64,000 nucleotides of DNA, from the NCBI GenBank assembly GCA_021647885.1, contig JAKITV010000001.1, positions 124,001 to 188,000 of the forward strand. Reading direction: 5' to 3'. This stretch comes from Flavobacteriaceae bacterium. GTDB lineage: Bacteria > Bacteroidota > Bacteroidia > Flavobacteriales > Flavobacteriaceae. The translations under genes were made by a program, and so were the position numbers. The notes under the pieces are model-generated. The model made no database searches. It had not been told where the DNA came from and worked only from the letters and a program-made list of their open reading frames with translations. Below, in pieces: positions 1 to 64,000 of the stretch; positions within the stretch are counted from its first letter, which is position 1, and each line of letters starts with the position of its first letter.

Positions 1-687
1 AATACATATCCAAAAGTAAAGATCATTGAAAACAAAGAAAATCTTGGTTTTGGAAAAGCCAATAATAAAGGAATGGAAATTGCCAAAGGCAAATATATTT
101 TTTTATTAAATACAGATACATATTTAATAAATAATGCTATTGAAGTTTTGTTTAAGTTTATGGAAGACAAAACCAATAGTAAAGTTGGTGTGTCTGGAGC
201 TTTGCTGTTTAAAACAGATTTGTCTCATAATGTTTCAGCAGGCAACTTTCCTAATTATAAGTTATTTGTAAAAGGATCTTTTTGGAAATTGTTTTATCCA
301 AAAAGTTTTTATGAAAATGCAAGTAGAACTAAGTTCCCGTTTTTTAGTGATAAACCATTTGAAGTAGATTATGTTTCAGGAGCAGATTTTTTTGTAAGAA
401 AATCGGCTATTGATAAAGTTGGAGGTTTTGATGAACGCTTTTTTATGTATGGCGAAGATGCAGAATTGTCGTTTAGAATTAAAAACCAATTATCTTATTC
501 GATTATGATTGTTCCAGAGGCTAAAATTGTGCATATTAGTCAAGGATCAAGCGAAAGTGGAAGTCAAAGTAGAAAATTTAAATATCAGTTTATTAAGAGT
601 ACAGCACTCTATTATAAAATCACTGAAGGATTCATAGCAAGCAAATTATATTTTATAACGAGTTTTAAAAGATTGTATTTTAAATAA
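1..687 (+). CDS. Family 2 glycosyltransferase, 5' end outside window
   Basis: The frame is open from the first base, so the true start lies upstream; 228 codons are visible. It resembles rhamnosyltransferase-like family 2 (GT-A) enzymes, which move a sugar from a nucleotide donor onto a lipid-linked glycan in the cytoplasm. Visible marks are NLGFGKANN (in-window residues 14-22), the metal/nucleotide-binding NTDT (37-40), and the later GGFDERFFMYGEDAELSFR block typical of the acceptor-side half. An internal ATG at 73 would cut off the nucleotide-binding start and is not the start. The gene is 11 bases before wecB in the same direction. Donor and acceptor cannot be told from sequence. Confidence 0.88.
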   Translation, partial: NTYPKVKIIENKENLGFGKANNKGMEIAKGKYIFLLNTDTYLINNAIEVLFKFMEDKTNSKVGVSGALLFKTDLSHNVSAGNFPNYKLFVKGSFWKLFYPKSFYENASRTKFPFFSDKPFEVDYVSGADFFVRKSAIDKVGGFDERFFMYGEDAELSFRIKNQLSYSIMIVPEAKIVHISQGSSESGSQSRKFKYQFIKSTALYYKITEGFIASKLYFITSFKRLYFK

Positions 688-698
688 AAAATCAACAA

Positions 699-1802
699 AT
701 GAAGATACTTGTATGTATTGGTACACGTCCTGAAGCTATTAAAATGGCTCCAATTTGTTATGAATTTCAAAAGAGAAAACTTTCATACAAGTTATGTATT
801 ACTGCTCAACATAGAGAATTATTAGATCAGGTAATAGTTTTTTTTAAATTACAAGTTGATTATGATTTAGATTTGATGAAAAAAAATCAAAACCTTAATC
901 TTTTAAGCTCTAAAATTTTATCTAAAATGGACGCTATTTTTGATAAAGAACAATTTGATTTAGTTATAGTGCATGGAGATACAACTACATCAAGTATGGT
1001 AGCTTTAGCTGCATTTTATAGAAATATAAAAATCATGCATATTGAAGCTGGTTTACGTACATATAATAAGCTATCACCATTTCCTGAAGAAATTAATCGC
1101 CAATTGACTGGACGATTATCAGATTATCACATGGCTCCAACAATTAAAGCTAGTGAAAATTTACTTTTAGAAGGTGTAAAAAAGAAAAATATATTAATAA
1201 CAGGAAATTCAGTTGTTGATGCCTTAAAATTTACTACTAACAAGCTTGAAAATGGTTACTCTAATGTATCAATTGAAAAATTAAAAAAATTACTAAACTT
1301 TGAAAAAGACATTATTTTAGTAACTGGTCACAGAAGAGAAAATATTGGTCAAGGTTTTATTAATATATGTAACGCATTGTTAGAATTAGCAAAAAAGGAT
1401 GTAGAAATAGTATTTCCAGTTCACTTAAATCCTAATGTGAAACAAATTGTATTCGATATGTTAAAGGACAATTTAAATATTCACCTCATTGAACCATTGG
1501 ATTATCCTTCTTTTGTCTGGTTAATGCAAAAATCTAAAGTTATAATATCTGATTCTGGTGGAATTCAAGAAGAAGCTCCTATGTTTAATGTTCCTGTAAT
1601 AGTAACTAGAGAAGTAACAGAAAGATCAGAAGGAGTTTTATCTGGTCATTCTTTTTTAGTTGGAATTGATACATTGAAAATTATTAATAAGACCATGGAA
1701 TTGCTTAATAGAACTACATTTGGTATTAAAATAGAAAACCCTTATGGCAATGGTAAAGCTGCTGAGAAAATAGTTAATTTCATTAAGTATCGGTTTAAGT
1801 AA
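699..1802 (+). CDS. wecB: UDP-N-acetylglucosamine 2-epimerase (non-hydrolysing)
   Basis: It interconverts UDP-GlcNAc and UDP-ManNAc in the cytoplasm, supplying ManNAc-type precursors for surface glycans. The 367-residue length fits the family. Visible marks: GTRPEAIKMAPI near the N-terminus, HGDTTTS around residue 92, HIEAGLR around 115, PFPEEINRQ soon after, a GHRRENIGQG segment, and DSGGIQEEA in the C-terminal Rossmann half. This set separates it from the hydrolysing NeuC type, which is also present in this locus at 6706. It lies between two glycosyltransferases in a packed operon. Confidence 0.93.
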   Translation: MKILVCIGTRPEAIKMAPICYEFQKRKLSYKLCITAQHRELLDQVIVFFKLQVDYDLDLMKKNQNLNLLSSKILSKMDAIFDKEQFDLVIVHGDTTTSSMVALAAFYRNIKIMHIEAGLRTYNKLSPFPEEINRQLTGRLSDYHMAPTIKASENLLLEGVKKKNILITGNSVVDALKFTTNKLENGYSNVSIEKLKKLLNFEKDIILVTGHRRENIGQGFINICNALLELAKKDVEIVFPVHLNPNVKQIVFDMLKDNLNIHLIEPLDYPSFVWLMQKSKVIISDSGGIQEEAPMFNVPVIVTREVTERSEGVLSGHSFLVGIDTLKIINKTMELLNRTTFGIKIENPYGNGKAAEKIVNFIKYRFK

Positions 1803-1809
1803 TTTGGAA

Positions 1810-3063
1810 ATGAAAAAAGCAAAAAAAATATTAATAATAACCGAATCTATTAATGTTGAGGATAGTAGTGGTTCTAAAGCTAATGTAGATATTATTAAAA
1901 ACTTAAAACGTTCTGGCTATGATGTAAAGGTATATCACTACACAAGAAAAAGCATAAAACTCAAAGGTATGGACTGTATTGCAATACCAGAACAAAAAGC
2001 AACACTATTTTATGTGTTAAGTAAAATAATACTTGTTTTTTTTCGATTAACCAAGATTAATATCAACCCATTTATCGAAAAACGTTTAGGATTTTCTTTT
2101 GCTTTTTTTAATGATGTTTTTAGTATAAAAAAAGGCTTAAAAAAAGAAACCAATTTTAATCCAGATTGGGTAATAACGTTAAGTAAAGCAGCAAGTTTTA
2201 GAGTACATAAGGCACTATTAAAATTACCACATTGGCATAGCAAATGGTTGGCTTATATACACGATCCTTATCCCATGCATTTTTATCCTAGACCTTATAA
2301 TTGGGTAGAGCCTGGTTACTATCAAAAACAAGAATTTTTTAGAGAAGTATCCAAAAAATCAGCACATGCTATTTTTCCTAGTCAATTATTAATGGAATGG
2401 ATGGGAAGTTATTATCCCGATTTTTTAGAAAGAGGTATCGTTATTCCTCATCAAATTTCGAATGGAGCTAAAATAAATCAGAATGCACCAGCTTATTTCA
2501 AAAAAGATTATTTTACAATCTTACATGCTGGCAGTTTAATGAAACCCAGAAATCCAAGTGGTTTAGTAGAAGGATTTCAACAATTTTTAAGCACTAATCC
2601 TCAAGCCAAAGCCAATTCTCAATTATTAATATTAGGTAAAAAAGATTTTTTTGACGACTATTTAAATGCCAAACAGAGTGAGATTCAACAGTTGTATTTA
2701 AGTTCTGGCTATGTATCTTTTGATGATGTGCAATGTATGCAAAATGAGACTTCAGTTAATGTAATATTAGAAGCAAAATCAGAGATAAGCCCATTTTTAC
2801 CAGGCAAGTTTCCACATTGTGTAAAAGCAAATAAACCTATTTTATATTTAGGTCCAAAGCAAAGTGAATGTTTGAGATTATTAGGAGAACCTTATAGTTA
2901 TGCAGCAGAGATTGATGAGGTTAATAGTATAGCAAAACATATAGAGCAAATGTATATAAATTGGAAAAACCAGTCTGAACAGCAGTTTTTAAACAGACCG
3001 GATTTAGAAGTGTATTTGTCGTATAATAATTTAAAAGAAACCATTGAGAACTTGAATGCGTAA
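1810..3063 (+). CDS. GT-B type glycosyltransferase
   Basis: A 417-residue protein with the two-Rossmann layout of GT-B glycosyltransferases: an N-terminal acceptor half beginning ILIITESINVEDSSGSKAN and a C-terminal half with ILHAGSLMKPRNPSGLVEGF, a common family 4 pattern, followed by LLILGKKD. The HDPYPMHFYPRPYNW segment resembles loops in flavobacterial polysaccharide transferases. A TTG at 1804 would add two residues, but the ATG at 1810 is the more likely start. It begins directly after wecB. No secretion signal is visible, so it should act on the cytoplasmic side. Sugar specificity is unknown. Confidence 0.8.
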   Translation: MKKAKKILIITESINVEDSSGSKANVDIIKNLKRSGYDVKVYHYTRKSIKLKGMDCIAIPEQKATLFYVLSKIILVFFRLTKININPFIEKRLGFSFAFFNDVFSIKKGLKKETNFNPDWVITLSKAASFRVHKALLKLPHWHSKWLAYIHDPYPMHFYPRPYNWVEPGYYQKQEFFREVSKKSAHAIFPSQLLMEWMGSYYPDFLERGIVIPHQISNGAKINQNAPAYFKKDYFTILHAGSLMKPRNPSGLVEGFQQFLSTNPQAKANSQLLILGKKDFFDDYLNAKQSEIQQLYLSSGYVSFDDVQCMQNETSVNVILEAKSEISPFLPGKFPHCVKANKPILYLGPKQSECLRLLGEPYSYAAEIDEVNSIAKHIEQMYINWKNQSEQQFLNRPDLEVYLSYNNLKETIENLNA

Positions 3064-3079
3064 GATTTAGTTAGTAACC

Positions 3080-3670
3080 ATGATAAAAAAAATAACTAAT
3101 AAGCTTTTAAGTTTGAAAGCTAAATATAGTCGTGTATTTAGTACGACGTTTAATAAATCCTTTAAGCAATCAGATTATAATAGATGGAGCAAAGAAAAAT
3201 CACTTTTTTCATCTTGGGATGAACGTACTCAACTTTTAGCAAACCAGATTTCGCCAAATAGTTCGGTTTTTGAATTTGGAGCAGCACGATTGGTTTTAGA
3301 AGACATGTTGCCAGAAGGATGTCAGTACTTACATTCAGATATTGTTAAACGAAATGAAGATACTTTAGTTATAGATTTAAATAAAGAACTCCCTAATTTA
3401 CCTCAAGTAGATTATATTGTGTTTAGCGGTGTTTTAGAGTATATTTTTGAAGTTAAAGACTTGTTAGCACATCTGTCTCAATTTACAAATCATTTTGTAT
3501 TTTCATATGCAGTAACAAATACCTTTCCTGATAAAGGGAATAGACGATTTAATGGTTGGGTAAGTGATTTGAGCGAAGTTGATATTTGTACTATTGCTGA
3601 AGATTTACAATGGGAAAGTAGTATAGTTGGAACTTGGAAAAAACAAACCTTATTTCAATTTAGTAAATAA
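3080..3670 (+). CDS. Class I SAM-dependent methyltransferase-like protein
   Basis: A 196-residue protein with a degenerate SAM-binding core: SVFEFGAAR (around residues 58-66) as motif I, a LHSDI acidic segment where the ribose-binding residue is expected, and VDYIVFSGVLEYI as motif IV. It sits between glycosyltransferases and probably methylates a sugar in the repeat unit, but this is inference from context. The N-terminal 40 residues are basic and lysine-rich. The short length suggests a minimal methyltransferase without an extra domain. Confidence 0.65.
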   Translation: MIKKITNKLLSLKAKYSRVFSTTFNKSFKQSDYNRWSKEKSLFSSWDERTQLLANQISPNSSVFEFGAARLVLEDMLPEGCQYLHSDIVKRNEDTLVIDLNKELPNLPQVDYIVFSGVLEYIFEVKDLLAHLSQFTNHFVFSYAVTNTFPDKGNRRFNGWVSDLSEVDICTIAEDLQWESSIVGTWKKQTLFQFSK

Positions 3671-3673
3671 ACT

Positions 3674-4771
3674 ATGCAACAAAAACACACCATAATATAT
3701 GCCTATAGAAATCGTGATGCTGAACGTGTAAGACTATCATTGCTTTCGCTTGAAAGTCAGTCATTAAAGAATTTTGAGGTTCAATTTATTGATTATGGCA
3801 GTACAGATGATTATGCTAATAAAATAAAGACAGTAATAGATAGTTTCTCTTTTGCTACCTATCATTATATAGCTCACGAAGGCTTATTATGGAATAAAAG
3901 TAAAGCACTTAATTACGGGATTTCTAAAACTAATACAGAGTATATTGTAATTGCTGATGTAGATGTACAGTTTGCTCCAAATTTTACCAAACAGATTGAA
4001 ACATTTGCTAAACCAACTCAATTTACCTTATTTAAAATAGGATACTTGCCAAAAGAAGTTACACCATCTGCAATTGAAAAATCAACTTTTGAGTCACTTA
4101 TGCCAAAGCATTATGGAGATACATTTGGTATAGGTCTGTTTCCTAAAGCAGCTCTTGAAAAAGTAAAAGGATTAGATACATTTTTTCATTTTTATGGTTC
4201 AGAAGATGAAGATTTAAACAATCGATTAAAAATAGCAGGTTATATGTTAAATAGATGTGAAGATGATTTGTTATTGCATCAATGGCATCCAAGATATCCA
4301 CAAAAAAAGAAAGAGAAACTAACTATAATACCTCGTTTGTCAAATATTCAACGAATTAACCAACGCCATTTTTTGTCGCATAAAGAACGTAAAGTAATAG
4401 TGCCAGAACAGAACGAATATTGGAATAAATGTTATTCGAAATCAGATTACAAAATATTAAAACAACCAGATGAAACCCTTATAATAGACAATATAAAGGC
4501 TAAGGTTGACCATTTTTTAAATTATGAATTAAAAACGTATAAAGGAAAAATTGTCAAGGTTATTTTTAAAGAAGCAACATATTACAGTACGTTAAAATAT
4601 AAACTCAAAACGCTTTTAAAAATCCAATCTCAACCATACTTATCGATGAAGCAGGTCAATGATCAAGTTTTAAAGAAAATAATTTTTGAGTATAGAAACT
4701 ACAATTATGCTTATATGGTTTCAGAAGATTTGAAAGAAATTGAATTCAGTATTGATTTAAGAAGCCAATAG
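3674..4771 (+). CDS. Family 2 glycosyltransferase with galactosyltransferase-like C-terminal block
   Basis: A 365-residue GT-A enzyme. The start HTIIYAYRNRDAERVRLSL is the usual nucleotide-binding strand, IDYGSTDDYANK follows, and VIADVDVQF holds the DxD metal site around residues 96-100. The block FYGSEDEDLNNRLKIAGY is the mark of the galactosyltransferase C-terminal domain (Glyco_transf_7C-like). About 130 C-terminal residues after that are not recognised. It is three bases downstream of the methyltransferase and four upstream of the pyruvyl transferase. Confidence 0.83.
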   Translation: MQQKHTIIYAYRNRDAERVRLSLLSLESQSLKNFEVQFIDYGSTDDYANKIKTVIDSFSFATYHYIAHEGLLWNKSKALNYGISKTNTEYIVIADVDVQFAPNFTKQIETFAKPTQFTLFKIGYLPKEVTPSAIEKSTFESLMPKHYGDTFGIGLFPKAALEKVKGLDTFFHFYGSEDEDLNNRLKIAGYMLNRCEDDLLLHQWHPRYPQKKKEKLTIIPRLSNIQRINQRHFLSHKERKVIVPEQNEYWNKCYSKSDYKILKQPDETLIIDNIKAKVDHFLNYELKTYKGKIVKVIFKEATYYSTLKYKLKTLLKIQSQPYLSMKQVNDQVLKKIIFEYRNYNYAYMVSEDLKEIEFSIDLRSQ

Positions 4772-4775
4772 CACA

Positions 4776-5594
4776 ATGTGGAGATCTAAAAACATACGGT
4801 TGTTTTGGTGGAGTGAATCAATTCTTATGGATAAGCCAAAAGAGAATTATGGTGATGTTTTAGGAAAGTATTTAGTTGAAAAAATATCTAATAGAAAGAT
4901 TCTTTGGGCAAATCCTAAAAAATTTAACATCAGAGATTTCTGGCAACCCATTTATGTTACTGCTGGTAGTATTCTTGCGCATGTAAACAAAAAATGTATT
5001 GTTTGGGGAAGCGGAATCATTCAAGAAAATCAAATTGTAAAACCTGCCAAATTCTTAGCAGTAAGAGGACCGGAAACAAGACGTATATTGATTAATCAAG
5101 GTTATAAAGTGCCTGAAGTTTATGGAGATCCAGCATTGTTATTACCAATATATTACAATCCAAAAATTGATAAAAAATATAAGTTAGGGATTATACCTCA
5201 TTATGTAGATTATAATTTGGTTAAAGAAATGTATAGTAATAATAAAGACATTCTTATTATAGATTTAATGACCAATGATATAGAAGCTACTACTAACTTA
5301 TTTTTGCAATGTGAACGAATAGTGTCTTCATCGTTACATGGTATTATTGTATCTCACGCATACCAAATACCAGCAGTTTGGATTAAATTTTCAAATAAAT
5401 TATTTGGTGATGATATAAAATTTAAGGACTATTTTATGTCTGTATTAATAAAACCATACGTTCCCAATACAGTTGAATCGTTAACAGCTAACGAAAATTT
5501 AGAAAGTTTTTTTAATTCAGAAATAGAATTACCCAATCAAGACCAAATCAATAAATTACAACTAGGATTAATGGAAGTTTGCCCATTTATATAG
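4776..5594 (+). CDS. Polysaccharide pyruvyl transferase family protein
   Basis: Members of this family (CsaB, ExoV, WcaK types) transfer a pyruvate ketal from phosphoenolpyruvate to a sugar. The 272-residue protein shows ENYGDVLGKYLVEKIS near the N-terminus, VWGSGIIQ, LAVRGPETRRILINQGY, VYGDPALLLP, and the C-terminal VSSSLHGIIVSHAYQIPAVW, all hallmark segments of the family. It ends with VCPF, so it looks complete. Pyruvylation would add a negative charge to the glycan. The precise substrate is unknown; a nonulosonic acid cassette follows directly downstream. Confidence 0.85.
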   Translation: MWRSKNIRLFWWSESILMDKPKENYGDVLGKYLVEKISNRKILWANPKKFNIRDFWQPIYVTAGSILAHVNKKCIVWGSGIIQENQIVKPAKFLAVRGPETRRILINQGYKVPEVYGDPALLLPIYYNPKIDKKYKLGIIPHYVDYNLVKEMYSNNKDILIIDLMTNDIEATTNLFLQCERIVSSSLHGIIVSHAYQIPAVWIKFSNKLFGDDIKFKDYFMSVLIKPYVPNTVESLTANENLESFFNSEIELPNQDQINKLQLGLMEVCPFI

Positions 5595-5607
5595 TATTGA
5601 AAATTGA

Positions 5608-5700
5608 GGACTAAAAAAAGATTTTCATACAATTGAATACAAAGAAATCACTAAATTGCCATGTATGTATTTTTACTGTACAAAACAAACTGATGATTAA
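5608..5700 (+). pseudogene. Possible 3' remnant of a lost gene
   Basis: The 112-base gap between the pyruvyl transferase and neuB contains a 30-codon frame that ends in TAA at 5698 and has no start codon at its beginning; it is closed upstream by TGA at 5605. Its translation includes KKDFHTIEYKEITKLPCMYF, which has protein-like composition rather than that of random AT-rich DNA. It could be the tail of a gene removed by rearrangement of the polysaccharide locus. It was not matched to any family, and it may be chance. Confidence 0.2.
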
Positions 5701-5706
5701 ATAGTA

Positions 5707-6705
5707 ATGAGCTTTATAATAGCCGAAATAGCACAAGCACATAATGGAAATATAGATACTGCTCATGCTTATATTGATGCTTTGTCAAAAACTGGTGTTG
5801 ATGCTATAAAATTTCAAACACATATAGCAGAAGCCGAAAGTAGTATTTATGAACCTTTTAGAGTAAAATTCTCTGAACAAGATGCTACACGATTTGACTA
5901 TTGGAAACGCATGGAATTTACGCTTCAGCAATGGAAAGCATTAAAACAACATTGTGATGAGCTTGGTTTAGAATTTATGAGTTCGCCTTTTAGCAATGCA
6001 GCGGTCGATGTTTTAGAAGAAGTAGGTGTTAAACGCTATAAAATTGGTTCGGGTGAGGTCACAAACTTTTTATTGTTAGAGCGCATTGCACAAACAAAAA
6101 AACCAGTTATTCTCTCTTCTGGCATGAGTTCTTATCATGAACTTGATAAGGCAGTAGAATTTTTAAAAGATAGAGATGTAGATATTGCCATTTTGCAATG
6201 TACAACGGCATATCCAACAAGTCCAAAAGAGTATGGATTAAATGTTATTAAAGAATTAAAAGAACGCTATAATCTCCCAATTGGTTTTTCCGATCATTCT
6301 GCAAAAATAGAAACTTGTATTGCTGCTGCTGCTTTAGGAGCAGAAATTTTTGAGTTTCACGCTGTTTTTAATAAACAAGTATTTGGTCCAGACACAACAT
6401 CTTCTCTAACTATAGACGAGGTTGAGATGCTTGTAAAATCGATTAAGAATATTGAGGTTGCATTACTTTCACCTATAGATAAAAATGATAACAGTAAGTA
6501 TTCTGAACTAAAACTAATTTTCGAAAAATCATTAGCAGTTAATAAAGATTTAAAAAGAGGACACCGTATTACATTCTCCGATTTAGAAGGTAAAAAACCG
6601 TCAAATAAAGGTATTTCGGCTTCAAAGTTTAAAGAAATTATTGGTAAAGAAGTCCAAAGAGATATGGCACAATGGGAATTTTTAAATAAAGAAGATATAT
6701 CATAA
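5707..6705 (+). CDS. neuB: Nonulosonic acid synthase (N-acetylneuraminate/legionaminate synthase type)
   Basis: It condenses phosphoenolpyruvate with a 6-carbon N-acylated sugar (ManNAc or the 2,4-diacetamido analogue) to make a 9-carbon sialic or legionaminic acid. The 332 residues comprise a TIM-barrel NeuB domain starting IIAEIAQAHNGN, with DAIKFQTH, FMSSPFS, KIGSGEVTN, ILSSGMSS, LQCTTAYPT and GFSDHS, and a C-terminal antifreeze-like/SAF domain from about residue 275 (KDLKRGHRITFSDL). It ends directly against neuC (TAA then ATG). neuB, neuC and neuA form one unit. Neu5Ac versus legionaminic acid cannot be decided here. Confidence 0.9.
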   Translation: MSFIIAEIAQAHNGNIDTAHAYIDALSKTGVDAIKFQTHIAEAESSIYEPFRVKFSEQDATRFDYWKRMEFTLQQWKALKQHCDELGLEFMSSPFSNAAVDVLEEVGVKRYKIGSGEVTNFLLLERIAQTKKPVILSSGMSSYHELDKAVEFLKDRDVDIAILQCTTAYPTSPKEYGLNVIKELKERYNLPIGFSDHSAKIETCIAAAALGAEIFEFHAVFNKQVFGPDTTSSLTIDEVEMLVKSIKNIEVALLSPIDKNDNSKYSELKLIFEKSLAVNKDLKRGHRITFSDLEGKKPSNKGISASKFKEIIGKEVQRDMAQWEFLNKEDIS

Positions 6706-7866
6706 ATGGTAAAAAGAAAAATTTGTGTAGTCATTACAGCACGACCATCATATAGCAGAATAAAAACTGCGTTAAGTGCTATAGAAGCACATCCAAAATT
6801 GCAATTGCAACTCGTAGTAGCTGGTTCTGCATTGTTAGATCGTTATGGCAATGCGGTAAATTATATTGAAGAAGATGGTTTTTCAATTGATGCAAAAGTG
6901 TTTATGGTGTTGGAAGGTGAAAACAAAACATCTATGGCTAAATCAACTGGTTTAGGTGTTATGGAATTCGCAAATGTTTTTTATAATCTAAAACCAGATG
7001 CTGTAGTTACCATTGCTGATAGATTTGAAACAATAGCAACTTCAATTGCAGCTGCCTATCAAAACATTCCATTAATTCATGTACAAGGAGGTGAAGTAAC
7101 TGGTAATATTGATGAAAAGGTGAGACATGCAAATACCAAATTGGCTGATATTCATTTAGTAGCTTCTCAAGATGCTAAAGAACGTTTAATAAAAATGGGA
7201 GAAGATGTTAATTATGTGTTTAATACTGGCTGTCCTTCAATAGATATTGCCCACGAAGTGAGTAAATCACCACAATTAAATTTTAATCCCATAGAAAAAT
7301 ATGGTGGTGTTGGGAAGAATATTGATTGGGATAATGGCTATCTGGTAGTCATGCAGCATCCTGTAACTACAGAGTATGATGATGCAAAAGCACATGTTAC
7401 TTCAACCTTAAAGGTAATACATGAATTAGATATTCCAACATTTTGGTTTTGGCCAAATGTAGATGCTGGAGCCGATGGGACTTCTAATGGCATACGTACC
7501 TATAGAGAAATATATCAACCTGATAACATTCATTTCTTTAAGAATATGATTCCTGAAGACTTTTTAAGGTTATTGATTAATAGCAAATGTTTAATTGGTA
7601 ACTCAAGCGTAGGTATAAGGGAATGTTCTTTTTTAGGTGTTCCTGTTGTAAATATTGGAACACGTCAACATGGTAGAACAAGAGGCGAAAATGTAGCAGA
7701 TGTATCTTACAATGAAGATGAAATTAAAAAAGGGATACTTGATATGATTGATAAAAAACCAGATATTATTAGTAATTCTATTTATGGCAATGGTAATTCG
7801 GGAGAACAGATTGCTAATGTTTTAGCAGAAATTGAACTTCGGTTTCATAAAACTATTTCATATTAA
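6706..7866 (+). CDS. neuC: UDP-sugar 2-epimerase, hydrolysing (NeuC/LegG type)
   Basis: It converts UDP-GlcNAc, or its 2,4-diacetamido derivative in legionaminic acid pathways, to the free manno sugar plus UDP, feeding NeuB. The 386-residue protein has the epimerase fold: TARPSYSRIKTALSAI at the start, IADRFETIA, HVQGGEVTGNIDEKVRH, MQHPVTTEY, and the C-terminal IGNSSVGIRECSFLGVP. The RPSYSR start and HVQGGE signature are those of the NeuC group and differ from wecB at 699. It starts on the base after the neuB stop and overlaps neuA by one base (TAATGA), suggesting coupled translation. Confidence 0.9.
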   Translation: MVKRKICVVITARPSYSRIKTALSAIEAHPKLQLQLVVAGSALLDRYGNAVNYIEEDGFSIDAKVFMVLEGENKTSMAKSTGLGVMEFANVFYNLKPDAVVTIADRFETIATSIAAAYQNIPLIHVQGGEVTGNIDEKVRHANTKLADIHLVASQDAKERLIKMGEDVNYVFNTGCPSIDIAHEVSKSPQLNFNPIEKYGGVGKNIDWDNGYLVVMQHPVTTEYDDAKAHVTSTLKVIHELDIPTFWFWPNVDAGADGTSNGIRTYREIYQPDNIHFFKNMIPEDFLRLLINSKCLIGNSSVGIRECSFLGVPVVNIGTRQHGRTRGENVADVSYNEDEIKKGILDMIDKKPDIISNSIYGNGNSGEQIANVLAEIELRFHKTISY

Positions 7867-8564
7867 TGAAGATTTTAGGCATCATACCAGCACGTGGTGG
7901 TTCTAAATCAGTTCCAGATAAAAACATTAAATTGTTAGCAGGGAAGCCTTTGTTGCAATATACTGTTGATGTTGCCAAAAAATCCAAAAATATATCGAGA
8001 TTAATTTTAAGTTCCGAAGATGATAAAATTATAAAAGTAGCTCAACAACTCAATTTAGAAGTCCCTTTTAAAAGACCTATAAATCTTGCCAAAGATGACA
8101 CGCCAACATTGCCAGTTATTCAACATGCTTTAAAATTCTTTATGGAAAAGGGTATTTATTTTGATGCAGTTTGTTTACTACAGGTTACAAGTCCTTTTAA
8201 AACTTCTGAGTTTATTGATAACGCTATCGATAAGTTTGTTAAAAGTGGAGCAGATGCTTTGATTTCAGTACAACAAGTACCAAATGAATTTAATCCGCAT
8301 TGGATGTTTAGAGTTAACAACAAGGATAATTTGGAGCTTTTTACTGGAGAAAAGCAAATTATTTCAAGACGTCAAGACTTACCAAAAGTATATCATAGAG
8401 ATGGCGCGATTTATATTACAAAAACCAGTGTATTGCTTGAGCAAAACTCGTTATATGGTTCAAAATTATCTTATATGGAATCGCCTTCATATTTTAATGT
8501 AAACATCGATACTTTGGAAGACTGGAAAAAGGCTGAAAACTATTTAATGTCTAAAAAGAAATAA
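7866..8564 (+). CDS. neuA: CMP-nonulosonic acid synthetase (acylneuraminate cytidylyltransferase)
   Basis: It activates the nonulosonic acid with CTP to give the CMP-sugar donor used by a transferase. The 232 residues match single-domain cytidylyltransferases: IPARGGSKSVPDKNIKLLAG at the N-terminus (nucleotide binding), LILSSED, FKRP, LLQVTSPF, and RRQDLPKVYHRDGAIYI near residue 170-187. The start overlaps the neuC stop by one base. The transferase that would use its product is probably among the glycosyltransferases of this locus, but none is a recognisable sialyltransferase family member by eye. Confidence 0.92.
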   Translation: MKILGIIPARGGSKSVPDKNIKLLAGKPLLQYTVDVAKKSKNISRLILSSEDDKIIKVAQQLNLEVPFKRPINLAKDDTPTLPVIQHALKFFMEKGIYFDAVCLLQVTSPFKTSEFIDNAIDKFVKSGADALISVQQVPNEFNPHWMFRVNNKDNLELFTGEKQIISRRQDLPKVYHRDGAIYITKTSVLLEQNSLYGSKLSYMESPSYFNVNIDTLEDWKKAENYLMSKKK

Positions 8565-8567
8565 TTA

Positions 8568-10274
8568 ATGTGTGGTATTGCAGGGTTTGTAGGTCAGGAT
8601 AATTACAAGATTCCTTTACAGGCAATGTTACAGCTTCAACAACATAGAGGGCCAGATTTTACAGGAACGTATTTTGATGAAGATTATGCAGCTTTAGGAC
8701 ATAATAGACTCTCAATAATAGATCATGGTCAACAATCCAATCAACCATTTGTCGATAATAGTAAAAGATATTATCTAACTTTTAATGGTGAAATATATAA
8801 TTACAAAGAATTAAAAGAAGAATTAAAGCATCAGTACGAGTTTAAAACAAATTCAGATACCGAAGTATTATTGGCAACTTATATTATATATGGCAACTCA
8901 TGCTTACAAAAATTAAATGGCATGTTTGCTTTTGCTATTTGGGATTCAACAACAAAAAAGCTTTTTGCCGCAAGAGATCGTTTTGGTGTTAAACCTTTTT
9001 ATTATTCTTATAATAATAAAACGTTTGTCTTTGCAAGTGAAATAAAAACAATATTTAATAGCGGAATTGAAAGAAAAGCAAATGCTCAAGTTTGGGCTAA
9101 TTATTTTTCTTTCGGAAGTTACGGACAACCAAATCAAACATTCTGGAAAAATATACATCAATTGGCTGGTGGACATTACTTAGAATTAGTTGATAATAAA
9201 CTTAATATTGTTAAGTGGTATGATTTTGTTGAAGCAATTAATAATCAAAATGTAATTTCGAGTTATCAAGAAGCTAAAGAAATGTATTCTAAATTACTCT
9301 TAGAAGCAATAAAATTCCGTTTTAGAGCTGATGTTCCGGTTGGTTTTAATTTAAGTGGTGGCTTAGATAGCTCTGCTTTGTTGGCATTAGTGAACATCTC
9401 TCAAAATAATACTGAAGATATAGAGGCTTTTACATTTTATACCAATGATGAAAAATATGATGAATTGCCTTGGGTTGAGCAAATGATAAATAGTTATAAA
9501 AATCCTTTAAACAAAGTGCTATTATCTTCAAGCGAAGTGCAAGATTCAGCAAGATTTATTAGTGATGTCCAAGACGAACCGTTTGGAGGCATACCAACAT
9601 TAGCTTACGCTAAAATTTTTAAGCAATCAGCAAACAAAGGCATTAAAGTATTGTTGGATGGTCAAGGTATGGATGAGCAATTAGCAGGTTATGATTATTA
9701 TACTTTAAACAATGAATCTACAATTCAGGGAATAAAAAATAACCCATTCAAAAATAATATGCTTAGCAAAGAATTTTTGAAAGAAAGCAGTAAGCCTGAT
9801 TTTGAAACACCTTTTGATAATAGCATTCAGAATTTACAGTATAGAGACCTTTTTTATACTAAAATACCTAGAGCATTAAGATTTAATGATAGGGTTTCTA
9901 TGGCTTATTCAACAGAGTTGAGAGAACCTTTTCTGGATTATAAACTTGTTGAATTCGCTTTTGGACTTCCTTTAGAATATAAAATTAAAGACGGAAAGAA
10001 TAAAAGGATTTTGCGAGATGTTATTTCTAAATTTATTCCTAATGAAGTATCTTATGCACCTAAAAGACCATTGCAAACACCACAAAGAGAATGGTTGGCA
10101 AATGAGCTAAAAGAATTTGTGTCTAATCATATAACTGCTATTAAGTCAGGCAATTATAAAGGATGGTTTAATGAAAGTGAAATTGATTATGAATGGAAAC
10201 TCTATTTGAATGGCGATAGACAATCAAGTTTTCACATATGGCAATTAGTGAATTTTTCATTGTTAATGGGCTAA
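8568..10274 (+). CDS. asnB: Asparagine synthase (glutamine-hydrolysing) family amidotransferase
   Basis: The 568-residue protein has an N-terminal class II glutaminase domain with the catalytic Cys directly after Met (MCGIAGFVG), HRGPDF, HNRLSIID and FNGEIYN, and a C-terminal synthase domain with the PP-loop LSGGLDSSA around residues 264-272 and GQGMDEQLAGYDYY. The family makes asparagine from aspartate, but homologues inside O-antigen loci (WbpS-like) are thought to amidate uronic or other acidic sugars. Its position three bases after neuA makes glycan amidation plausible here; this is inference. Confidence 0.88.
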   Translation: MCGIAGFVGQDNYKIPLQAMLQLQQHRGPDFTGTYFDEDYAALGHNRLSIIDHGQQSNQPFVDNSKRYYLTFNGEIYNYKELKEELKHQYEFKTNSDTEVLLATYIIYGNSCLQKLNGMFAFAIWDSTTKKLFAARDRFGVKPFYYSYNNKTFVFASEIKTIFNSGIERKANAQVWANYFSFGSYGQPNQTFWKNIHQLAGGHYLELVDNKLNIVKWYDFVEAINNQNVISSYQEAKEMYSKLLLEAIKFRFRADVPVGFNLSGGLDSSALLALVNISQNNTEDIEAFTFYTNDEKYDELPWVEQMINSYKNPLNKVLLSSSEVQDSARFISDVQDEPFGGIPTLAYAKIFKQSANKGIKVLLDGQGMDEQLAGYDYYTLNNESTIQGIKNNPFKNNMLSKEFLKESSKPDFETPFDNSIQNLQYRDLFYTKIPRALRFNDRVSMAYSTELREPFLDYKLVEFAFGLPLEYKIKDGKNKRILRDVISKFIPNEVSYAPKRPLQTPQREWLANELKEFVSNHITAIKSGNYKGWFNESEIDYEWKLYLNGDRQSSFHIWQLVNFSLLMG

Positions 10275-10309
10275 CTTTTAGATAGAACAAAAAATTTAAA
10301 TGCAATTTC

Positions 10310-11704
10310 GTGACAAATACTAAACCAAAAATTTTCATTTTACTTACAGATGGAGTCAGTTTACGAAACTTCGCATATACAAATTTTTATAAAAAAGGAA
10401 TCGATCTTGGTTATGATGTTGTCTTTTGGAATAATACTGTATTTAATTTAGAACAATTAGGCTTTAAACAAGAAAAATTAAAAAAACAAAAATTACATTG
10501 GCTTACTACAATTTTTAAAAATACTCGTACTCGTATCGAACTTAAGTGTTTTATTAAGCGGTATAACGATACTATTTATCAAGAGTATTTGTTTCCATTG
10601 CCTTATAATTCACTAAAAAACATCATTAAGAATTGTAGTATAAATATTTTGGGTTTTTTGTTTAATTCAGAAAATGGATTGCGTTTTATCCGTAATTCTA
10701 TAAACAAGTTAGAGCGTCAAACTAATTATTATAAAGCTTGTAAAGACATTTTAGAAATCCATAAACCAGATTTAGTTTATTGTACGAGTCAACGTTCTGT
10801 ATTAGCAATTGCTCCAATACAAGCAGCTAAACAATTAAATATTCCTACAGTTGGTTTTATATATTCTTGGGATAATTTACCAAAGGCTACATTAGATGTT
10901 GTAACAGATTTCTATCATGTTTGGAGTGATTATATGAAAGACGAACTTTTAAAGTATCATCATTTTATTTCTGAAAGTCAAGTAAAAGTTACAGGAACAC
11001 CACAATTTGAGTCGCATTATGATAGTGATAAATTTATTCCTAAAGAACAGTTTTTTAAGCAATATAAACTTAAAACCAATGTAACGTATATTTGCTTTAG
11101 TGGTGATGATGTTACAACCTCTCCAAAAGATTCTTTGTATTTGCAAGATTTAGCACAGTCTGTAAAGCAGTTAAATAAAGAAGGATTTCAATTAGGAATA
11201 ATTTTTAGAAGATGTCCTGTAGATATTTCAGGTAGATATGATGAAATTATTTCAGAATATAAAGATGTAATCATTCCAATAGAACCAATGTGGAAGGCTT
11301 TAGGCGAAGTTTGGGATAATATGCTACCAACAACCGAAGATTCAGTACTATTAGCATCACTTGCAAAGCATTGCGCATTTGTAGTAAATTTAGGATCGTC
11401 TATGGTATTTGATTTTGCCATTCATAATAAACCATGTATGTATATGAATTATAACTATCTAAATATTGAAGACACACCAATAAAAGGAGTATATGTATAT
11501 GCTTTTGTGCATTTTAGATCTAAACCATCTAAAGACGTCGTGGTTTGGTTAAACCATCCTGATGAAATACATGAAAAAATAAAAGCCCTTTTAAATAATG
11601 ATACAATTATTTTAAATGCATCTCAAAAATGGTTTAGTATAATTAACAAGCAACCTGCTAATAAAGCATCTGAGAGAATTTGGGATGCTATCAAAAAAAT
11701 ATAA
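10310..11704 (+). CDS. Putative GT-B fold glycan-synthesis protein
   Basis: A 464-residue protein not assigned to a named family. The stretch LVYCTSQRSVLAIAPIQAAK, then NIPTVGFIYSWDNLPKA, VWSDYMKDELLKYH and VKVTGTPQFESH resembles GT-B proteins of the CDP-glycerol transferase/capsule synthesis kind; VVNLGSSMVFDFAIHNKPC fits the C-terminal donor-site region. The start is taken as GTG at 10310; the nearby ATG at 10300 is in another frame and closes after seven codons. Thirty-five bases separate it from asnB and four from the next gene. Confidence 0.6.
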   Translation: MTNTKPKIFILLTDGVSLRNFAYTNFYKKGIDLGYDVVFWNNTVFNLEQLGFKQEKLKKQKLHWLTTIFKNTRTRIELKCFIKRYNDTIYQEYLFPLPYNSLKNIIKNCSINILGFLFNSENGLRFIRNSINKLERQTNYYKACKDILEIHKPDLVYCTSQRSVLAIAPIQAAKQLNIPTVGFIYSWDNLPKATLDVVTDFYHVWSDYMKDELLKYHHFISESQVKVTGTPQFESHYDSDKFIPKEQFFKQYKLKTNVTYICFSGDDVTTSPKDSLYLQDLAQSVKQLNKEGFQLGIIFRRCPVDISGRYDEIISEYKDVIIPIEPMWKALGEVWDNMLPTTEDSVLLASLAKHCAFVVNLGSSMVFDFAIHNKPCMYMNYNYLNIEDTPIKGVYVYAFVHFRSKPSKDVVVWLNHPDEIHEKIKALLNNDTIILNASQKWFSIINKQPANKASERIWDAIKKI

Positions 11705-11708
11705 ATAG

Positions 11709-12854
11709 ATGCATATAGCTTTCCTTACACCAGAATATCCTCATACAAACCTGAAGCATTCAGCAGGTTTAGGTACAAGTATTAAAAACTTGGCAAGAGG
11801 TTTAATACAAGAAGGTGTTAATGTTACAGTTTTTGTTGTATTTCAAAATAAGAATATTACGTTTTATGATAAGGATATAAAAATAATCTCTATTGCCAGA
11901 AAAGGGTATAAATTATTTGGATGGTATTTAGAACGAAAGCATATACAAACTATCATTCAGCAAGAAATTGATGCAACAAATATCAATATTATTGAAGCAC
12001 CAGATTGGACAGGAATAACGGCATTTATGAAGTTTCCTGTACCAATTGTTATTCGTTTGCATGGCAGTGATGGATATTTTTGTTATTTAGAAAAGCGAAA
12101 GCAAAAGTTTAAACACTACTTTTTTGAAAAAAACGCATTAAAACGTTCAAATAAAATAGTTTCGGTAAGCACATTTACAGCTAATCTTACTAAAAAAATA
12201 TTTAATCTTAATTGCAGTATAGAAACAATTCATAACGGAATAGATACTGAAGATTTTAAACCAATACCTACTGAAATAAATCATGGACAGTTGTTATATT
12301 TTGGTACAATTATTAAAAAAAAAGGTGTTTTAGAATTGGCACAAATTTTTAATGCTGTCGTAGAGAAAAACAATAAAGCAACATTGCTTTTAATAGGTAA
12401 AGATGTACATGATGTTTTTGAAAACACATCAACTATAACATTATTTAATCAACTACTTACAGAAAAAGCAAAGCAAAAAGTAACTTATATTCCAGAAGTT
12501 TCTTATCAAGACATTAAGAATTATATTGCTAAAGCAAATATTATTGTATTGCCAAGTTTTGCAGAAGCATTTCCAATGACATGGTTAGAAACATTAGCGA
12601 TGGAAAAACCTTTGGTTGCGTCTAATATTGGTTGGGCAAACGAGCTTATGATTGATGGAAAAACGGGTTATACTGTAGAGCCAACTAACCACAAAAAATA
12701 TGCACAACGTATTTTAACTCTTTTAGAAGATAAGGACAAAGTCAAAGTATTTGGAAAAGAAGCAAGAGAGCATGTAATTTGTAATTTTTCAACAACTGTA
12801 ATTATTAAAAAAAATATAAATTTATACGAGTCATTATTAGACCAAAATGATTGA
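11709..12854 (+). CDS. Family 4 glycosyltransferase
   Basis: The 381 residues show the classic GT4 layout: AFLTPEYPHTNLKHSAGLGT at the N-terminus with the glycine-rich loop, IVIRLHGSDGYF, VSVSTFTANLTKK and IHNGIDTEDFKP at the domain junction, LLYFGTIIKKKGVLELAQIF opening the C-terminal domain, and the E-x7-E region FAEAFPMTWLETLAMEKPLV around residue 286 onwards. It is a cytoplasmic retaining enzyme adding one sugar to the repeat unit. It overlaps the next gene by 8 bases. Confidence 0.9.
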   Translation: MHIAFLTPEYPHTNLKHSAGLGTSIKNLARGLIQEGVNVTVFVVFQNKNITFYDKDIKIISIARKGYKLFGWYLERKHIQTIIQQEIDATNINIIEAPDWTGITAFMKFPVPIVIRLHGSDGYFCYLEKRKQKFKHYFFEKNALKRSNKIVSVSTFTANLTKKIFNLNCSIETIHNGIDTEDFKPIPTEINHGQLLYFGTIIKKKGVLELAQIFNAVVEKNNKATLLLIGKDVHDVFENTSTITLFNQLLTEKAKQKVTYIPEVSYQDIKNYIAKANIIVLPSFAEAFPMTWLETLAMEKPLVASNIGWANELMIDGKTGYTVEPTNHKKYAQRILTLLEDKDKVKVFGKEAREHVICNFSTTVIIKKNINLYESLLDQND

Positions 12855-14385
12855 ACTTAATTCATATACAACCTCCAAAGGTGAAGTCCTTTTGTATAAT
12901 GGAGAACCTAACCTAGATCGATTAGATGCTTTAGCTGAAGCATCTGGCGATTTGTGGCATAGTGCATTAGATCAAGGATTTAAGAATTGTTTTGATGATT
13001 TGGTATATCAAACTGCAGTATATTGGTGGTTTTTAAACGATTTTAAAGATTTAGATTATTGCGTTAATTGGCGATTAAATGCTCATAACTTTGTAGTAAG
13101 AGAAACCATTTGGAATGCAATGAATGGATTTGATAATAATTATTCAGATGATATAATAAGAGGATTAGATTTTGGTTTCAACCTTATAAGAAACTCTGGA
13201 GGAGTGCCAATATATGTAAAAGGATTATTTGCAGAGAAACAGTTTGATGTTTCAATTTCAGCAGAAGATAGATATTTATTTTTTTTGAAAAACTTTAAGC
13301 GTCATCATAGTCATTACATGATGATTAGAAAAGGGATATTTAATCTTTTTTCTGAATATAGAGCATTAAATAAGGTTTCAAAAAAATTAGAACGGAGGCA
13401 AAGTGAAATTATTGAACCAAGACCTTTAAACGAAATTGAGGGTCAACCAACTGTTAGTTTGGTAATTCCAACGATGAAACGTCAGCAGTTTACAGAGTTG
13501 TTGCTAAATGACCATAATAAACAAACATACCTTATTAAAGAAGCTATTATTGTAGATGCAACACCTAAAGAAGAGCGTGATGAGAAATTCTATAATCCAG
13601 ACAATTTTAAATTTGATATAAAAGTTAAATGGCAAACCACAAAAGGAAGCTGTAGAGCCCGAAATGAAGCTATTGAATTATGTACAGGAGATTATATCAT
13701 ATTTGCAGATGATGATATAAGAATATTACCCGATTTTGTTGAGAATCATATAAAAATATTGCAAACATATAAGGCTTCAGCTTGCAACGGTTTAGATATT
13801 ATGGCACTAAATGTAACTCAAAACCTTACAGATTTGAAGAGAATCTTAAATGAATTAGGCAAGCAGCGATGGAAAGTTGGAGTTTCGCACATGTTTAGTA
13901 ACGCAAATTCATGTGTAAAACGAACTGTGGTGAATGAATTAATAGGAAATGATATAAATTTTGATGGAGGTTATGGAGAAGATGCAGATTTTGGGCTACG
14001 GATTTTAAAGCATGGAGAGGTATTGTTGCATAATCCTTTTTCACCAAACTTACATTTAAAACCTCCTGTTGGTGGCTATCGTTTTTGGGGTAATCAATCT
14101 AAGGTAATCGGGAAAAAAAGAAAATTACAGCCTTGGGAATTTGATAAACCTGTTAAATACATACGCCCAGTACCAAGCCCAACAATAACGTATGGTTTTT
14201 TGAAACATTTTGAGCCTAAACAATTAAAAGAGTGGCGCATTAAGCATTTTTTTATTTACCTTTTTAAAGGAGATAAAAGAACATTTTTAGTACGCTTATT
14301 AAAACTAACATACAAACAATTGCAGTTTAATAAATCGTTACAATATGCTAAACGTTTAATTAAATTAGGAAGTAGATTTAGCTAA
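12847..14385 (+). CDS. Family 2 glycosyltransferase with extra N-terminal GT-like segment
   Basis: A 512-residue protein. A complete GT-A domain starts near residue 200 (VSLVIPTMKRQQFTELLL), with AIIVDATPKEERDE, GSCRARNEAIE, and the metal site FADDDIR, then GGYGEDADFGLRILKHGEVL. The first ~190 residues are unusual: NAHNFVVRETIWNAMNGFD followed by RGLDFGFNLIRNSGGVPIYV looks like the acceptor-side half of another family 2 enzyme without its nucleotide-binding half. It may be a fusion or a dedicated acceptor-binding domain. The start overlaps the preceding gene by 8 bases. Confidence 0.8.
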   Translation: MIELNSYTTSKGEVLLYNGEPNLDRLDALAEASGDLWHSALDQGFKNCFDDLVYQTAVYWWFLNDFKDLDYCVNWRLNAHNFVVRETIWNAMNGFDNNYSDDIIRGLDFGFNLIRNSGGVPIYVKGLFAEKQFDVSISAEDRYLFFLKNFKRHHSHYMMIRKGIFNLFSEYRALNKVSKKLERRQSEIIEPRPLNEIEGQPTVSLVIPTMKRQQFTELLLNDHNKQTYLIKEAIIVDATPKEERDEKFYNPDNFKFDIKVKWQTTKGSCRARNEAIELCTGDYIIFADDDIRILPDFVENHIKILQTYKASACNGLDIMALNVTQNLTDLKRILNELGKQRWKVGVSHMFSNANSCVKRTVVNELIGNDINFDGGYGEDADFGLRILKHGEVLLHNPFSPNLHLKPPVGGYRFWGNQSKVIGKKRKLQPWEFDKPVKYIRPVPSPTITYGFLKHFEPKQLKEWRIKHFFIYLFKGDKRTFLVRLLKLTYKQLQFNKSLQYAKRLIKLGSRFS

Positions 14386-14394
14386 ATCATTTAT

Positions 14395-15393
14395 ATGAAA
14401 TTTTCATTAATCATTTGTACATACATGAGACCTGCATCTTTATTGAGTTTATTGAGTTCAGTAAAACTACAGACGCTTTATCCAAATGAAATTTTAATTA
14501 TAGATGGCTCAACTAATTTAGATTCAGAGCAGATTATTAAAGAAAATGATTTTGAAAATTTAAAGTACTATCAAGTAAATGATAACAATAGAGGTTTAAC
14601 CAAACAACGTAATTATGGTGTTGATTTAGTTGGTGCTTTAATTGATGTTGTTTGTTTTTTAGATGATGATATTATACTAACAAACACATATTTTGAAGAA
14701 CTTATAGCAACTTATAAAACTTGTCCAGATGCCATAGCTGTTGGTGGTTATATAAGCAATGAAGTACAATGGAAAAAGATACCCAATAGTAATCAACCCA
14801 ATAATAATGAGTTTTGCAAAGATGGTTGGTATAGAAATGAACCAAGCCGATTTATATTAAGGAAAAGATTGGGATTATTAACAACTAACGAACCAGGTTT
14901 TATGCCTAAATTTTCGCATGGTCGTTCAGTAAGCTTTTTTCCTCCATCAAATAGGGTTTATGAAACTGAATTATTTATGGGTGGAGTTGCATCGTATAAA
15001 ATACAAGTATTTAAAAACTTAAAATTTTCTTCTTATTTTGAAGGTTATGGTTTATATGAAGATGCCGATTTTTGTTTGAGATTATCTAAATTTGGTAAGT
15101 TATATGTCAATACTCTAGCAAAATGTAAACATTACCACAATGAATCAGGGAGACCTAATAAATTTTTATATGGGAAAATGGTTGTAAGAAATGGTTGGTA
15201 TGTTTGGCGTGTAAAATACCCTAATCCTTCTATAAATGAAAGATTTAAATGGAATGCGACATCTTTTTTACTTACTATAATTAGATTTACTAATACATTT
15301 AGTTCAGACAAAAAAATGGAAGCTTTTACAGAAAGCTTAGGAAGAATTGTCGGATGGTTCACTTTAATTTATAATAAACCAAAAGTTGAATAA
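14395..15393 (+). CDS. Family 2 glycosyltransferase
   Basis: A 332-residue GT-A enzyme starting KFSLIICTYMRPASLLSLLS, with ILIIDGSTN, the FLDDDI metal motif around residue 87-92, and the later FEGYGLYEDADFCLRLSKFG block, which places the usual ED acidic pair. SFFPPSNRVYETELFMGGVA lies just before it and likely shapes the acceptor site. It is nine bases downstream of another GT2 and its stop overlaps the following start by one base, so translation of the two is probably coupled. Confidence 0.88.
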   Translation: MKFSLIICTYMRPASLLSLLSSVKLQTLYPNEILIIDGSTNLDSEQIIKENDFENLKYYQVNDNNRGLTKQRNYGVDLVGALIDVVCFLDDDIILTNTYFEELIATYKTCPDAIAVGGYISNEVQWKKIPNSNQPNNNEFCKDGWYRNEPSRFILRKRLGLLTTNEPGFMPKFSHGRSVSFFPPSNRVYETELFMGGVASYKIQVFKNLKFSSYFEGYGLYEDADFCLRLSKFGKLYVNTLAKCKHYHNESGRPNKFLYGKMVVRNGWYVWRVKYPNPSINERFKWNATSFLLTIIRFTNTFSSDKKMEAFTESLGRIVGWFTLIYNKPKVE

Positions 15394-16505
15394 TGAAGTT
15401 TCTAATCATTTCTCATGTAACACATATCAAGCAAAACCAAAAGTTTTATGCTTATGAACCTTATGTAAGAGAAATAAACTTATGGGGCAATTATGTAAGT
15501 GAGGTTTTAGTTGTTGCACCATTAGTAGAAAGGTTAAAATCAAATATTGAAGCAGCATACTTACACAATAATATAAAACTTCAAACGATTCCAAAAATTG
15601 AGTTTACCTCTATTAAAAGTGCCTTATATTCAATATTTAAAATCCCAATTATATTTGTTACTATTTTTAATGCTTGCAAAAAAACGGATCATATACATTT
15701 GCGTTGCCCAGGTAATATTGGGTTGTTAGGATGCATTGTTCAAATAGCATTTCCTTCAAAATCTAAGTCTGCTAAATATGCAGGAAATTGGGATCCAAAC
15801 AGTAAACAACCTTTAAGCTATAGATTACAGAAATGGATTTTAAGCAATACTTTTTTAACTCGAAATATGCAAGTTTTGGTTTATGGTAATTGGAAAAATC
15901 AAACTAAAAATATTAAACCTTTTTTTACAGCTTCTTTTTCTAAAGATGAAATTGAAAAAATCACACCACGTAATTACAATAAAACTCTAAAATTTGTTTT
16001 TACAGGGAGTTTGGTTAGTGGTAAACGACCTTTATTAAGTATTCAAATTATTGAAGCACTTAACAAAAAAGGAATTAAATCAAACCTCCATATATTTGGA
16101 GGTGGCGTTTTAATGAAATCCTTAAAGTTGTATGTACAAGATAATAACCTAAACGACATAATTTTTCTTAAAGGCAATCAAGAAAAAGATACCATAAAAG
16201 AAGCTTTAAAAGATAGTCATTTTTTAATTTTACCTTCAAAATCTGAAGGTTGGCCAAAGGCAATTGCAGAGGCAATGTTTTTTGGTGTGATTCCAATTTC
16301 TACCAAAATTTCCTGTATAGAATGGATGCTGGATTATGGTAAAAGAGGCATTTTAATTAATCCTATTTTAGAAGAAGCTGTTCAAGAAATAATATATTGT
16401 TTAGAAAAAAATAGTCTTAAAGAAATAGCTATTGAAGCCCAAAAGTGGTCTCAAAAATATACTTTAGATAGTCTAGGGTATGAAATAAAAAAAATACTCC
16501 AATAA
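15393..16505 (+). CDS. Family 4 glycosyltransferase
   Basis: A 370-residue GT-B protein. The C-terminal donor domain is clear: LKFVFTGSLVSGKRPLLSIQ, SNLHIFGGGVLMKSLK, and the acidic region FLILPSKSEGWPKAIAEAMF with the paired Glu residues, then GVIPISTKISC. The N-terminal half holds HLRCPGNIGLLG and AKYAGNWDP. It begins with a one-base overlap (TAATGA) to the preceding GT2 and is followed after three bases by another GT4. Sugar specificity unknown. Confidence 0.87.
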   Translation: MKFLIISHVTHIKQNQKFYAYEPYVREINLWGNYVSEVLVVAPLVERLKSNIEAAYLHNNIKLQTIPKIEFTSIKSALYSIFKIPIIFVTIFNACKKTDHIHLRCPGNIGLLGCIVQIAFPSKSKSAKYAGNWDPNSKQPLSYRLQKWILSNTFLTRNMQVLVYGNWKNQTKNIKPFFTASFSKDEIEKITPRNYNKTLKFVFTGSLVSGKRPLLSIQIIEALNKKGIKSNLHIFGGGVLMKSLKLYVQDNNLNDIIFLKGNQEKDTIKEALKDSHFLILPSKSEGWPKAIAEAMFFGVIPISTKISCIEWMLDYGKRGILINPILEEAVQEIIYCLEKNSLKEIAIEAQKWSQKYTLDSLGYEIKKILQ

Positions 16506-16508
16506 TAA

Positions 16509-17573
16509 ATGCGTGTACTACAACTTATAGATACTTTAAATGCTGGAGGAGCAGAGCGTGTTGCGGTAAACATAGCTAATGCATTAGCTTTAGAGATTGA
16601 TAAATCTTTTATTTGTGCTACACGTAAGGAAGGTAGCCTTAAAGAGAGCATAGATAAAGATGTAGGTTATATTTTTTTAAACAGAAAATCTACACTTGAT
16701 TTCAAGGCAATTTTAAGATTTAGAAGATTATTAAAAAAGAACAAAGTTTCTATTGTTCATGCACATGGTTCATCTTTCTTTCTTGCATCACTTATAAAAA
16801 TTCTTACAAGAAATATAGATATTGTTTGGCATGATCATTATGGTAATAGAAATAAAGCAAACATTGCAAATAATTTTATTTTAAAACTTTGCTCATTGTT
16901 TTTTAGACAAATTGTTACAGTGAATAAGGAATTAGAGTTGTGGTCAAAAAAACATTTGTGGTGTGGCAAAGTCGTTTATCTTCCTAATTTTGTAATGGAT
17001 TATAAAAGTGAGATAGCTACTAAACTTAAGGGAACAAGCAAGAAAAGAATATTATGCTTGGCCAATTTAAGAGAGCCGAAGGATCATGAAAATTTGATTA
17101 AATCTTTTTCTATTGTAAATGAGAAGTATCCTCAATGGAGTTTGCATTGTGTTGGTGGGATTTATAATGACGACTATTCAAAAAACATTAAATCATTAAT
17201 TTTAGATTATAGATTACAAGAATGTGTTTTTCTTTATGGAAGCAGGCCAGACGTTTCATCAATTATAAAGCAATGTGATATTGGTGTATTAGCATCAAAA
17301 TCGGAAGGATTACCAATGGCTTTATTAGAATATGGTTTGAATGGGTTAGCAGTTGTTGTGACAGATGTTGGTGAATGTAAGGAAGTAGTTTCAGAGTTTG
17401 GATTATTGGTGACAGCTAAAGATTATAAAGCCTTATCAAATGCTATAATTAATTATATTAAAAATGTAGATAGAAGAATAGAAGATTCAAAGAACTTCCA
17501 AAACAGGGTTAACGAAAAATTTTCTTCGTTAGCCGTTATAACGAAAATAGTTAGTTTATATAAAGCACTATGA
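16509..17573 (+). CDS. Family 4 glycosyltransferase
   Basis: A 354-residue GT-B enzyme with the N-terminal signature LQLIDTLNAGGAERVAVNIA, typical of GT4 surface-polysaccharide transferases, VHAHGSSFFLASLI, WHDHYGNRNKAN, and a C-terminal domain with RILCLANLREPKDHENLIKS, LYGSRPDVSSII, and VLASKSEGLPMALLEYGLNG. It lies directly after another GT4 and 55 bases before the polymerase gene, all on the same strand. Likely one of the last intracellular steps, by position only. Confidence 0.9.
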   Translation: MRVLQLIDTLNAGGAERVAVNIANALALEIDKSFICATRKEGSLKESIDKDVGYIFLNRKSTLDFKAILRFRRLLKKNKVSIVHAHGSSFFLASLIKILTRNIDIVWHDHYGNRNKANIANNFILKLCSLFFRQIVTVNKELELWSKKHLWCGKVVYLPNFVMDYKSEIATKLKGTSKKRILCLANLREPKDHENLIKSFSIVNEKYPQWSLHCVGGIYNDDYSKNIKSLILDYRLQECVFLYGSRPDVSSIIKQCDIGVLASKSEGLPMALLEYGLNGLAVVVTDVGECKEVVSEFGLLVTAKDYKALSNAIINYIKNVDRRIEDSKNFQNRVNEKFSSLAVITKIVSLYKAL

Positions 17574-17628
17574 TTTTTATGTATCTTGCTTCCTTTAAAA
17601 TGTATTTCCTTTTATTAGAACATTCGTA

Positions 17629-18993
17629 ATGCAGATTGATATTCAATATATAAAACTGGTATTAATACATGTTGGTATTGGTTTAATGATGTATTTTATT
17701 AGTCCTTTCTCTCGTTTGTTTTTTCTTGCAATAGTGGTCTTTTTTTTAATAAGAATTGTTATGGCACCATCATCAAGAAAAACATTTGAAGTATTAAAAG
17801 CCTGTGCATATATTTCTGGAGTTGAAGTATTATTGAGGATGACTGATGGAGCAATTTTTTATGAATCTTCTAAGTATTTAGTTGTTTTATTTGTGCTTTT
17901 TGGAATTTTTTATAAAGGGATATCTAACAAGGCATATCCCTACTTTTTTTATTTAATAGCTCTTGTTCCTGCAATTATAGTGGCTTCTACCAATATAGGT
18001 TTTGATATTAATTTTAGAACAAATATAGCCTTTGTTTTAAGTGGACCTGTGGCTTTAGGGGTTACAGCTTTATATTGTTACGATAAAAAAATCACACTTA
18101 AGCAAATAATGGATATTATTTTATATTTGGGATTACCAATTATATCCATGACAACTTATTTGTTTTTATATTCACCAAGCCTCAAGGATGTCTTGTCTGG
18201 TACACAATCAAATTTTGCTGCCTCGGGTGGTTTTGGGCCCAATCAAGTGGCTACTATTTTAGGATTAGGGATGTTTGCTTTTACAGCACGTGTTTTTTTA
18301 AAATCCCCGGGATTATTACTGAAAGTGTTTAATGCTCTAATATTTAGCGCCATAGCCTATAGGGCTGTTATTACTTTTAGTCGTGGAGGTGTTGTTGGAG
18401 CTATAATTATAATTGTGGCATTCCTAATAGTGCTTTATTTTCGTTCTAATAAAAAACAGAGAAGTAATATTATAACTTCATTTGCTTTATTTTTAGCAGC
18501 TTTATCTATTACTTGGACTATAAGTTCAAATCAATCAGAAGGGCTTATTGATAAACGTTATGCAAATCAAGATGCAATGGGAAGAGAGAAAGCAGATTTA
18601 TCTACTGGAAGAGTAGATTTGTTTGTAAATGAATTAGATGGGTTTATTGAAAACCCATTTTTTGGTGTTGGAGCAAGTGTTATGAAAGAAATAAGAAAGG
18701 AAACGCTTGGTGTAGGCATAGTCTCTCATAATGAGCTTAGTCGTTTATTATCTGAACATGGTATTCTGGGTGTTCTAATTTTACTTGTTTTAATAATTAA
18801 ACCATTAATGTATAGAGTTAATAATAAGAAGAATTTTTTCTTTTATGCATTTTTGTTCTTTTGGTTTGCCACAATAAATCATTCTGCAATGCGAATAGCA
18901 GCACCAGCGTTTATATATGGCTTGTCTTTACTAAATATTACATATGAAAAACATCCTATATATAGGAAACAAATTAAACAACAAGCACTTTAA
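17629..18993 (+). CDS. O-antigen polymerase/ligase family membrane protein (Wzy-like)
   Basis: A 454-residue hydrophobic protein with roughly ten to twelve membrane segments and a large loop around residues 295-370. The TFSRGGVVGA motif and the loop ending SHNELSRLLSEHGILG are marks of the Wzy_C (O-antigen ligase/polymerase) family. In a locus that also encodes the initiating transferase, polymerisation of repeat units in the periplasm is the likely role; a WaaL-type ligase cannot be excluded. The last 50 bases overlap the following gene. Confidence 0.82.
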   Translation: MQIDIQYIKLVLIHVGIGLMMYFISPFSRLFFLAIVVFFLIRIVMAPSSRKTFEVLKACAYISGVEVLLRMTDGAIFYESSKYLVVLFVLFGIFYKGISNKAYPYFFYLIALVPAIIVASTNIGFDINFRTNIAFVLSGPVALGVTALYCYDKKITLKQIMDIILYLGLPIISMTTYLFLYSPSLKDVLSGTQSNFAASGGFGPNQVATILGLGMFAFTARVFLKSPGLLLKVFNALIFSAIAYRAVITFSRGGVVGAIIIIVAFLIVLYFRSNKKQRSNIITSFALFLAALSITWTISSNQSEGLIDKRYANQDAMGREKADLSTGRVDLFVNELDGFIENPFFGVGASVMKEIRKETLGVGIVSHNELSRLLSEHGILGVLILLVLIIKPLMYRVNNKKNFFFYAFLFFWFATINHSAMRIAAPAFIYGLSLLNITYEKHPIYRKQIKQQAL

Positions 18994-19957
18994 CCCATCT
19001 TCGGCGCATACATTAGGCACTCTGTTAGAAAGTGAAGGTTATAACCTTTTTTATGCTTCATCTAAAAGTAACAAGTTGTTTAGACTTATAGATATGCTCA
19101 AGGCTTGTTTTAAATATAGTGCAAAAGTTGATTTTGTTCTTATAGACACTTATAGTACACTTAACTTTTTCTATGCCTTTTTTACTAGTCAATTATGTAG
19201 GTTATTGAAGCTAAAATATATTCCTATTCTTCATGGAGGTAATTTACCTATGCGATTGGATAATTCTTCAATGTTAAGCCGTTTAATTTTTTCTAATTCA
19301 TATCAAAATATTGCACCATCCAACTATTTAACAGAAGAGTTTAGTGCAAGAGGCTATAGCACTATTTTTATTCCAAATGTATTAGAAATAAAGGATTATA
19401 AGTTTTTAGAAAGAGAGATCGTAAGTCCTAAACTTTTATATGTTAGAGCGTTTAGCAAAATATATAATCCAGAATTGGCTATAAAAGTCCTTGATATGTT
19501 GTTAGAATTATATCCAAATGCGTTGTTATGTATGGTTGGTCCAGAAAAGGATGAGTCTTTACAGGTGTGTAAGTCTCTCGTAAAATCATTGAAGCTTGAG
19601 AATCATGTTGAGTTTACAGGAGTGTTGCCAAAACTACGATGGCATAAAAAATCAGAAGATTACAATATTTTCATAAACACAACAAATTTTGATAATACTC
19701 CTGTAAGTGTAATGGAAGCTATGGCATTAGGATTACCAATTGTATCTACAAATGTTGGTGGTATGCCATATTTAATTTCTGATAAAAAGGATGGATTATT
19801 AGTTGATAAAAATGATGCTGATGAGATGGTTAATGCAGTTAAATATATTATTGACAATCAAGAGTTTGCAAGGCAAATTGCTGTTAATGCAAGACATAAA
19901 GTAGAACAGTTTAATTGGGAACAAGTTAAAAAGTTGTGGTTTAATGTTTTACGTTAG
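18944..19957 (+). CDS. Family 4 glycosyltransferase
   Basis: A 337-residue GT-B protein beginning KNILYIGNKLNNKHFNPSSA, with ILHGGNLPMRLDN, NIAPSNYLTEEF, IPNVLEIKDY, and a C-terminal domain with LLYVRAFSKIYNPELAIKVL, CMVGPEKDE, VEFTGVLPK, and TPVSVMEAMALGLPIVSTNV holding the E-x7-E acidic pair. The start lies 50 bases inside the polymerase gene in another frame; the codons after it read as a normal GT4 start, so the overlap is real. The two are probably translationally coupled. Confidence 0.89.
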   Translation: MKNILYIGNKLNNKHFNPSSAHTLGTLLESEGYNLFYASSKSNKLFRLIDMLKACFKYSAKVDFVLIDTYSTLNFFYAFFTSQLCRLLKLKYIPILHGGNLPMRLDNSSMLSRLIFSNSYQNIAPSNYLTEEFSARGYSTIFIPNVLEIKDYKFLEREIVSPKLLYVRAFSKIYNPELAIKVLDMLLELYPNALLCMVGPEKDESLQVCKSLVKSLKLENHVEFTGVLPKLRWHKKSEDYNIFINTTNFDNTPVSVMEAMALGLPIVSTNVGGMPYLISDKKDGLLVDKNDADEMVNAVKYIIDNQEFARQIAVNARHKVEQFNWEQVKKLWFNVLR

Positions 19958-20015
19958 GATTATTATTGCAGTACAATATTAACTCACTATATTTATACAA
20001 TTATTTAATCAATTT

Positions 20016-21410
20016 ATGTCGTCAAAAAAAGGAATTCATTTCGAAGTTTCTGAACGTAAAATTTTATTGCGGATTTTAGATGTTATAGCAGCTTTAGGAG
20101 GCTTATACATTATTGGTCACAGTTTTGAATTCGACTATTTTACAATTACCAAAGAAAATTGGACTTGGTCTGTTGTTTTAGGAGTTTATTTAACCATTTT
20201 CGGATCAGTATTCGAGCTTTACGATCTTCAAAAGTCAAGTCAACTAGATACCGTTTTTAGAAATATTATTCTTACAGCTTCAATTACTGTTTTAGTTTAT
20301 TTGTTGACTCCAATTATTACTCCTTTCTTGCCAGTTAATCGTTTGCAGATAATTTATTTTTACATAGCTATAATTGGCTCTATTTTTCTGTGGAGATTAG
20401 CATACATTGCTTTTTTTGCTTCACCACGTTTTTATAAAAAGGTAATTATTATAGGTGAAATTTCTAATATCGAAAATGTTGTTAAATCAATAAGTGAATC
20501 TGATCCAAATTATAAAATAATTGGATTTGTTAATAGTGAAAAATCGAAGTTAGAAACTGTAACATTTAAAGGACTAATTGAATATTTACCAGAAGATTTA
20601 CCAAGAATCATTAAAACTAAAAATGTTTCCGAATTAGTAGTTGCTATAACAAATCCTAATAATATTACAGCACAAATATATAATCAACTTACTTTGCTTT
20701 TAGAGCAGGGACTTACCATTAGAGATTACACACAAGTTTTTGAAGAAATTACCAGACGCGTACCTGTGCAATTTGTAGGAAGGGATTTTTATAAGTATTT
20801 CCCTTTTAGTAGAAGTAATCAAAATAAACTTTATCTGCTTTATCATAGAGCTATGGATATTGTATTTTCTATTATTGGTATTGTATTTGGAATTATTTTA
20901 TCTCCATTTATTATTGTTGGCAATATATTAGGTAATCGAGGCCCATTATTTTATACGCAAAAACGAATAGGAAAATATGGTAAGTCGTTTAAAATTATTA
21001 AGTATAGAACTATGATAAAAAATGCAGAAAAAGGAGGCATATCTTGGGCTGTAGAAAATGATAAGAGAGTAACTACTTTTGGACGGTTTTTAAGAAATAC
21101 ACGTCTGGATGAATTGCCTCAATTTATTAATGTTTTAAAAGGCGAAATGAGTATTATTGGACCGAGACCAGAACGTCCTTTTTTTGTTAAAGAGTTGTCT
21201 AGAATTATTCCATTTTATGAAACAAGACATACTATAAAACCTGGTTTATCTGGTTGGGCACAAGTAAATAGTAGGTATGGTTCGACCGTTGAGGATAGCT
21301 TGAATAAATTACAGTACGACCTTTATTATATTAAACATCGTAATTTTTTCTTAGACATTAATATTATAGTAAAAACATTAAGCACTATAGTTTATTATAG
21401 AGGGCAATAA
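20016..21410 (+). CDS. Polyprenyl-phosphate sugar-1-phosphate transferase (initiating)
   Basis: It links the first sugar phosphate to undecaprenyl phosphate in the inner membrane, starting each repeat unit. The 464 residues comprise about four N-terminal membrane segments, a CoA-binding-like Rossmann middle (VIIIGEISNIENVVKSI), a fifth hydrophobic segment (around 285-310), and a C-terminal bacterial sugar transferase domain with RIGKYGKSFKIIKYRTM, RNTRLDELPQFINVLKGEMS, IIGPRPERPFFV and PGLSGWAQV. This is the WcaJ/WbaP layout. It is the last gene of the plus-strand locus, 11 bases from the convergent gene at 21421. Confidence 0.92.
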   Translation: MSSKKGIHFEVSERKILLRILDVIAALGGLYIIGHSFEFDYFTITKENWTWSVVLGVYLTIFGSVFELYDLQKSSQLDTVFRNIILTASITVLVYLLTPIITPFLPVNRLQIIYFYIAIIGSIFLWRLAYIAFFASPRFYKKVIIIGEISNIENVVKSISESDPNYKIIGFVNSEKSKLETVTFKGLIEYLPEDLPRIIKTKNVSELVVAITNPNNITAQIYNQLTLLLEQGLTIRDYTQVFEEITRRVPVQFVGRDFYKYFPFSRSNQNKLYLLYHRAMDIVFSIIGIVFGIILSPFIIVGNILGNRGPLFYTQKRIGKYGKSFKIIKYRTMIKNAEKGGISWAVENDKRVTTFGRFLRNTRLDELPQFINVLKGEMSIIGPRPERPFFVKELSRIIPFYETRHTIKPGLSGWAQVNSRYGSTVEDSLNKLQYDLYYIKHRNFFLDINIIVKTLSTIVYYRGQ

Positions 21411-21420
21411 ATTGTTGGAA

Positions 21421-22602
21421 TTAAATATTCTTTTGGTAGTAGTTTATTAAATATAAATATCTTATAAAAAAAGCAATTAATATTGGAATTAAACCTATCG
21501 CAAAAATCTCCACACCTATTATCCAATGTAATGTCAATAAGCATAACATTATAATCAAAAACTTTAAATACTTAATAAACCAAACTTTTACTGTTTTTTT
21601 GAATAGTTGAGAAATCACAAAAATATTTAAAGCAAAAGCCCACAGCAAATTATAGTTTTGTGCAGTTGCCGAATGATCTGTAGCAAGCCAAAGTAGTAAA
21701 ACGATTACGCCAACAATTCCTGTAAAAGCAAATATTGTTACATCTAGCCAAATACTGCGTTTATTTTTTTTATAATCAAAAAAGGTAACTAATAAAATAA
21801 GCAAGCTAATAACCCCAAAAACAAATAATGGGCTTGTAAAGAAATTATTTGATTTAGGTTTTTTAATACTCTCGTATAAAACATTTGTTTGTTTCACTAA
21901 AGGTTTAGATGTATTAATTGTTGCACTTTCAAAGAAAACATGAATGTAATATGGCAAAAACATATGTTCTTCGGCTGTTGCTTTTTTGTCTATAACCGAG
22001 CCAAGAGCAAGATCAATACCAAATCCACCCCAAGAATTTCTATTTACATGGTCATGAATTAATTGTCTAAACGTTTTAGGTTTAAATCCTTCAGTTTCAT
22101 TAAATATTATGCTGTTGTTAAGAGAAGTATTTGCAACATCTCTAATTTTTGTCGCACAATTATCGTAGAAAAAATCGTATAAATAATATTGATTTTCTGG
22201 TTTATAATTATTGATTAAAAATTCAAATAGATTTTGTTTTTCAATTTGAGTTAAATTTAAAACCTGTTCCTTAATTGTGCGATTTTGTGAAATGTAAAAA
22301 CCAATAAAATCTTGTGAATAATTTTGTCCAATTTTATAATTAAGTTTTCCTCTAACAAAATTCAAATAAAAATTTGGTGCGTTAAAATCATATACTCCGT
22401 AGTTAAAAACAATATCAATATCTAAAGTTTGATCTTTTATTCTAAATCCATTATGTCCAAAAGCATCGTTTAAAGAGGAGCCAGGATCTATTGTAAGTAC
22501 ACTAATTTCGGCTTCTTCAGATAGTTTTTGTTTCTGTGCATTAAGAAATACAAATGAAAGAAAGAATAAAACGAACGATAGTTTTTTCATTTTTATACGC
22601 AT
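21421..22602 (-). CDS. DUF4105 domain protein (Lnb N-terminal periplasmic domain)
   Basis: A 393-residue protein with an N-terminal signal peptide (KKLSFVLFFLSFVFLNAQ; ATG codons at 22602 and 22590, the second giving the standard signal start). The DUF4105 domain covers about residues 30-240: SVLTIDPGSSLNDAFGHNGF, FNYGVYDF, YLYDFFYDNCATKIRD, GFKPKTFRQLI. The conserved Cys/His residues suggest a protease-like or hydrolase fold, but function is not established. Four membrane segments follow in the C-terminal 150 residues. It converges on the sugar transferase gene with almost no gap. Confidence 0.82.
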   Translation of the reverse strand: MRIKMKKLSFVLFFLSFVFLNAQKQKLSEEAEISVLTIDPGSSLNDAFGHNGFRIKDQTLDIDIVFNYGVYDFNAPNFYLNFVRGKLNYKIGQNYSQDFIGFYISQNRTIKEQVLNLTQIEKQNLFEFLINNYKPENQYYLYDFFYDNCATKIRDVANTSLNNSIIFNETEGFKPKTFRQLIHDHVNRNSWGGFGIDLALGSVIDKKATAEEHMFLPYYIHVFFESATINTSKPLVKQTNVLYESIKKPKSNNFFTSPLFVFGVISLLILLVTFFDYKKNKRSIWLDVTIFAFTGIVGVIVLLLWLATDHSATAQNYNLLWAFALNIFVISQLFKKTVKVWFIKYLKFLIIMLCLLTLHWIIGVEIFAIGLIPILIAFFIRYLYLINYYQKNI

Positions 22603-22718
22603 AGTGCTTATTAATAATTACTTGTTTTACATTCTTTGTACAAAGAGTTTATATTTAACGGGAACAAGTCTTAATTCTTGCTTCTAAAAGCGAAGCGATC
22701 TAATACCTTAAAATAAAA

Positions 22719-23789
22719 CTATCTAAAAATACTAAAATCTATCTTTAAAGAGAATACATTGGAGTATAATGCTGCACTTTGGTCTCCTATATCAGTAAAA
22801 GCATAATCGATTTGAATTCCATTATATTTAAATCCAACTCCAAAGTTAGGTTGAAAGGTCAAACTTTCACTATTGTCTATTTGCATTTCATTTTGAAAAT
22901 TACCAACTCCAGCTCGTAAAAACACAAGGTCTGTATAACCAAATTCAAAACCAATTGCAGGATTAATACTTGCAAACGATGTTGAAATAATATCATTGGT
23001 TTCGGCAAACCTCATATTTAGGTCAAACTCAGCACGTAGTGTATAATCCAGATTGAATTCGAAAAATTTAGAGATTCCTATTTGTAATTTTGGTAATGTT
23101 AATTCTGTACCTTCTGGAGCCTCTTGGTTTTGTCCATCAATAGCGTTTTGTATATCTGCAAGTTTATCTTCATCAATAGACCAAGCATTAAACGTAGTTG
23201 TAATATCTCTTGCCATTACACCAAATTTCCATCCATTATTACCTTCAAATTGAATACCTAAATCTAAACCAAAACCCCAAGATGATGCAAAATCTCCAAT
23301 AATACGCCTTATTACTTTGGCGTTTATGCCATAATTTAAACCATCTACAGGAAGCTTTCTTGCATAAGAAAAAGTGATTCCATAATCTACAGCCGAAAAT
23401 AAATTTATTCTATCATAATTAATATTTCCTTGGTCGTCTATTAGTTGTGTTGTGTCTAAAATATCGTCAACACCAAATCTAATAATAGAGATTCCCATAG
23501 TGCTTCTATCATCAATTGGCATAGCAAAAGCTGCATAGTTGTAATTAGCAATATTTGCAAAATAGCTGGAGTGCATCAGTGCCATTTGGTTGTCTTCGAG
23601 ATGTACTAAACCTGCAGGATTCCAATATCCAGAATTTACATCTGCACTATTTGCAACTACAGCACTACTCATACCTAAAGCAGCAGCATCAACACCAATA
23701 TTCATAAATTCGTTGGAATACTTTCTGGTAGTTTGAGCGTGAATTAAGGATACACAAAGAAGTAATAAAATGGATAAATACCTTTTCAA
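22719..23789 (-). CDS. PorV/PorQ-family outer-membrane beta-barrel protein
   Basis: The 356 residues start with a signal peptide ending around LIHAQ and continue as an outer-membrane barrel: GVDAAALGMSSAVVANSADV, SGYWNPAGLVHLED, MALMHSSYFANIANYNYAAF, and regular alternating strands up to a terminal IDFSIF aromatic end. This is the PorV/PorQ (UPF0164-like) group of Bacteroidota, some members of which are type IX secretion parts that help cargo to the cell surface. Whether this copy serves type IX secretion is not shown here. It is upstream of the DUF4105 gene on the same strand. Confidence 0.8.
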   Translation of the reverse strand: MKRYLSILLLLCVSLIHAQTTRKYSNEFMNIGVDAAALGMSSAVVANSADVNSGYWNPAGLVHLEDNQMALMHSSYFANIANYNYAAFAMPIDDRSTMGISIIRFGVDDILDTTQLIDDQGNINYDRINLFSAVDYGITFSYARKLPVDGLNYGINAKVIRRIIGDFASSWGFGLDLGIQFEGNNGWKFGVMARDITTTFNAWSIDEDKLADIQNAIDGQNQEAPEGTELTLPKLQIGISKFFEFNLDYTLRAEFDLNMRFAETNDIISTSFASINPAIGFEFGYTDLVFLRAGVGNFQNEMQIDNSESLTFQPNFGVGFKYNGIQIDYAFTDIGDQSAALYSNVFSLKIDFSIFR

Positions 23790-23914
23790 AAGCTGAAATT
23801 TTATACAAATATGCGTAATTCACCTAATAAACTCTAATTTTTTATAGATATTGTGCTTTGCAGATATTAGTCAATAATAGTTTGTTATTTTTACAGAAAT
23901 TAAATTTTTTAAGT

Positions 23915-24607
23915 TTGAAAAAACACATTCCTAATTTTATTACGCTTTTAAATTTATTCTGCGGAAGTATTGCCGTAATTTTTGCAGTTAACGGTAATAT
24001 GAAGCTTACTGTATTGTTTGCTTTTCTTGGTATTTTTTTCGACTTTTTTGATGGTTTATTGGCAAGGAAACTAAAAGTTGATGGCGAACTGGGATTACAA
24101 TTGGATTCTTTGGCAGACATCGTAACCAGCGGATTGGTGCCAGGACTTGTGATGTTTTATTTGTTTAATTTGAGCAATTCAGATGCTTCTGGTTTTAATT
24201 CTTATTTGCCATATTTTGGTCTTTTAATTACTATAGCGTCTGCATATCGCTTGGCAAAATTTAATATTTCAACAAATCAAACAGATTCATTTATAGGCTT
24301 GCCAACTCCTGCTAATGCATTGCTTATCTTGTCATTACCTTTAATAATGGAGTTTCAAGATAACGATATAATGAATGCCATAATCCTTAATAAATGGTTT
24401 TTAATAGCTATAACAATAATAAGCTCTTATCTGTTAAATGCAAAGATTAATCTTTTTGCATTAAAGTTTAAAAATTGGAGTTTTAAAGATAATGCAGCAA
24501 GGTATATGCTTATTTTATTATCTATAATCTTTTTGATAATCTTTCAATTTGCTGCAATTCCACTAATTATTTTAAGTTATATTTTAATCTCGCTCTTAAA
24601 TAAATAA
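23915..24607 (+). CDS. pssA: CDP-diacylglycerol-serine O-phosphatidyltransferase
   Basis: It makes phosphatidylserine from CDP-diacylglycerol and serine in the inner membrane, the first step to phosphatidylethanolamine. The CDP-alcohol phosphotransferase motif DG-x2-AR-x8-9-G-x3-D-x3-D is complete (DGLLARKLKVDGELG then LQLDSLAD). Six to eight membrane segments fill the rest. The frame is open to a TTG at 23858, but the TTG at 23915, giving KKHIPNFITLLNLFCG, yields about 230 residues and the family's usual N-terminus; the upstream codons look like untranslated AT-rich DNA. No ATG start is available. Confidence 0.88.
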   Translation: MKKHIPNFITLLNLFCGSIAVIFAVNGNMKLTVLFAFLGIFFDFFDGLLARKLKVDGELGLQLDSLADIVTSGLVPGLVMFYLFNLSNSDASGFNSYLPYFGLLITIASAYRLAKFNISTNQTDSFIGLPTPANALLILSLPLIMEFQDNDIMNAIILNKWFLIAITIISSYLLNAKINLFALKFKNWSFKDNAARYMLILLSIIFLIIFQFAAIPLIILSYILISLLNK

Positions 24608-24615
24608 TACAATTT

Positions 24616-25488
24616 ATGGCTTCAGGTTTTTTTGCTTTACTAGATGATATAGCGGCACTAATGGACGATGTAGCAGCAATGAGTAAAATTGCTACAAAAA
24701 AAACGGCTGGTATTTTAGGAGATGATTTAGCCGTTAATGCCGAAAAGGCATCTGGGTTTGTTTCTTCAAGGGAAATCCCTGTTTTATGGGCTATATCAAA
24801 AGGCTCATTTTTTAATAAATTGATTATTCTACCTATGGCATTTCTTTTAAGTGCTTTTGCACCTTGGGCTATCATACCCATTTTATTACTTGGTGGTATA
24901 TATTTAGCCTTTGAAGGTGCTGAAAAAATCTACGAATATGCAATGCATCGAAATCATTCTAATAAAACTGTTAAGTTTGAAAACATGAATGAAGAGGAAA
25001 CTATTAATCATGAAAAGAAGAAAATAAAATCAGCTATTGTGACAGATTTTATTTTATCTGTCGAAATTATAATTATTGCATTAAGTACAGTAGTAGAAAA
25101 ACAACTTTCTATTCAAATTATGGTCGTTTCAATTGTTGCTATTATTGCAACTGTAGGTGTTTATGGTATTGTTGCACTTATTGTAAGAATGGACGATTTT
25201 GGATATAAATTAATTACACTGAATAATGAAAAAAATAATCTAGCAAAAAAGGTTGGCCTTTTTTTTGTAAATGCTCTACCTATTGTAATTAAAAGTTTAG
25301 CTGTTATTGGAACCATTGCAATGATTTTGGTCGCTGGAGGAATTTATGTTCACAACATTCATTTTTTGTATGATTTCTTTCAGCCTATACCGTCTATTTT
25401 GGGAGAGCTTATAGTTGGATTGATTGTTGGTTTAATTGCTCTGTTTATAGCTAAAATATACAATAAAGTTAGGAAAACTAAAAAGTGA
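24616..25488 (+). CDS. DUF808 (YedI-like) membrane protein
   Basis: A 290-residue inner-membrane protein of the DUF808 family, function unknown. It shows the family start MASGFFALLDDIAALMDDVA, then KIATKKTAGILGDDLAVNAE, SSREIPVLWAISKGSFFNK and EGAEKIYEYAM, and about five or six membrane segments after residue 70. It follows pssA by 8 bases and is probably cotranscribed. It converges with lptB, with 45 bases between stop codons. Confidence 0.88.
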   Translation: MASGFFALLDDIAALMDDVAAMSKIATKKTAGILGDDLAVNAEKASGFVSSREIPVLWAISKGSFFNKLIILPMAFLLSAFAPWAIIPILLLGGIYLAFEGAEKIYEYAMHRNHSNKTVKFENMNEEETINHEKKKIKSAIVTDFILSVEIIIIALSTVVEKQLSIQIMVVSIVAIIATVGVYGIVALIVRMDDFGYKLITLNNEKNNLAKKVGLFFVNALPIVIKSLAVIGTIAMILVAGGIYVHNIHFLYDFFQPIPSILGELIVGLIVGLIALFIAKIYNKVRKTKK

Positions 25489-25533
25489 AATTGATGATAA
25501 TGAATATGTAGGAGTAATAATGAATCTTTAAGA

Positions 25534-26274
25534 TCAAAACTCCAACTTCTTTTTACGAAGCTCAAAATTTTGCCCTAAATACACCTTACGCACCATATCG
25601 TCTTCGGCAAGTTCTTCTGGTATTCCGGCTTTAAGAATGCTGCCTTCAAACATTAAATAGGTTCTATCAGTAATAGCAAGTGTTTCTTGTACATTGTGAT
25701 CTGTAATTAAAATACCAATATTCTTTTTGGTAAGTTTTGCCACAATACGTTGTATATCTTCTACAGCAACAGGATCTACACCTGCAAAGGGTTCATCTAA
25801 CAAAATAAAATTTGGATCAGTAGCTAAAGCACGAGCAATTTCGGTTCTTCTACGTTCGCCACCAGATAGTAAATCACCTCTGTTTTTACGTATATGGCTT
25901 AATCCAAATTCGTCAATAAGAGATTCCATTTTATCGGTTTGCTCTTTTTTACTCAATTTAGTCATTTGTAATACGCTCAAAATATTGTCTTCTACACTTA
26001 ATTTTCTAAATACAGAAGCTTCTTGTGCAAGATATCCAATACCATTTTGTGCACGTTTGTACATTGGATATTTGGTAATTTCGGTATTATCAATAAAAAT
26101 TCTTCCACCATTTGGTTTAATAAGACCAACAATCATATAGAAGCATGTTGTTTTTCCTGCACCATTTGGACCAAGAAGACCAACAATTTCACCTTGATTT
26201 ACTTCCAACGATACATCTTTTACAACTTTTCGTCCACTATAGGACTTCATTAAATTATCAGCTCTTAAAATCAT
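25534..26274 (-). CDS. lptB: LPS export ABC transporter ATP-binding protein
   Basis: The cytoplasmic ATPase that, with LptFG, extracts LPS from the inner membrane and drives it along the Lpt bridge. The 246 residues carry the Walker [10 protein letters not shown] (around 35-43), Q-loop region [18 protein letters not shown], signature [16 protein letters not shown], Walker [14 protein letters not shown] and switch His in ITDHNVQET, all matching LptB rather than a generic importer ATPase. Its order after kdsD and tatC on the same strand suggests joint transcription, though 68 bases separate it from tatC. Confidence 0.92.
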
Positions 26275-26342
26275 ATTTGCAATAACGTAATTTTTAATTA
26301 ATTATTCTAAAGCATCCCTATTCGATACACTCTTTTATTAGA

Positions 26343-27167
26343 TTAGACTTGTTGTTTTTCCTTTCTTTTTTGATTTCTGATTACAACCTTAGATATATAT
26401 ATACTTACTTGATATAATATTAATATTGGAATTGCTACAATAATCTGGCTTGCAATATCTGGAGGTGTAATTATAGCAGATAAAATTAAAACGATTACTA
26501 AAGCATATTTACGATATTTCTTTAAGAATTCTGGTGTTACCAATCCTACTTTAGTTAAAAAGTAAATAATAATTGGAAGCTCAAAGATTAAACCAGACGC
26601 TAATACTGAAGCTCTCACTAATCCTATATAAGAGCCTATATCAATTTGATTATCAACAACGTCTGATATATTATAGTTGGCTAAAAAATTGATAGATAAA
26701 GGGCAGACAATAAAATAACCAAAAAGAACTCCTAGAAAAAATAAAAATGATGAGATTATTATAAATCCACGCGAATGTTTGCGTTCTTTTATGTGAAGTC
26801 CAGGACTGATAAAACCCCAAAATTGATAAATTACATATGGAAAAGAAATGATAAATCCTGCCATAATAGAAGTCCAAATATCTGCTGAAAACTGACCAGC
26901 CATAGTCCGACTTTGAATAATCATAGGTAATTCTTCACCACAAAAACTGGTTTCTACATTTATAAAATTAGCAGCTTTACATAGAAACTTATAGGTTGGA
27001 AAATCCATTTCGAGAGGTCCAAAAACAATAACGTCAAAAATAAATTTACTAAATATAAATGCAATACTCCCAGCTCCTATAATAGCTAGAGTCGCTCTTA
27101 TAAGATGCCATCTTAAATCTTCAAGATGGTCAAGAAAAGACATTTCATTTATGTTTTTTTTAGCCAT
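26343..27167 (-). CDS. tatC: Sec-independent protein translocase TatC
   Basis: The substrate-binding core of the twin-arginine translocase in the inner membrane. The 274 residues begin with the family motif MSFLDHLEDLRWHLIRA, which forms the signal-peptide binding site, and show six membrane segments, with FPYVIYQFWGFISPGLHIKE in the second conserved region. A loop around residues 60-90 with two Cys residues (CKAANFINVETSFCGEE) is typical of Bacteroidota TatC. The start overlaps the kdsD stop by one base. tatA is not in the window. Confidence 0.93.
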   Translation of the reverse strand: MAKKNINEMSFLDHLEDLRWHLIRATLAIIGAGSIAFIFSKFIFDVIVFGPLEMDFPTYKFLCKAANFINVETSFCGEELPMIIQSRTMAGQFSADIWTSIMAGFIISFPYVIYQFWGFISPGLHIKERKHSRGFIIISSFLFFLGVLFGYFIVCPLSINFLANYNISDVVDNQIDIGSYIGLVRASVLASGLIFELPIIIYFLTKVGLVTPEFLKKYRKYALVIVLILSAIITPPDIASQIIVAIPILILYQVSIYISKVVIRNQKRKEKQQV

Positions 27168-28132
27168 TATAAAATGCCTTCTTTAATTAAATCATGTAAA
27201 TGTACAACTCCAGCATATAAACCTTCTTCTTCTACAAGTAATTGAGAAATACCATGTTTTTCCATAAGTTCCATAGCATCAACAGCCATTGCGTTAGCTT
27301 CAATGGTTTTTGGGTTTTTGCTCATAATATCTTTGGCTGATAAATTAGTAAAATCTTTGGTCTTACTAAGCATGCGACGTAAATCTCCATCTGTAATAAT
27401 TCCGATAATATTCGTGTCTTCCACTACAGCAGTCACACCTAGCATTTTTTCAGTAATTTCAATAATTATTTGTTTCACATTAGTGTCTAATGAAACTTTT
27501 GGCTTTTGATTTACTGAAGATAAATCATTAACTCTTAAATATAATTTTTTTCCTAAAGCTCCTCCAGGATGATATTTGGCAAAATCGGTTCTTGAAAACC
27601 CTCGTAACTCTAATAAACATATTGCTAATGCGTCTCCTATAACCAATTGTGCAGTTGTGCTAGTAGTAGGAGCCAAATTATTTGGACATGCTTCTTTTTC
27701 AACAAAAGTGTTTAATACAAAATCTGCCTGTTGACCAAGAAATGAATCTTTATTTCCAGTAATGGCAATCATTTTATTAGGGCCATTTTTTATGAGTGGT
27801 ACTAAAACTTTAATTTCTGGAGTGTTTCCGCTTTTAGAAATGCAAACAACAACATCATCTTCTAGAATTAAACCTAAATCACCATGGATGGCATCTGCTG
27901 CATGCATAAAAATAGCTGGAGTTCCAGTAGAATTTAAAGTCGAAACAATCTTATTTGCAATAATGGCACTTTTCCCAATACCAGTAATAATTACTCTACC
28001 TTTAGAACTATAAATAAGCTGGGTAGCATTTGCAAAATCTTCATTCAATAAATTTGAGAGATTGGCAATAGCTTGGCTCTCTATATCTATTGTGTCTTTT
28101 GCTGTTTTTAGGATTGAATTTGTTTTATTCAA
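27167..28132 (-). CDS. kdsD: Arabinose-5-phosphate isomerase (KpsF/GutQ family)
   Basis: It converts ribulose 5-phosphate to arabinose 5-phosphate, the first step to Kdo for LPS. The 321 residues comprise a SIS domain (GIGKSAIIANKIVSTLNSTG, AIHGDLGLI, CISKSGNTPEI, EKEACPNNLAPTTSTTAQLV) and two C-terminal CBS domains from about residue 205 (DIMSKNPKTIEANAMAVDAM; HGISQLLVEE). It is the first gene of the kdsD-tatC-lptB group; two of the three genes serve LPS synthesis or export. Confidence 0.91.
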   Translation of the reverse strand: MNKTNSILKTAKDTIDIESQAIANLSNLLNEDFANATQLIYSSKGRVIITGIGKSAIIANKIVSTLNSTGTPAIFMHAADAIHGDLGLILEDDVVVCISKSGNTPEIKVLVPLIKNGPNKMIAITGNKDSFLGQQADFVLNTFVEKEACPNNLAPTTSTTAQLVIGDALAICLLELRGFSRTDFAKYHPGGALGKKLYLRVNDLSSVNQKPKVSLDTNVKQIIIEITEKMLGVTAVVEDTNIIGIITDGDLRRMLSKTKDFTNLSAKDIMSKNPKTIEANAMAVDAMELMEKHGISQLLVEEEGLYAGVVHLHDLIKEGIL

Positions 28133-28289
28133 AATTTATAATTTATGGTTTGATGCGTATAAAGATTTTACTATCTTTAAATATTACTACAAAAAAACAA
28201 AAAATAATAATGGAGTTCGCTTAAAATTATAGAAATCGAGTTATTTTTTATAAATTTAAGTAAAACTAAATATATCAATTGAGGGATTA

Positions 28290-30491
28290 ATGAGTAATAG
28301 TGAAAATAGGTTGCAAGAAGCGTTAAAAACATATTTTGGTTTTAGCACTTTTAAGGGCTTACAAGAAGAGGTAATAAAAAGTGTTATGGCTAATAATAAC
28401 ACTTTTGTTATCATGCCAACTGGTGGTGGTAAATCATTGTGTTATCAACTACCTGCAATAATGAAAGAAGGAACAGCAATTATAGTTTCTCCATTAATTG
28501 CGTTAATGAAAAACCAAGTGGATGCCATTAGAGGGGTTTCTAAAGAAGAAGGTGTAGCACATGTTTTAAATTCGTCACTTAATAAAACAGAAGTCAAGCA
28601 AGTCAAGCAAGATATAAGAGATGGAATCACTAAATTGTTATATGTTGCTCCAGAATCGTTGACAAAAGAAGAGAATGTTGAGTTTTTAAAATCTCAAAAA
28701 ATCTCATTCATGGCAATAGATGAAGCTCATTGCATTAGTGAATGGGGACATGATTTTAGACCAGAATATAGAAACCTGCGACATATTATTAAACGAATTG
28801 GAGACAATATTCCAATGATTGGCTTAACTGCTACAGCCACACCAAAAGTTCAAGAAGATATCTTAAAGAATTTAGGGATAACTGACGCAAATACATTTAA
28901 AGCATCATTTAATAGACCAAATTTATTTTATGAAGTGCGTCCTAAAACTAAAAATGTAGATGCAGACATTATTCGGTTTGTGAAACAAAATGAAGGAAAA
29001 TCTGGAATAATATATTGCCTAAGTAGAAAACGAGTTGAAGAATTAGCACAAGTGCTTCAAGTGAATGGTATTAAAGCAGTGCCATATCATGCAGGATTAG
29101 ATGCCAAAACAAGAGTGAGGCATCAGGACATGTTTTTAATGGAAGATGCAGATGTTGTAGTTGCTACTATTGCTTTCGGAATGGGAATAGATAAACCAGA
29201 TGTTCGTTTTGTGGTACATCACGATATTCCTAAAAGCATAGAAAGCTATTATCAAGAAACTGGTCGTGCAGGAAGAGATGGAGGCGAAGGGCATTGTTTG
29301 GCATACTATGCGTATAAGGATATAGAAAAACTTGAAAAGTTTATGTCTGGAAAACCAGTAGCCGAACAAGAAATTGGTCATGCACTACTTCAAGAAGTTG
29401 TTGCTTTTGCAGAAACATCAATATCCAGACGAAAATTTATTCTGCATTATTTTGGAGAAGAATTCGATAACGAAACAGGCGAAGGTGGAGATATGGACGA
29501 TAATATGCGCAATCCTAAAAAGCAAGTAGAAGCAAAAGATGAAGTAAGTATTTTATTGGATGTTGTTTCTAAAACCAACGAAAAATACAAAAGCAAAGAT
29601 TTAGTTAATGTTATAATTGGAAAAGAAAATGCATTAATTAAATCGCATAAAACAGACACTCAACCTTTTTTTGCTATTGGAGAAGGCAAAAGCGATAAAT
29701 TTTGGATGGCTTTAATTCGTCAAACTTTAGTTGCAGGTTTCTTAAAAAAAGACATAGAAACCTATGGAGTTTTAAAAGTAAAAGATGAAGGCAAATCCTT
29801 TTTAGAAAACCCATCGTCGTTTATGATGACCGAAGATCATGTATTCGATGAAGGGAACGACGACAGTATTATTACAAACGCCAAAGGTGGAGGCATTGCT
29901 GCAGATGAAGATTTAATGAAAATGCTTAAAGATTTACGTAAGCAAAATGCAAAAAGATTAGGTGTACCTCCATTTGTAATTTTTCAGGATCCTTCATTAG
30001 AAGATATGACGCTTAAATATCCTATTTCGATAGAAGAACTTGCAAATGTTCATGGTGTTGGAGAAGGAAAGGCTAAAAAATATGGAGAAGATTTTGTAGA
30101 ACTTATTAGTGCATACGTTGAAGAAAACGACATTGAGAGGTTACAAGATATGGTAGTTAAATCTACTGGTATAAATTCAGCCTTAAAGCTGTATATCATT
30201 CAAAATATAGATAGAAAGTTACCACTAGATGATATTGCTTCTGCTAAAGGCATGGAAATGCCAGATTTTATTAAGGAAATGGAAGCCATAGTTTTTTCAG
30301 GTACAAAACTTAATATATCGTATTGGATTGATGATATATTTGATGAAGATCAGCAAGAAGAAATCTATGATTACTTTATGGAAGCAGAAACCGATAAAAT
30401 TGATGATGCTATTGAAGAATTTGATGGCGATTATGATGATGATGAACTCCGCTTGTATCGTATTAAATTTATTAGTGAAGTAGCTAATTAA
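28290..30491 (+). CDS. recQ: ATP-dependent DNA helicase RecQ
   Basis: A 3'-5' helicase for recombination and stalled-fork repair. The 733 residues hold the superfamily 2 motifs: motif I MPTGGGKSLCYQLPA (around 42), II IDEAHCISEWGHDFRPEY, III GLTATATP, V ATIAFGMGIDKPDVRFVVH and VI YYQETGRAGRDG, then zinc-binding/RQC and an HRDC domain (LRKQNAKRLGVPPFVIFQD, then a GVGEGKAKKYG hairpin). The acidic C-terminal tail (EEFDGDYDDDELR) is usual in Flavobacteriia. It is divergent from kdsD, with about 157 bases between. Confidence 0.94.
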   Translation: MSNSENRLQEALKTYFGFSTFKGLQEEVIKSVMANNNTFVIMPTGGGKSLCYQLPAIMKEGTAIIVSPLIALMKNQVDAIRGVSKEEGVAHVLNSSLNKTEVKQVKQDIRDGITKLLYVAPESLTKEENVEFLKSQKISFMAIDEAHCISEWGHDFRPEYRNLRHIIKRIGDNIPMIGLTATATPKVQEDILKNLGITDANTFKASFNRPNLFYEVRPKTKNVDADIIRFVKQNEGKSGIIYCLSRKRVEELAQVLQVNGIKAVPYHAGLDAKTRVRHQDMFLMEDADVVVATIAFGMGIDKPDVRFVVHHDIPKSIESYYQETGRAGRDGGEGHCLAYYAYKDIEKLEKFMSGKPVAEQEIGHALLQEVVAFAETSISRRKFILHYFGEEFDNETGEGGDMDDNMRNPKKQVEAKDEVSILLDVVSKTNEKYKSKDLVNVIIGKENALIKSHKTDTQPFFAIGEGKSDKFWMALIRQTLVAGFLKKDIETYGVLKVKDEGKSFLENPSSFMMTEDHVFDEGNDDSIITNAKGGGIAADEDLMKMLKDLRKQNAKRLGVPPFVIFQDPSLEDMTLKYPISIEELANVHGVGEGKAKKYGEDFVELISAYVEENDIERLQDMVVKSTGINSALKLYIIQNIDRKLPLDDIASAKGMEMPDFIKEMEAIVFSGTKLNISYWIDDIFDEDQQEEIYDYFMEAETDKIDDAIEEFDGDYDDDELRLYRIKFISEVAN

Positions 30492-30519
30492 GTTTCAATC
30501 TTTAAAATTCCGAATTTCA

Positions 30520-30537
30520 TCCCGATAACTATCGGGA
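30520..30537. repeat. Short palindrome, TCCCGAT family
   Basis: TCCCGATAACTATCGGGA can fold into a 7-bp stem with a 4-base loop. It lies between recQ and the peptidyl-prolyl isomerase gene and is not followed by a T-run, so it is not a classic terminator. A close relative (TCCCGATAGCTATCGGGA) occurs at 42962-42979, so it is a dispersed element rather than a local chance palindrome. Confidence 0.7.
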
Positions 30538-30578
30538 CCAAATTCTAATTCGCAATTCGCAATTCGTCAATCATTTAT

Positions 30579-30588
30579 TTATATTTGC
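30579..30588 (+). promoter_or_regulatory. Bacteroidota -7 element upstream of the PPIase gene
   Basis: TATATTTG matches the TAnnTTTG consensus and ends about 25 bases before the ATG at 30612. An in-frame TTG start at 30585 would lie inside this element, which argues that the ATG is the real start. No clear TTTG lies at the expected upstream distance. Confidence 0.55.
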
Positions 30589-30611
30589 ACTCGAAAAATA
30601 AAACAACAACT

Positions 30612-31544
30612 ATGCAAGACGGTTTATACGCAAAATTTAATACAACAAAAGGCAAAATTTTAGTCGCTTTAGAATACCAAAAAACACCAGGAACAGTTGG
30701 TAATTTCGTTGCACTAGCTGAAGGAAATCTAGAGAACTCAGTAAAACCACAAGGAACACCATATTACGATGGATTAAAATTCCATCGTGTTATTCCAGAT
30801 TTTATGATACAAGGTGGTTGTCCACAAGGCACAGGAACTGGTAATCCAGGATACAAGTTTGATGACGAGTTCCATCCAGATTTAAAACATGATGCACCAG
30901 GTGTGTTATCTATGGCAAATTCAGGACCTGGAACTAATGGAAGTCAGTTTTTTATCACTCATATTGAAACCTCATGGTTAGATGGAAAGCATACAGTTTT
31001 TGGAAAAGTTATTGAAGGACAAGATATTGTAGATGCTATTACACAAGAAGATAAAATAGAAAGTTTAGAGATTGTAAAAGTAGGAGCAGAAGCAGAAGTC
31101 TTTAATGCTATTGAAGCTTTTAGAACATTTGAAGGTTCGCGAGAGAAAAAATTAGCCGAAGCAAGAAAAGCTGCTGAAGCTGAAATGGAAAAACTTGCTG
31201 CTGGATTTAGTAAAACCAAAAGTGGGTTACGTTACCAAATGCTTCAAGAAGGAAACGGAACAAAAGCCGAAAAAGGGAAAACAGTGTCTGTACATTATAA
31301 AGGACAGCTTGCTGATGGTACTGTATTCGATTCTTCATACAAACGTAACCAACCTATAGATTTTGCTTTAGGAGTTGGTCAAGTAATTTCGGGTTGGGAT
31401 GAAGGTATTCAACTCTTAAAAGTTGGAGATAAAGCACGTTTCGTAATTCCTGGCGATTTGGCTTATGGTAGTGCTGGAGCTGGAGGTGTAATTCCACCAG
31501 ATGCGACTTTGATTTTTGATGTCGAGTTGATGGATGTGAAATAA
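30612..31544 (+). CDS. Peptidyl-prolyl isomerase, cyclophilin-FKBP fusion
   Basis: The 310-residue protein combines two unrelated prolyl isomerases. Residues about 5-150 are cyclophilin: [56 protein letters not shown] charged alpha-helical linker ([20 protein letters not shown]) leads to a C-terminal FKBP domain: [60 protein letters not shown]. No signal peptide is visible, so a cytoplasmic folding role is likely. The ATG at 30612 is preferred to the in-frame TTG at 30585. Confidence 0.9.
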
Positions 31545-31548
31545 GCAG

Positions 31549-31589
31549 AGAACCAATTTTTGCAATCAAAAATTGTGCGAATCGCTTAT
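31549..31589 (+). repeat. Direct repeat copy 1 with internal hairpin
   Basis: The first of two 41-base copies (39 of 41 identical by eye; second at 31632-31672). Each copy contains CAATTTTTG and its exact complement CAAAAATTG four bases later (31554-31575), a 9-bp stem, followed by a shared tail GAATCGCTTAT. It starts 5 bases after the PPIase stop codon, so copy 1 could also affect the mRNA 3' end. Confidence 0.75.
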
Positions 31590-31631
31590 CCCAAATTGCA
31601 AAGCAAGTTTGGGATCCACATAAAATTATTA

Positions 31632-31672
31632 AGAACCAATTTTTGTAATCAAAAATTGTGTGAATCGCTTAT
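31632..31672 (+). repeat. Direct repeat copy 2 with internal hairpin
   Basis: The second copy of the 41-base repeat, 83 bases downstream of copy 1, differing at two positions (C to T in both cases). Between the copies lies a further imperfect hairpin, CCCAAATTGC pairing with GCAAGTTTGGG (31590-31613). The pair sits beside the RAYT element at 31702. Confidence 0.72.
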
Positions 31673-31727
31673 GTTGAGCAAAGCCGAAACATCTTTGTTG
31701 CATTTAGTAATAAGTTTTTTGAAAGAG

Positions 31728-31756
31728 CTATTGTTGGTGTTTTTCACCAACAATAG
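31728..31756 (+). repeat. REP-like palindrome, copy 1
   Basis: CTATTGTTGGTG, loop TTTTT, CACCAACAATAG: a perfect 12-bp stem with a 5-base loop, 31 bases from the stop codon of the transposase gene. Its left flank (31702-31727) also matches the flank of the half copy at 33181. Confidence 0.85.
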
Positions 31757-31787
31757 ATATACAAAATAAATAGAATTAGTTAATTTT

Positions 31788-32327
31788 TTAATTGGTATAA
31801 GTGTCAAACCGAGTTAAAAAACTAAATTCATCACCTAAATCTTTATAAAATTTAGCAGATGAAAACTTATAATCTACTTTTTCTTTACACAAGCCAGCTT
31901 TTACAGGGTTATTATGAATATAATTTAGTTTTTCAATAATAATAGTATTATCATATAAATCAACACATAAAGGATTTCTTTGCCAAAATTGATATGTTCT
32001 ATCTTTTAAATCTACTCGAAACTCATCTAAAACTTTTGGATGGTTAATTTCTAAATCTCTTTTTATTTTTTGTGCTGTAAACTTCATAAAGCTTAACTGT
32101 GTGTGTTTTAACGAATATAACTTTGTAGGACTCCAAACTAAATGGATATGATTATCCATTAAAACATAACCAAATAAATTAACTCTTTTTTCTTGAACCA
32201 AATATTGCAATGATTCTATAATAATCATTTTGTATTTCGTTGGCTTTAATAGTTTTTTCCAATCGAGGATTGTTGCTGTATAAAATTGTGGGCATTCTTT
32301 GGTAGGGTTAAACTTATGGAGTTTCAT
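31788..32327 (-). CDS. REP-associated tyrosine transposase (RAYT, Y1/HUH family)
   Basis: A 179-residue single-domain Y1 transposase of the IS200-like superfamily. The HUH metal motif is present in MDNHIHLVWSP (around residues 58-68) and the catalytic Tyr is expected in LNYIHNNPVKAGL (around 133-145). The intact motifs suggest it is functional. RAYTs are thought to mobilise short REP palindromes rather than themselves; the palindromes beside it at 31728 and 32350 are its likely substrate. No second frame or accessory gene is associated. Confidence 0.88.
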   Translation of the reverse strand: MKLHKFNPTKECPQFYTATILDWKKLLKPTKYKMIIIESLQYLVQEKRVNLFGYVLMDNHIHLVWSPTKLYSLKHTQLSFMKFTAQKIKRDLEINHPKVLDEFRVDLKDRTYQFWQRNPLCVDLYDNTIIIEKLNYIHNNPVKAGLCKEKVDYKFSSAKFYKDLGDEFSFLTRFDTYTN

Positions 32328-32349
32328 TTATAAAAGTGTTACTTAATTA

Positions 32350-32374
32350 ATTGTTGGTGGAAAACACCAACAAT
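32350..32374 (-). repeat. REP-like palindrome, copy 2 (inverted)
   Basis: ATTGTTGGTG, loop GAAAA, CACCAACAAT: a perfect 10-bp stem, 23 bases upstream of the transposase start. Read on the minus strand the loop is TTTTC, close to the TTTTT loop of copy 1 on the plus strand, so the two are oriented toward each other around the gene. Confidence 0.85.
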
Positions 32375-32400
32375 GGCGAATCCCCTTTACCTACTCGACT

Positions 32401-33090
32401 TTAATATACGATTTCCGTTAGTATTAATCTTTTAATAAAATAATCCGTGTAGTTTACATTTGCCATAATCATTTCATATGCCACAAAACTTGGATGTCTT
32501 TTTCTTCCAGTTTTTTTCATAGCTTCTAAATAGTTTAGCACGAATTCATTTTCTCTTGAGATAGAATCAAGGGCTTGTTGATATTTTCCATAATGATTAA
32601 AATCTACAGTTTTCATTTGTTTATTCATATAAACAGTATCAAACATTCCTTCGTGATAAGATGCTGATGATGATGTATTTGTACCCATAACGAATTCTCC
32701 ATCGGGTTTTTGGTATTTCCTCCTTGTTTTCAAATGTAGAATTCCGTTGTTTAGCTCAACCCAAACAGAATCAGTAATTCCATAGACTTGTGATTTTAGT
32801 TTGCTACTATCGAAGATTTTTCTACTTTTTAGGCTCATTCTAGGATTTCCCCATTCTGAATTGTTGCTGTTCTCAATTTCAATAATAAACTTCTTATAAG
32901 CTTGTTCAATACTTAAATCAGGATAGTTTTTCTTCAAAAAGGTATCTTCAAAATCTTTAACTGAATAAGTCAGTATTTCACTGTTTTCTTTTCCTAAAAT
33001 ATTCTCAAATTCCGTTATTGGTTTATTAGTTTCATTGCCCGAACAATTGACGATTATAAATAGGATTATGAATATTTTGATGATTTTCAT
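32401..33090 (-). CDS. Uncharacterised lipoprotein
   Basis: A 229-residue protein with a lipoprotein signal: a short basic start, the hydrophobic FIILFIIVN, and a lipobox Cys at about residue 16 (IVNC then SGN). The mature protein has no family known to me; it holds an acidic N-terminal part (KDFEDTFLKKNYPDLSIEQA) and a mixed C-terminal region. It lies between the RAYT unit and a third REP-like half copy, so it may be part of a variable segment. Function not assigned. Confidence 0.7.
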   Translation of the reverse strand: MKIIKIFIILFIIVNCSGNETNKPITEFENILGKENSEILTYSVKDFEDTFLKKNYPDLSIEQAYKKFIIEIENSNNSEWGNPRMSLKSRKIFDSSKLKSQVYGITDSVWVELNNGILHLKTRRKYQKPDGEFVMGTNTSSSASYHEGMFDTVYMNKQMKTVDFNHYGKYQQALDSISRENEFVLNYLEAMKKTGRKRHPSFVAYEMIMANVNYTDYFIKRLILTEIVY

Positions 33091-33180
33091 TTGGAATTCA
33101 TATGTATGCTAACTTGTTATATGTGTTACGAATATACAATTTACTACTTTAAATTTTTTGGATAAAAATATCTTTATTAT

Positions 33181-33225
33181 ATTTAGTAAAAAGTTTTAGA
33201 GAGAGAGCCATTGTTGGTGTTTTTC
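33181..33225 (+). repeat. REP-like left-end copy 3, half palindrome
   Basis: This 45-base segment aligns with 31702-31745: ATTTAGTAA, then AAGTTTT, AGAG, and the shared core ATTGTTGGTGTTTTTC, with a few substitutions and one single-base indel. The right arm (CACCAACAAT) is absent, so it cannot form the hairpin. It is a decayed or partial copy. Confidence 0.75.
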
Positions 33226-33247
33226 TAAGTCGTTATTGAAATTCACT

Positions 33248-33805
33248 TTAGTTCTTCCACTTAATATTACAACCAATGCTAGGCTTTTGTATTGTTATGT
33301 TTTCTTCATCTTTAAGTAAACAATCCAAAGCATGTCTTAAATCGTTTCCTGTAACAGGAATGCCATTTTCTGGACGAGAATCGTCTAATTGTCCACGATA
33401 AACTAATTTTAATTCGGCATCAAACACATACAAATCTGGAGTGCAAGCAGCATCATATGCTTTTGCTACACCTTGAGTTTCATCGTATAAATAAGGAAAA
33501 GGATAACCTACTTCTTTAGCGTGAATCTTCATTTGTTTTGGACCATCTTGAGGGTATGTTTTAGCATCATTGCTTGAAATAGCAATAAAACCTATATCTT
33601 TTTTAGCATAATTATTCGCTATTTCAACTAATTGAGAGTTTACATGAACTACAAAAGGACAATGGTTACAAATAAACATAATAACAGTGCCTTTGCTGCC
33701 TTTAAGCTTTTGTAAGTCAGCATATTCGTCGTTAATAGTGTTTAATAAATTAAAGGTTGGAGCAACTGTTCCTAAAGGAATCATATTAGAGGGAGTTCTT
33801 GCCAT
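33248..33805 (-). CDS. Thioredoxin-like/redoxin family protein
   Basis: A 185-residue cytoplasmic thioredoxin-fold protein of the AhpC-TSA-like group. The redox motif is CNHCPF (around residues 51-56), with GTVIMFICNHCPFVVHVNSQ spanning the active-site helix, FIAISSNDAKTYPQD after it, and cis-proline region CTPDLYVFDAELKLVYRG. An extra pair of Cys residues lies near the C-terminus (ALDCLL; SIGCNIKWK). The partner is unknown. It is divergent from csaA, with 47 bases between starts. Confidence 0.86.
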   Translation of the reverse strand: MARTPSNMIPLGTVAPTFNLLNTINDEYADLQKLKGSKGTVIMFICNHCPFVVHVNSQLVEIANNYAKKDIGFIAISSNDAKTYPQDGPKQMKIHAKEVGYPFPYLYDETQGVAKAYDAACTPDLYVFDAELKLVYRGQLDDSRPENGIPVTGNDLRHALDCLLKDEENITIQKPSIGCNIKWKN

Positions 33806-33852
33806 GAGAAAATGTTTTGTACAAAGTTCGTAAATATTTGTATTTTTAAAAA

Positions 33853-34188
33853 ATGACTAAACAAATAACTTTCGAAGACTTTACTAAAGTTGATTTACGT
33901 GTAGGGACTATTATTGAGGTCAGTGATTTTCCTGAAGCTCATAATCCTACCTACAAATTGACTATCGATTTTGGTAAATTAGGAATTAAAAAATCATCAG
34001 CCCAAATTACTACCTTATATTCTAAAGAAGAATTATTAAATAGGCAAATAGTTGCTGTTGTTAATTTTCCAGAAAAACAAATTGCTACATTTATGAGCGA
34101 GTGTTTAGTTATGGGAGCAATTAGTGGCAATGATGTTATTTTACTAAAACCTGAACAGAAGGTCGAAAATGGTTCAACTGTATCTTAA
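33853..34188 (+). CDS. csaA: CsaA-like tRNA-binding protein
   Basis: A 111-residue OB-fold protein of the tRNA-binding (TRBD) family; CsaA was described as an export-related chaperone but also binds tRNA. Key segments: FEDFTKVDLRVGTIIEVSDF, LTIDFGKLGIKKSSAQIT, LLNRQIVAVVNFPEKQIATF and SECLVMGA. The length matches the family. The final stop shares a base with the start of the transporter gene (TAATGA), so the two are translationally coupled. Confidence 0.9.
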   Translation: MTKQITFEDFTKVDLRVGTIIEVSDFPEAHNPTYKLTIDFGKLGIKKSSAQITTLYSKEELLNRQIVAVVNFPEKQIATFMSECLVMGAISGNDVILLKPEQKVENGSTVS

Positions 34189-35120
34189 TGATTATGCAAG
34201 AATTGGATAATGTGCAAATAAATTTTGATAGTAGTGGACTTTGGGTACTCAACATTGCACTTGCTGTTGTTATGTTTGGAGTTGCTTTATCAATAACTAT
34301 TGATGATTTTAAGCATATTTTACGCCAACCAAAATTAGTTTTAATTGGTATTTTATCTCAATTTATTTTATTGCCATTACTTACTTTTTTGTTGATAATA
34401 ATAATAGAACCACAACCAAGCATTGCTTTAGGAATGATGATGGTTGCTGCTTGTCCTGGAGGTAACATTTCTAATTTTATGACGCATTTAGCCAAAGGAA
34501 ACACAGCATTATCTGTTAGTTTAACTGCATTTGCTACATTTTTAGCAATGTTCATGACACCTTTTAACTTTCAGTTTTATGGCAATATGTATGAGCCAAC
34601 TGCCGAAATTTTGAAAACAGTTTCGATTGAACCATTAGAGTTGGTAAAAGTTATTTGGATGATTTTAGGAGTACCACTATTTTTAGGAATGTTATTGAGA
34701 AGTAAATATCCACAATTAGCAATAAAGCTTTCCAAACTATTGAAACCATTTTCAATTATTGTATTTATTGCTATTGTTATTATTGCATTTTCTAATAATT
34801 TGGAGGTGTTTAATAACTATGTACACTATGTACTATTAATAGGAATAAGTCATAATGTATTTGCCATTTTGTTAGGATTAATAGTTGCTAAACTATTTAG
34901 TTTATCGTTTAAAAACCAGAAAACTCTAGCAATTGAAACTGGAATTCAGAATTCCGGATTGGGATTATTGTTAATTTTCACGTTTTTTAATGGTTTGGGT
35001 GGAATGGCAATTTTAGCAGCCTTTTGGGGAATATGGCATATTATTTCAGGTTTAATATTAGCATTTTATTGGTCGAATAAAGCTAAAGCAAAGAATTATA
35101 TTGAAACATCCATGTCCTAA
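34188..35120 (+). CDS. Bile acid:sodium symporter (BASS) family transporter
   Basis: A 310-residue inner-membrane transporter with about nine or ten membrane segments. Family marks: ACPGGNISNFMTHLAKGNTA (around 90-109), a typical binding crossover, and GIQNSGLGLLLIFTFFNG for the second. Substrate is unknown; the family takes up bile acids, pantoate or other organic anions with sodium. Starts at 34188 (overlapping the csaA stop) and 34194 are both possible; the first has the coupling overlap. Confidence 0.88.
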   Translation: MIMQELDNVQINFDSSGLWVLNIALAVVMFGVALSITIDDFKHILRQPKLVLIGILSQFILLPLLTFLLIIIIEPQPSIALGMMMVAACPGGNISNFMTHLAKGNTALSVSLTAFATFLAMFMTPFNFQFYGNMYEPTAEILKTVSIEPLELVKVIWMILGVPLFLGMLLRSKYPQLAIKLSKLLKPFSIIVFIAIVIIAFSNNLEVFNNYVHYVLLIGISHNVFAILLGLIVAKLFSLSFKNQKTLAIETGIQNSGLGLLLIFTFFNGLGGMAILAAFWGIWHIISGLILAFYWSNKAKAKNYIETSMS

Positions 35121-35190
35121 TTTTTGTTATAAGGGAAGATTTTTGTTTGGATGTTTCATCTAACCGTTAAAAGATAATTTGAATAAATAG

Positions 35191-36222
35191 ATGAAACAGA
35201 TTTGGTTACATAGTGTTAGGTTATATATTAGATTAGGATTATTCTTTTATTTCAAGGAAATTAAGGTTATTAATGCTGGAAATATCCCTAAAGATAAACC
35301 TGTATTATTCTTATCTAATCATCAAAATGCATTGTTAGATGCACTTTTAATTGCTGTTAGATGTGGACGCTTCTCTTATTTTTTAACACGAGCAAGTGTA
35401 TTTAAAAATCCTATTGTAAGTAAATTACTAAAGAGTTTGCGAATGCTTCCTGTGTATCGTATTAGAGATGGTTGGAGTTCTATTACAAATAACCATCCCA
35501 TTTTTAATTCGTGTACAGGTTTGTTGTATCAAAATGAAGCTATTGTTATATTTCCTGAAGGCAACCATAGTCTAAATCGTACTGTACGGACTTTAAGCAA
35601 AGGATTCACGCGGATTGTTTTTGATACGCTTGAAAAATATCCTGATACCGATTTGCAACTCGTTCCAGTAGGTTTAAATTTTGTAAAAGCCGAAAAATTT
35701 GCCGATAGTGCTGCAATGTATTTTGGAAACCCTATTAACGCCAAAGATTATATTCTTGAAGATAGAAATGAAAGCATTGTTAAATTAAAACAAGGTATAC
35801 ATAAAAGCATAGGACAACTCACTACAGATATTAATGATAGTACTTATGATGATACTCTACAAAAACTAGTGGACTTGAATGTGAATTTTTTGAATCCTGA
35901 AGCTGTAAATAATTGTATTGCCAATGGCTTTAAAGATTGTGATGGCCAAAAAAGAAAAAGATTTTTAAGATTGAAATCAATATTAAAAGGATTATTGATC
36001 CTTAACCTTGTTTTGCCTTATGCAATTTGGAAATTTTTGCTACAGCCCAAAATAAAAGAAGCGGAATTTACATCAACTTTTAGATTTGCGGTAGCTATTA
36101 CTCTAGTTCCATTGTATTTATTGATAATTTGTTTGGTGTTAGCTTCTGTGTTTACTCTTACTATTGGTTTAGGTTATGTATTGTTTGTATTGATCCTTGC
36201 GCTTTTAGCTGTTAAAATTTAA
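35191..36222 (+). CDS. PlsC-like acyltransferase (1-acylglycerol-3-phosphate type)
   Basis: The 343-residue protein has the acyltransferase catalytic motif H-x4-D in LSNHQNALLDALLI (around residue 48-54) and the substrate motif FPEGNHS (around 115-121), followed by LVPVGLNFVKAEKF. Two or three membrane segments close the C-terminus (residues 265-343). It probably acylates a glycerophosphate or related acceptor at the inner membrane. It is longer than standard PlsC because of the C-terminal membrane region. The 3' end overlaps the convergent gene at 36205 by 18 bases. Confidence 0.85.
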   Translation: MKQIWLHSVRLYIRLGLFFYFKEIKVINAGNIPKDKPVLFLSNHQNALLDALLIAVRCGRFSYFLTRASVFKNPIVSKLLKSLRMLPVYRIRDGWSSITNNHPIFNSCTGLLYQNEAIVIFPEGNHSLNRTVRTLSKGFTRIVFDTLEKYPDTDLQLVPVGLNFVKAEKFADSAAMYFGNPINAKDYILEDRNESIVKLKQGIHKSIGQLTTDINDSTYDDTLQKLVDLNVNFLNPEAVNNCIANGFKDCDGQKRKRFLRLKSILKGLLILNLVLPYAIWKFLLQPKIKEAEFTSTFRFAVAITLVPLYLLIICLVLASVFTLTIGLGYVLFVLILALLAVKI

Positions 36223-36591
36223 TTTTTCTAATTCAATATTCAAATCTTCAAGAGATTTTTTATCAATAAAATTGGTATTGACAATTAATCTAGTTTTATC
36301 TGTTTGTAATATATACTCTCCAACTGATTTTTTGATTCGTTTTATTTCTGACAGATTTATTTTTTTTGAAAAAGGATAATTTTTATGTATTTGACCATTT
36401 TGGATAGTTAGATACTGATTGCTTTTTTCATAAAAATAAGATCCTAAATATAAAAATGAAACTAATAAAAAGCAATAATCTGTCCAGTAAGGGTCATCTT
36501 TAATAAATATTCCTAACAAACTTATGATTAGCCATAATATTCCAAATATAAGGCTATGATTTAGTCGTTTTCTATTGTAATAAATTTTCAT
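36205..36591 (-). CDS. Small membrane protein, PH-domain-like C-terminus
   Basis: A 128-residue protein of unknown function. Two membrane segments near residues 12-32 and 38-55 are followed by a soluble part, YLTIQNGQIHKNYPFSKKIN, LSEIKRIKKSVGEYILQ, that reads like a small bacterial PH-like fold, a layout common in Bacteroidota. It overlaps the acyltransferase gene tail to tail by 18 bases. The assignment rests on hydropathy and pattern only. Confidence 0.65.
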   Translation of the reverse strand: MKIYYNRKRLNHSLIFGILWLIISLLGIFIKDDPYWTDYCFLLVSFLYLGSYFYEKSNQYLTIQNGQIHKNYPFSKKINLSEIKRIKKSVGEYILQTDKTRLIVNTNFIDKKSLEDLNIELEKLNFNS

Positions 36592-36633
36592 TTTTTATAA
36601 GTGCATTACTAATATAAATAAATTACATCAAAT

Positions 36634-39150
36634 CTATAGCTCTTCCCTAAAGAAAATAGCATTCATTAATAACTTATTTGTGCCATACCAAAAAGCTCTA
36701 AAGTTTGTGTTATCTGTAAAAGCGACAACCTTACCTTTTCCTAATGGTTTTATCTGTAAAGGCACTGTGCCACCTAAACTGTCTAAATTCGGTTTCGAGA
36801 TATAACCACTTAATATTGGTCGTTTTGTATATTTTATTGGGTTGTTATAGCTGAGAGAGTCTGGCTTCATAAAAATGGTTGTATTCCTAAATAGCGAAAT
36901 TTTATTGTTTTTGTAACCAAAGTTTATTGGATGAGATCTGTCAATTTTGGCTTCAAAAATTGCACCACCAATAACTTGTGCTCCTTTAAAATCACGACGT
37001 TGCTCAAAAGTTATATTTTTAGCGGGAACGTCAACTTTTTTAAACTCTAATTTAGCAAACTCTTTAGATTTAAACCATTTTAGAGTATTTCTATATCCAA
37101 TTATAGTACCTCCGTTTTTAACCCAAGCTTTTATTTTTTTAGTATTAGTTTCACTCAATCCAGAAGTTGATGAGCTAGGAACAATAATAGTATTATATCG
37201 ACTTAAATCGGAACGACCAATGTTTCTGGTATCCAACTTAGTTACTGTTATATCATATCGAGTATCGAACAAATGCCAGATTTCTCCAGCATCGTAAGAA
37301 GTAATACCATCTCCAACCAGTAATGCGATTTTTGGACTTTTTAAAGCTCTAAAATGATTGCTTCCTAAATCTATGCCTTGTGTTAATCCTGTAGAAACAG
37401 CATCAATTTGTACATGACTTTCAAGTGCTAAATCGTTTAATAACGCATACAAATCTTTAGAGCTTAATTTCTGATTTTGAACAGGAATCAAAATTGTTCC
37501 ATAATCATATTGCTTTCCGTTTAAGCTAAATTGTTTCATTGCAACTTTGGCACGTAGGTCTTTGTTTAAGATTTTATTAAGAAGCTTTGGCGTGTAATAT
37601 TCATGCCATTCCATTAAATATGCATAATTACTTTGTCCAGATACTTTACCGGTTTTAAATTGAAGGTCAGTTACTTCTGCTCCAGCATTATTTGTCGAAA
37701 CACCTTCAGCATAATCCAAATTAAACGCTAACGGAAACGTCCATGCAGAAATGTCATAAAACAAGCTATCTTGAAACTTGGTGCGTTTTTCGAACATTGC
37801 ATTTATTAATCGCGTATTCTTCTGGTTTTTAGGGATGATGTAACTAAACCCTTTCTTAAAACGTTTTCCATTGGCTGTAAAATCTTGTTTTACTTCATTG
37901 AATTTAATCTGGTGACGTTTTAAAATTTCAGCTAAATGATAGGTTTTAGCAGCATCTTTTTCATCTCCAAAAACAATAGCTTTTCCATTTTCTTTAGCAG
38001 CTTCATTTCTTGCATTTTTAAAGAAGTTATGTTGATAAGTTAAAATTTCTTCACGCATATTTTTTGCAGCTTCTAAAGTCGATAAAGCAGCAGTAAATTG
38101 ATTGCGAATAGCAAACGGAAATGTTAATATGCCATTATCGCTTTCTTGAATATGTCCACGAGAGCTTGCTTGTTCAAATAAAATACCAATTCCACCATTT
38201 ATATCTGGAAAAGTGGAACCTTTTCCATAATAAAAATCATCGAAACTTTCTTCGGTATAATATAAAGAGCCAATCTTATCGAAGGCTTTTGCATGATAGT
38301 TTGCGATATCTTTTGTAAGCTCTTGATTTAACTTTGGTGTTAAAGGATGCGTTCTAGACGGAATTCCAGGCTGAAAAAAGAACGTGGAATTCGTTCCCAT
38401 TTCATGATGGTCGGTTAAAATATTTGGTAACCATTTGTGGAAAGTGGTTATTCTTACTCTCGATTCTGGAAGCTGTGCTGGTAACCAATCACGATTCATA
38501 TCAAACCAATAATGATTGGTTCTGGCTCCAGGCCAAACTTCGCGATATTCTCTATCGTTTGGATCTGGATTTAGATTAATGCTCTTATTTGTGTTTGCCC
38601 AATATGCAAAGCGTTGCAATCCGTCTGGATTAAAAGAAGGATCGAATAATATTACTGTATTATCTAATAATTCATTTATCTCATTACCTTCTGCGGCAGC
38701 CAAATAATAAGCAGCTAAAAGTCCTGCGTTAGATCCACTTGCTTCGTTACCATGAATTGAAAACCCTTGATACACTACAATCGGCATATTGGAAACGTTA
38801 GTATTGAAATTACCATTGGTTGCATCCAAATGTTCTTTTTGAATTTTATCTATGCTTTGATGATTATCAGGAGAAGTAATGGTAAGTAATAGTAGAGGTC
38901 TGTTTTCAAAAGTTTTACCTCTGTCTTCTATTGTAATTCTATTTGATGCATTGGCAAGAGCATACATATATTGCACTAATTTATCGTGAGTTACGTGCCA
39001 CTTACCAACTTGATATCCAATCACACTTTCTGGTGTTGGGATATTTTGGTTGTAAGTTACGTTTTGTGGAAGGTAGTATGATAAATCAATTTTGTTTTGT
39101 GCTTGAAGAAATGCACAAGATAAAAGGCAAATTAAAAATAGTTTTTTCAT
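36634..39150 (-). CDS. M14 family zinc carboxypeptidase, secreted
   Basis: A 838-residue secreted peptidase. A signal peptide (KKLFLICLLSCAFLQAQ) begins at the ATG at 39150; the ATG at 39162 would add four residues. The zinc site is HGNE (in QGFSIHGNEASGSN, around 134) plus His in LTDHHEMGTNSTFFFQPG, and the catalytic Glu is in GILFEQASSRG. About 400 residues follow with a Gln-amidotransferase-like region (ALLVGDGITSYDAGEIWHL) typical of the large flavobacterial M14 proteins. It likely trims peptides outside the cell or in the periplasm. Confidence 0.88.
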   Translation of the reverse strand: MKKLFLICLLSCAFLQAQNKIDLSYYLPQNVTYNQNIPTPESVIGYQVGKWHVTHDKLVQYMYALANASNRITIEDRGKTFENRPLLLLTITSPDNHQSIDKIQKEHLDATNGNFNTNVSNMPIVVYQGFSIHGNEASGSNAGLLAAYYLAAAEGNEINELLDNTVILFDPSFNPDGLQRFAYWANTNKSINLNPDPNDREYREVWPGARTNHYWFDMNRDWLPAQLPESRVRITTFHKWLPNILTDHHEMGTNSTFFFQPGIPSRTHPLTPKLNQELTKDIANYHAKAFDKIGSLYYTEESFDDFYYGKGSTFPDINGGIGILFEQASSRGHIQESDNGILTFPFAIRNQFTAALSTLEAAKNMREEILTYQHNFFKNARNEAAKENGKAIVFGDEKDAAKTYHLAEILKRHQIKFNEVKQDFTANGKRFKKGFSYIIPKNQKNTRLINAMFEKRTKFQDSLFYDISAWTFPLAFNLDYAEGVSTNNAGAEVTDLQFKTGKVSGQSNYAYLMEWHEYYTPKLLNKILNKDLRAKVAMKQFSLNGKQYDYGTILIPVQNQKLSSKDLYALLNDLALESHVQIDAVSTGLTQGIDLGSNHFRALKSPKIALLVGDGITSYDAGEIWHLFDTRYDITVTKLDTRNIGRSDLSRYNTIIVPSSSTSGLSETNTKKIKAWVKNGGTIIGYRNTLKWFKSKEFAKLEFKKVDVPAKNITFEQRRDFKGAQVIGGAIFEAKIDRSHPINFGYKNNKISLFRNTTIFMKPDSLSYNNPIKYTKRPILSGYISKPNLDSLGGTVPLQIKPLGKGKVVAFTDNTNFRAFWYGTNKLLMNAIFFREEL

Positions 39151-39157
39151 AATATTG

Positions 39158-39171
39158 CCCACGAAAGTGGG
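39158..39171. repeat. Short hairpin in the M14 peptidase leader
   Basis: CCCAC, loop GAAA, GTGGG: a 5-bp stem closed by a GAAA tetraloop, 8 bases upstream of the preferred M14 start codon. On the minus strand it lies in the mRNA leader, so it could influence translation, but it also resembles the dispersed palindromes elsewhere in the window. Confidence 0.5.
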
Positions 39172-39276
39172 TATCTTTTTAATGTTAGTCAGACTTCTTT
39201 TGTTAGTTAGGGCATAAATATAAAAAAACCGCTACTAAAAAGTAACAGTTTTTAATATTTTAAGATTTTATTAGGT

Positions 39277-39294
39277 TTCTCGCTTTCGCGAGAA
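39277..39294. repeat. Dispersed palindrome, TTCTCGC family
   Basis: TTCTCGC, loop TTTC, GCGAGAA, followed by TGACAG. The reverse complement (TGTCATTCTCGCG...) matches the outer part of the element at 42950-42988. It sits between the M14 peptidase and the DUF3276 gene without an associated T-run. Confidence 0.65.
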
Positions 39295-39340
39295 TGACAG
39301 TTTTTATTCGTATCGAACAAGTTCGATGTCGTTTTTGAAT

Positions 39341-39736
39341 TTAAATATCCTCAAAATTCACATCTGTAAAACTTTCAGGAGATGCAGGTGCTTCCTCTGT
39401 GTCTTTAGCAGTGTTTTCGTTTGTATCAAACTCTTCTCTTTTAAAATCTTTTTGATGACGTTCACTTATAACTTCTTCACCTTTTTCATTAATGATATAG
39501 TCAGTCATTTCGCCTAAAATGTCTTTAAATTCAGAAAAATCTTCTTTATATAAATAAATTTTGTGCTTTTTGTAATGAAATGAACCATCGTCATTTGTAA
39601 ACTTTTTACTTTCGGTAATTGTAAGATAATAATCTCCTGCTTTAGTAGATCTTACGTCAAAAAAATAAGTACGTCTTCCTGCTCTTAAAACTTTGGAAAA
39701 TATCTCCTCTTGCTCCATCATATCCTTATAAGCCAT
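39341..39736 (-). CDS. DUF3276 family protein (PUR-alpha-like)
   Basis: A 131-residue protein of the Bacteroidota/Spirochaete PUR-alpha family, a single-stranded nucleic-acid binding fold. The conserved core is residues 10-80: EEIFSKVLRAGRRTYFFDVR, DYYLTITESKK, and KIYLYKEDFSEFKDILGEMT. An acidic, low-complexity tail (from about residue 95) ends in FTDVNFEDI. Its role is probably RNA or DNA binding; no partner is evident nearby. Confidence 0.88.
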   Translation of the reverse strand: MAYKDMMEQEEIFSKVLRAGRRTYFFDVRSTKAGDYYLTITESKKFTNDDGSFHYKKHKIYLYKEDFSEFKDILGEMTDYIINEKGEEVISERHQKDFKREEFDTNENTAKDTEEAPASPESFTDVNFEDI

Positions 39737-39838
39737 AATTGTATAGTTAAATTTGTTTTCTTTATTAATGACTCAAAAATCTAAAAAATATATATACCAA
39801 CCAACTAATTATGATATTTCTTTTTTATCAGGTCTTAT

Positions 39839-41596
39839 TTATTGATTTTGAGATGATTCAGAAAGCTGCTTTAAATAGAGGTTTTTGTAGTATCCATCTA
39901 TGTTTATAAGTTCATCGTGAGTGCCTTTTTGTATAACATGACCATTATCTAGGACAATTATTTTGTCTGCATTTTTTACTGAAGAAATTCTATGACTTAC
40001 AATAATTGTTGTTTTTCCTTCTGAAACTTTAGCAAGATTGTTGAGTATTTTTTCTTCAGTTTCAGTATCTACAGCAGATAAACAATCATCCAACAATAAA
40101 ATCTTTGGGTTTTTAATTATTGCCCTTGCAATGGATACACGTTGTTTTTGTCCACCAGAAAGTGTAATTCCTCTTTCGCCTAAAATGGTATCATAGCCAT
40201 TTACAAACTTGATAATATTTTCATGTACAACGGCATTTTTTGCAGCTTGTACAACATCTTCATCTGTAGCATTTATATATCCAAATTTGATATTATCCTT
40301 TATAGAATCTGAAAACAAAAAGGCATCTTGTGGCACATAACCAATACTGTTTCGTAAGTTGTCAAGATTCAGTTGTTTTATGGATTTATCATCAATTAGT
40401 ATATTGCCATTATTAATATCGTAAAGCCTTCCGATTAAATCCAATATCGTAGATTTACCAGAACCTGTTTTGCCAATAATTGCAAGAGTTTCTCCTTGAT
40501 TTACGGTAAAACTAATATCTTTTAGAGCTTGAATATTTGTATCATCGTAAGTAAAAGATACATTCTTAAATTCAATATTCCCATTAATTATTGTTGGGGT
40601 TGTTATTGTGTTTTTAATTTCTGGTTCAACTTTTAAAAACTCATTAATGCGCTTTTGAGAGGCTTCGGCTTCCTGAACGATTGAAGTTACCCAACCTAAA
40701 GCTGCAACTGGCCATGTAAGCATATTAACGTAGATAATAAACTCTGCAATAGTGCCAAAATCTTCTATTTTACCATTAACATATTGCAAACCTCCAACGT
40801 AAATTACTAATAGATTACTGGCACCAATTAGTAAAATCATTAAAGGAAAAAAAAGAGCTTGTACTTTTGCTAGGTTTATTTGTTTTTGTCTGCTTTCTGT
40901 GGACAAAGTTTCAAAAGCAATATTTGTTTGAAGTTCTATTCCGTTTGCTTTTATTACCGAAATTCCGCTAAAAGATTCTTGCGCAAAAGTCGATAATTTA
41001 GATAAATATACTTGTACAATGGTACTGCGTTTGTGTATTACTTTACTTAAAGTGTAGATGGTTATAGATAAAATTGGCAGCGGAATAATAGTATACAATG
41101 CAAGAGATGGTGCCTGATTAAACATATAGATTAAAGCAATTACAAACAATGTAACTGTATCTATACTGTACATAATTGCTGGGCCAACATACATTCTTAC
41201 TTTACCAACATCTTCACTAATCCGATTCATTAAATCACCAGTTCTGTTTTTTTTATAGAAGTTTAAAGATAATCGCTGGTATTGCTGATAGATTTCGTTT
41301 TTAAGATCGAATTCTATATAACGGGAGACATTAATAATAGTTTGGCGCTTTAAGAATGTGAAACCTCCTGCAATAAGTGCTGCACCAATTAAGTAAATTA
41401 TATTTATAGCTAAATCTGCTTTAAATGTAACATCAATTTCTCCTTCTAATTTAGCAACAATCACATTGATAGATTGTCCAATTAAACGCGGTGTGAATAA
41501 AGCAAAAATTTTAGCAAGAATAGTAATTGCTATTCCAATTAAAAGCCTATATCTATACTTCTTGAAATATTTGTTAAGATGTTGTAATTCTTTCAT
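39839..41596 (-). CDS. ABC exporter, fused membrane and ATPase domains
   Basis: A 585-residue half-transporter that should work as a homodimer. Residues about 15-310 form the six-helix ABC transmembrane domain; residues about 335-575 the ATPase: Walker A IIGKTGSGKST, Q-loop GYVPQDAFLFSDSIKDNI, signature LSGGQKQRVSIARAI, Walker B KILLLDDCLSAVDTETE, and switch His in IVSHRISS. It resembles the MsbA/multidrug group; the substrate could be lipid or drug. It is divergent from leucine dehydrogenase, with 144 bases between starts. Confidence 0.9.
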   Translation of the reverse strand: MKELQHLNKYFKKYRYRLLIGIAITILAKIFALFTPRLIGQSINVIVAKLEGEIDVTFKADLAINIIYLIGAALIAGGFTFLKRQTIINVSRYIEFDLKNEIYQQYQRLSLNFYKKNRTGDLMNRISEDVGKVRMYVGPAIMYSIDTVTLFVIALIYMFNQAPSLALYTIIPLPILSITIYTLSKVIHKRSTIVQVYLSKLSTFAQESFSGISVIKANGIELQTNIAFETLSTESRQKQINLAKVQALFFPLMILLIGASNLLVIYVGGLQYVNGKIEDFGTIAEFIIYVNMLTWPVAALGWVTSIVQEAEASQKRINEFLKVEPEIKNTITTPTIINGNIEFKNVSFTYDDTNIQALKDISFTVNQGETLAIIGKTGSGKSTILDLIGRLYDINNGNILIDDKSIKQLNLDNLRNSIGYVPQDAFLFSDSIKDNIKFGYINATDEDVVQAAKNAVVHENIIKFVNGYDTILGERGITLSGGQKQRVSIARAIIKNPKILLLDDCLSAVDTETEEKILNNLAKVSEGKTTIIVSHRISSVKNADKIIVLDNGHVIQKGTHDELINIDGYYKNLYLKQLSESSQNQ

Positions 41597-41654
41597 TTGT
41601 GACTATTTTGCAAAATACAAATTTTTAACATTTTCTCATTTTAACACCATTTTT

Positions 41655-41686
41655 TTTGCGTAAACTGTAATAATCGAGTATTTTTG
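41655..41686 (+). promoter_or_regulatory. Bacteroidota promoter of the leucine dehydrogenase gene
   Basis: TTTG at 41655-41658, a 20-base spacer, and TATTTTTG at 41679-41686 match the -33/-7 pattern TTTG...TAnnTTTG. The start codon follows at 41741, leaving a leader of about 50 bases. Confidence 0.65.
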
Positions 41687-41740
41687 CATGCTGTTATTAG
41701 ATATAATTCAAATAACGAATTATTAAAAAATATTTTTTAA

Positions 41741-42844
41741 ATGATTTTAGACGTTATTAATTCAAACGAAATTAAAAAAGTTGATCCAGTATTTGGACAA
41801 CTTTCTTTTGATAATCACGAACAAGTTGTTTTTTGCAACGACAAAGATACAGGTTTAAAAGCAATAATTGGAATTCATAATACGGTTTTAGGACCAGCTC
41901 TTGGAGGCACAAGAATGTGGCAATATGCTAATGAATGGGAAGCTTTAAACGATGTGCTTCGCCTATCTCGTGGAATGAGTTATAAAGCTGCTATTACTGG
42001 TCTAAATCTTGGTGGAGGTAAAGCTGTAATTATTGGTGATGCTAAAACCCAAAAAACACCTGAATTGATGAGACGTTTTGGGGAGTTTATTCATTCGTTA
42101 AGCGGAAAATATATTACAGCAGAAGATGTTGGAATGGAAACCGCAGACATGGATTTAGTTCGTGAAGTAACACCTTTTGTTACTGGAATTTCTGAAGATA
42201 AAGGTGGCGCAGGAAACCCTTCGCCAATTACGGCTTATGGAGTCTTTATGGGAATGAAAGCTGCAGCACATTATAAATTTGGAAGCGATATTTTGGAAGA
42301 TAAAAAAATATTGGTACAAGGTATTGGACATGTAGGAGAATCTTTGGTGGAAAATTTAGTGAATGAAGGTGCTAATGTAATTATTGATGATATAAATGAA
42401 GAACGTTTACAAGAAGTGAGTCATAAATATGGTGTTTCAGTTTATAGAGGAAACGATATTTATTCTGAAGAGATAGATATATATGCACCATGTGCATTAG
42501 GAGCTACTGTAAACGATGAAACTGTTTACAAAATAAAAGCACAAGTAATAGCAGGTGCAGCAAACAACCAATTGGCAAACGAAGAAAAACATGGACGTAT
42601 ATTAAAAGAAAGAGAGATTGTTTATGCTCCAGATTTTTTAATAAATGCTGGAGGCATAATTAATGTATATGCGGAGTTGGAAGGATACGATAAACAAGAA
42701 ATTGTTCGTAAAACAGAAAATATTTACAATACAACTTTAGAAATATTAGAAAAATCTGGTTCAAATGGTATAACAACCAATCATGCAGCTTTAAATATTG
42801 CAAAGAGTAGGATAGAAATGAGAAAAAAAGAGAATTCTAAATAA
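41741..42844 (+). CDS. Leucine dehydrogenase (Glu/Leu/Phe/Val dehydrogenase family)
   Basis: It reversibly deaminates branched-chain amino acids with NAD. The 367 residues hold GPALGGTRMWQYANE, the catalytic Lys region SRGMSYKAAITGLNLGGGKA, ITAEDVGMETADMDLV, and the dinucleotide site VQGIGHVGESLVENL (around residue 190), followed by AAVN-equivalent APCALGATVNDETV and AGAANNQLANEEKHG. Length and motifs fit leucine or valine dehydrogenase rather than glutamate dehydrogenase. A strong hairpin terminator follows at 42873. Confidence 0.9.
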   Translation: MILDVINSNEIKKVDPVFGQLSFDNHEQVVFCNDKDTGLKAIIGIHNTVLGPALGGTRMWQYANEWEALNDVLRLSRGMSYKAAITGLNLGGGKAVIIGDAKTQKTPELMRRFGEFIHSLSGKYITAEDVGMETADMDLVREVTPFVTGISEDKGGAGNPSPITAYGVFMGMKAAAHYKFGSDILEDKKILVQGIGHVGESLVENLVNEGANVIIDDINEERLQEVSHKYGVSVYRGNDIYSEEIDIYAPCALGATVNDETVYKIKAQVIAGAANNQLANEEKHGRILKEREIVYAPDFLINAGGIINVYAELEGYDKQEIVRKTENIYNTTLEILEKSGSNGITTNHAALNIAKSRIEMRKKENSK

Positions 42845-42872
42845 ATACATTTAAAAATAATACTATTTTTGC

Positions 42873-42903
42873 GAGGCGAAAGATTTTATCTTTCGCCTCT
42901 TTA
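42873..42903 (+). terminator. Rho-independent-like terminator after leucine dehydrogenase
   Basis: GAGGCGAAAGAT, loop TTT, ATCTTTCGCCTC form a perfect 12-bp stem, followed by TTTAA. It lies 28 bases after the stop codon. The T-run is short (three), but stem strength and position support termination. Confidence 0.7.
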
Positions 42904-42917
42904 ATTGCAAAAGAATT

Positions 42918-42935
42918 CCTCGATTTTTATCGAGG
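42918..42935. repeat. Short hairpin CCTCGAT/ATCGAGG
   Basis: CCTCGAT, loop TTTT, ATCGAGG: a perfect 7-bp stem in the 229-base gap between leucine dehydrogenase and nusB. It lies directly between the terminator at 42873 and the nested palindrome at 42952, so this gap is crowded with structured repeats. Confidence 0.6.
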
Positions 42936-42951
42936 TAACAATTTAATTGTC

Positions 42952-42986
42952 ATTCTCGCGATCCCGATAGCTATCGGGACGGGAAT
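42952..42986. repeat. Nested palindrome: TCCCGATAG inside TTCTCGCG element
   Basis: A perfect 18-base palindrome TCCCGATAGCTATCGGGA (42962-42979) is flanked by ATTCTCGCG on the left and CGGGAAT on the right, which themselves can pair through ATTC/GAAT and neighbouring bases. The left flank TGTCATTCTCGCG equals the reverse complement of the simple hairpin at 39277-39294. Confidence 0.65.
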
Positions 42987-43073
42987 CCAAAAATAAAAGT
43001 TTCTCATTGAAATAGATTGATGAGATATAAATTAATAGTTGTTCCAAAGCTGGAATTTAAAGTTCTTTAAAAT

Positions 43074-44018
43074 ATGCTTAACAGAAGACATATTCGTGTA
43101 AAAGTAATGCAGATAATTTATGCATTTAAAGGTAATGAAAGTGATGATCTTAAAAAGGATGAACGGTTTTTATTACATAGTATAGATAATATGTATAACC
43201 TGTACCTATTAATAATGTCACTATTAATAGAAGTACAAAGTCAAGCAGAAGAGTTCCTTATTAAATCAAAGCAAAAACATCTTGCAACCGCTCAAGAGAA
43301 AAACCCTAACAATAAGTTTATAAACAATGCAATTTTAATTCATCTTAAAAATAATAAGCAGCTTAAACAAGAACTTGAAAAACGAAAAATCGACAATTGG
43401 AAATTAGACAATGAGTATGTAGAAATAATATTTAAGGCACTTTTAAAAAGTGAATTATATAACAACTATATGTCTAACAATACTTTACCCTTTCAAGAAG
43501 ACAAAACCTTTATTGTCGAATTTTTTAAAACCATAATAGCTCCAAACGAAAAATTATACGACTATTTAGAAGACAAAAATATTACTTGGTTAGATGATTT
43601 GCCTGTTGTAAATACTACAATTGTAAAGCTGTTAAGAAAAATGAAGGCAAATTCTGAAGAGCATCATTTTTTGCCTCAACTATTTAAAGATATAGATGAT
43701 AAAGATTTTGCAATAGAGCTTTTACAAAAAACGGTTTTAAATAGTAATACGTTTAGTGAAGAGATTGCAGCTAAAACTATAAATTGGGATAAAGATAGAA
43801 TTGCAACTATTGATTTTGTATTGTTACAAATGGCAATTTGCGAGTTTCAAAAGTTTCCTTCAATACCAGTAAAAGTTACCATAAACGAGTATTTGGAAAT
43901 TGCAAAAGAATATTCTACACCAAAAAGCAGCACATTTATTAATGGTGTTTTAGACAAATTAGTTAAAGAATATGAAGCTAAAGGAACGTTAAATAAAGCT
44001 GGTCGTGGATTGTTATAA
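43074..44018 (+). CDS. nusB: Transcription antitermination factor NusB, long form
   Basis: NusB binds boxA RNA with NusE (S10) for rRNA antitermination. At 314 residues it is about twice the length of E. coli NusB, as is usual in Bacteroidota. The N-terminus starts like NusB (RRHIRVKVMQIIYAFKGNE), and the C-terminal 170 residues hold the core: LLQKTVLNSNTFSEEIAAKT, IDFVLLQMAICEFQKFPSIP, KVTINEYLEIAKEYSTPKSS, FINGVLDKL. The middle insertion is unassigned. Two genes for a lipoprotein and YajC follow. Confidence 0.9.
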   Translation: MLNRRHIRVKVMQIIYAFKGNESDDLKKDERFLLHSIDNMYNLYLLIMSLLIEVQSQAEEFLIKSKQKHLATAQEKNPNNKFINNAILIHLKNNKQLKQELEKRKIDNWKLDNEYVEIIFKALLKSELYNNYMSNNTLPFQEDKTFIVEFFKTIIAPNEKLYDYLEDKNITWLDDLPVVNTTIVKLLRKMKANSEEHHFLPQLFKDIDDKDFAIELLQKTVLNSNTFSEEIAAKTINWDKDRIATIDFVLLQMAICEFQKFPSIPVKVTINEYLEIAKEYSTPKSSTFINGVLDKLVKEYEAKGTLNKAGRGLL

Positions 44019-44107
44019 TAAAAATTTATTATTTTTATGCCCAGAATGTTAAAAACAACTAATATAAACCCAAATGTTTATCTTGAATAAACAAAAAAAT
44101 TAAGAAC

Positions 44108-44659
44108 ATGAAAAAAATATTTTTAGGTTTAAGTGCCTTATGTATGGTAGCTTTTACGTCTTGTAAAGAAGACGCAGCGAGTAAAGTAAAAGCCGAGAAT
44201 GTAACCCAAGCAGCAGAAAGAGATGCAGTATCTGGAGATTTTCCATCTATTACATTTGATAAAACCGAACATGATTTTGGTGAGATTGAAAATGGAACTC
44301 CTGTAGAAACTGTGTTTTCTTATACAAATACAGGAAAAGTACCTTTGGTAATTACCAATATTACAAGTACTTGTGGATGTACAGTGCCAAAAGATTGGAG
44401 TAAAGAACCTTTAGATCCAGGAGCTTCGGCAAGTTTTACCGTAAAGTTTGATGGTAAAGGAACAAACAAAGTGACTAAGACGGTTACTGTAACCGCAAAT
44501 ACCGAAAAAGGTAAAGAAACAGTTAAAATTACTGCTTTTGTAAAACCAGACCCAAATGCTCCAGCTAGAAGAGTTGGATCATCTATTATTAAGCAAAACC
44601 CTCCAGGAACTACTAAAACGAGTACTCAGCCAGGACACGAAGGACATAACCATAATTAA
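44108..44659 (+). CDS. DUF1573 domain lipoprotein
   Basis: A 183-residue protein with a lipoprotein signal (GLSALCMVAFTSC, lipobox Cys at about residue 19). The DUF1573 domain spans about 48-145: FDKTEHDFGEIENGTPVETV, FSYTNTGKVPLVITNITSTC then GCTVPKDWS, an immunoglobulin-like (ASPM/SPD-2/hydin) fold. A Pro/His/Asn-rich tail ends in GHEGHNHN, a possible metal-binding stretch. The family is periplasmic and abundant in Bacteroidota; function unknown. It lies 12 bases before yajC, a pairing common in the phylum. Confidence 0.87.
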   Translation: MKKIFLGLSALCMVAFTSCKEDAASKVKAENVTQAAERDAVSGDFPSITFDKTEHDFGEIENGTPVETVFSYTNTGKVPLVITNITSTCGCTVPKDWSKEPLDPGASASFTVKFDGKGTNKVTKTVTVTANTEKGKETVKITAFVKPDPNAPARRVGSSIIKQNPPGTTKTSTQPGHEGHNHN

Positions 44660-44671
44660 TATTTAGTATTG

Positions 44672-44965
44672 ATGGAAGGATTAGGATCGTTTATGCCCTT
44701 TATTTTAATGTTTGCTGTTGTGTATTTCTTTATGATTGCACCACAAATGAAACGTGCAAAAAAGGAAAAGAAATTTGCAGCAGAATTAAAGCGAGGCGAT
44801 AAAGTAATAACTAAAAGTGGAATGCATGGTAAAGTATTAGAGCTAAACGATAAAGATAGCTCTTGCATTATTGAAACTTTAGCAGGAAAAATTAAGTTTG
44901 AACGTTCTGCCATTTCTATGGAAATGAGCATGAAACTCAATGTACCTCCAACAGTTAAAAAATAA
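44672..44965 (+). CDS. yajC: Preprotein translocase subunit YajC
   Basis: A small inner-membrane accessory of SecDF-SecYEG. The 97 residues have one N-terminal membrane helix (FMPFILMFAVVYFFMIAPQ) followed by the family motif MKRAKKEKKFAAELKRGDKV, ITKSGMHGKVLEL and IKFERSAI. The ATG at 44672 is preferred over a TTG three bases earlier. A UUCG-loop terminator directly follows. Confidence 0.93.
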   Translation: MEGLGSFMPFILMFAVVYFFMIAPQMKRAKKEKKFAAELKRGDKVITKSGMHGKVLELNDKDSSCIIETLAGKIKFERSAISMEMSMKLNVPPTVKK

Positions 44966-44969
44966 TAAC

Positions 44970-44998
44970 AAAAAAGCAGCTTTCGAGCTGCTTTTTTT
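44970..44998 (+). terminator. Rho-independent terminator with UUCG tetraloop
   Basis: AAAAAGCAGCT, loop TTCG, AGCTGCTTTTTTT: a stem with a GC core closed by the very stable UUCG loop and flanked by an A-run and a seven-base T-run. It lies just after the yajC stop and would end the nusB/DUF1573/yajC transcripts. Confidence 0.9.
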
Positions 44999-45016
44999 AT
45001 TCATTAAGATGTCTCA

Positions 45017-45072
45017 TCGAGCGCAGTCGAGATGTTTTTTATAAAAATTTAATAGTTCTCGACTGCGCTCGA
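45017..45072. repeat. Long inverted repeat, GAGCGCAGTC family
   Basis: TCGAGCGCAGTCGAGA (45017-45032) and its exact complement TCTCGACTGCGCTCGA (45057-45072) are separated by 24 AT-rich bases. The 12-base core TCGACTGCGCTC recurs inside pyrD at 46922-46933. It lies between yajC and pepT (convergent stops), with no T-run. Confidence 0.85.
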
Positions 45073-45160
45073 ACTGACAAAAGTGTATCTAACAGTTTTT
45101 GTGTTTATTATGTAAACCTACTCCTTGAAGAATCATAGGTTTAATTTTTTCATAATTCTA

Positions 45161-46402
45161 TTACGAATACTTTTCAGCTGTTAATTCAGCAATTTTACAA
45201 ATCACTTCGGTTGCTTTAATCATACTTTCCACAGGAACATACTCATAACGTCCATGAAAATTGTGTCCACCAGCAAATATATTTGGACAAGGCAATCCTT
45301 TGTAGCTTAATTGCGAACCATCAGTTCCACCTCTAATTGCCTTTATTAAAGGTTTAATATTTAGTTGCTTCATGGCTTCTTCGGCAATATCTACAATATG
45401 CATTACAGGAACCACTTTTTCTTTCATATTATAATACTGATCTTCCACTTCTATTTCGATTACAATCCTACCATATTTTTCGTTAATGTCGTTTGCAATC
45501 TTTTTGATCAATGCTTTTCTGGCTTCAAATTTATCTTTGTCATGATCGCGAATAATATATTGCAATTTGGTTTCATCTACTTTGCCTTCCATATTGTGTA
45601 AATGGAAAAACCCTTGGTAAGCTTCAGTATGCTCTGGAGTTTCCATTTTTGGTAAAGCATTGATAAACTCTGTAGCATAATACATTGAGTTTATCATTTT
45701 TCCTTTGGCATATCCAGGATGCACAATTTTTCCGTTGACTTTAATTTTTGCTCCAGCAGCATTAAAATTTTCGTATTCCAGTTCGCCAACCTGACTTCCA
45801 TCTACAGTATAAGCCCAATCTGCTCCAAACTTTTTTACATCAAATTTATGAGCACCACGACCAATCTCTTCATCTGGTGTAAAGCCAATTCTTATTTTAC
45901 CATGTTTAATTTCGGGATGGTTGATTAAATATTCCATTGCCGAAATAATCTCGCAAATTCCTGCTTTATCATCTGCTCCAAGCAAGGTCGTTCCATCAGT
46001 CGTGATTAATGTTTGTCCTTTATAGAGAAGTAAATCTTCAAAATAATCGGGAGATAACACAATATTGTCTTCAGCATTTAAAATAATGTCTTTGCCATCG
46101 TAATTTTCAATGATTTTGGGCTTTACATCAGCAGCAGTAAAATCTGGTGAGGTATCAAAATGAGATATAAAACCAATAGTTGGTACATCGTGTTCAACAT
46201 TACTTGGTAAAGTTGCCATGATGTATGCATTTTCATCAATGCTTACATCCTGCAAACCAATAGTTTTAAGTTCATCAGCTAATTTATTGGCTAAATCCCA
46301 TTGTTTTTTTGTGCTGGGAGTTGTGTTAGAGTCTGGATCGCTTTCTGTGTCTATTTTAACGTAGCTTAAAAAACGATCTATAATATGTTGTTTGTCTATC
46401 AT
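45161..46402 (-). CDS. pepT: Peptidase T (tripeptide aminopeptidase, M20B)
   Basis: A cytoplasmic dizinc aminopeptidase that releases the first residue of tripeptides. The 413 residues carry the M20 zinc ligands in [10 protein letters not shown] (His around 84), [16 protein letters not shown] (bridging Asp), the catalytic Glu pair in [22 protein letters not shown], and the C-terminal His in [17 protein letters not shown]. Length is normal for PepT. It has its own gap upstream and diverges from pyrD. Confidence 0.93.
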
Positions 46403-46467
46403 TGGGTTTTTATTGTATCTGTTTTATTAATTCAAAAATACTATTTAAAATTATTTTACTTTTTGAA

Positions 46468-46498
46468 TTGTAAGATTTTTTATTTAAAAGTACTTTTG
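46468..46498 (+). promoter_or_regulatory. Bacteroidota promoter of pyrD
   Basis: TTG at 46468-46470, a 20-base spacer, and TACTTTTG at 46491-46498 fit the TTG...TAnnTTTG pattern. The pyrD ATG follows at 46514, giving a very short leader of about 10 bases. Confidence 0.6.
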
Positions 46499-46513
46499 TG
46501 GAAATACCATTAG

Positions 46514-47563
46514 ATGTATAAATTATTAATAAGACCCATTTTATTTCTTTTCGATCCTGAAAAGGTGCATCATTTCATATTTACTATAGTTAAATTTTTG
46601 AACAAAATTCCTTTTATACCAAATTTGATTAGAAGTCTGTATGTTATTGAAGACAAGCGTTTAGAAAAAGAAGTATTTGGATTGAAATTTAAAAACCCAG
46701 TTGGACTTGCTGCTGGATTTGATAAAGACGCAAAATTGTATAATGAACTTTCTAATTTTGGTTTTGGGTTTATAGAAATAGGCACACTTACACCAAAGCC
46801 TCAAGAAGGGAATCCTAAAAAACGCTTGTTTAGATTAATAGAGGATTCAGCAATTATTAACCGAATGGGTTTTAATAATGGTGGTGTTTTGGAAGCAGTA
46901 GTGCGTTTAAAATGTAATCCTTCGACTGCGCTCAGGACAGGTTCCAGTATTTTAATTGGTGGAAATATTGGAAAGAATAAAGCAACACCAAACAAAGATG
47001 CCGTTGAAGATTACAAGATTTGTTTTGAAGCTTTGTTTAATTATGTCGATTATTTTGTGGTAAATGTAAGTTCTCCAAACACACCAAATTTACGAGCTCT
47101 TCAAGATAAAGAACCACTTACAAAACTCTTAAAAGTTTTGAAAACTCAAAATCACAAACACCAAAATCCAAAACCTATACTGCTTAAAATTGCGCCAGAT
47201 TTAACTAACGAGCAACTACAAGATATTATAGATATCGTTGCCGAAACTAAAATTGATGGAGTTATTGCAACCAATACGACCATTTTACGTGATGGATTAC
47301 AATCTGAAAATAAGAAAGAAATAGGTGGTTTAAGCGGAAAACCTTTAACCAATCGCTCTACAGAAGTGATTCGTTTTTTAGCAGAAAAAAGTAACAAGGC
47401 TTTTCCAATAATTGGAGTAGGAGGCATACATTCAGTTCAAGATGCTTTAGAAAAATTAGATGCTGGAGCAGATTTAATTCAGCTTTATACAGGATTTATT
47501 TATGAAGGACCACAACTTGTTAAAGCGATTAATAAAGCATTGCTGAAAAAGCTTAATTTGTAG
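46514..47563 (+). CDS. pyrD: Dihydroorotate dehydrogenase (quinone), with in-frame repeat insertion
   Basis: A class 2 membrane-associated enzyme oxidising dihydroorotate to orotate with quinone, the fourth step of pyrimidine synthesis. The 349 residues begin with the N-terminal membrane-binding helices, then [71 protein letters not shown] (with the catalytic Ser), [13 protein letters not shown], and [20 protein letters not shown]. Between residues about 131 and 143 an extra stretch, [11 protein letters not shown], is encoded by a copy of the repeat seen at 45017; family members go directly from the Lys-rich helix to ILIGG. Confidence 0.93.
46916..46945 (+). repeat. In-frame copy of the GAGCGCAGTC repeat inside pyrD
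   Basis: The segment contains CCTTCGACTGCGCTCAGGAC (46919-46938), sharing the 12-base core TCGACTGCGCTC with the inverted repeat at 45017-45072. It keeps the reading frame and adds roughly 8 to 10 codons to a loop of PyrD. Confidence 0.75.
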
Positions 47564-47638
47564 TTTCTTTTTGTATTCACTTCTAATGAATGTTTCATAA
47601 AATTAATAGTATTTTTATCATAGTATTAAATCTTTACA

Positions 47639-48505
47639 ATGCCTAACAAAATCAAGCTTATTGAATGTCCTCGTGATGCAATGCAAGGCATCAAAGACTT
47701 TATTCCAACAGAGCGTAAGGTAAAGTACATTCAATCGTTACTTCGTGTTGGTTTTGATACCATCGATTTTGGAAGTTTTGTGTCACCTAAAGCCATACCA
47801 CAAATGGTAGATACTGCACAGGTTTTGTCACAATTAGACTTATCTGAAACTACAAGTAAATTGTTGGCTATTGTTGCCAATACTCGTGGAGCTACTGATG
47901 CTTCTCAATATAATGAGATCGATTATTTAGGCTATCCGTTTTCGATTTCAGAGAATTTTCAAATGCGAAATACTCACAAAACAATTGCACAATCGGTTGT
48001 GACTCTTCAAGAGATTTTAAATATTGCAGATAGATCTAATAAAAAAGTTGTAGCCTATTTATCGATGGGATTTGGCAATCCTTATGGAGACCCTTGGAAT
48101 GTTGATATTGTTGGCGAATGGACAGAACGTTTGGGTAAAATGGGTGTTAAAATAATATCGTTAAGTGATACTATAGGAAGTTCAAATCCTGAAAATATTG
48201 AATATTTGTTTTCTAATTTAATTCCGAGTTATACTGAAATAGAATTTGGTGCACATTTACATACAACTCCAAGTTCTTGGTTTGAAAAGGTGGATGCCGC
48301 TTACAAAGCTGGTTGCCGACGTTTTGATGGTGCTATTCAAGGGTTTGGAGGTTGCCCAATGGCAAAAGATGAATTGACAGGAAACATGCCAACCGAAAAA
48401 TTAGTATCTTACTTTACAACTCGAAAAACGAAGAATAATTTGAATGCTTTAAGCTTTGAAAGTGCTTACAATGAAGCTTCTAATATATTTAATGCTTACC
48501 AATAA
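47639..48505 (+). CDS. mvaB: Hydroxymethylglutaryl-CoA lyase
   Basis: It cleaves HMG-CoA to acetyl-CoA and acetoacetate, the last step of leucine breakdown. The 288-residue TIM barrel has ECPRDAMQGIKDFIPTERKV with the catalytic Arg-Asp, FDTIDFGSFVSPKAIPQM, AYLSMGFGNPYGDPW, and the family signature GAIQGFGGCPMAKDELTGNM with its essential Cys; metal His residues lie in FGAHLHTTPS. Leucine dehydrogenase at 41741 belongs to the same catabolic route but is not adjacent. Confidence 0.9.
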   Translation: MPNKIKLIECPRDAMQGIKDFIPTERKVKYIQSLLRVGFDTIDFGSFVSPKAIPQMVDTAQVLSQLDLSETTSKLLAIVANTRGATDASQYNEIDYLGYPFSISENFQMRNTHKTIAQSVVTLQEILNIADRSNKKVVAYLSMGFGNPYGDPWNVDIVGEWTERLGKMGVKIISLSDTIGSSNPENIEYLFSNLIPSYTEIEFGAHLHTTPSSWFEKVDAAYKAGCRRFDGAIQGFGGCPMAKDELTGNMPTEKLVSYFTTRKTKNNLNALSFESAYNEASNIFNAYQ

Positions 48506-48521
48506 AAGAGCTAATTATTGC

Positions 48522-50747
48522 TTATAGTTTTAATTCAAAGCCTGCAAAAACACCAAAAGGAAGTCCAGGTCGTAATCCAGTTGGTACTCTCGATACAGCA
48601 TAAGTGGAGTTTAAAAGGTTAACTAGGTTTAGAGTTAAAACAGTATGCTTATTAACAATATATCTCCCAGAGAGATCAATGATAAAGTTAGATGCTACTT
48701 TTTCATTTTCAGGAATAGTTCCACTACCAGCTTTTGTTCTAAATGCACCATTAAAACGACCACTTAAACTAAATTCAAAGTCTTTATGTTCTAAAGATAG
48801 TGTTGTGTTAAATTGATGTTTGGCTATATAAGGTAGTTGATCTCCAATATTAACTTCTCCCCAAAGACTATCATCACTATCAAAACTATTTAAAAACTTG
48901 CTGTTGGTATAAGTATAAGAAAAAGTTATAGGGAGTTTATATTTGGCATTGGTTTTAATAAGGTTGTAATTTAATAGCATCTCAAAACCATTAACATTCA
49001 CTTCTCCTGCATTAAACTGTTCTAATGACCCAGTTCCACCAGTCGCGGCAAGATCACTTCCCAGTAAATTACTGTATTGATTGTAAAACGCAATAACTTC
49101 GCCTCTTATTCCTTTGGTGGTAAATCGTGTGCCTAACTCAAGGTTTACACTTTCTTCAGCTTTTTGTCCTTCTAAATTACTTGGAGGAGAAAACCCTTTA
49201 TGAATGCTAGTAAATGCAGAAATATCATTATTAACTTTATAATTCATTCCTATTCCTGGAATAAACACATTTACTTTATTGTTGCGTAACAAGAGATTAC
49301 TGCCTGTTCTATTTACATCGTTTTTACCGTAATCTTTTCTTGTTAAATCTATATTTTCATAGCGTAAACCAGGAGTTAGTGTTAGTTTATTATATTTAAA
49401 CTTATACATAACAAAAGCTGAAAACGCATTGGCACTACTAATTCTGTTGGCATCTGTTCCTGGTGTGGCTTTATTGGTTAAATTCATTATGCCATTGTTC
49501 ATATTATAACCATCAATCCATTGAAACCGATCTTCTTCGTCATAATGCATACGCAAACCAATTTCAATATCATGAAATGCGTTTTTGCCATACCAATGAT
49601 AGTCAAATTTAGTTTGCACACCTTTAGAAATATAGTTTCTGTTATTTGCTTTTACTAATAGTGAGTTTGCATCAGAATTTGTTGTACCATTTATTACATC
49701 AAAATAATCACTATAAGCTGAAGTATTAGTAATAATTGAATTAATCCCAACCTTTGTGTCATTAACAACAACGTCATTTAATTTATACCAATTTCTTGAA
49801 AAATTATTATAATATCCTGTAGTTGTAATTCTAAAATCTTTAGTAATATTTAAAACATGTGTTGCGGTAAACTGTACATGATCTGCTTTCATATTATCTT
49901 TTTGTGAAGCAGCATATCTGTTAAACGGATTTGTTTCAAAGTCGGAATCGGTTAAACCCAAATATGTTTCATTTGCAATTTCATCAGAATATTGAAATTT
50001 AAATTCCACAGATTGACTTAACTTTGGTTTAGGGTTGCTATTTATTCTAAATTTTGCAACAATATCATTTTTGTCAAACCCTGTATTTGCATTGTTTGGT
50101 AAATTTTTAAAGCCATCTGACGAAAAATTCAAGAACTCCACAAGAACCCCAAAATTTTGTTTACTTGTACCAATGGCTGCATGAAATTTATTACCATTAA
50201 AACTCCCATAGCTTGCACTTAAGTTTGCCGAAAACATTTCAGGAATTTGTGTAGAAACCATATTAATAGCACCACCTGTTGTGAAGGGGCCATATTGTAC
50301 TTGACTACTGCCTTTTAATATTTCTACGGCTTCCATTCTAGCAATTGTTGGAAAATAATAGGCTGCTGGTGCACTATAAGGTGCAGGAGCGATAAGTACA
50401 CCATCTTCCATTAGTGTGATTTTAGAACTACGCTCTGGCGAAGTCCCTCTTAAACTTATGTTTGGACGTAATCCGAAACCATCTTCTTCATAAATATTAA
50501 CTCCAGGTACATTTCGTAATATTCGATTAATATCAGTATAACCAAACTTTTTAAGTTCTTGTGGTGAAATAAAATAGGATGATCCAGTTCTGTTTTTGGC
50601 CACAAATTTATTTCCAAAAATCACGTTTGTAGATAGAATAACTTCATCGAGTTGTTGTATGGAGTCTATTGCTGTGGGTGGAGTCTCATTTTGTGCATAA
50701 CCAATAGAAAAGATTGCTATAAAAATAAAGGATAATTTTGTATTCAT
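48522..50747 (-). CDS. TonB-dependent outer-membrane receptor (FecA-like)
   Basis: A 741-residue receptor. The ATG at 50747 gives a normal signal peptide (NTKLSFIFIAIFSIGYAQ); an upstream ATG at 50777 lies close to the promoter and is rejected. A TonB-box-like LDEVILS precedes the plug domain (YTDINRILRNVPGVNIYEED, GLRPNISLRGTSPERSSKIT, LMEDGVLIAPAPYSAPAAYY), and a 22-strand barrel ends in a terminal aromatic-rich strand (FGVFAGFELKL). Plug motifs resemble ferric dicitrate-type receptors; iron uptake is inferred, supported weakly by the ferritin gene upstream. Confidence 0.88.
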   Translation of the reverse strand: MNTKLSFIFIAIFSIGYAQNETPPTAIDSIQQLDEVILSTNVIFGNKFVAKNRTGSSYFISPQELKKFGYTDINRILRNVPGVNIYEEDGFGLRPNISLRGTSPERSSKITLMEDGVLIAPAPYSAPAAYYFPTIARMEAVEILKGSSQVQYGPFTTGGAINMVSTQIPEMFSANLSASYGSFNGNKFHAAIGTSKQNFGVLVEFLNFSSDGFKNLPNNANTGFDKNDIVAKFRINSNPKPKLSQSVEFKFQYSDEIANETYLGLTDSDFETNPFNRYAASQKDNMKADHVQFTATHVLNITKDFRITTTGYYNNFSRNWYKLNDVVVNDTKVGINSIITNTSAYSDYFDVINGTTNSDANSLLVKANNRNYISKGVQTKFDYHWYGKNAFHDIEIGLRMHYDEEDRFQWIDGYNMNNGIMNLTNKATPGTDANRISSANAFSAFVMYKFKYNKLTLTPGLRYENIDLTRKDYGKNDVNRTGSNLLLRNNKVNVFIPGIGMNYKVNNDISAFTSIHKGFSPPSNLEGQKAEESVNLELGTRFTTKGIRGEVIAFYNQYSNLLGSDLAATGGTGSLEQFNAGEVNVNGFEMLLNYNLIKTNAKYKLPITFSYTYTNSKFLNSFDSDDSLWGEVNIGDQLPYIAKHQFNTTLSLEHKDFEFSLSGRFNGAFRTKAGSGTIPENEKVASNFIIDLSGRYIVNKHTVLTLNLVNLLNSTYAVSRVPTGLRPGLPFGVFAGFELKL

Positions 50748-50787
50748 TTTATTTAGACTAATTAAAAATAACATCAATTTATTTCTG

Positions 50788-50818
50788 CAAAGATAGAGTA
50801 CAAAATGATATTTCCAAA
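50788..50818 (-). promoter_or_regulatory. Bacteroidota promoter of the TonB-dependent receptor
   Basis: On the minus strand, TTTG (50818-50815), a 19-base spacer and TATCTTTG (50795-50788) match the -33/-7 consensus closely. Transcription would start near 50780, downstream of the ATG at 50777 or next to it, so translation should begin at the ATG at 50747. Confidence 0.7.
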
Positions 50819-51039
50819 GCTTATTTAGAATAAATATAAATAATATCTTACTTGCTGTTAAGTATTAGTAAGTTATAAAATGTTAAAGTATTTATGTGGC
50901 TGTAACTCAATTAAAAAAAGAGACTATATTGTCTTATATAGAGATAAAACAGGTCTTGATATATGACATTCAAAATATCTTATAAAATTTATTTCCTACA
51001 TAACTTTTAAGTATCTTCGTATTACAAATATTTAGAAAA

Positions 51040-51546
51040 ATGAATACTTCTATTGAAAAATTATTAAACGATCAAGTTAAGTATGAAGCCAGTGCATCTA
51101 TGCAATATTTAGCTATGGCATCGTGGGCAGATGCAAACGGATATAATGGTGTAGCAGACTTTTTTTATTTACAATCGGAAGAGGAACGCGTACACATGAT
51201 TAAATTGGTTAAGTTTATTAACGAGCGTAGTGCTAAAGTTGTAATTCCTCAACTTGATAAACCTAAAAGTGATTTTGAGTCTTTAAATCAATTATTTGAA
51301 GCGTTTTTAGAACAGGAAATTTTTGTAACTCAAAAGATTAACCATATCATTTTTGAATGTCTTCAACATAAAGAATATAATGTGCATAATTTTATGCAAT
51401 GGTATGTAACCGAACAGTTAGAAGAAGAAGCAGTTGCAAAAACTTTATTAGATAAGTTAATGATTATTGGCGATGATAAATCTGGTCATTATCTATTTGA
51501 TAGAGATATTAATATCATTGCTTCAGCCAATCAAAATCCAGAATAA
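51040..51546 (+). CDS. ftnA: Ferritin
   Basis: A 168-residue non-haem ferritin storing iron as a 24-mer cage. The four-helix bundle holds ferroxidase residues in YEASASMQYLAMASWADANG (first Glu), LQSEEERVHMIKLVKFINER (Glu and His), LEQEIFVTQKINHIIFE, and WYVTEQLEEEAVAKTLLDKL. A possible -7 element TATCTTCG lies at 51012-51019. It diverges from the TonB receptor gene across 292 bases of AT-rich DNA that holds both promoters and nothing else recognised. Confidence 0.92.
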   Translation: MNTSIEKLLNDQVKYEASASMQYLAMASWADANGYNGVADFFYLQSEEERVHMIKLVKFINERSAKVVIPQLDKPKSDFESLNQLFEAFLEQEIFVTQKINHIIFECLQHKEYNVHNFMQWYVTEQLEEEAVAKTLLDKLMIIGDDKSGHYLFDRDINIIASANQNPE

Positions 51547-51630
51547 ATCAGGTCACTATTTCTGTAGAAATTAAATCTGATTTTTCAAGTGCTTATATTT
51601 ATGGTTTTATAGGTCACTTACTGTTCGCTA

Positions 51631-52908
51631 TTAATTATTTTCCTTTGACAATAAAAATTTTAACTTGCTCGTTTCAAAATAGGTAAAATACACAGCACCA
51701 ATAATTGTGGTTAAATAATATAATGTAACTATGTAGCTTCCGTAAGCGATGAATGTATTTAAACCAAACCAATCTTCAAAGTAAAATAGTATAGACAATG
51801 CTAATGCAACTCTAATCCCTTCTACTATTATAGCGTGTTTCTTTTTGTCCATTAAGGTTGTATAACCATAAATACCAATAAAAATAACCAATCCATATAG
51901 TAATAAATTGTCAAAACTTGTGTTTCCGAAATTATAGAACATAAACAAAAGCAAGACCGTAGTCATCACATATTGATAGATAGACCATAGTTTTAAAGCA
52001 TTAGATGCTGGTGTTTTGAATTTGGTATAACCGTACACATCTTTAATAATTGTAATAGGATATTTATCAATAACATCTTTAGGTCTCCAACCCGTTGGCA
52101 TAAACCAAATACGCAATTTATCTAACCAATTGTTTGTTCTCCATGCATCTTTAATTAATAGCCAAAGATGCTGAAAATTAATGAGTATTGGATTCCATGT
52201 TTTTACAGGTTTTAGAACACCATAAACTGGAGGGACATCATCTAATTCTTCTTGAAAAGTGCCAAACATTCTGTCCCAAGCACAAAAAATAGCTCCTAAA
52301 TTTTTATCGATGTATTCTTTGTTTATTGCATGATGTACACGATGCTGCGAAGGTGTTACAATAATGTATTCTAATAAACCTAGTTTACCAATATGTTTGG
52401 TATGATACCAAAATTGAGCAAACAAATGTAAAGGTGTTAGGATAGCAATTATTTGATATGGAATACCTAATAACACAGCAGGAATAAGCAATAAGGCCGT
52501 ATAACCTAATAAGGATGAAATAGACTGACGTAATGCACAACCCAAATTAAACTCTTCACTACTATGATGAATTATATGTTGGTTCCAAAAAATATTTATT
52601 TTATGATTTATCCAGTGGTTCCAATAACTTGCAAAATCTATCGCAATAAAAGCAAGAACATACACTATCCAAGTAGATTCAATTTCAAATATTGCGAGAT
52701 GTTTTAATAAATATGGATAAGGGACAAGTATAAAAATAATACCAAGCGAATCTTTAATAACATTTGTTAATCCTGAACTTAAACTGGAAATCGTATCCAT
52801 AGTATTATGCATTTGCTTTTTTGTAAAATGACCATAGGCAATTTCGAGCAGTACTAATCCCATAAAAAAAGGAGTCACATATAATAAAGCAGTTGCGTAA
52901 GCTTCCAT
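51631..52908 (-). CDS. Sterol desaturase/fatty acid hydroxylase family membrane protein
   Basis: A 425-residue integral membrane di-iron oxygenase. The His clusters are present: YWNHWINHKINIFWNQHIIH then HSSEE (HxxxH and HxxHH), WYHTKHIG, and PSQHRVHHAINKEYIDKNLG (HxxHH). Some eight or nine membrane segments occur, with an extra C-terminal membrane region of about 120 residues beyond the core. Bacteroidota lack sterols in general, so the substrate may be a hopanoid, carotenoid, ether lipid or fatty acid; not determined. Confidence 0.88.
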   Translation of the reverse strand: MEAYATALLYVTPFFMGLVLLEIAYGHFTKKQMHNTMDTISSLSSGLTNVIKDSLGIIFILVPYPYLLKHLAIFEIESTWIVYVLAFIAIDFASYWNHWINHKINIFWNQHIIHHSSEEFNLGCALRQSISSLLGYTALLLIPAVLLGIPYQIIAILTPLHLFAQFWYHTKHIGKLGLLEYIIVTPSQHRVHHAINKEYIDKNLGAIFCAWDRMFGTFQEELDDVPPVYGVLKPVKTWNPILINFQHLWLLIKDAWRTNNWLDKLRIWFMPTGWRPKDVIDKYPITIIKDVYGYTKFKTPASNALKLWSIYQYVMTTVLLLFMFYNFGNTSFDNLLLYGLVIFIGIYGYTTLMDKKKHAIIVEGIRVALALSILFYFEDWFGLNTFIAYGSYIVTLYYLTTIIGAVYFTYFETSKLKFLLSKENN

Positions 52909-52998
52909 AAATTATTTAATATTTGCTAAAATAAAAATTAATTATCATTTAACTCTAAATGCATTAGTTTATAGGCATAATAAGTAAAATAAAATATG

Positions 52999-53006
52999 TA
53001 AATTTG
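52999..53006 (+). promoter_or_regulatory. Bacteroidota -7 element upstream of guaB
   Basis: TAAATTTG matches TAnnTTTG and lies 23 bases before the guaB ATG. No clear TTG partner is seen at the usual upstream distance. Confidence 0.5.
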
Positions 53007-53029
53007 CCTGCAATTAAAATCTAATTGCA

Positions 53030-54502
53030 ATGGCAGCACAACTCAACAAAATTGTTGGCGAAGGTCTTACTTACGACGACGTACTATTAGTTCCAGCATT
53101 TTCCGAAGTTTTACCACGAGACGTAAACATTCAAACAAAATTTACTCGCAATATTTCAATTAATGTTCCTATTGTTTCCGCAGCTATGGATACAGTTACA
53201 GAGAGCAGAATGGCGATTGCCATGGCACAAGAAGGTGGCATTGGCGTATTGCATAAAAATATGTCTATTGAGGATCAAGCCATAAAAGTAAGAAAGGTAA
53301 AACGTGCCGAAAGCGGAATGATTATAGATCCTGTGACTTTACCTCTTACAGCTATTGTTTTAGACGCTAAACAAAATATGGCAGAGCATGGTATTGGAGG
53401 CATCCCTTTAGTTGATGACAAAGGAATTTTAAAAGGAATTGTTACGAATCGTGACCTTCGATTCGAAAAAAACAACCAACGACCAATTACCGAAGTCATG
53501 ACCAGCGAAAATTTAGTAACAACTAAAAAGGGAACATCGCTATTAGATGCTGAAGAAATTTTACAAGAATATAAAATAGAAAAACTGCCAGTTGTTGATG
53601 ATAATTATAAATTAATTGGATTGATAACATTTAGAGATATTACAAAACTCACACAAAAACCAATAGCTAACAAAGATAGTTTTGGTCGTTTGCGTGTTGC
53701 AGCAGCAATTGGTGTTACTAAAGATGCCATAAATAGAGCTGAAGCTTTAGTAAATGCGGGAGTTGATGCTGTAATAATTGACACAGCACACGGACATACC
53801 AAAAATGTGGTATCGGTTTTAAAAGAGATAAAAGACAAGTTCCCAAAGCTAGATGTAATTGTCGGAAATATTGCAACAGCTAAAGCCGCAAAATATTTGG
53901 TAGAAGCTGGGGCAGATGCTGTAAAAGTAGGTATTGGGCCAGGTTCAATTTGTACAACACGAGTTATTGCAGGTGTTGGCTATCCACAATTTTCGGCAGT
54001 AATGGAAGTTGCAGCAGCGATTAAAGGTAGTGGAGTTCCTGTTATTGCAGATGGTGGTATTCGTTACACAGGAGATATCCCAAAAGCGATTGCAGCAGGA
54101 GCAGACTGTGTTATGCTAGGCTCTTTACTGGCAGGAACCAAAGAATCTCCAGGAGAAACCATTATTTACGAAGGAAGAAAGTTTAAATCTTACAGAGGAA
54201 TGGGAAGCATAGAAGCGATGAAAGAAGGAAGTAAGGATAGGTATTTTCAAGATATAGAAGACGATATTAATAAGCTAGTGCCAGAAGGTATTGTAGGTCG
54301 TGTACCTTATAAAGGAGAACTGTATGAAAGTATTCACCAGTTTATTGGTGGTTTACGTGCAGGAATGGGTTATTGTGGTGCAAAAGATATTAATACATTA
54401 AAAGAAACAGGGCAATTTATAAAAATTACAGCTTCAGGAATTAGTGAAAGCCATCCTCATAATGTTATGATAACTAAGGAATCACCTAATTATTCGAGGT
54501 AG
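53030..54502 (+). CDS. guaB: Inosine-5'-monophosphate dehydrogenase
   Basis: It oxidises IMP to XMP with NAD, the committed step of GMP synthesis. The 490 residues show the TIM-barrel start GEGLTYDDVLLVPAFSEVLP, two CBS domains (about 95-205), the phosphate loop and active-site segment KVGIGPGSICTTRVIAGVGY with the catalytic Cys near residue 308, ADGGIRYTGDIPKAIAAGAD, and the flap region YRGMGSIEAM. Its last 12 codons (MITKESPNYSR and stop, 54467-54502) are repeated in diverged form at 55196-55231. Confidence 0.95.
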   Translation: MAAQLNKIVGEGLTYDDVLLVPAFSEVLPRDVNIQTKFTRNISINVPIVSAAMDTVTESRMAIAMAQEGGIGVLHKNMSIEDQAIKVRKVKRAESGMIIDPVTLPLTAIVLDAKQNMAEHGIGGIPLVDDKGILKGIVTNRDLRFEKNNQRPITEVMTSENLVTTKKGTSLLDAEEILQEYKIEKLPVVDDNYKLIGLITFRDITKLTQKPIANKDSFGRLRVAAAIGVTKDAINRAEALVNAGVDAVIIDTAHGHTKNVVSVLKEIKDKFPKLDVIVGNIATAKAAKYLVEAGADAVKVGIGPGSICTTRVIAGVGYPQFSAVMEVAAAIKGSGVPVIADGGIRYTGDIPKAIAAGADCVMLGSLLAGTKESPGETIIYEGRKFKSYRGMGSIEAMKEGSKDRYFQDIEDDINKLVPEGIVGRVPYKGELYESIHQFIGGLRAGMGYCGAKDINTLKETGQFIKITASGISESHPHNVMITKESPNYSR

Positions 54503-54506
54503 GGTT

Positions 54507-54806
54507 TTATTTCAATATTCGATTTTTTAAATCCATTCTTCCGTGTAATATTCTCGTGATTTCAATCTCATTTTTTTTAATCTTTCTGTAGAAAATGATA
54601 TGACGATTTGCTTTTATTCCGAGTAAGTTTGGAGTAATTCCTTCATAAGCTTTACCTAAATTTGGATTGTTTGCAATTTCCTCGCAATTTGAAATTAACA
54701 TTTCATAATAATTGTCAGCTTGTAGTTCAGACCATTGCTCAAAAGTATAATCCCAAATTTTAGCTAAATCAATAACTGCATTGTTAGTCAAATAGTAATT
54801 AGCCAT
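54507..54806 (-). CDS. parE: ParE/RelE family toxin
   Basis: A 99-residue toxin of the type II ParE/RelE fold. It shows YLTNNAVIDLAKIWDYTFEQ, ADNYYEMLISNCEEIANNPN, IKANRHIIFYRKIKKNEIEI and ITRILHGRMD, the usual ParE ending. Related ParE proteins poison DNA gyrase. It overlaps the antitoxin gene by 8 bases and its stop lies only 5 bases after the guaB stop, tail to tail. It belongs to the inserted segment described under the guaB-tail repeat. Confidence 0.9.
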   Translation of the reverse strand: MANYYLTNNAVIDLAKIWDYTFEQWSELQADNYYEMLISNCEEIANNPNLGKAYEGITPNLLGIKANRHIIFYRKIKKNEIEITRILHGRMDLKNRILK

Positions 54807-55050
54807 TCAAACGTTTTTTTGCCTTTAATGATTTAAGATGTTTTTTAGGGTCAAAATCAGATGCTATTCCGCTGTCAATTCCTTTTTGAATAGCATTTTT
54901 TAAAGCAATAACTTTACTTTCTTCTTCTTCCAGAAGCCTTAATCCAGCACGAATGACTTCGCTAACATTTTTAAATCTTCCTTGAGAAATTCGGTTTTGC
55001 ACGAATTGGTCAAAATAAGTTCCTAGTGATATTGAAGTGTTTTTATTCAT
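54799..55050 (-). CDS. parD: ParD family antitoxin
   Basis: An 83-residue antitoxin: an N-terminal ribbon-helix-helix DNA-binding part (TSISLGTYFDQFVQNRISQG, RFKNVSEVIRAGLRLLEEEE) and a C-terminal toxin-binding tail (IDSGIASDFDPKKHLKSLKA). It precedes parE, with an 8-base overlap, the normal order. A perfect 12+1+12 palindrome covering its promoter lies 19 bases upstream and is the likely site for self-repression. Confidence 0.9.
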   Translation of the reverse strand: MNKNTSISLGTYFDQFVQNRISQGRFKNVSEVIRAGLRLLEEEESKVIALKNAIQKGIDSGIASDFDPKKHLKSLKAKKRLNG

Positions 55051-55067
55051 TTTAGTATAATTTCTTT

Positions 55068-55098
55068 CAAATATACCAATAATTGGTATATTTTCAAA
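55068..55098 (-). promoter_or_regulatory. parDE promoter overlapped by palindromic operator
   Basis: On the minus strand TTTG (55098-55095), a 19-base spacer and TATATTTG (55075-55068) match the Bacteroidota promoter pattern exactly. The palindrome AAATATACCAAT/ATTGGTATATTT with one central base (55069-55093) fills the spacer and the -7 element, so a ParD dimer bound there would block RNA polymerase. Confidence 0.75.
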
Positions 55099-55160
55099 AC
55101 TACAATTAGAGGATAAGATAGCATTCTGTTTAATTGATTTTATTGTCCTATAGTTAAGTA

Positions 55161-55196
55161 ATATTTTAACTCTTAAAATTCAACCTAAAGAAATGA
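55161..55196 (+). repeat. Right-end-like segment A
   Basis: This segment (ATATTTTA...CTTAA...CAACCTAAAGAAATG) is about 80 per cent identical, with one gap, to 55964-55997. It directly precedes the guaB-tail copy, while its relative follows the second inserted gene, so the two look like equivalent ends of two inserted units. Confidence 0.55.
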
Positions 55197-55231
55197 TGAT
55201 TACCGAAGAATCTCCTAATTGTTCGAGGTAG
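55196..55231 (+). repeat. Diverged copy of the guaB 3' end
   Basis: Thirty of 36 bases match the last 12 codons of guaB (54467-54502), stop codon included. It reads MITEESPNCSR then stop, against MITKESPNYSR in guaB; several of the six differences are silent at third positions, which suggests descent from a working guaB tail, probably of a related strain. Weaker protein-level similarity reaches five codons further upstream. Confidence 0.8.
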
Positions 55232-55243
55232 ATTTTGAGTTAT

Positions 55244-55957
55244 GCTTATCGTCTAGGCTATGGTTTCGTTGCGTTGGTTTAGCGACCAAGTTAATAAATA
55301 ATCACTGACCAATGGTTCATCTGCGAGGATTTTCCGAAGGAAAATCAGTAGCAATGAACTATAGCCGTTGTTAGCTACAGTTTTTTAAATTCAATTTTTT
55401 CAGTTGTCATTATTTTCTCAATTCGTCTAATCAGATTTGATATAGTTGAATTAGCAAATAATTCAATTAACAGTATGTAAATCAGCCCGAAAATCGGAAG
55501 AACGAAAATCATAAGGCTTTCATTAATTCCGTTCGAGAAAGTTTGATAAATAGCAATAACGATTGTCAGCGCAATAAAGAAAATTGCAAACCAAAAATGA
55601 ATATTATAAGTCATTCCATTTTTTCTTTTCAGAATTAGTTTGCTTTCAGTTCCGTCACTATTTGAGTTTACTGATTTCAAATTCAGTTTTACAAGAGGAC
55701 CTAAATTCGGTTCTGTATATAACATCGAAAATGTATTTGAAATGTCAAATCCACCATCATCCGAATATTCGCCAGAAATATTATTCCGCTTACTAAAAGT
55801 TTTTCGTTTTATTTCAGTTCGGATTATTTCGTTCAGTCGATTTGCTCCATCTTTTATTTTATATTCAACTGTTTTTTCTTTCAACGATTTGGTCGGTTTA
55901 AATTGTAGCTAATGTAAAGATATGGACTTTTTTAATTGTTTATATCTGACGATAAGC
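55244..55957. mobile_element. Cassette-like unit around a membrane-protein gene
   Basis: The unit is bounded by GCTTATCGTC (55244-55253) and its exact complement GACGATAAGC (55948-55957). Inside, TTAGCTACA (55371-55379) and TGTAGCTAA (55904-55912) form a second inverted pair hugging the gene. The 3' side of the gene carries an imperfect palindrome of about 110 bases (GGCTATGGTTTCGTTGC at 55256 against GCAATGAACTATAGCC at 55351). The gene stop codon lies inside the inner repeat. No integrase or transposase is present. Confidence 0.5.
55375..55884 (-). CDS. Unknown membrane protein in cassette-like unit
   Basis: A 169-residue protein not matched to any family. Residues 1-95 are soluble and charged (KEKTVEYKIKDGANRLNEII, NISGEYSDDGGFDISNTF); two membrane segments follow (about 97-115 and 122-145), then a basic tail (LIRRIEKIMTTEKIEFKKL). 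Its stop codon overlaps the inner inverted repeat at 55371. Orientation is opposite to guaB, the same as parDE. Presence of a gene is supported by the consistent frame and cassette edges; the role is unknown. Confidence 0.65.
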   Translation of the reverse strand: MKEKTVEYKIKDGANRLNEIIRTEIKRKTFSKRNNISGEYSDDGGFDISNTFSMLYTEPNLGPLVKLNLKSVNSNSDGTESKLILKRKNGMTYNIHFWFAIFFIALTIVIAIYQTFSNGINESLMIFVLPIFGLIYILLIELFANSTISNLIRRIEKIMTTEKIEFKKL

Positions 55958-56236
55958 GAAATTATATTTTATTCTTAACAATCAACCTAAACAAATGGTT
56001 TTTAGAAGTTTGTTTTTAACTCTTGTTAATAATTTTAATTAAAACATTTTAGGTTTTATAAAATTCAAATTCGAAGGTTTTCTTTTTTAATAGTTATTAG
56101 AGACCAAAGACATTTGTTTTGTGTTAACAAGCACAGTTAACTTATAATTAGGTAAACATTTAGTCTTGTTTTAGCTGATAAAAGTCATAGTAATTCTTAT
56201 TTAATGCTTATAACTTTATGGTATTAAATCATTATC
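55885..56236. other. Gap between cassette-like unit and TonB-like gene
   Basis: The 352-base gap holds the right border of the cassette (inner repeat at 55904, outer repeat at 55948-55957), segment B (55964-55997) and then about 240 AT-rich bases up to the TonB-like gene. No frame of coding character, RNA gene or clear hairpin terminator is seen in the latter part. TAACTTTA near 56209 is a weak -7 candidate. Confidence 0.6.
55964..55997 (+). repeat. Right-end-like segment B
   Basis: It aligns with segment A at 55161-55196: ATATTTTA, CTTAA, CAACCTAAA and AAATG are shared in order. Six bases separate it from the outer inverted repeat of the cassette-like unit. Unlike segment A, it is not followed by a recognisable guaB tail. 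Confidence 0.5.
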
Positions 56237-56962
56237 ATGGAAATAAAAAAGAACCCAAACGTTGATTTACGAAAAAACAGTGGTCTTTATTTCGCCATTG
56301 GTTTAAATATTATGTTGTTTATTACATATAATGTTTTAGAGTACAAAACCTATGATAAAGACGATATTGCTATTGGTATTTTGGATATTAATCAGGAGAT
56401 AGAAGACGATATACCTATAGTAAATTTTGAAGCACCTCCACCACCTCCACCACCAAAGGCAGCACCAGAAGTTATTACTATTGTAGAAGATATTATAGAG
56501 ATTGAAGAAACTATTATTGAAAGTACTGAAACGACCGAAGAAGAGATAATAGAGCCAGTTATAAAAGTTGAGGATGTTAATGTAGAAGAAATTGAAGAGG
56601 AAATTGAAGTTCCTTTTTCTGTAGTTGAAAAAATTCCAATTTTTCCAGGTTGTGAAGGTTTATCAAATAGTGAGGCTAAAAAATGTTTTCAATCTAAAAT
56701 ACAAACACATATAAAAAATAATTTTAAATATCCAGAAACAGCTCTTGAACTTGGAATTAATGGTAAGGTTTTCGTACTGTTTGTAATTGATGCCAATGGA
56801 GTTTCATCTAACATTAGAACTAGAGGTCCCGATAGATTACTAGAGAAAGAAGCAGCTCGTATTATTAGTATATTACCAAAAATGATACCTGGAAAACAAC
56901 GGGGTAAATCTGTAAAAGTGCCTTACAGTATCCCAATACATTTTAAATTAGCTTCTAATTAG
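56237..56962 (+). CDS. TonB-like energy transducer
   Basis: A 241-residue TonB-type protein that passes proton-motive force to outer-membrane receptors. It has one N-terminal membrane helix (SGLYFAIGLNIMLFITYNVL), the Pro-rich stretch FEAPPPPPPPKAAPEV (around 64-79), an acidic Glu/Ile-rich spacer, and the C-terminal TonB domain with FPGCEGLSNSEAKKCFQSKI, FKYPETALELGINGKVFVLF and ARIISILPKMIPGKQRGKSV. The two Cys residues in FPGCEG...KKCF are usual in Bacteroidota TonB. ExbB/D genes are not in the window. Confidence 0.9.
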   Translation: MEIKKNPNVDLRKNSGLYFAIGLNIMLFITYNVLEYKTYDKDDIAIGILDINQEIEDDIPIVNFEAPPPPPPPKAAPEVITIVEDIIEIEETIIESTETTEEEIIEPVIKVEDVNVEEIEEEIEVPFSVVEKIPIFPGCEGLSNSEAKKCFQSKIQTHIKNNFKYPETALELGINGKVFVLFVIDANGVSSNIRTRGPDRLLEKEAARIISILPKMIPGKQRGKSVKVPYSIPIHFKLASN

Positions 56963-57132
56963 TTTTAACAATTTTGTTTGTCTTTTTGCTAACCTTATTA
57001 ACAAATTCGATATAGATTTTGTGTTTTGAATTTGAAAACTTATTTTTGAATTTCAAAATGTTTATTTTCTAATACAAGATTAGTTGTAAACTTAAACATT
57101 GTTAAACCAAATAATTACACGATTGTTCTTGT

Positions 57133-58440
57133 ATGAAATTATTAGAATCATTTAGAAAGCACGCTTTTTGGACTATGGACTTTTTTAAAGGAAGTCCCAT
57201 AAGAAAACATTATAATGATATTAAATTTATTCTAGAAAATTATGATTCTGAAAAATCTAAAAGCATTAGGAAGAATCACTTACAAAATGTACTAAATCAT
57301 TCAGTGCAAACGACTCCATTTTATAAAAACATAAAATCTAATCCAGAACTTTCAGATTTCCCAATTATTGATAAAAGTGTTGTAAGAGAAAATTATGAAG
57401 AATTTAAATCTTTACAATTTAAAGATAAAGAAAACACACCAGTTGTGACCAGTGGATCTACAGGAACACCCTTTAAGTTATTTCATGATAAAGGGAAACG
57501 CTCAAGAAATACTGCAGATGTTATTTATTTTGCAAAAAGGGGAGGGTTTGATATTGGTTCTTGTTTAATTTATATGAAGGTATGGAATACAATAAACACC
57601 AAATCTTCTTTTAAATTATGGATGGAAAATATTATACCATATAATACTTTTAATTACACAGATAAAGATATAGCTAAACTTATAGAAGATATTAAAAAGT
57701 ATAAGGAATGTGGAATTGTTTGTTTTGCTTCAACTTGTGATGTTATTGTTAATTATTTAGATTCTATAAATGCAAAACCATTTGATTATAAAATTAGTTC
57801 TATCATTGCGAATTCTGATGCCTTAAGTAATCATACAAAAGACAGAATGGAAAAGTATTTTCAAGTACCTACTTTATCTCGTTATTCAAGTATGGAGTGT
57901 GGATTGATTGGGCAACAAGATTATTCTGGTGGATATGAGTTTCAAGTAAACTGGGCCAGTTTTTATATTGAGTTATTGGATTTGGAAGAAGATAAGCCAG
58001 CTGAACCTGATAAAATGGGTAGAGTAGTAGTAACAGATTTATTTAATTGTTGTATGCCTTTAATACGTTATGATACAGGAGATTTAGCATTTTTAAGTCC
58101 TAATAAAAAAGATATTAATGGAGCACCTGTATTAGAAAGGATTGAAGGGCGAAAAGTAGATTTAATAAGAGATACTAAAAATGAAGTTATTACGTCTCAT
58201 ATTGTAACTGTTAATATGTGGAAATATGCTGAACTTAAACAATACCAATTTGTTCAAAAGGGATCTAAAGATTATGTGTTTAGATTAAATCCATGGACAG
58301 AATTTTCTAGAGAACAAGAATTAATAAATGAGTTTAGAGGTTATTTAGGTAATGACGCAAATATTACTATAAAATATATAGATGAAATTCCTTTATTATC
58401 TTCTGGAAAAAGGAGATTAGTAATTAACGAAACACTATAA
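57133..58440 (+). CDS. CapK/PaaK-like adenylate-forming enzyme
   Basis: The 435 residues match the phenylacetate-CoA ligase-like (CapK) group found with surface-polysaccharide genes. The AMP/phosphate loop is VTSGSTGTPFKLFHD (around 108-122), followed by CFASTCDVIVNYLDS, LSRYSSMECGLIGQQDYSGG (adenine and acyl site) and the hinge region IRYDTGDLAFLSP then LERIEGRKVDLI. The acid it activates is unknown. It lies apart from the main glycan locus, beside a methyltransferase on the other strand. Confidence 0.84.
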   Translation: MKLLESFRKHAFWTMDFFKGSPIRKHYNDIKFILENYDSEKSKSIRKNHLQNVLNHSVQTTPFYKNIKSNPELSDFPIIDKSVVRENYEEFKSLQFKDKENTPVVTSGSTGTPFKLFHDKGKRSRNTADVIYFAKRGGFDIGSCLIYMKVWNTINTKSSFKLWMENIIPYNTFNYTDKDIAKLIEDIKKYKECGIVCFASTCDVIVNYLDSINAKPFDYKISSIIANSDALSNHTKDRMEKYFQVPTLSRYSSMECGLIGQQDYSGGYEFQVNWASFYIELLDLEEDKPAEPDKMGRVVVTDLFNCCMPLIRYDTGDLAFLSPNKKDINGAPVLERIEGRKVDLIRDTKNEVITSHIVTVNMWKYAELKQYQFVQKGSKDYVFRLNPWTEFSREQELINEFRGYLGNDANITIKYIDEIPLLSSGKRRLVINETL

Positions 58441-58485
58441 GAATTAGAAGTTATTATTGGTAAATATTATATTTTTCTAGCAACG

Positions 58486-59223
58486 TTATTTTTGGCATAC
58501 AATATACAACATGCCTTTTCTTTTAGTAGTGTTATTATTAATGAACTGATTTGCGTTTTTTACTTCTAAAACAGTATAACCAATATTTTGTAAATCTGAA
58601 AGAATCTTATCCTTTTTAACCCAATACGAAAGAGCTTGATTTTTATTAAAAATCTTCCAATTAAATTTATTATTAATCTTAATCCAAGGTAGTCGTTGGG
58701 TTAAAACTTTTTCTTTTCTAATTATTCTTAACAAATTTAAAACCATATTTAGTGGTCTATTGAAAATTCTTGTGTTATAGTCTAAAAAGGAAAAAAGTAC
58801 GATACCACCTTTTTTAGTAATTCTATAAGATTCATTTAACGAAGCATTGAATTCTTCTTCTTCTGGAATAAAATTAAGCACTTGTTGAAGATATAGCGAA
58901 TAATCAAATGTATTGTTCCCATATTTAGATAAGTTGACAGCATCAGCGACCTTAAATTCAATGTTAGATTCCTTTTCTTTTGCTACTTTTTTAGCTTGTT
59001 TAATCATGCCTGGAACAATATCAAATGCAGAGATATTATTAAAACCCATATTTTCAACATAAAATGCAAGCCTTCCACCACCAGTCCCAACATCTATAAC
59101 ATTTTTAGTGTTATCTATAAGATATTTTGACAGTAATTTATCTTCGGCAATAAGGAGGTAATTTTTTTTTGACCATTCTTCAAATAACTCGTTTGAATAA
59201 AGTTCAGCATTTAAATTTCTCAT
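58486..59223 (-). CDS. Class I SAM-dependent methyltransferase
   Basis: A 245-residue methyltransferase of the Methyltransf_11/25 type. Motif I is VIDVGTGGGRLAFYVENMGF (around 38-57), the acidic ribose-binding residue is in ISAFDIVPGMIKQA, IEFKVADAVNLSKY follows, and FDYSLYLQQVLNFIPEEEEF is motif IV. A C-terminal part with basic and aromatic residues (INNKFNWKIFNKNQALSYWV) likely shapes the acceptor site. The substrate is unknown. It converges with the CapK-like gene, with 45 bases between stops. Confidence 0.86.
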   Translation of the reverse strand: MRNLNAELYSNELFEEWSKKNYLLIAEDKLLSKYLIDNTKNVIDVGTGGGRLAFYVENMGFNNISAFDIVPGMIKQAKKVAKEKESNIEFKVADAVNLSKYGNNTFDYSLYLQQVLNFIPEEEEFNASLNESYRITKKGGIVLFSFLDYNTRIFNRPLNMVLNLLRIIRKEKVLTQRLPWIKINNKFNWKIFNKNQALSYWVKKDKILSDLQNIGYTVLEVKNANQFINNNTTKRKGMLYIVCQK

Positions 59224-59427
59224 TGAGAAGATATTTCATTATTCGTATAAATGTAAGTAAATATTAATAAATAGGGAGTGAGGGAAATGAAAAAGGTAAT
59301 TACTTAAATTTATTTTTTAACACGGATTTTGATAATTTTTACTTTAATAATTCAATAATAGCATTTACAAAAATTGACCATAATTTGGGTTCCCATATTG
59401 AATTTGTAAAGAACAGTAATATTAATA

Positions 59428-60022
59428 TTAAAATGAATTATAAATATTCACTCTAAACACACTCTTTTTTTTAAACAAATCATAAGCAAAAAGACATGCA
59501 ATTGGAAAAAACAATAAACCATAATATGTGCTATCAAGGGATTCCATTTTAATTCCAAAAACAGTAACTCTTGCAACAGCTGCGCTAGTTAAAACTGTAG
59601 TAGCAAATACAAGATATCTCTTATGTTTATTAGGTGTTTTCCTGTTTTTAATTCCGAGAAATACAAATATCATAAACATCATAATGTATGTTAAGTTATC
59701 TCCTACTTCGTGATAATACATTGGTGGTTTCATGAAACTTGTATAACTACCACTTAACAATATTACAACACTAATAACGACACTTAACCAACCAAGTGTA
59801 AAATGTAAATTTCTACGATTGGAACTAATTAAAATTGTTTGAACCAAGGAAAGAACAATCCAACTCGAAAAAATAACTCCATGAACTTTTAAGTGTAAAC
59901 TCATTTGGCGTTCTGGGTCAGGCAGAAAGAAAGAATTGGAAAATTAGTAAATTAAAATAATAAAGAACCATATTGCTATACCAGTGAAAAAGTAACGATC
60001 TTTATTATGTGCTTTTATTCAT
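59428..60022 (-). pseudogene. Decayed four- or five-helix membrane protein gene
   Basis: The open part (59904-59428, 158 codons) encodes LKVHGVIFSSWIVLSLVQTI, HFTLGWLSVVISVVILLSGS and three more membrane segments. Reading upstream in the same frame continues the expected N-terminus, NKDRYFFTGIAIWFFIILIY, but a TAA (59946-59944) interrupts it, and the likely start ATG (60022-60020) is out of frame by one base at about 60007. With both lesions repaired the protein would begin MNKSTNKDRYFFTGI. This is the pattern of a family whose N-terminus carries one membrane helix. Function unknown. A shortened product from 59904 cannot be ruled out. Confidence 0.6.
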
Positions 60023-60038
60023 TTTCGATTTTAAAAAT

Positions 60039-61115
60039 TTAAAACAGATCATCAATCTTATTTTTCTGGATGGCTTGCCAAGCAATTGTAAATAATAGTT
60101 GCGTGTGTTTGTTTAGATGTTCAAATCGTTTATCGGTTGTATAGCCTTTATGATATCTGTAATAAATTTGTTGGACAATAACCGAGAGTTTAAATAAACC
60201 ATACACATAGTAAAACACTAAGTTATTAATTGATCTGCCACTTTTTTTGCTGTATAATTCTACAATGTCTAATCTATTTGGATTCCCTTTAAAAACAGTT
60301 GGACTTGGCAATCCTTTTTTTAAAGCATCCATATCATCTTCGGTAATCCAATACGAAAGCGATGTGCCCAAATCCATTAAAGGATCTCCAAGCGTACACA
60401 TTTCCCAATCTAAAACAGCATTGATTTCTGTCCAGGAATCATCTTTAAACATAACATTGTCATATTTAAAATCGTTGTGAATTAAACAATTATCATGCGT
60501 TTTTGGTTGGTTGTTCTGTAACCATTGTATCACCTTTTCAGATTCAGGGATGATATCGGTTTTTGCTTTTTTGTATTGTTTTGCCCAATTGGTGATTTGT
60601 CGCTCAACATAACCTTCAGGTTTTCCTAAATCTGTAAGTCCAGCAGTTTTATAATCTACATTATGCAATTCTACAAAAGTATTTAACCAAGTATTAGAAA
60701 TAGTTTTATAATCCTCTGGTTTAATATCTCTTTTTTTAGCTTCTTTATAATCTAAAATAATACCATTGGCTTTATCCATAATATAAAATGGAGCGCCAAT
60801 AATTGCATTATCTTTAGTAAAAACATGAACCTTTGGAATCTTTGAGAAAGTAGCATATAAATTAGAAAGTACTTTATACTCACGACTCATATCGTGTCCT
60901 CTTTTTACAGCTCCAAAAGGTGGACGACGTAATACATATTCTTTGTTTTCCACCAACAATAAATAAGTAAGGTTAGAGAAGCCTCCAGAAAAACGTCTGG
61001 CTTCAATATCGCTTTTTGCATCTTTTATTAGATGGTTTCCATATAAAAATCGTTTTAAATTGTCAAGCTGTAATGCTTCTTCTTTACTTACTTCTATGGT
61101 ATTATTACTTGACAT
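60039..61115 (-). CDS. APH-like phosphotransferase (ACAD10/11-type kinase domain)
   Basis: A 358-residue kinase-fold protein. Family marks: RRFSGGFSNLTYLLLVENKE (nucleotide loop), EYVLRRPPFGAVKRGHDMSR, catalytic loop LIHNDFKYDNVMF (around 214-226) and the metal motif AVLDWEMCTLGDPLMDLGTS. This is the aminoglycoside phosphotransferase-like group fused to acyl-CoA dehydrogenase in ACAD10/11, where it phosphorylates 4-hydroxyacyl-CoA. An acyl-CoA dehydrogenase of the matching type is encoded two genes upstream, so a metabolic rather than resistance role is likely. Confidence 0.85.
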   Translation of the reverse strand: MSSNNTIEVSKEEALQLDNLKRFLYGNHLIKDAKSDIEARRFSGGFSNLTYLLLVENKEYVLRRPPFGAVKRGHDMSREYKVLSNLYATFSKIPKVHVFTKDNAIIGAPFYIMDKANGIILDYKEAKKRDIKPEDYKTISNTWLNTFVELHNVDYKTAGLTDLGKPEGYVERQITNWAKQYKKAKTDIIPESEKVIQWLQNNQPKTHDNCLIHNDFKYDNVMFKDDSWTEINAVLDWEMCTLGDPLMDLGTSLSYWITEDDMDALKKGLPSPTVFKGNPNRLDIVELYSKKSGRSINNLVFYYVYGLFKLSVIVQQIYYRYHKGYTTDKRFEHLNKHTQLLFTIAWQAIQKNKIDDLF

Positions 61116-61181
61116 AATGTTTTGGTTTTAATTATCAATTTTAAAGTATATTGAATTCATGAGTTGTTTTTTTATTCATAA

Positions 61182-61214
61182 AGACCTCACAGGTTTTTAA
61201 AACCTGTGAGGTCT
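61182..61214. repeat. Long perfect palindrome AGACCTCACAGG
   Basis: AGACCTCACAGGTTT, loop TTA, AAACCTGTGAGGTCT: a perfect 15-bp stem just after the stop codon of the histidine phosphatase gene (minus strand). It could end or protect that transcript, or be a dispersed repeat; a shorter relative (AGACCTG/CAGGTCT) lies at 63174-63188. Confidence 0.8.
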
Positions 61215-61217
61215 AGT

Positions 61218-61934
61218 TTAAACAAACGTGATTAATTCTTTAGATAGATGTGGTGTTTCGTTAAGACTTAATATATTGAGTTTATTTTTTGAATATATTA
61301 ATTGTGAAAACGAAGTATTTCTAAAAGATAAATTTAATTCTGAAATTTTTTCTTCTGAAATAGCTAATGTGTCTCCAATTATAGAACTTTTAGTTCCACC
61401 AGAAGTAAATATGCCTATGGTTTCTCGTTTGCCAATTTGTTTTAAAATGTTAGTTACACCTTTTTTAGTTTGAGTACGAAAGTCTAACCATGATTGAATG
61501 GTTCTATGATTAACAGCATATTTTCCTGAAACATATGCTTTCAAAAATAATTCAAAGATTAAGATCGAATTTTTTTGTTTTAGATTTTGGTTTTCATGTA
61601 TTTCTGCCAATAACTTTTTAGCATAGTCATATTGGTTAATAAAATCCTCGTAATAAAAAGTTAATGCATCTAGAGCTTGATGTTCGTTTAATTCTTCTAA
61701 ATAAATAGGTTTTGGCAATTCAATGCCATTATTTGAAAACGCATGAATAAATCCATCAAAAGTTTGCTGATGCCTTTTTAGTTTTCCAATAAATATTTTA
61801 TCAAAATGAATATTGTTCTTTACAAAATATGCTCCTAAAGCTTCAGATTGTAAAATGCCTTTTTCTGATAAATTATCATAATCTTCTGCCAAAAAGGAAG
61901 CTTGTCCATGACGTATTAAATAGATTTTACTCAT
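61218..61934 (-). CDS. Histidine phosphatase family protein lacking the second His
   Basis: A 238-residue protein of the phosphoglycerate mutase-like superfamily. The catalytic LIRHGQAS is at residues 6-13 and KIFIGKLKRHQQTFDGF gives the conserved Arg region. Where the second catalytic His is usual (SHGG), it reads IFTSGGTKSSIIGD, Ser replacing His; this variant is seen in some acyl-CoA-linked members and may mean altered chemistry. It lies between the APH-like kinase and the acyl-CoA dehydrogenase in a four-gene minus-strand group. Confidence 0.8.
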   Translation of the reverse strand: MSKIYLIRHGQASFLAEDYDNLSEKGILQSEALGAYFVKNNIHFDKIFIGKLKRHQQTFDGFIHAFSNNGIELPKPIYLEELNEHQALDALTFYYEDFINQYDYAKKLLAEIHENQNLKQKNSILIFELFLKAYVSGKYAVNHRTIQSWLDFRTQTKKGVTNILKQIGKRETIGIFTSGGTKSSIIGDTLAISEEKISELNLSFRNTSFSQLIYSKNKLNILSLNETPHLSKELITFV

Positions 61935-61942
61935 TAATAAAT

Positions 61943-63154
61943 TTAGCTAAACGCTTTTATGGTTCTTTTTCCCAATTGATACATATGTACTTCGTCTGGA
62001 CCATCGGCATATTTAAGCATTCTTCCATACAAGTAAAATTGAGATAAAGGTACATCCTGAGAGACTCCTTTAGATCCATGAATTTGCATTGCTCTATCTA
62101 CAACATTTAACAACATGCTTGGTGCAACTATTTTTATCATAGCAATAATATCGGTTGCAGCTTTGTTGCCAACAGTATCCATCATATAAGCAGCTTTAAG
62201 CGTTAGTAATCTTGCTTGTTCGATTTCACATTTAGATTTAGCAATATCTTGACGGATGCTACTATATTCGGCTAATTTTTTGCCAAAAGTAGTACGTTCT
62301 GTAGAGCGTTTACACATCATTTCCATAGCTCGTTCTGCCATTCCAATCATTCGCATACAATGATGAATACGTCCAGGGCCTAAACGACCTTGCGCGATTT
62401 CGAAACCACGACCTTCACCCAATAATATATTTTCAACAGGAACTCTTACATTTTCTAAAAGAAATTCGGCATGACCTTCAGGAGAATCTAAATTCCCCAT
62501 AACAGATAATGGTCTCACAACCGTTAATCCAGGAGTATCCATTGGCACAATAATCATGCTTTGTTGAGTGTATCGCGAGGCATCAGGATTTGTTTTTCCC
62601 ATTACAATAGTAACCTTACAGTTCGGATCCATGCCACCAGAAGCCCACCATTTTCTGCCATTTATAACATATTCATCGCCATCTCGAACTATTGAAGTTT
62701 CAATATTTGTAGCGTCAGAAGAAGCTACTTGTGGTTCGGTCATTAAAAATGCTGAACGAATAGTACCATCCATTAATGGTTTGAGCCATTGTTTTTGTTG
62801 TGCTGGAGTGCCATATTTGGCAAAAACTTCCATGTTTCCAGAATCTGGTGCTGAACAATTAAAAATAATAGCAGACCAAGGTACACGTCCCATTATTTCT
62901 GCCATAGCAGCATATTCTAAATTACTTAATCCAGGGCTGAAAGTTCCATAATCCTTCGGAAGAAATAAATTCCATAAACCAGCAGTCCTGGCTTTATCTT
63001 TTAAACTTTCAATAGATGGATGCGAAGTCCATAAATGTTTTGGATTAGCATTATAGGCATTCACTTCTTGTTCGATTGGATATATATTATCATCCATAAA
63101 ACCCTGAAGCTTTTGTAATAAGCCTTTTACTTTTTCTGTGTGTTCAAAATTCAT
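61943..63154 (-). CDS. Acyl-CoA dehydrogenase, ACAD10/11-like
   Basis: A 403-residue flavoprotein. FAD and substrate contacts: [20 protein letters not shown] (around 134-153), [20 protein letters not shown], then [40 protein letters not shown] and [20 protein letters not shown]. These segments match the ACAD10/11 group rather than short-chain dehydrogenases. In that group the dehydrogenase fold removes phosphate from a phosphorylated 4-hydroxyacyl-CoA. Eight bases separate it from the phosphatase-like gene downstream. Confidence 0.9.
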
Positions 63155-63173
63155 AATTAATTTTTATATTTTG

Positions 63174-63188
63174 AGACCTGTCAGGTCT
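63174..63188. repeat. Short palindrome AGACCTG/CAGGTCT
   Basis: AGACCTG, one T, CAGGTCT, between the acyl-CoA dehydrogenase start and the SDR stop. It is a shortened relative of the palindrome at 61182-61214, found in the same operon. Confidence 0.6.
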
Positions 63189-63191
63189 TAT

Positions 63192-63968
63192 TCATCCTGA
63201 AATTAAATAACCACCATCGGCTACTTGTAAACTTCCTGTAATATAACTACCAGCTTCTGATGCTAATAATAAGGCAACACTTGCTATTTCTTCCGATTGT
63301 CCCATTCTACCAAGTGGCAATTTTTTATTGATATGATGCATCACTTTATCATCAGTCCACAACGCAGAGCTAAACTTTGTTTGAATCAATCCTGGGCAAA
63401 TCGCATTAGCACGAATGCCATGTTTTCCCCATTCTTTAGCTTGATTTTTAGTAAGCATTGATAATGCTGCTTTGCTTGAAGAATACAAACCCAAGCCATA
63501 TCCTGGATGCTCACCTTCAATAGAACTTATATTAATAACGCTTCCTCCACCTCTGGATTTCATGCTATCCAAACATCTATTGGCTAAATCCCAAGGTGCT
63601 TTTACATTAATGTTCATAATTTTATCAAAAGCATCTATAGGCGCATCTTCAATAGGTCCATAAACAGGATTGGTGGCTGCATTATTTACCAAAATATCAA
63701 TACCACCACATTCAGCAATTGTTTTTTCTACTAAATTTTTTCTGCTGTCAACATCACCAACATGACAAGCTATAGTAATGGCTTTTAAGCCTAATGCTTT
63801 AAATTCGGTAACAACTTTTTCGCAAGCCTCTTGCTTTCTACTGCTTATTATTACAGTTGCACCACACTCTGCAAATGCTTTAGCGATGGCTTTACCAATA
63901 CCTTTGGATGATCCAGTAATAATGGCGACTTTCCCTTCTAAATTAAATTTATCTTTTATTGTACTCAT
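63192..63968 (-). CDS. SDR family NAD(P)-dependent oxidoreductase
   Basis: A 258-residue classical short-chain dehydrogenase. The cofactor loop is ITGSSKGIGKAIAKAFAECG (around 17-36), NNAATNPVYG is the NNAG-type motif, INISSIEGEHPGYGL gives the catalytic Ser, YSSSKAALSML the YxxxK pair, and ICPGLIQTKFSSALW the loop after it. ADGGYLISG closes the family end. It is the first gene of the four-gene minus-strand group and could oxidise a hydroxyacyl-CoA or alcohol in the same route. Confidence 0.92.
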   Translation of the reverse strand: MSTIKDKFNLEGKVAIITGSSKGIGKAIAKAFAECGATVIISSRKQEACEKVVTEFKALGLKAITIACHVGDVDSRKNLVEKTIAECGGIDILVNNAATNPVYGPIEDAPIDAFDKIMNINVKAPWDLANRCLDSMKSRGGGSVINISSIEGEHPGYGLGLYSSSKAALSMLTKNQAKEWGKHGIRANAICPGLIQTKFSSALWTDDKVMHHINKKLPLGRMGQSEEIASVALLLASEAGSYITGSLQVADGGYLISG

Positions 63969-64000
63969 TTATTTTTTGATTATTAGTTAGGATAAAAAAT

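Follow-up and report, generated by a model that had tools for sequence, protein, structure and literature searches.

The window, a stretch of 64,000 nucleotides from the draft genome of a Flavobacteriaceae bacterium, carries a locus that we read, with a probability of about 0.86, as a REPtron belonging to RAYT subclass 2.6 of the Bacteroidetes, i.e. as a domesticated HUH-tyrosine transposase placed between inverted cognate REPs, the feet of which point outward. A sequence-only reading of the same DNA had already proposed a RAYT with its cognate inverted REPs in a flavobacterium, with intact HUH and Tyr motifs and with same-stem hairpins in opposite orientation, and these claims were upheld by the evidence set out below.

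The RAYT (TnpA_REP) gene, an open reading frame of subclass 2.6 type at 31788–32327 on the minus strand, encodes 179 amino acids. An alignment of the window protein with those of 25 of the 54 relative loci, from which weaker or partial matches were omitted (L068 has a stop codon inside; L058, L061 and L067 show frame breaks or partial matches), places the motifs at H60-x-H62, W115-Q116 and Y136 (YIHNNP), and H60, H62, W115 and Y136 are invariant in all 26 sequences. The general RAYT model of NCBIfam, NF047646 (REP_Tyr_transpos), which does not define subclass 2.6, scores 71 bits (E 9.1e-20), short of its curated cut-off of 80, and the match to Pfam Y1_Tnp is weak (16.4 bits, under the cut-off of 23). 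Modelled by AlphaFold (pLDDT 90.4), the protein finds its best fold match in the PDB in 4er8 (E 9.6e-8, TM 0.65/0.70, 18% identity), a RAYT with REP hairpin which we take to be the E. coli protein, followed by the ISDra2 and IS608 transposases. The gene is single-copy, the sole other match in the genome at E 1e-5 being 36% identical, and its nearest relatives are those of Flavobacteriaceae. Subclass 2.6, which corresponds to Bertels group 5, appears in the part of the source considered here as a Bacteroidetes subclass with a median length of 179 aa, a median HuH-Y distance of 82, the motifs NH[LIV]H, WQ and YIH[QN]NP and a low copy number (PMC6006769, including its Table 1). Judged against this published table row, our own tree covering the relatives gathered here, the window RAYT agrees with the subclass in length, motifs and phylum: NHIH, FWQ and YIHNNP match the HUH, WQ and Tyr motifs, and the HuH-Y spacing of 74–76 residues (H60/H62 to Y136) is slightly below the median.

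Two 25-nt hairpins, each with a perfect 10-bp stem, bracket the gene. The downstream one, ATTGTTGGTG-TTTTT-CACCAACAAT, lies at 31730–31754 on the plus strand, 33 nt beyond the RAYT stop, and the upstream one, ATTGTTGGTG-TTTTC-CACCAACAAT, at 32350–32374 on the minus strand, 22 nt ahead of the start codon; with up to three mismatches allowed, the pattern has 2 matches in the 64 kb, against a mean of 0.01 in shuffled sequence (two matches in 0 of 100 shuffles). With its foot, the downstream REP extends over 31727–31756 (plus strand; foot GCT, instead of GCC, at 31727–31729, and a stem that can be extended to 12 bp), and the upstream REP over 32350–32377 (minus strand; foot GCC at 32377–32375). 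Their opposite orientation was judged from loop and foot, and both feet point away from the RAYT gene. Read 5′ to 3′, the REP consists of a GCC foot, two bases that vary but pair, TGTTGGTG, a loop rich in T (either TTTTT or TTTTC) and CACCAACA. The unit is strand-asymmetric and has no canonical GTAG foot. Flanking REP-like structures without GT[AG]G are indeed a feature of subclass 2.6, for which the same source describes atypical secondary structures with copies elsewhere in the genome (PMC6006769, in the part considered here).

The one-sided foot is a consistent property of these hairpins. A set of 56 exact-core hairpins was taken from stretches picked through the RAYT gene, the redoxin gene or a pattern that leaves the foot out, and represents a chosen subset of all genome matches. 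In 49 of them the T-loop strand has GCC as its foot, and the mirror position carries it in 0 of 56. At the two positions above the foot, the bases are paired in 52 and 51 of the 56 hairpins, compared with 38.0 and 21.5 expected for independent columns; since hairpin copies within a genome are related, these counts are not 56 independent events. A looser set of 63, which included L112, L171 and L172 (picked by the GCC pattern) and L170 (found by BLAST), all dropped from the set of 56, gives GCC in 56 and the mirror in 1. A still larger set of 134 hairpins mixed in loci found by the GCC pattern, and the set of 56 was used in its place.

In the tree of the gathered relatives, for which the program warned of long branches, the window RAYT belongs to a clade of 14 members with support of 97/98, within which the flavobacterial six are supported at 99/99. 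Beside the RAYTs of this clade, a one-sided GCC foot is found in 42 of 46 hairpin matches; in some of these matches a half unit and a full REP are run together. Among the misses, one is due to the GCT of the window and one lies in coding-like sequence, and L054 contributes no hairpin match to the count. The flavobacterial members share the stem-loop TTGTTGGTG-TTTTY, L050, L057, L058 and L061 have TTGTTGGTC-TTRTT, and L055 and L056 have GGTTGGTG-TTYT, the arms of which recur in L051–L053 with loops of about 20 nt. Stems and loops therefore differ by subclade with GCC kept: as the enzyme diverges, the hairpin diverges with it but the foot does not. The idea that L051–L054 carry only half units was dropped, as the units beside L051 and L052 can be folded with these arms around loops of some 20 nt, L053 has the same arms, and L054 is similar-looking. 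A scan under a narrower rule, with loops of at most 8 nt, found an inverted hairpin pair at 20 of 84 RAYT loci; the more distant RAYTs mostly have no inverted pair, or another hairpin.

The repeat load of the window's own genome (G000; a draft of 2.59 Mb in 67 contigs, 87% complete) is small. Its 2 copies of the full hairpin are both at the RAYT locus, and a third match (C53) has 3 mismatches and no GCC foot. Of the 4 matches to the half pattern GCCANTGTTGGTGTTTT, with 1 mismatch, three belong to the locus; the fourth (C22) recurs in the same-genus genome G292, where it had been taken for a half unit (L108, the same stretch as L189 in the window's genome), and, being shared, it is probably coding sequence and not a REP. 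The shorter GCCNNTGTTGGTG occurs in 6 places, two at the locus and four elsewhere without hairpin or T-loop. Taken alone, the full hairpin of this genome, found only beside the RAYT, is a gene-flanking inverted repeat and not a dispersed REP family; multiple copies in the host genome, as expected of dispersed REPs, are absent from this draft and present in relatives. The repeat population is therefore at its minimum in the window's genome: a gene-flanking pair and one 5′-half REP.

Close RAYTs (at least 66% identical) are found in the window and in G138, G301, G302, G304 and G334 (G303 is the same genome as G138 and was counted once). With at most one mismatch, hairpins number 26 in G138, 17 in G301, 15 in G302, 2 in G304 and 2 in the window's genome; G334 has 4 exact ones, and one of the two in G304 is mismatched and has no GCC unit nearby. 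The sequence-only reading had proposed counting the hairpin and asking whether it tracks this RAYT across relatives, and had named two outcomes that would speak against it, namely an equal frequency in genomes without the RAYT, and occurrence only beside the gene. Tracking among relatives was found: hairpins are present in 6/6 genomes with a close RAYT and in 4/297 without, so that frequencies are far from equal. The latter rate is based on the 299 genomes, of 397, screened for both hairpin and protein, among which a close RAYT is present in 2, both with the hairpin, and the hairpin in 4 of the other 297; the exact hairpin occurs in 7 of the 397 genomes of the family. Occurrence only beside the gene does hold for the window's own draft genome, but not for the relatives, where the hairpin is dispersed.

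Hairpins without a close RAYT are found in G013 (16 copies), G168 (3), G024 (1) and G097 (1, without foot), and none of these four has a RAYT match at E 0.01. All 16 hairpins of G013 are exact, with GCC in 6/6 examined; this genome is the strongest counter-example, a REP population without this RAYT, which may have come about through loss of the RAYT or through another enzyme. Within the genus of the window, GCCNNTGTTGGTG occurs 14 times in G300, with a 3′ arm after it in 11 cases; G299 shows two REPs standing alone, one of them imperfect, and no match to the RAYT; and G088 and G292 have neither a RAYT match at E 0.01 nor a hairpin.

In the relatives the REPs also occur as doublets with feet outward and short spacers: 7 in G138 (88–94 bp), 5 in G301 (82–86 bp), 6 in G302 (77–89 bp), 3 in G300 (64 bp each, on three contigs) and 1 in G013 (97 bp). 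These counts cover the stretches examined, and three further entries of 31 bp are single REPs footed on both sides. The spacers are common to the copies within a genome. Neighbouring REPs are otherwise arranged head-to-tail (22 cases, 15 in G013) or with feet inward (7). The window shows no doublet within 90 nt and hence no REPIN. Short intergenic stem-loops near gene ends could also be transcription terminators of convergent genes, unrelated to the transposase. This is extremely unlikely, given that the same stem family flanks RAYTs across the clade, inverted and with a GCC foot outside the stem, that doublets and arrays are formed, and that the hairpin is rare where a close RAYT is lacking (the 4/297 given above).

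The locus is set between two genes that serve as synteny neighbours, a redoxin-like gene (33248–33805, minus strand) and, convergent with it, a gene (30585–31544, plus strand) that we presume, from the look of its sequence, to encode a peptidyl-prolyl isomerase of FKBP/cyclophilin type. In G088 the redoxin and isomerase genes are also convergent neighbours, about 2.55 kb apart, and no RAYT and no REP was found in the interval. In G300 the two genes lie on separate contigs, with REPs behind the redoxin gene and another palindrome behind the isomerase gene, and the first 29 codons of a RAYT, 90% identical to that of the window, stand at a contig end adjoining the same redoxin gene. A second RAYT of the window's genome (C22) was considered as the owner of the palindromes behind the isomerase gene and discarded, as its 3.2-kb locus lacks them. 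Between the upstream REP and the half REP the window has a putative lipoprotein gene (32401–33090, minus strand, 229 aa), to which Pfam and NCBIfam assign no family above cut-off. The suggestion that this gene was enclosed by repeat movement draws on its position and on G300, where the interval between two REPs is 241 nt long and contains, in place of the lipoprotein gene, a short signal-peptide-like ORF that runs into the REP foot. It was not borne out, and capture is quite improbable: no footprint was found, no match to the gene was found in the redoxin loci of G292, G300 and G088, and the sequence behind the redoxin gene differs among these genomes, so that the comparison with G300 shows a variable interval rather than lipoprotein capture.

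The same neighbourhood bears on whether the whole unit, gene included, might be an ordinary insertion sequence of IS200/IS605 type, with the hairpins as its ends. The RAYT fold does match the IS608 and ISDra2 transposases, and the hairpins do bracket the gene. However, IS608-type ends are not known to be inverted copies, unlike the window hairpins; the window's genome has one copy of the gene, the next match being the 36% identical one; the start of the RAYT gene adjoins the same redoxin gene in G300; and in relatives the hairpins disperse without the gene. The Tyr motif, moreover, is that of class 2, Y---NP (YIHNNP), and not the Y---Q of subclass 1.1 (PMC6006769, in the part considered here). 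A transposing insertion sequence is thus very unlikely, and it was rejected together with the terminators in view of the inverted footed hairpins, the doublets, the single-copy gene and the rarity of the hairpin without RAYT. In the REPtron reading, by analogy with E. coli TnpA_REP, the RAYT protein would bind the single-stranded REP hairpin, the GCC foot would serve where other RAYTs use GTAG, and Y136 would act as the nucleophile that cuts next to the REP before the strands are rejoined; rejoining at low frequency would then disperse REP doublets (REPINs).

A third copy of the repeat, which the sequence-only reading had described as a decayed end sharing 44 bases with the left one, including flank, and lacking the right arm, is real, does share the flank and does lack that arm, but is longer than stated. 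The flank 5′ of the downstream REP (31687–31726, plus strand) is duplicated at 33166–33206, 5′ of a half REP at 33207–33225 (plus strand), which has a GCC foot and a 5′ arm followed by the loop TTTTTC but lacks the 3′ arm, and 31687–31745 and 33166–33225 are 83% alike over about 59 nt, which include foot, 5′ arm and loop. No further copy of the flank was reported elsewhere in the genome. Copies 1 and 3 have similar flanks, so flank and REP must have been duplicated together by some means. That the end has decayed is not plain, and the third copy may be better read as a 5′-half REP consisting of foot, arm and loop.

Loss of the 3′ arm from a full REP by ordinary mutation or deletion, the shared 59 nt being an old segmental duplication unrelated to the RAYT, is nevertheless a serious contender, at somewhat under even odds. 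Besides the likeness of the flanks, it is favoured by G300, where a complete REP, oriented alike, lies 46 nt past the stop of the same redoxin gene, i.e. at the corresponding place, so that decay may have occurred here, and by a decayed full REP in G304 (L122). It is disfavoured by an absent arm that is unrecognisable as a mutated one, by a break at the same loop edge as in the half-units of other genomes, and by the 22 nt that separate the redoxin gene from the half REP. The window sequence from 33226 onward can be aligned to the REP-free G088, and these 22 nt, which lead up to the break, reach a score of 10 against the post-redoxin sequence of that genome, attained by 4 of 5000 shuffles; against the post-redoxin sequence of G300 they do not align (score −1, reached by 3285 of 5000 shuffles). 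Either an ancestral REP lost its arm in the window lineage, or the half REP of the window and the REP of G300 arose separately.

The recurrence of such half-units was followed in 41 stretches, nearly all picked by hairpin or RAYT, where the left-half pattern has 17 matches. Twelve have a GC[C/T/A] foot (GCC in 10) and no 3′ arm; L122 has the decayed arm, and the other 4 are footless and may be due to chance. The loop-edge C is included in 11 of the 12, one ending a base earlier, and another foot follows within 0–6 nt in 11 of the 12, the exception being that of the window. Five genomes contribute to the 12 (G000, G301, G013, G334 and the genome of L047); with five in L047 and two in tandem in L169, they represent fewer independent events than 12. 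Half-like units are also present 32–35 nt 5′ of the full units in L051–L054. In the same 41 stretches the mirror control with the right half gave 6 raw matches, of which 4 are unrelated and 2 are full REPs with a mutated 5′ arm. Genome-wide, among the matches listed for six genomes, the right-half pattern has at least 39 outside known hairpins, three of which are full REPs with a mutated 5′ arm and 36 of which have neither arm nor foot; the right half has no foot by which genuine units could be recognised, and some of the 36 recur between genomes, as coding sequence would. A reversed-pattern control over those genomes gave 18, and the excess of 36 over 18 is not fully explained, which leaves the left/right asymmetry weaker and unproved.

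It is tentatively conceivable, and on our estimate rather unlikely, that the 5′-half REP is a product of the RAYT, with GCC as a new class of guide replacing GTAG. The strand would be cut at the edge of the loop, at TTTTYC/A, a CA step, and the cut half would be joined either to DNA elsewhere or to another REP, on its 5′ side; such joining could build head-to-tail arrays of half-units ahead of a full REP, and in the window it would have fused the half REP to the native DNA that follows the redoxin gene. Half-units would also result from nuclease repair or from slippage of replication on hairpins.

RAYT genes have been mentioned in Chryseobacterium (PMC11194056, in the part considered here), so that flavobacterial RAYTs as such are already published, and the match of the protein signature to subclass 2.6 means that the kind, too, is known (PMC6006769). 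The window shares phylum, length, motifs and flanking structures without GT[AG]G with that subclass, for which the part of the source considered here gives no consensus; what is described here is a foot of GCC, covariation of the basal pairs, the doublets of relatives and the 5′-half units, and, whereas copies elsewhere in the genome are reported there, none was found beyond the locus in the window's genome (PMC6006769). With E. coli TnpA_REP (group 2) and its REP/BIME elements, the locus has in common the fold match to 4er8, the foot 5′ of the hairpin and the inverted REPs around the gene (PMC6006769 for the last); it differs in having GCC and a perfect stem where the E. coli REPs have GTAG and a bulged one (PMC8266576). 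The group 3 REPtrons of Stenotrophomonas and Marinomonas have perfect short palindromes with a 5′ foot as well, but the foot is GTAG, the protein belongs to another group, and half-units are not described in the sections of the source drawn on here (PMC8266576). According to the same sections, the E. coli and group 3 enzymes recognise single-stranded REPs, with a role for the foot, and cleave at CT or CA; group 3 cleavage is at CT, in Marinomonas also at CA, and altering the Marinomonas foot shifts the cut site predictably (PMC8266576). REPINs are likewise doublets of inverted REPs scattered through a genome; here they are seen in the relatives of the window, where they are few, numbering 3 to 7 per genome in the stretches examined for most of the genomes concerned and carry a GCC foot, none being found in the window's genome (PMC3116915, in part). 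The GTAG- and CGTC-tagged REP superfamilies are short palindromes with a fixed tag at one end, too, neither tag being GCC, and CGTC REPs are said to have no dedicated transposase (PMC3733652, in part). Titles and abstract openings searched here name no GCC-footed REPs, REPINs or half-units in Bacteroidetes, and the supplements of PMC6006769 may list these REPs. Useful additions are the foot of GCC, the finding of doublets in close relatives, the reduction of the system in the window's genome and the form of the third copy, which is that of a half unit.

RAYTs are domesticated transposases the function of which is unsettled, and the biochemistry available in the sections considered deals with REPs of E. 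coli, Stenotrophomonas and Marinomonas that have a GTAG foot (PMC8266576). The clade described here is compact and keeps another foot, GCC, as stem and loop vary, and the window's genome and G300 appear to have a common RAYT site with an unequal repeat load. The kept foot, this same-genus pair and the REPs found without the enzyme make both the guide role of the foot and the dependence of dispersal on the RAYT open to direct test. Should the recurrent half-units be confirmed as products of cleavage, they would reveal a step of the mechanism in the genome sequence itself.

A search of the draft genome that contains the window (E 10 or better) returned Y1_Tnp matches at seven places, the window RAYT included; two of the seven are strong, one on contig C43, interrupted by an internal stop, and the other at C67:204871-205227. 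A second RAYT-like gene of this genome, at C22:77224-77724, is 36% identical to the window RAYT over 159 residues, and no inverted hairpin pair of the kind that flanks the window RAYT is present at this gene.

Two copies of a palindromic repeat (31549-31589 and 31632-31672) lie 3′ of the isomerase gene, with the form AGAACCAATTTTTG-NAAT-CAAAAATTGTG and the flank GAATCGCTTAT, and are separated by a distinct hairpin, CCCAAATTGCAAAGCAAGTTTGGG. Related sequence is found in the same genome at C4:29160-29309 and in the congeneric genome G300, where it is also placed behind the isomerase gene and both arms carry changed stem bases.

As for the REPs themselves, a stretch of G013 (C8:130700-132700), a genome without a RAYT match, contains six, all in one direction and several spaced 88 nt; stretch L163, next to another REP, contains a long GTAA microsatellite. 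At the redoxin locus of G300 (stretch L101), a signal-peptide-like ORF (2328-2375; start ATG AAA AAA ATC GGA) enters the REP foot directly in its reading frame, and looks as if it were a secreted-protein gene severed there.

More distant RAYTs of the same family (L017, L018, L019, L025 and L033; 32-39% identical) each lie between two inverted copies of another hairpin, with the core GCGAAGT or CAAAGTCTCCCGACTTTG, which is possibly a second REP type of the Flavobacteriaceae, lacking the GCC foot.
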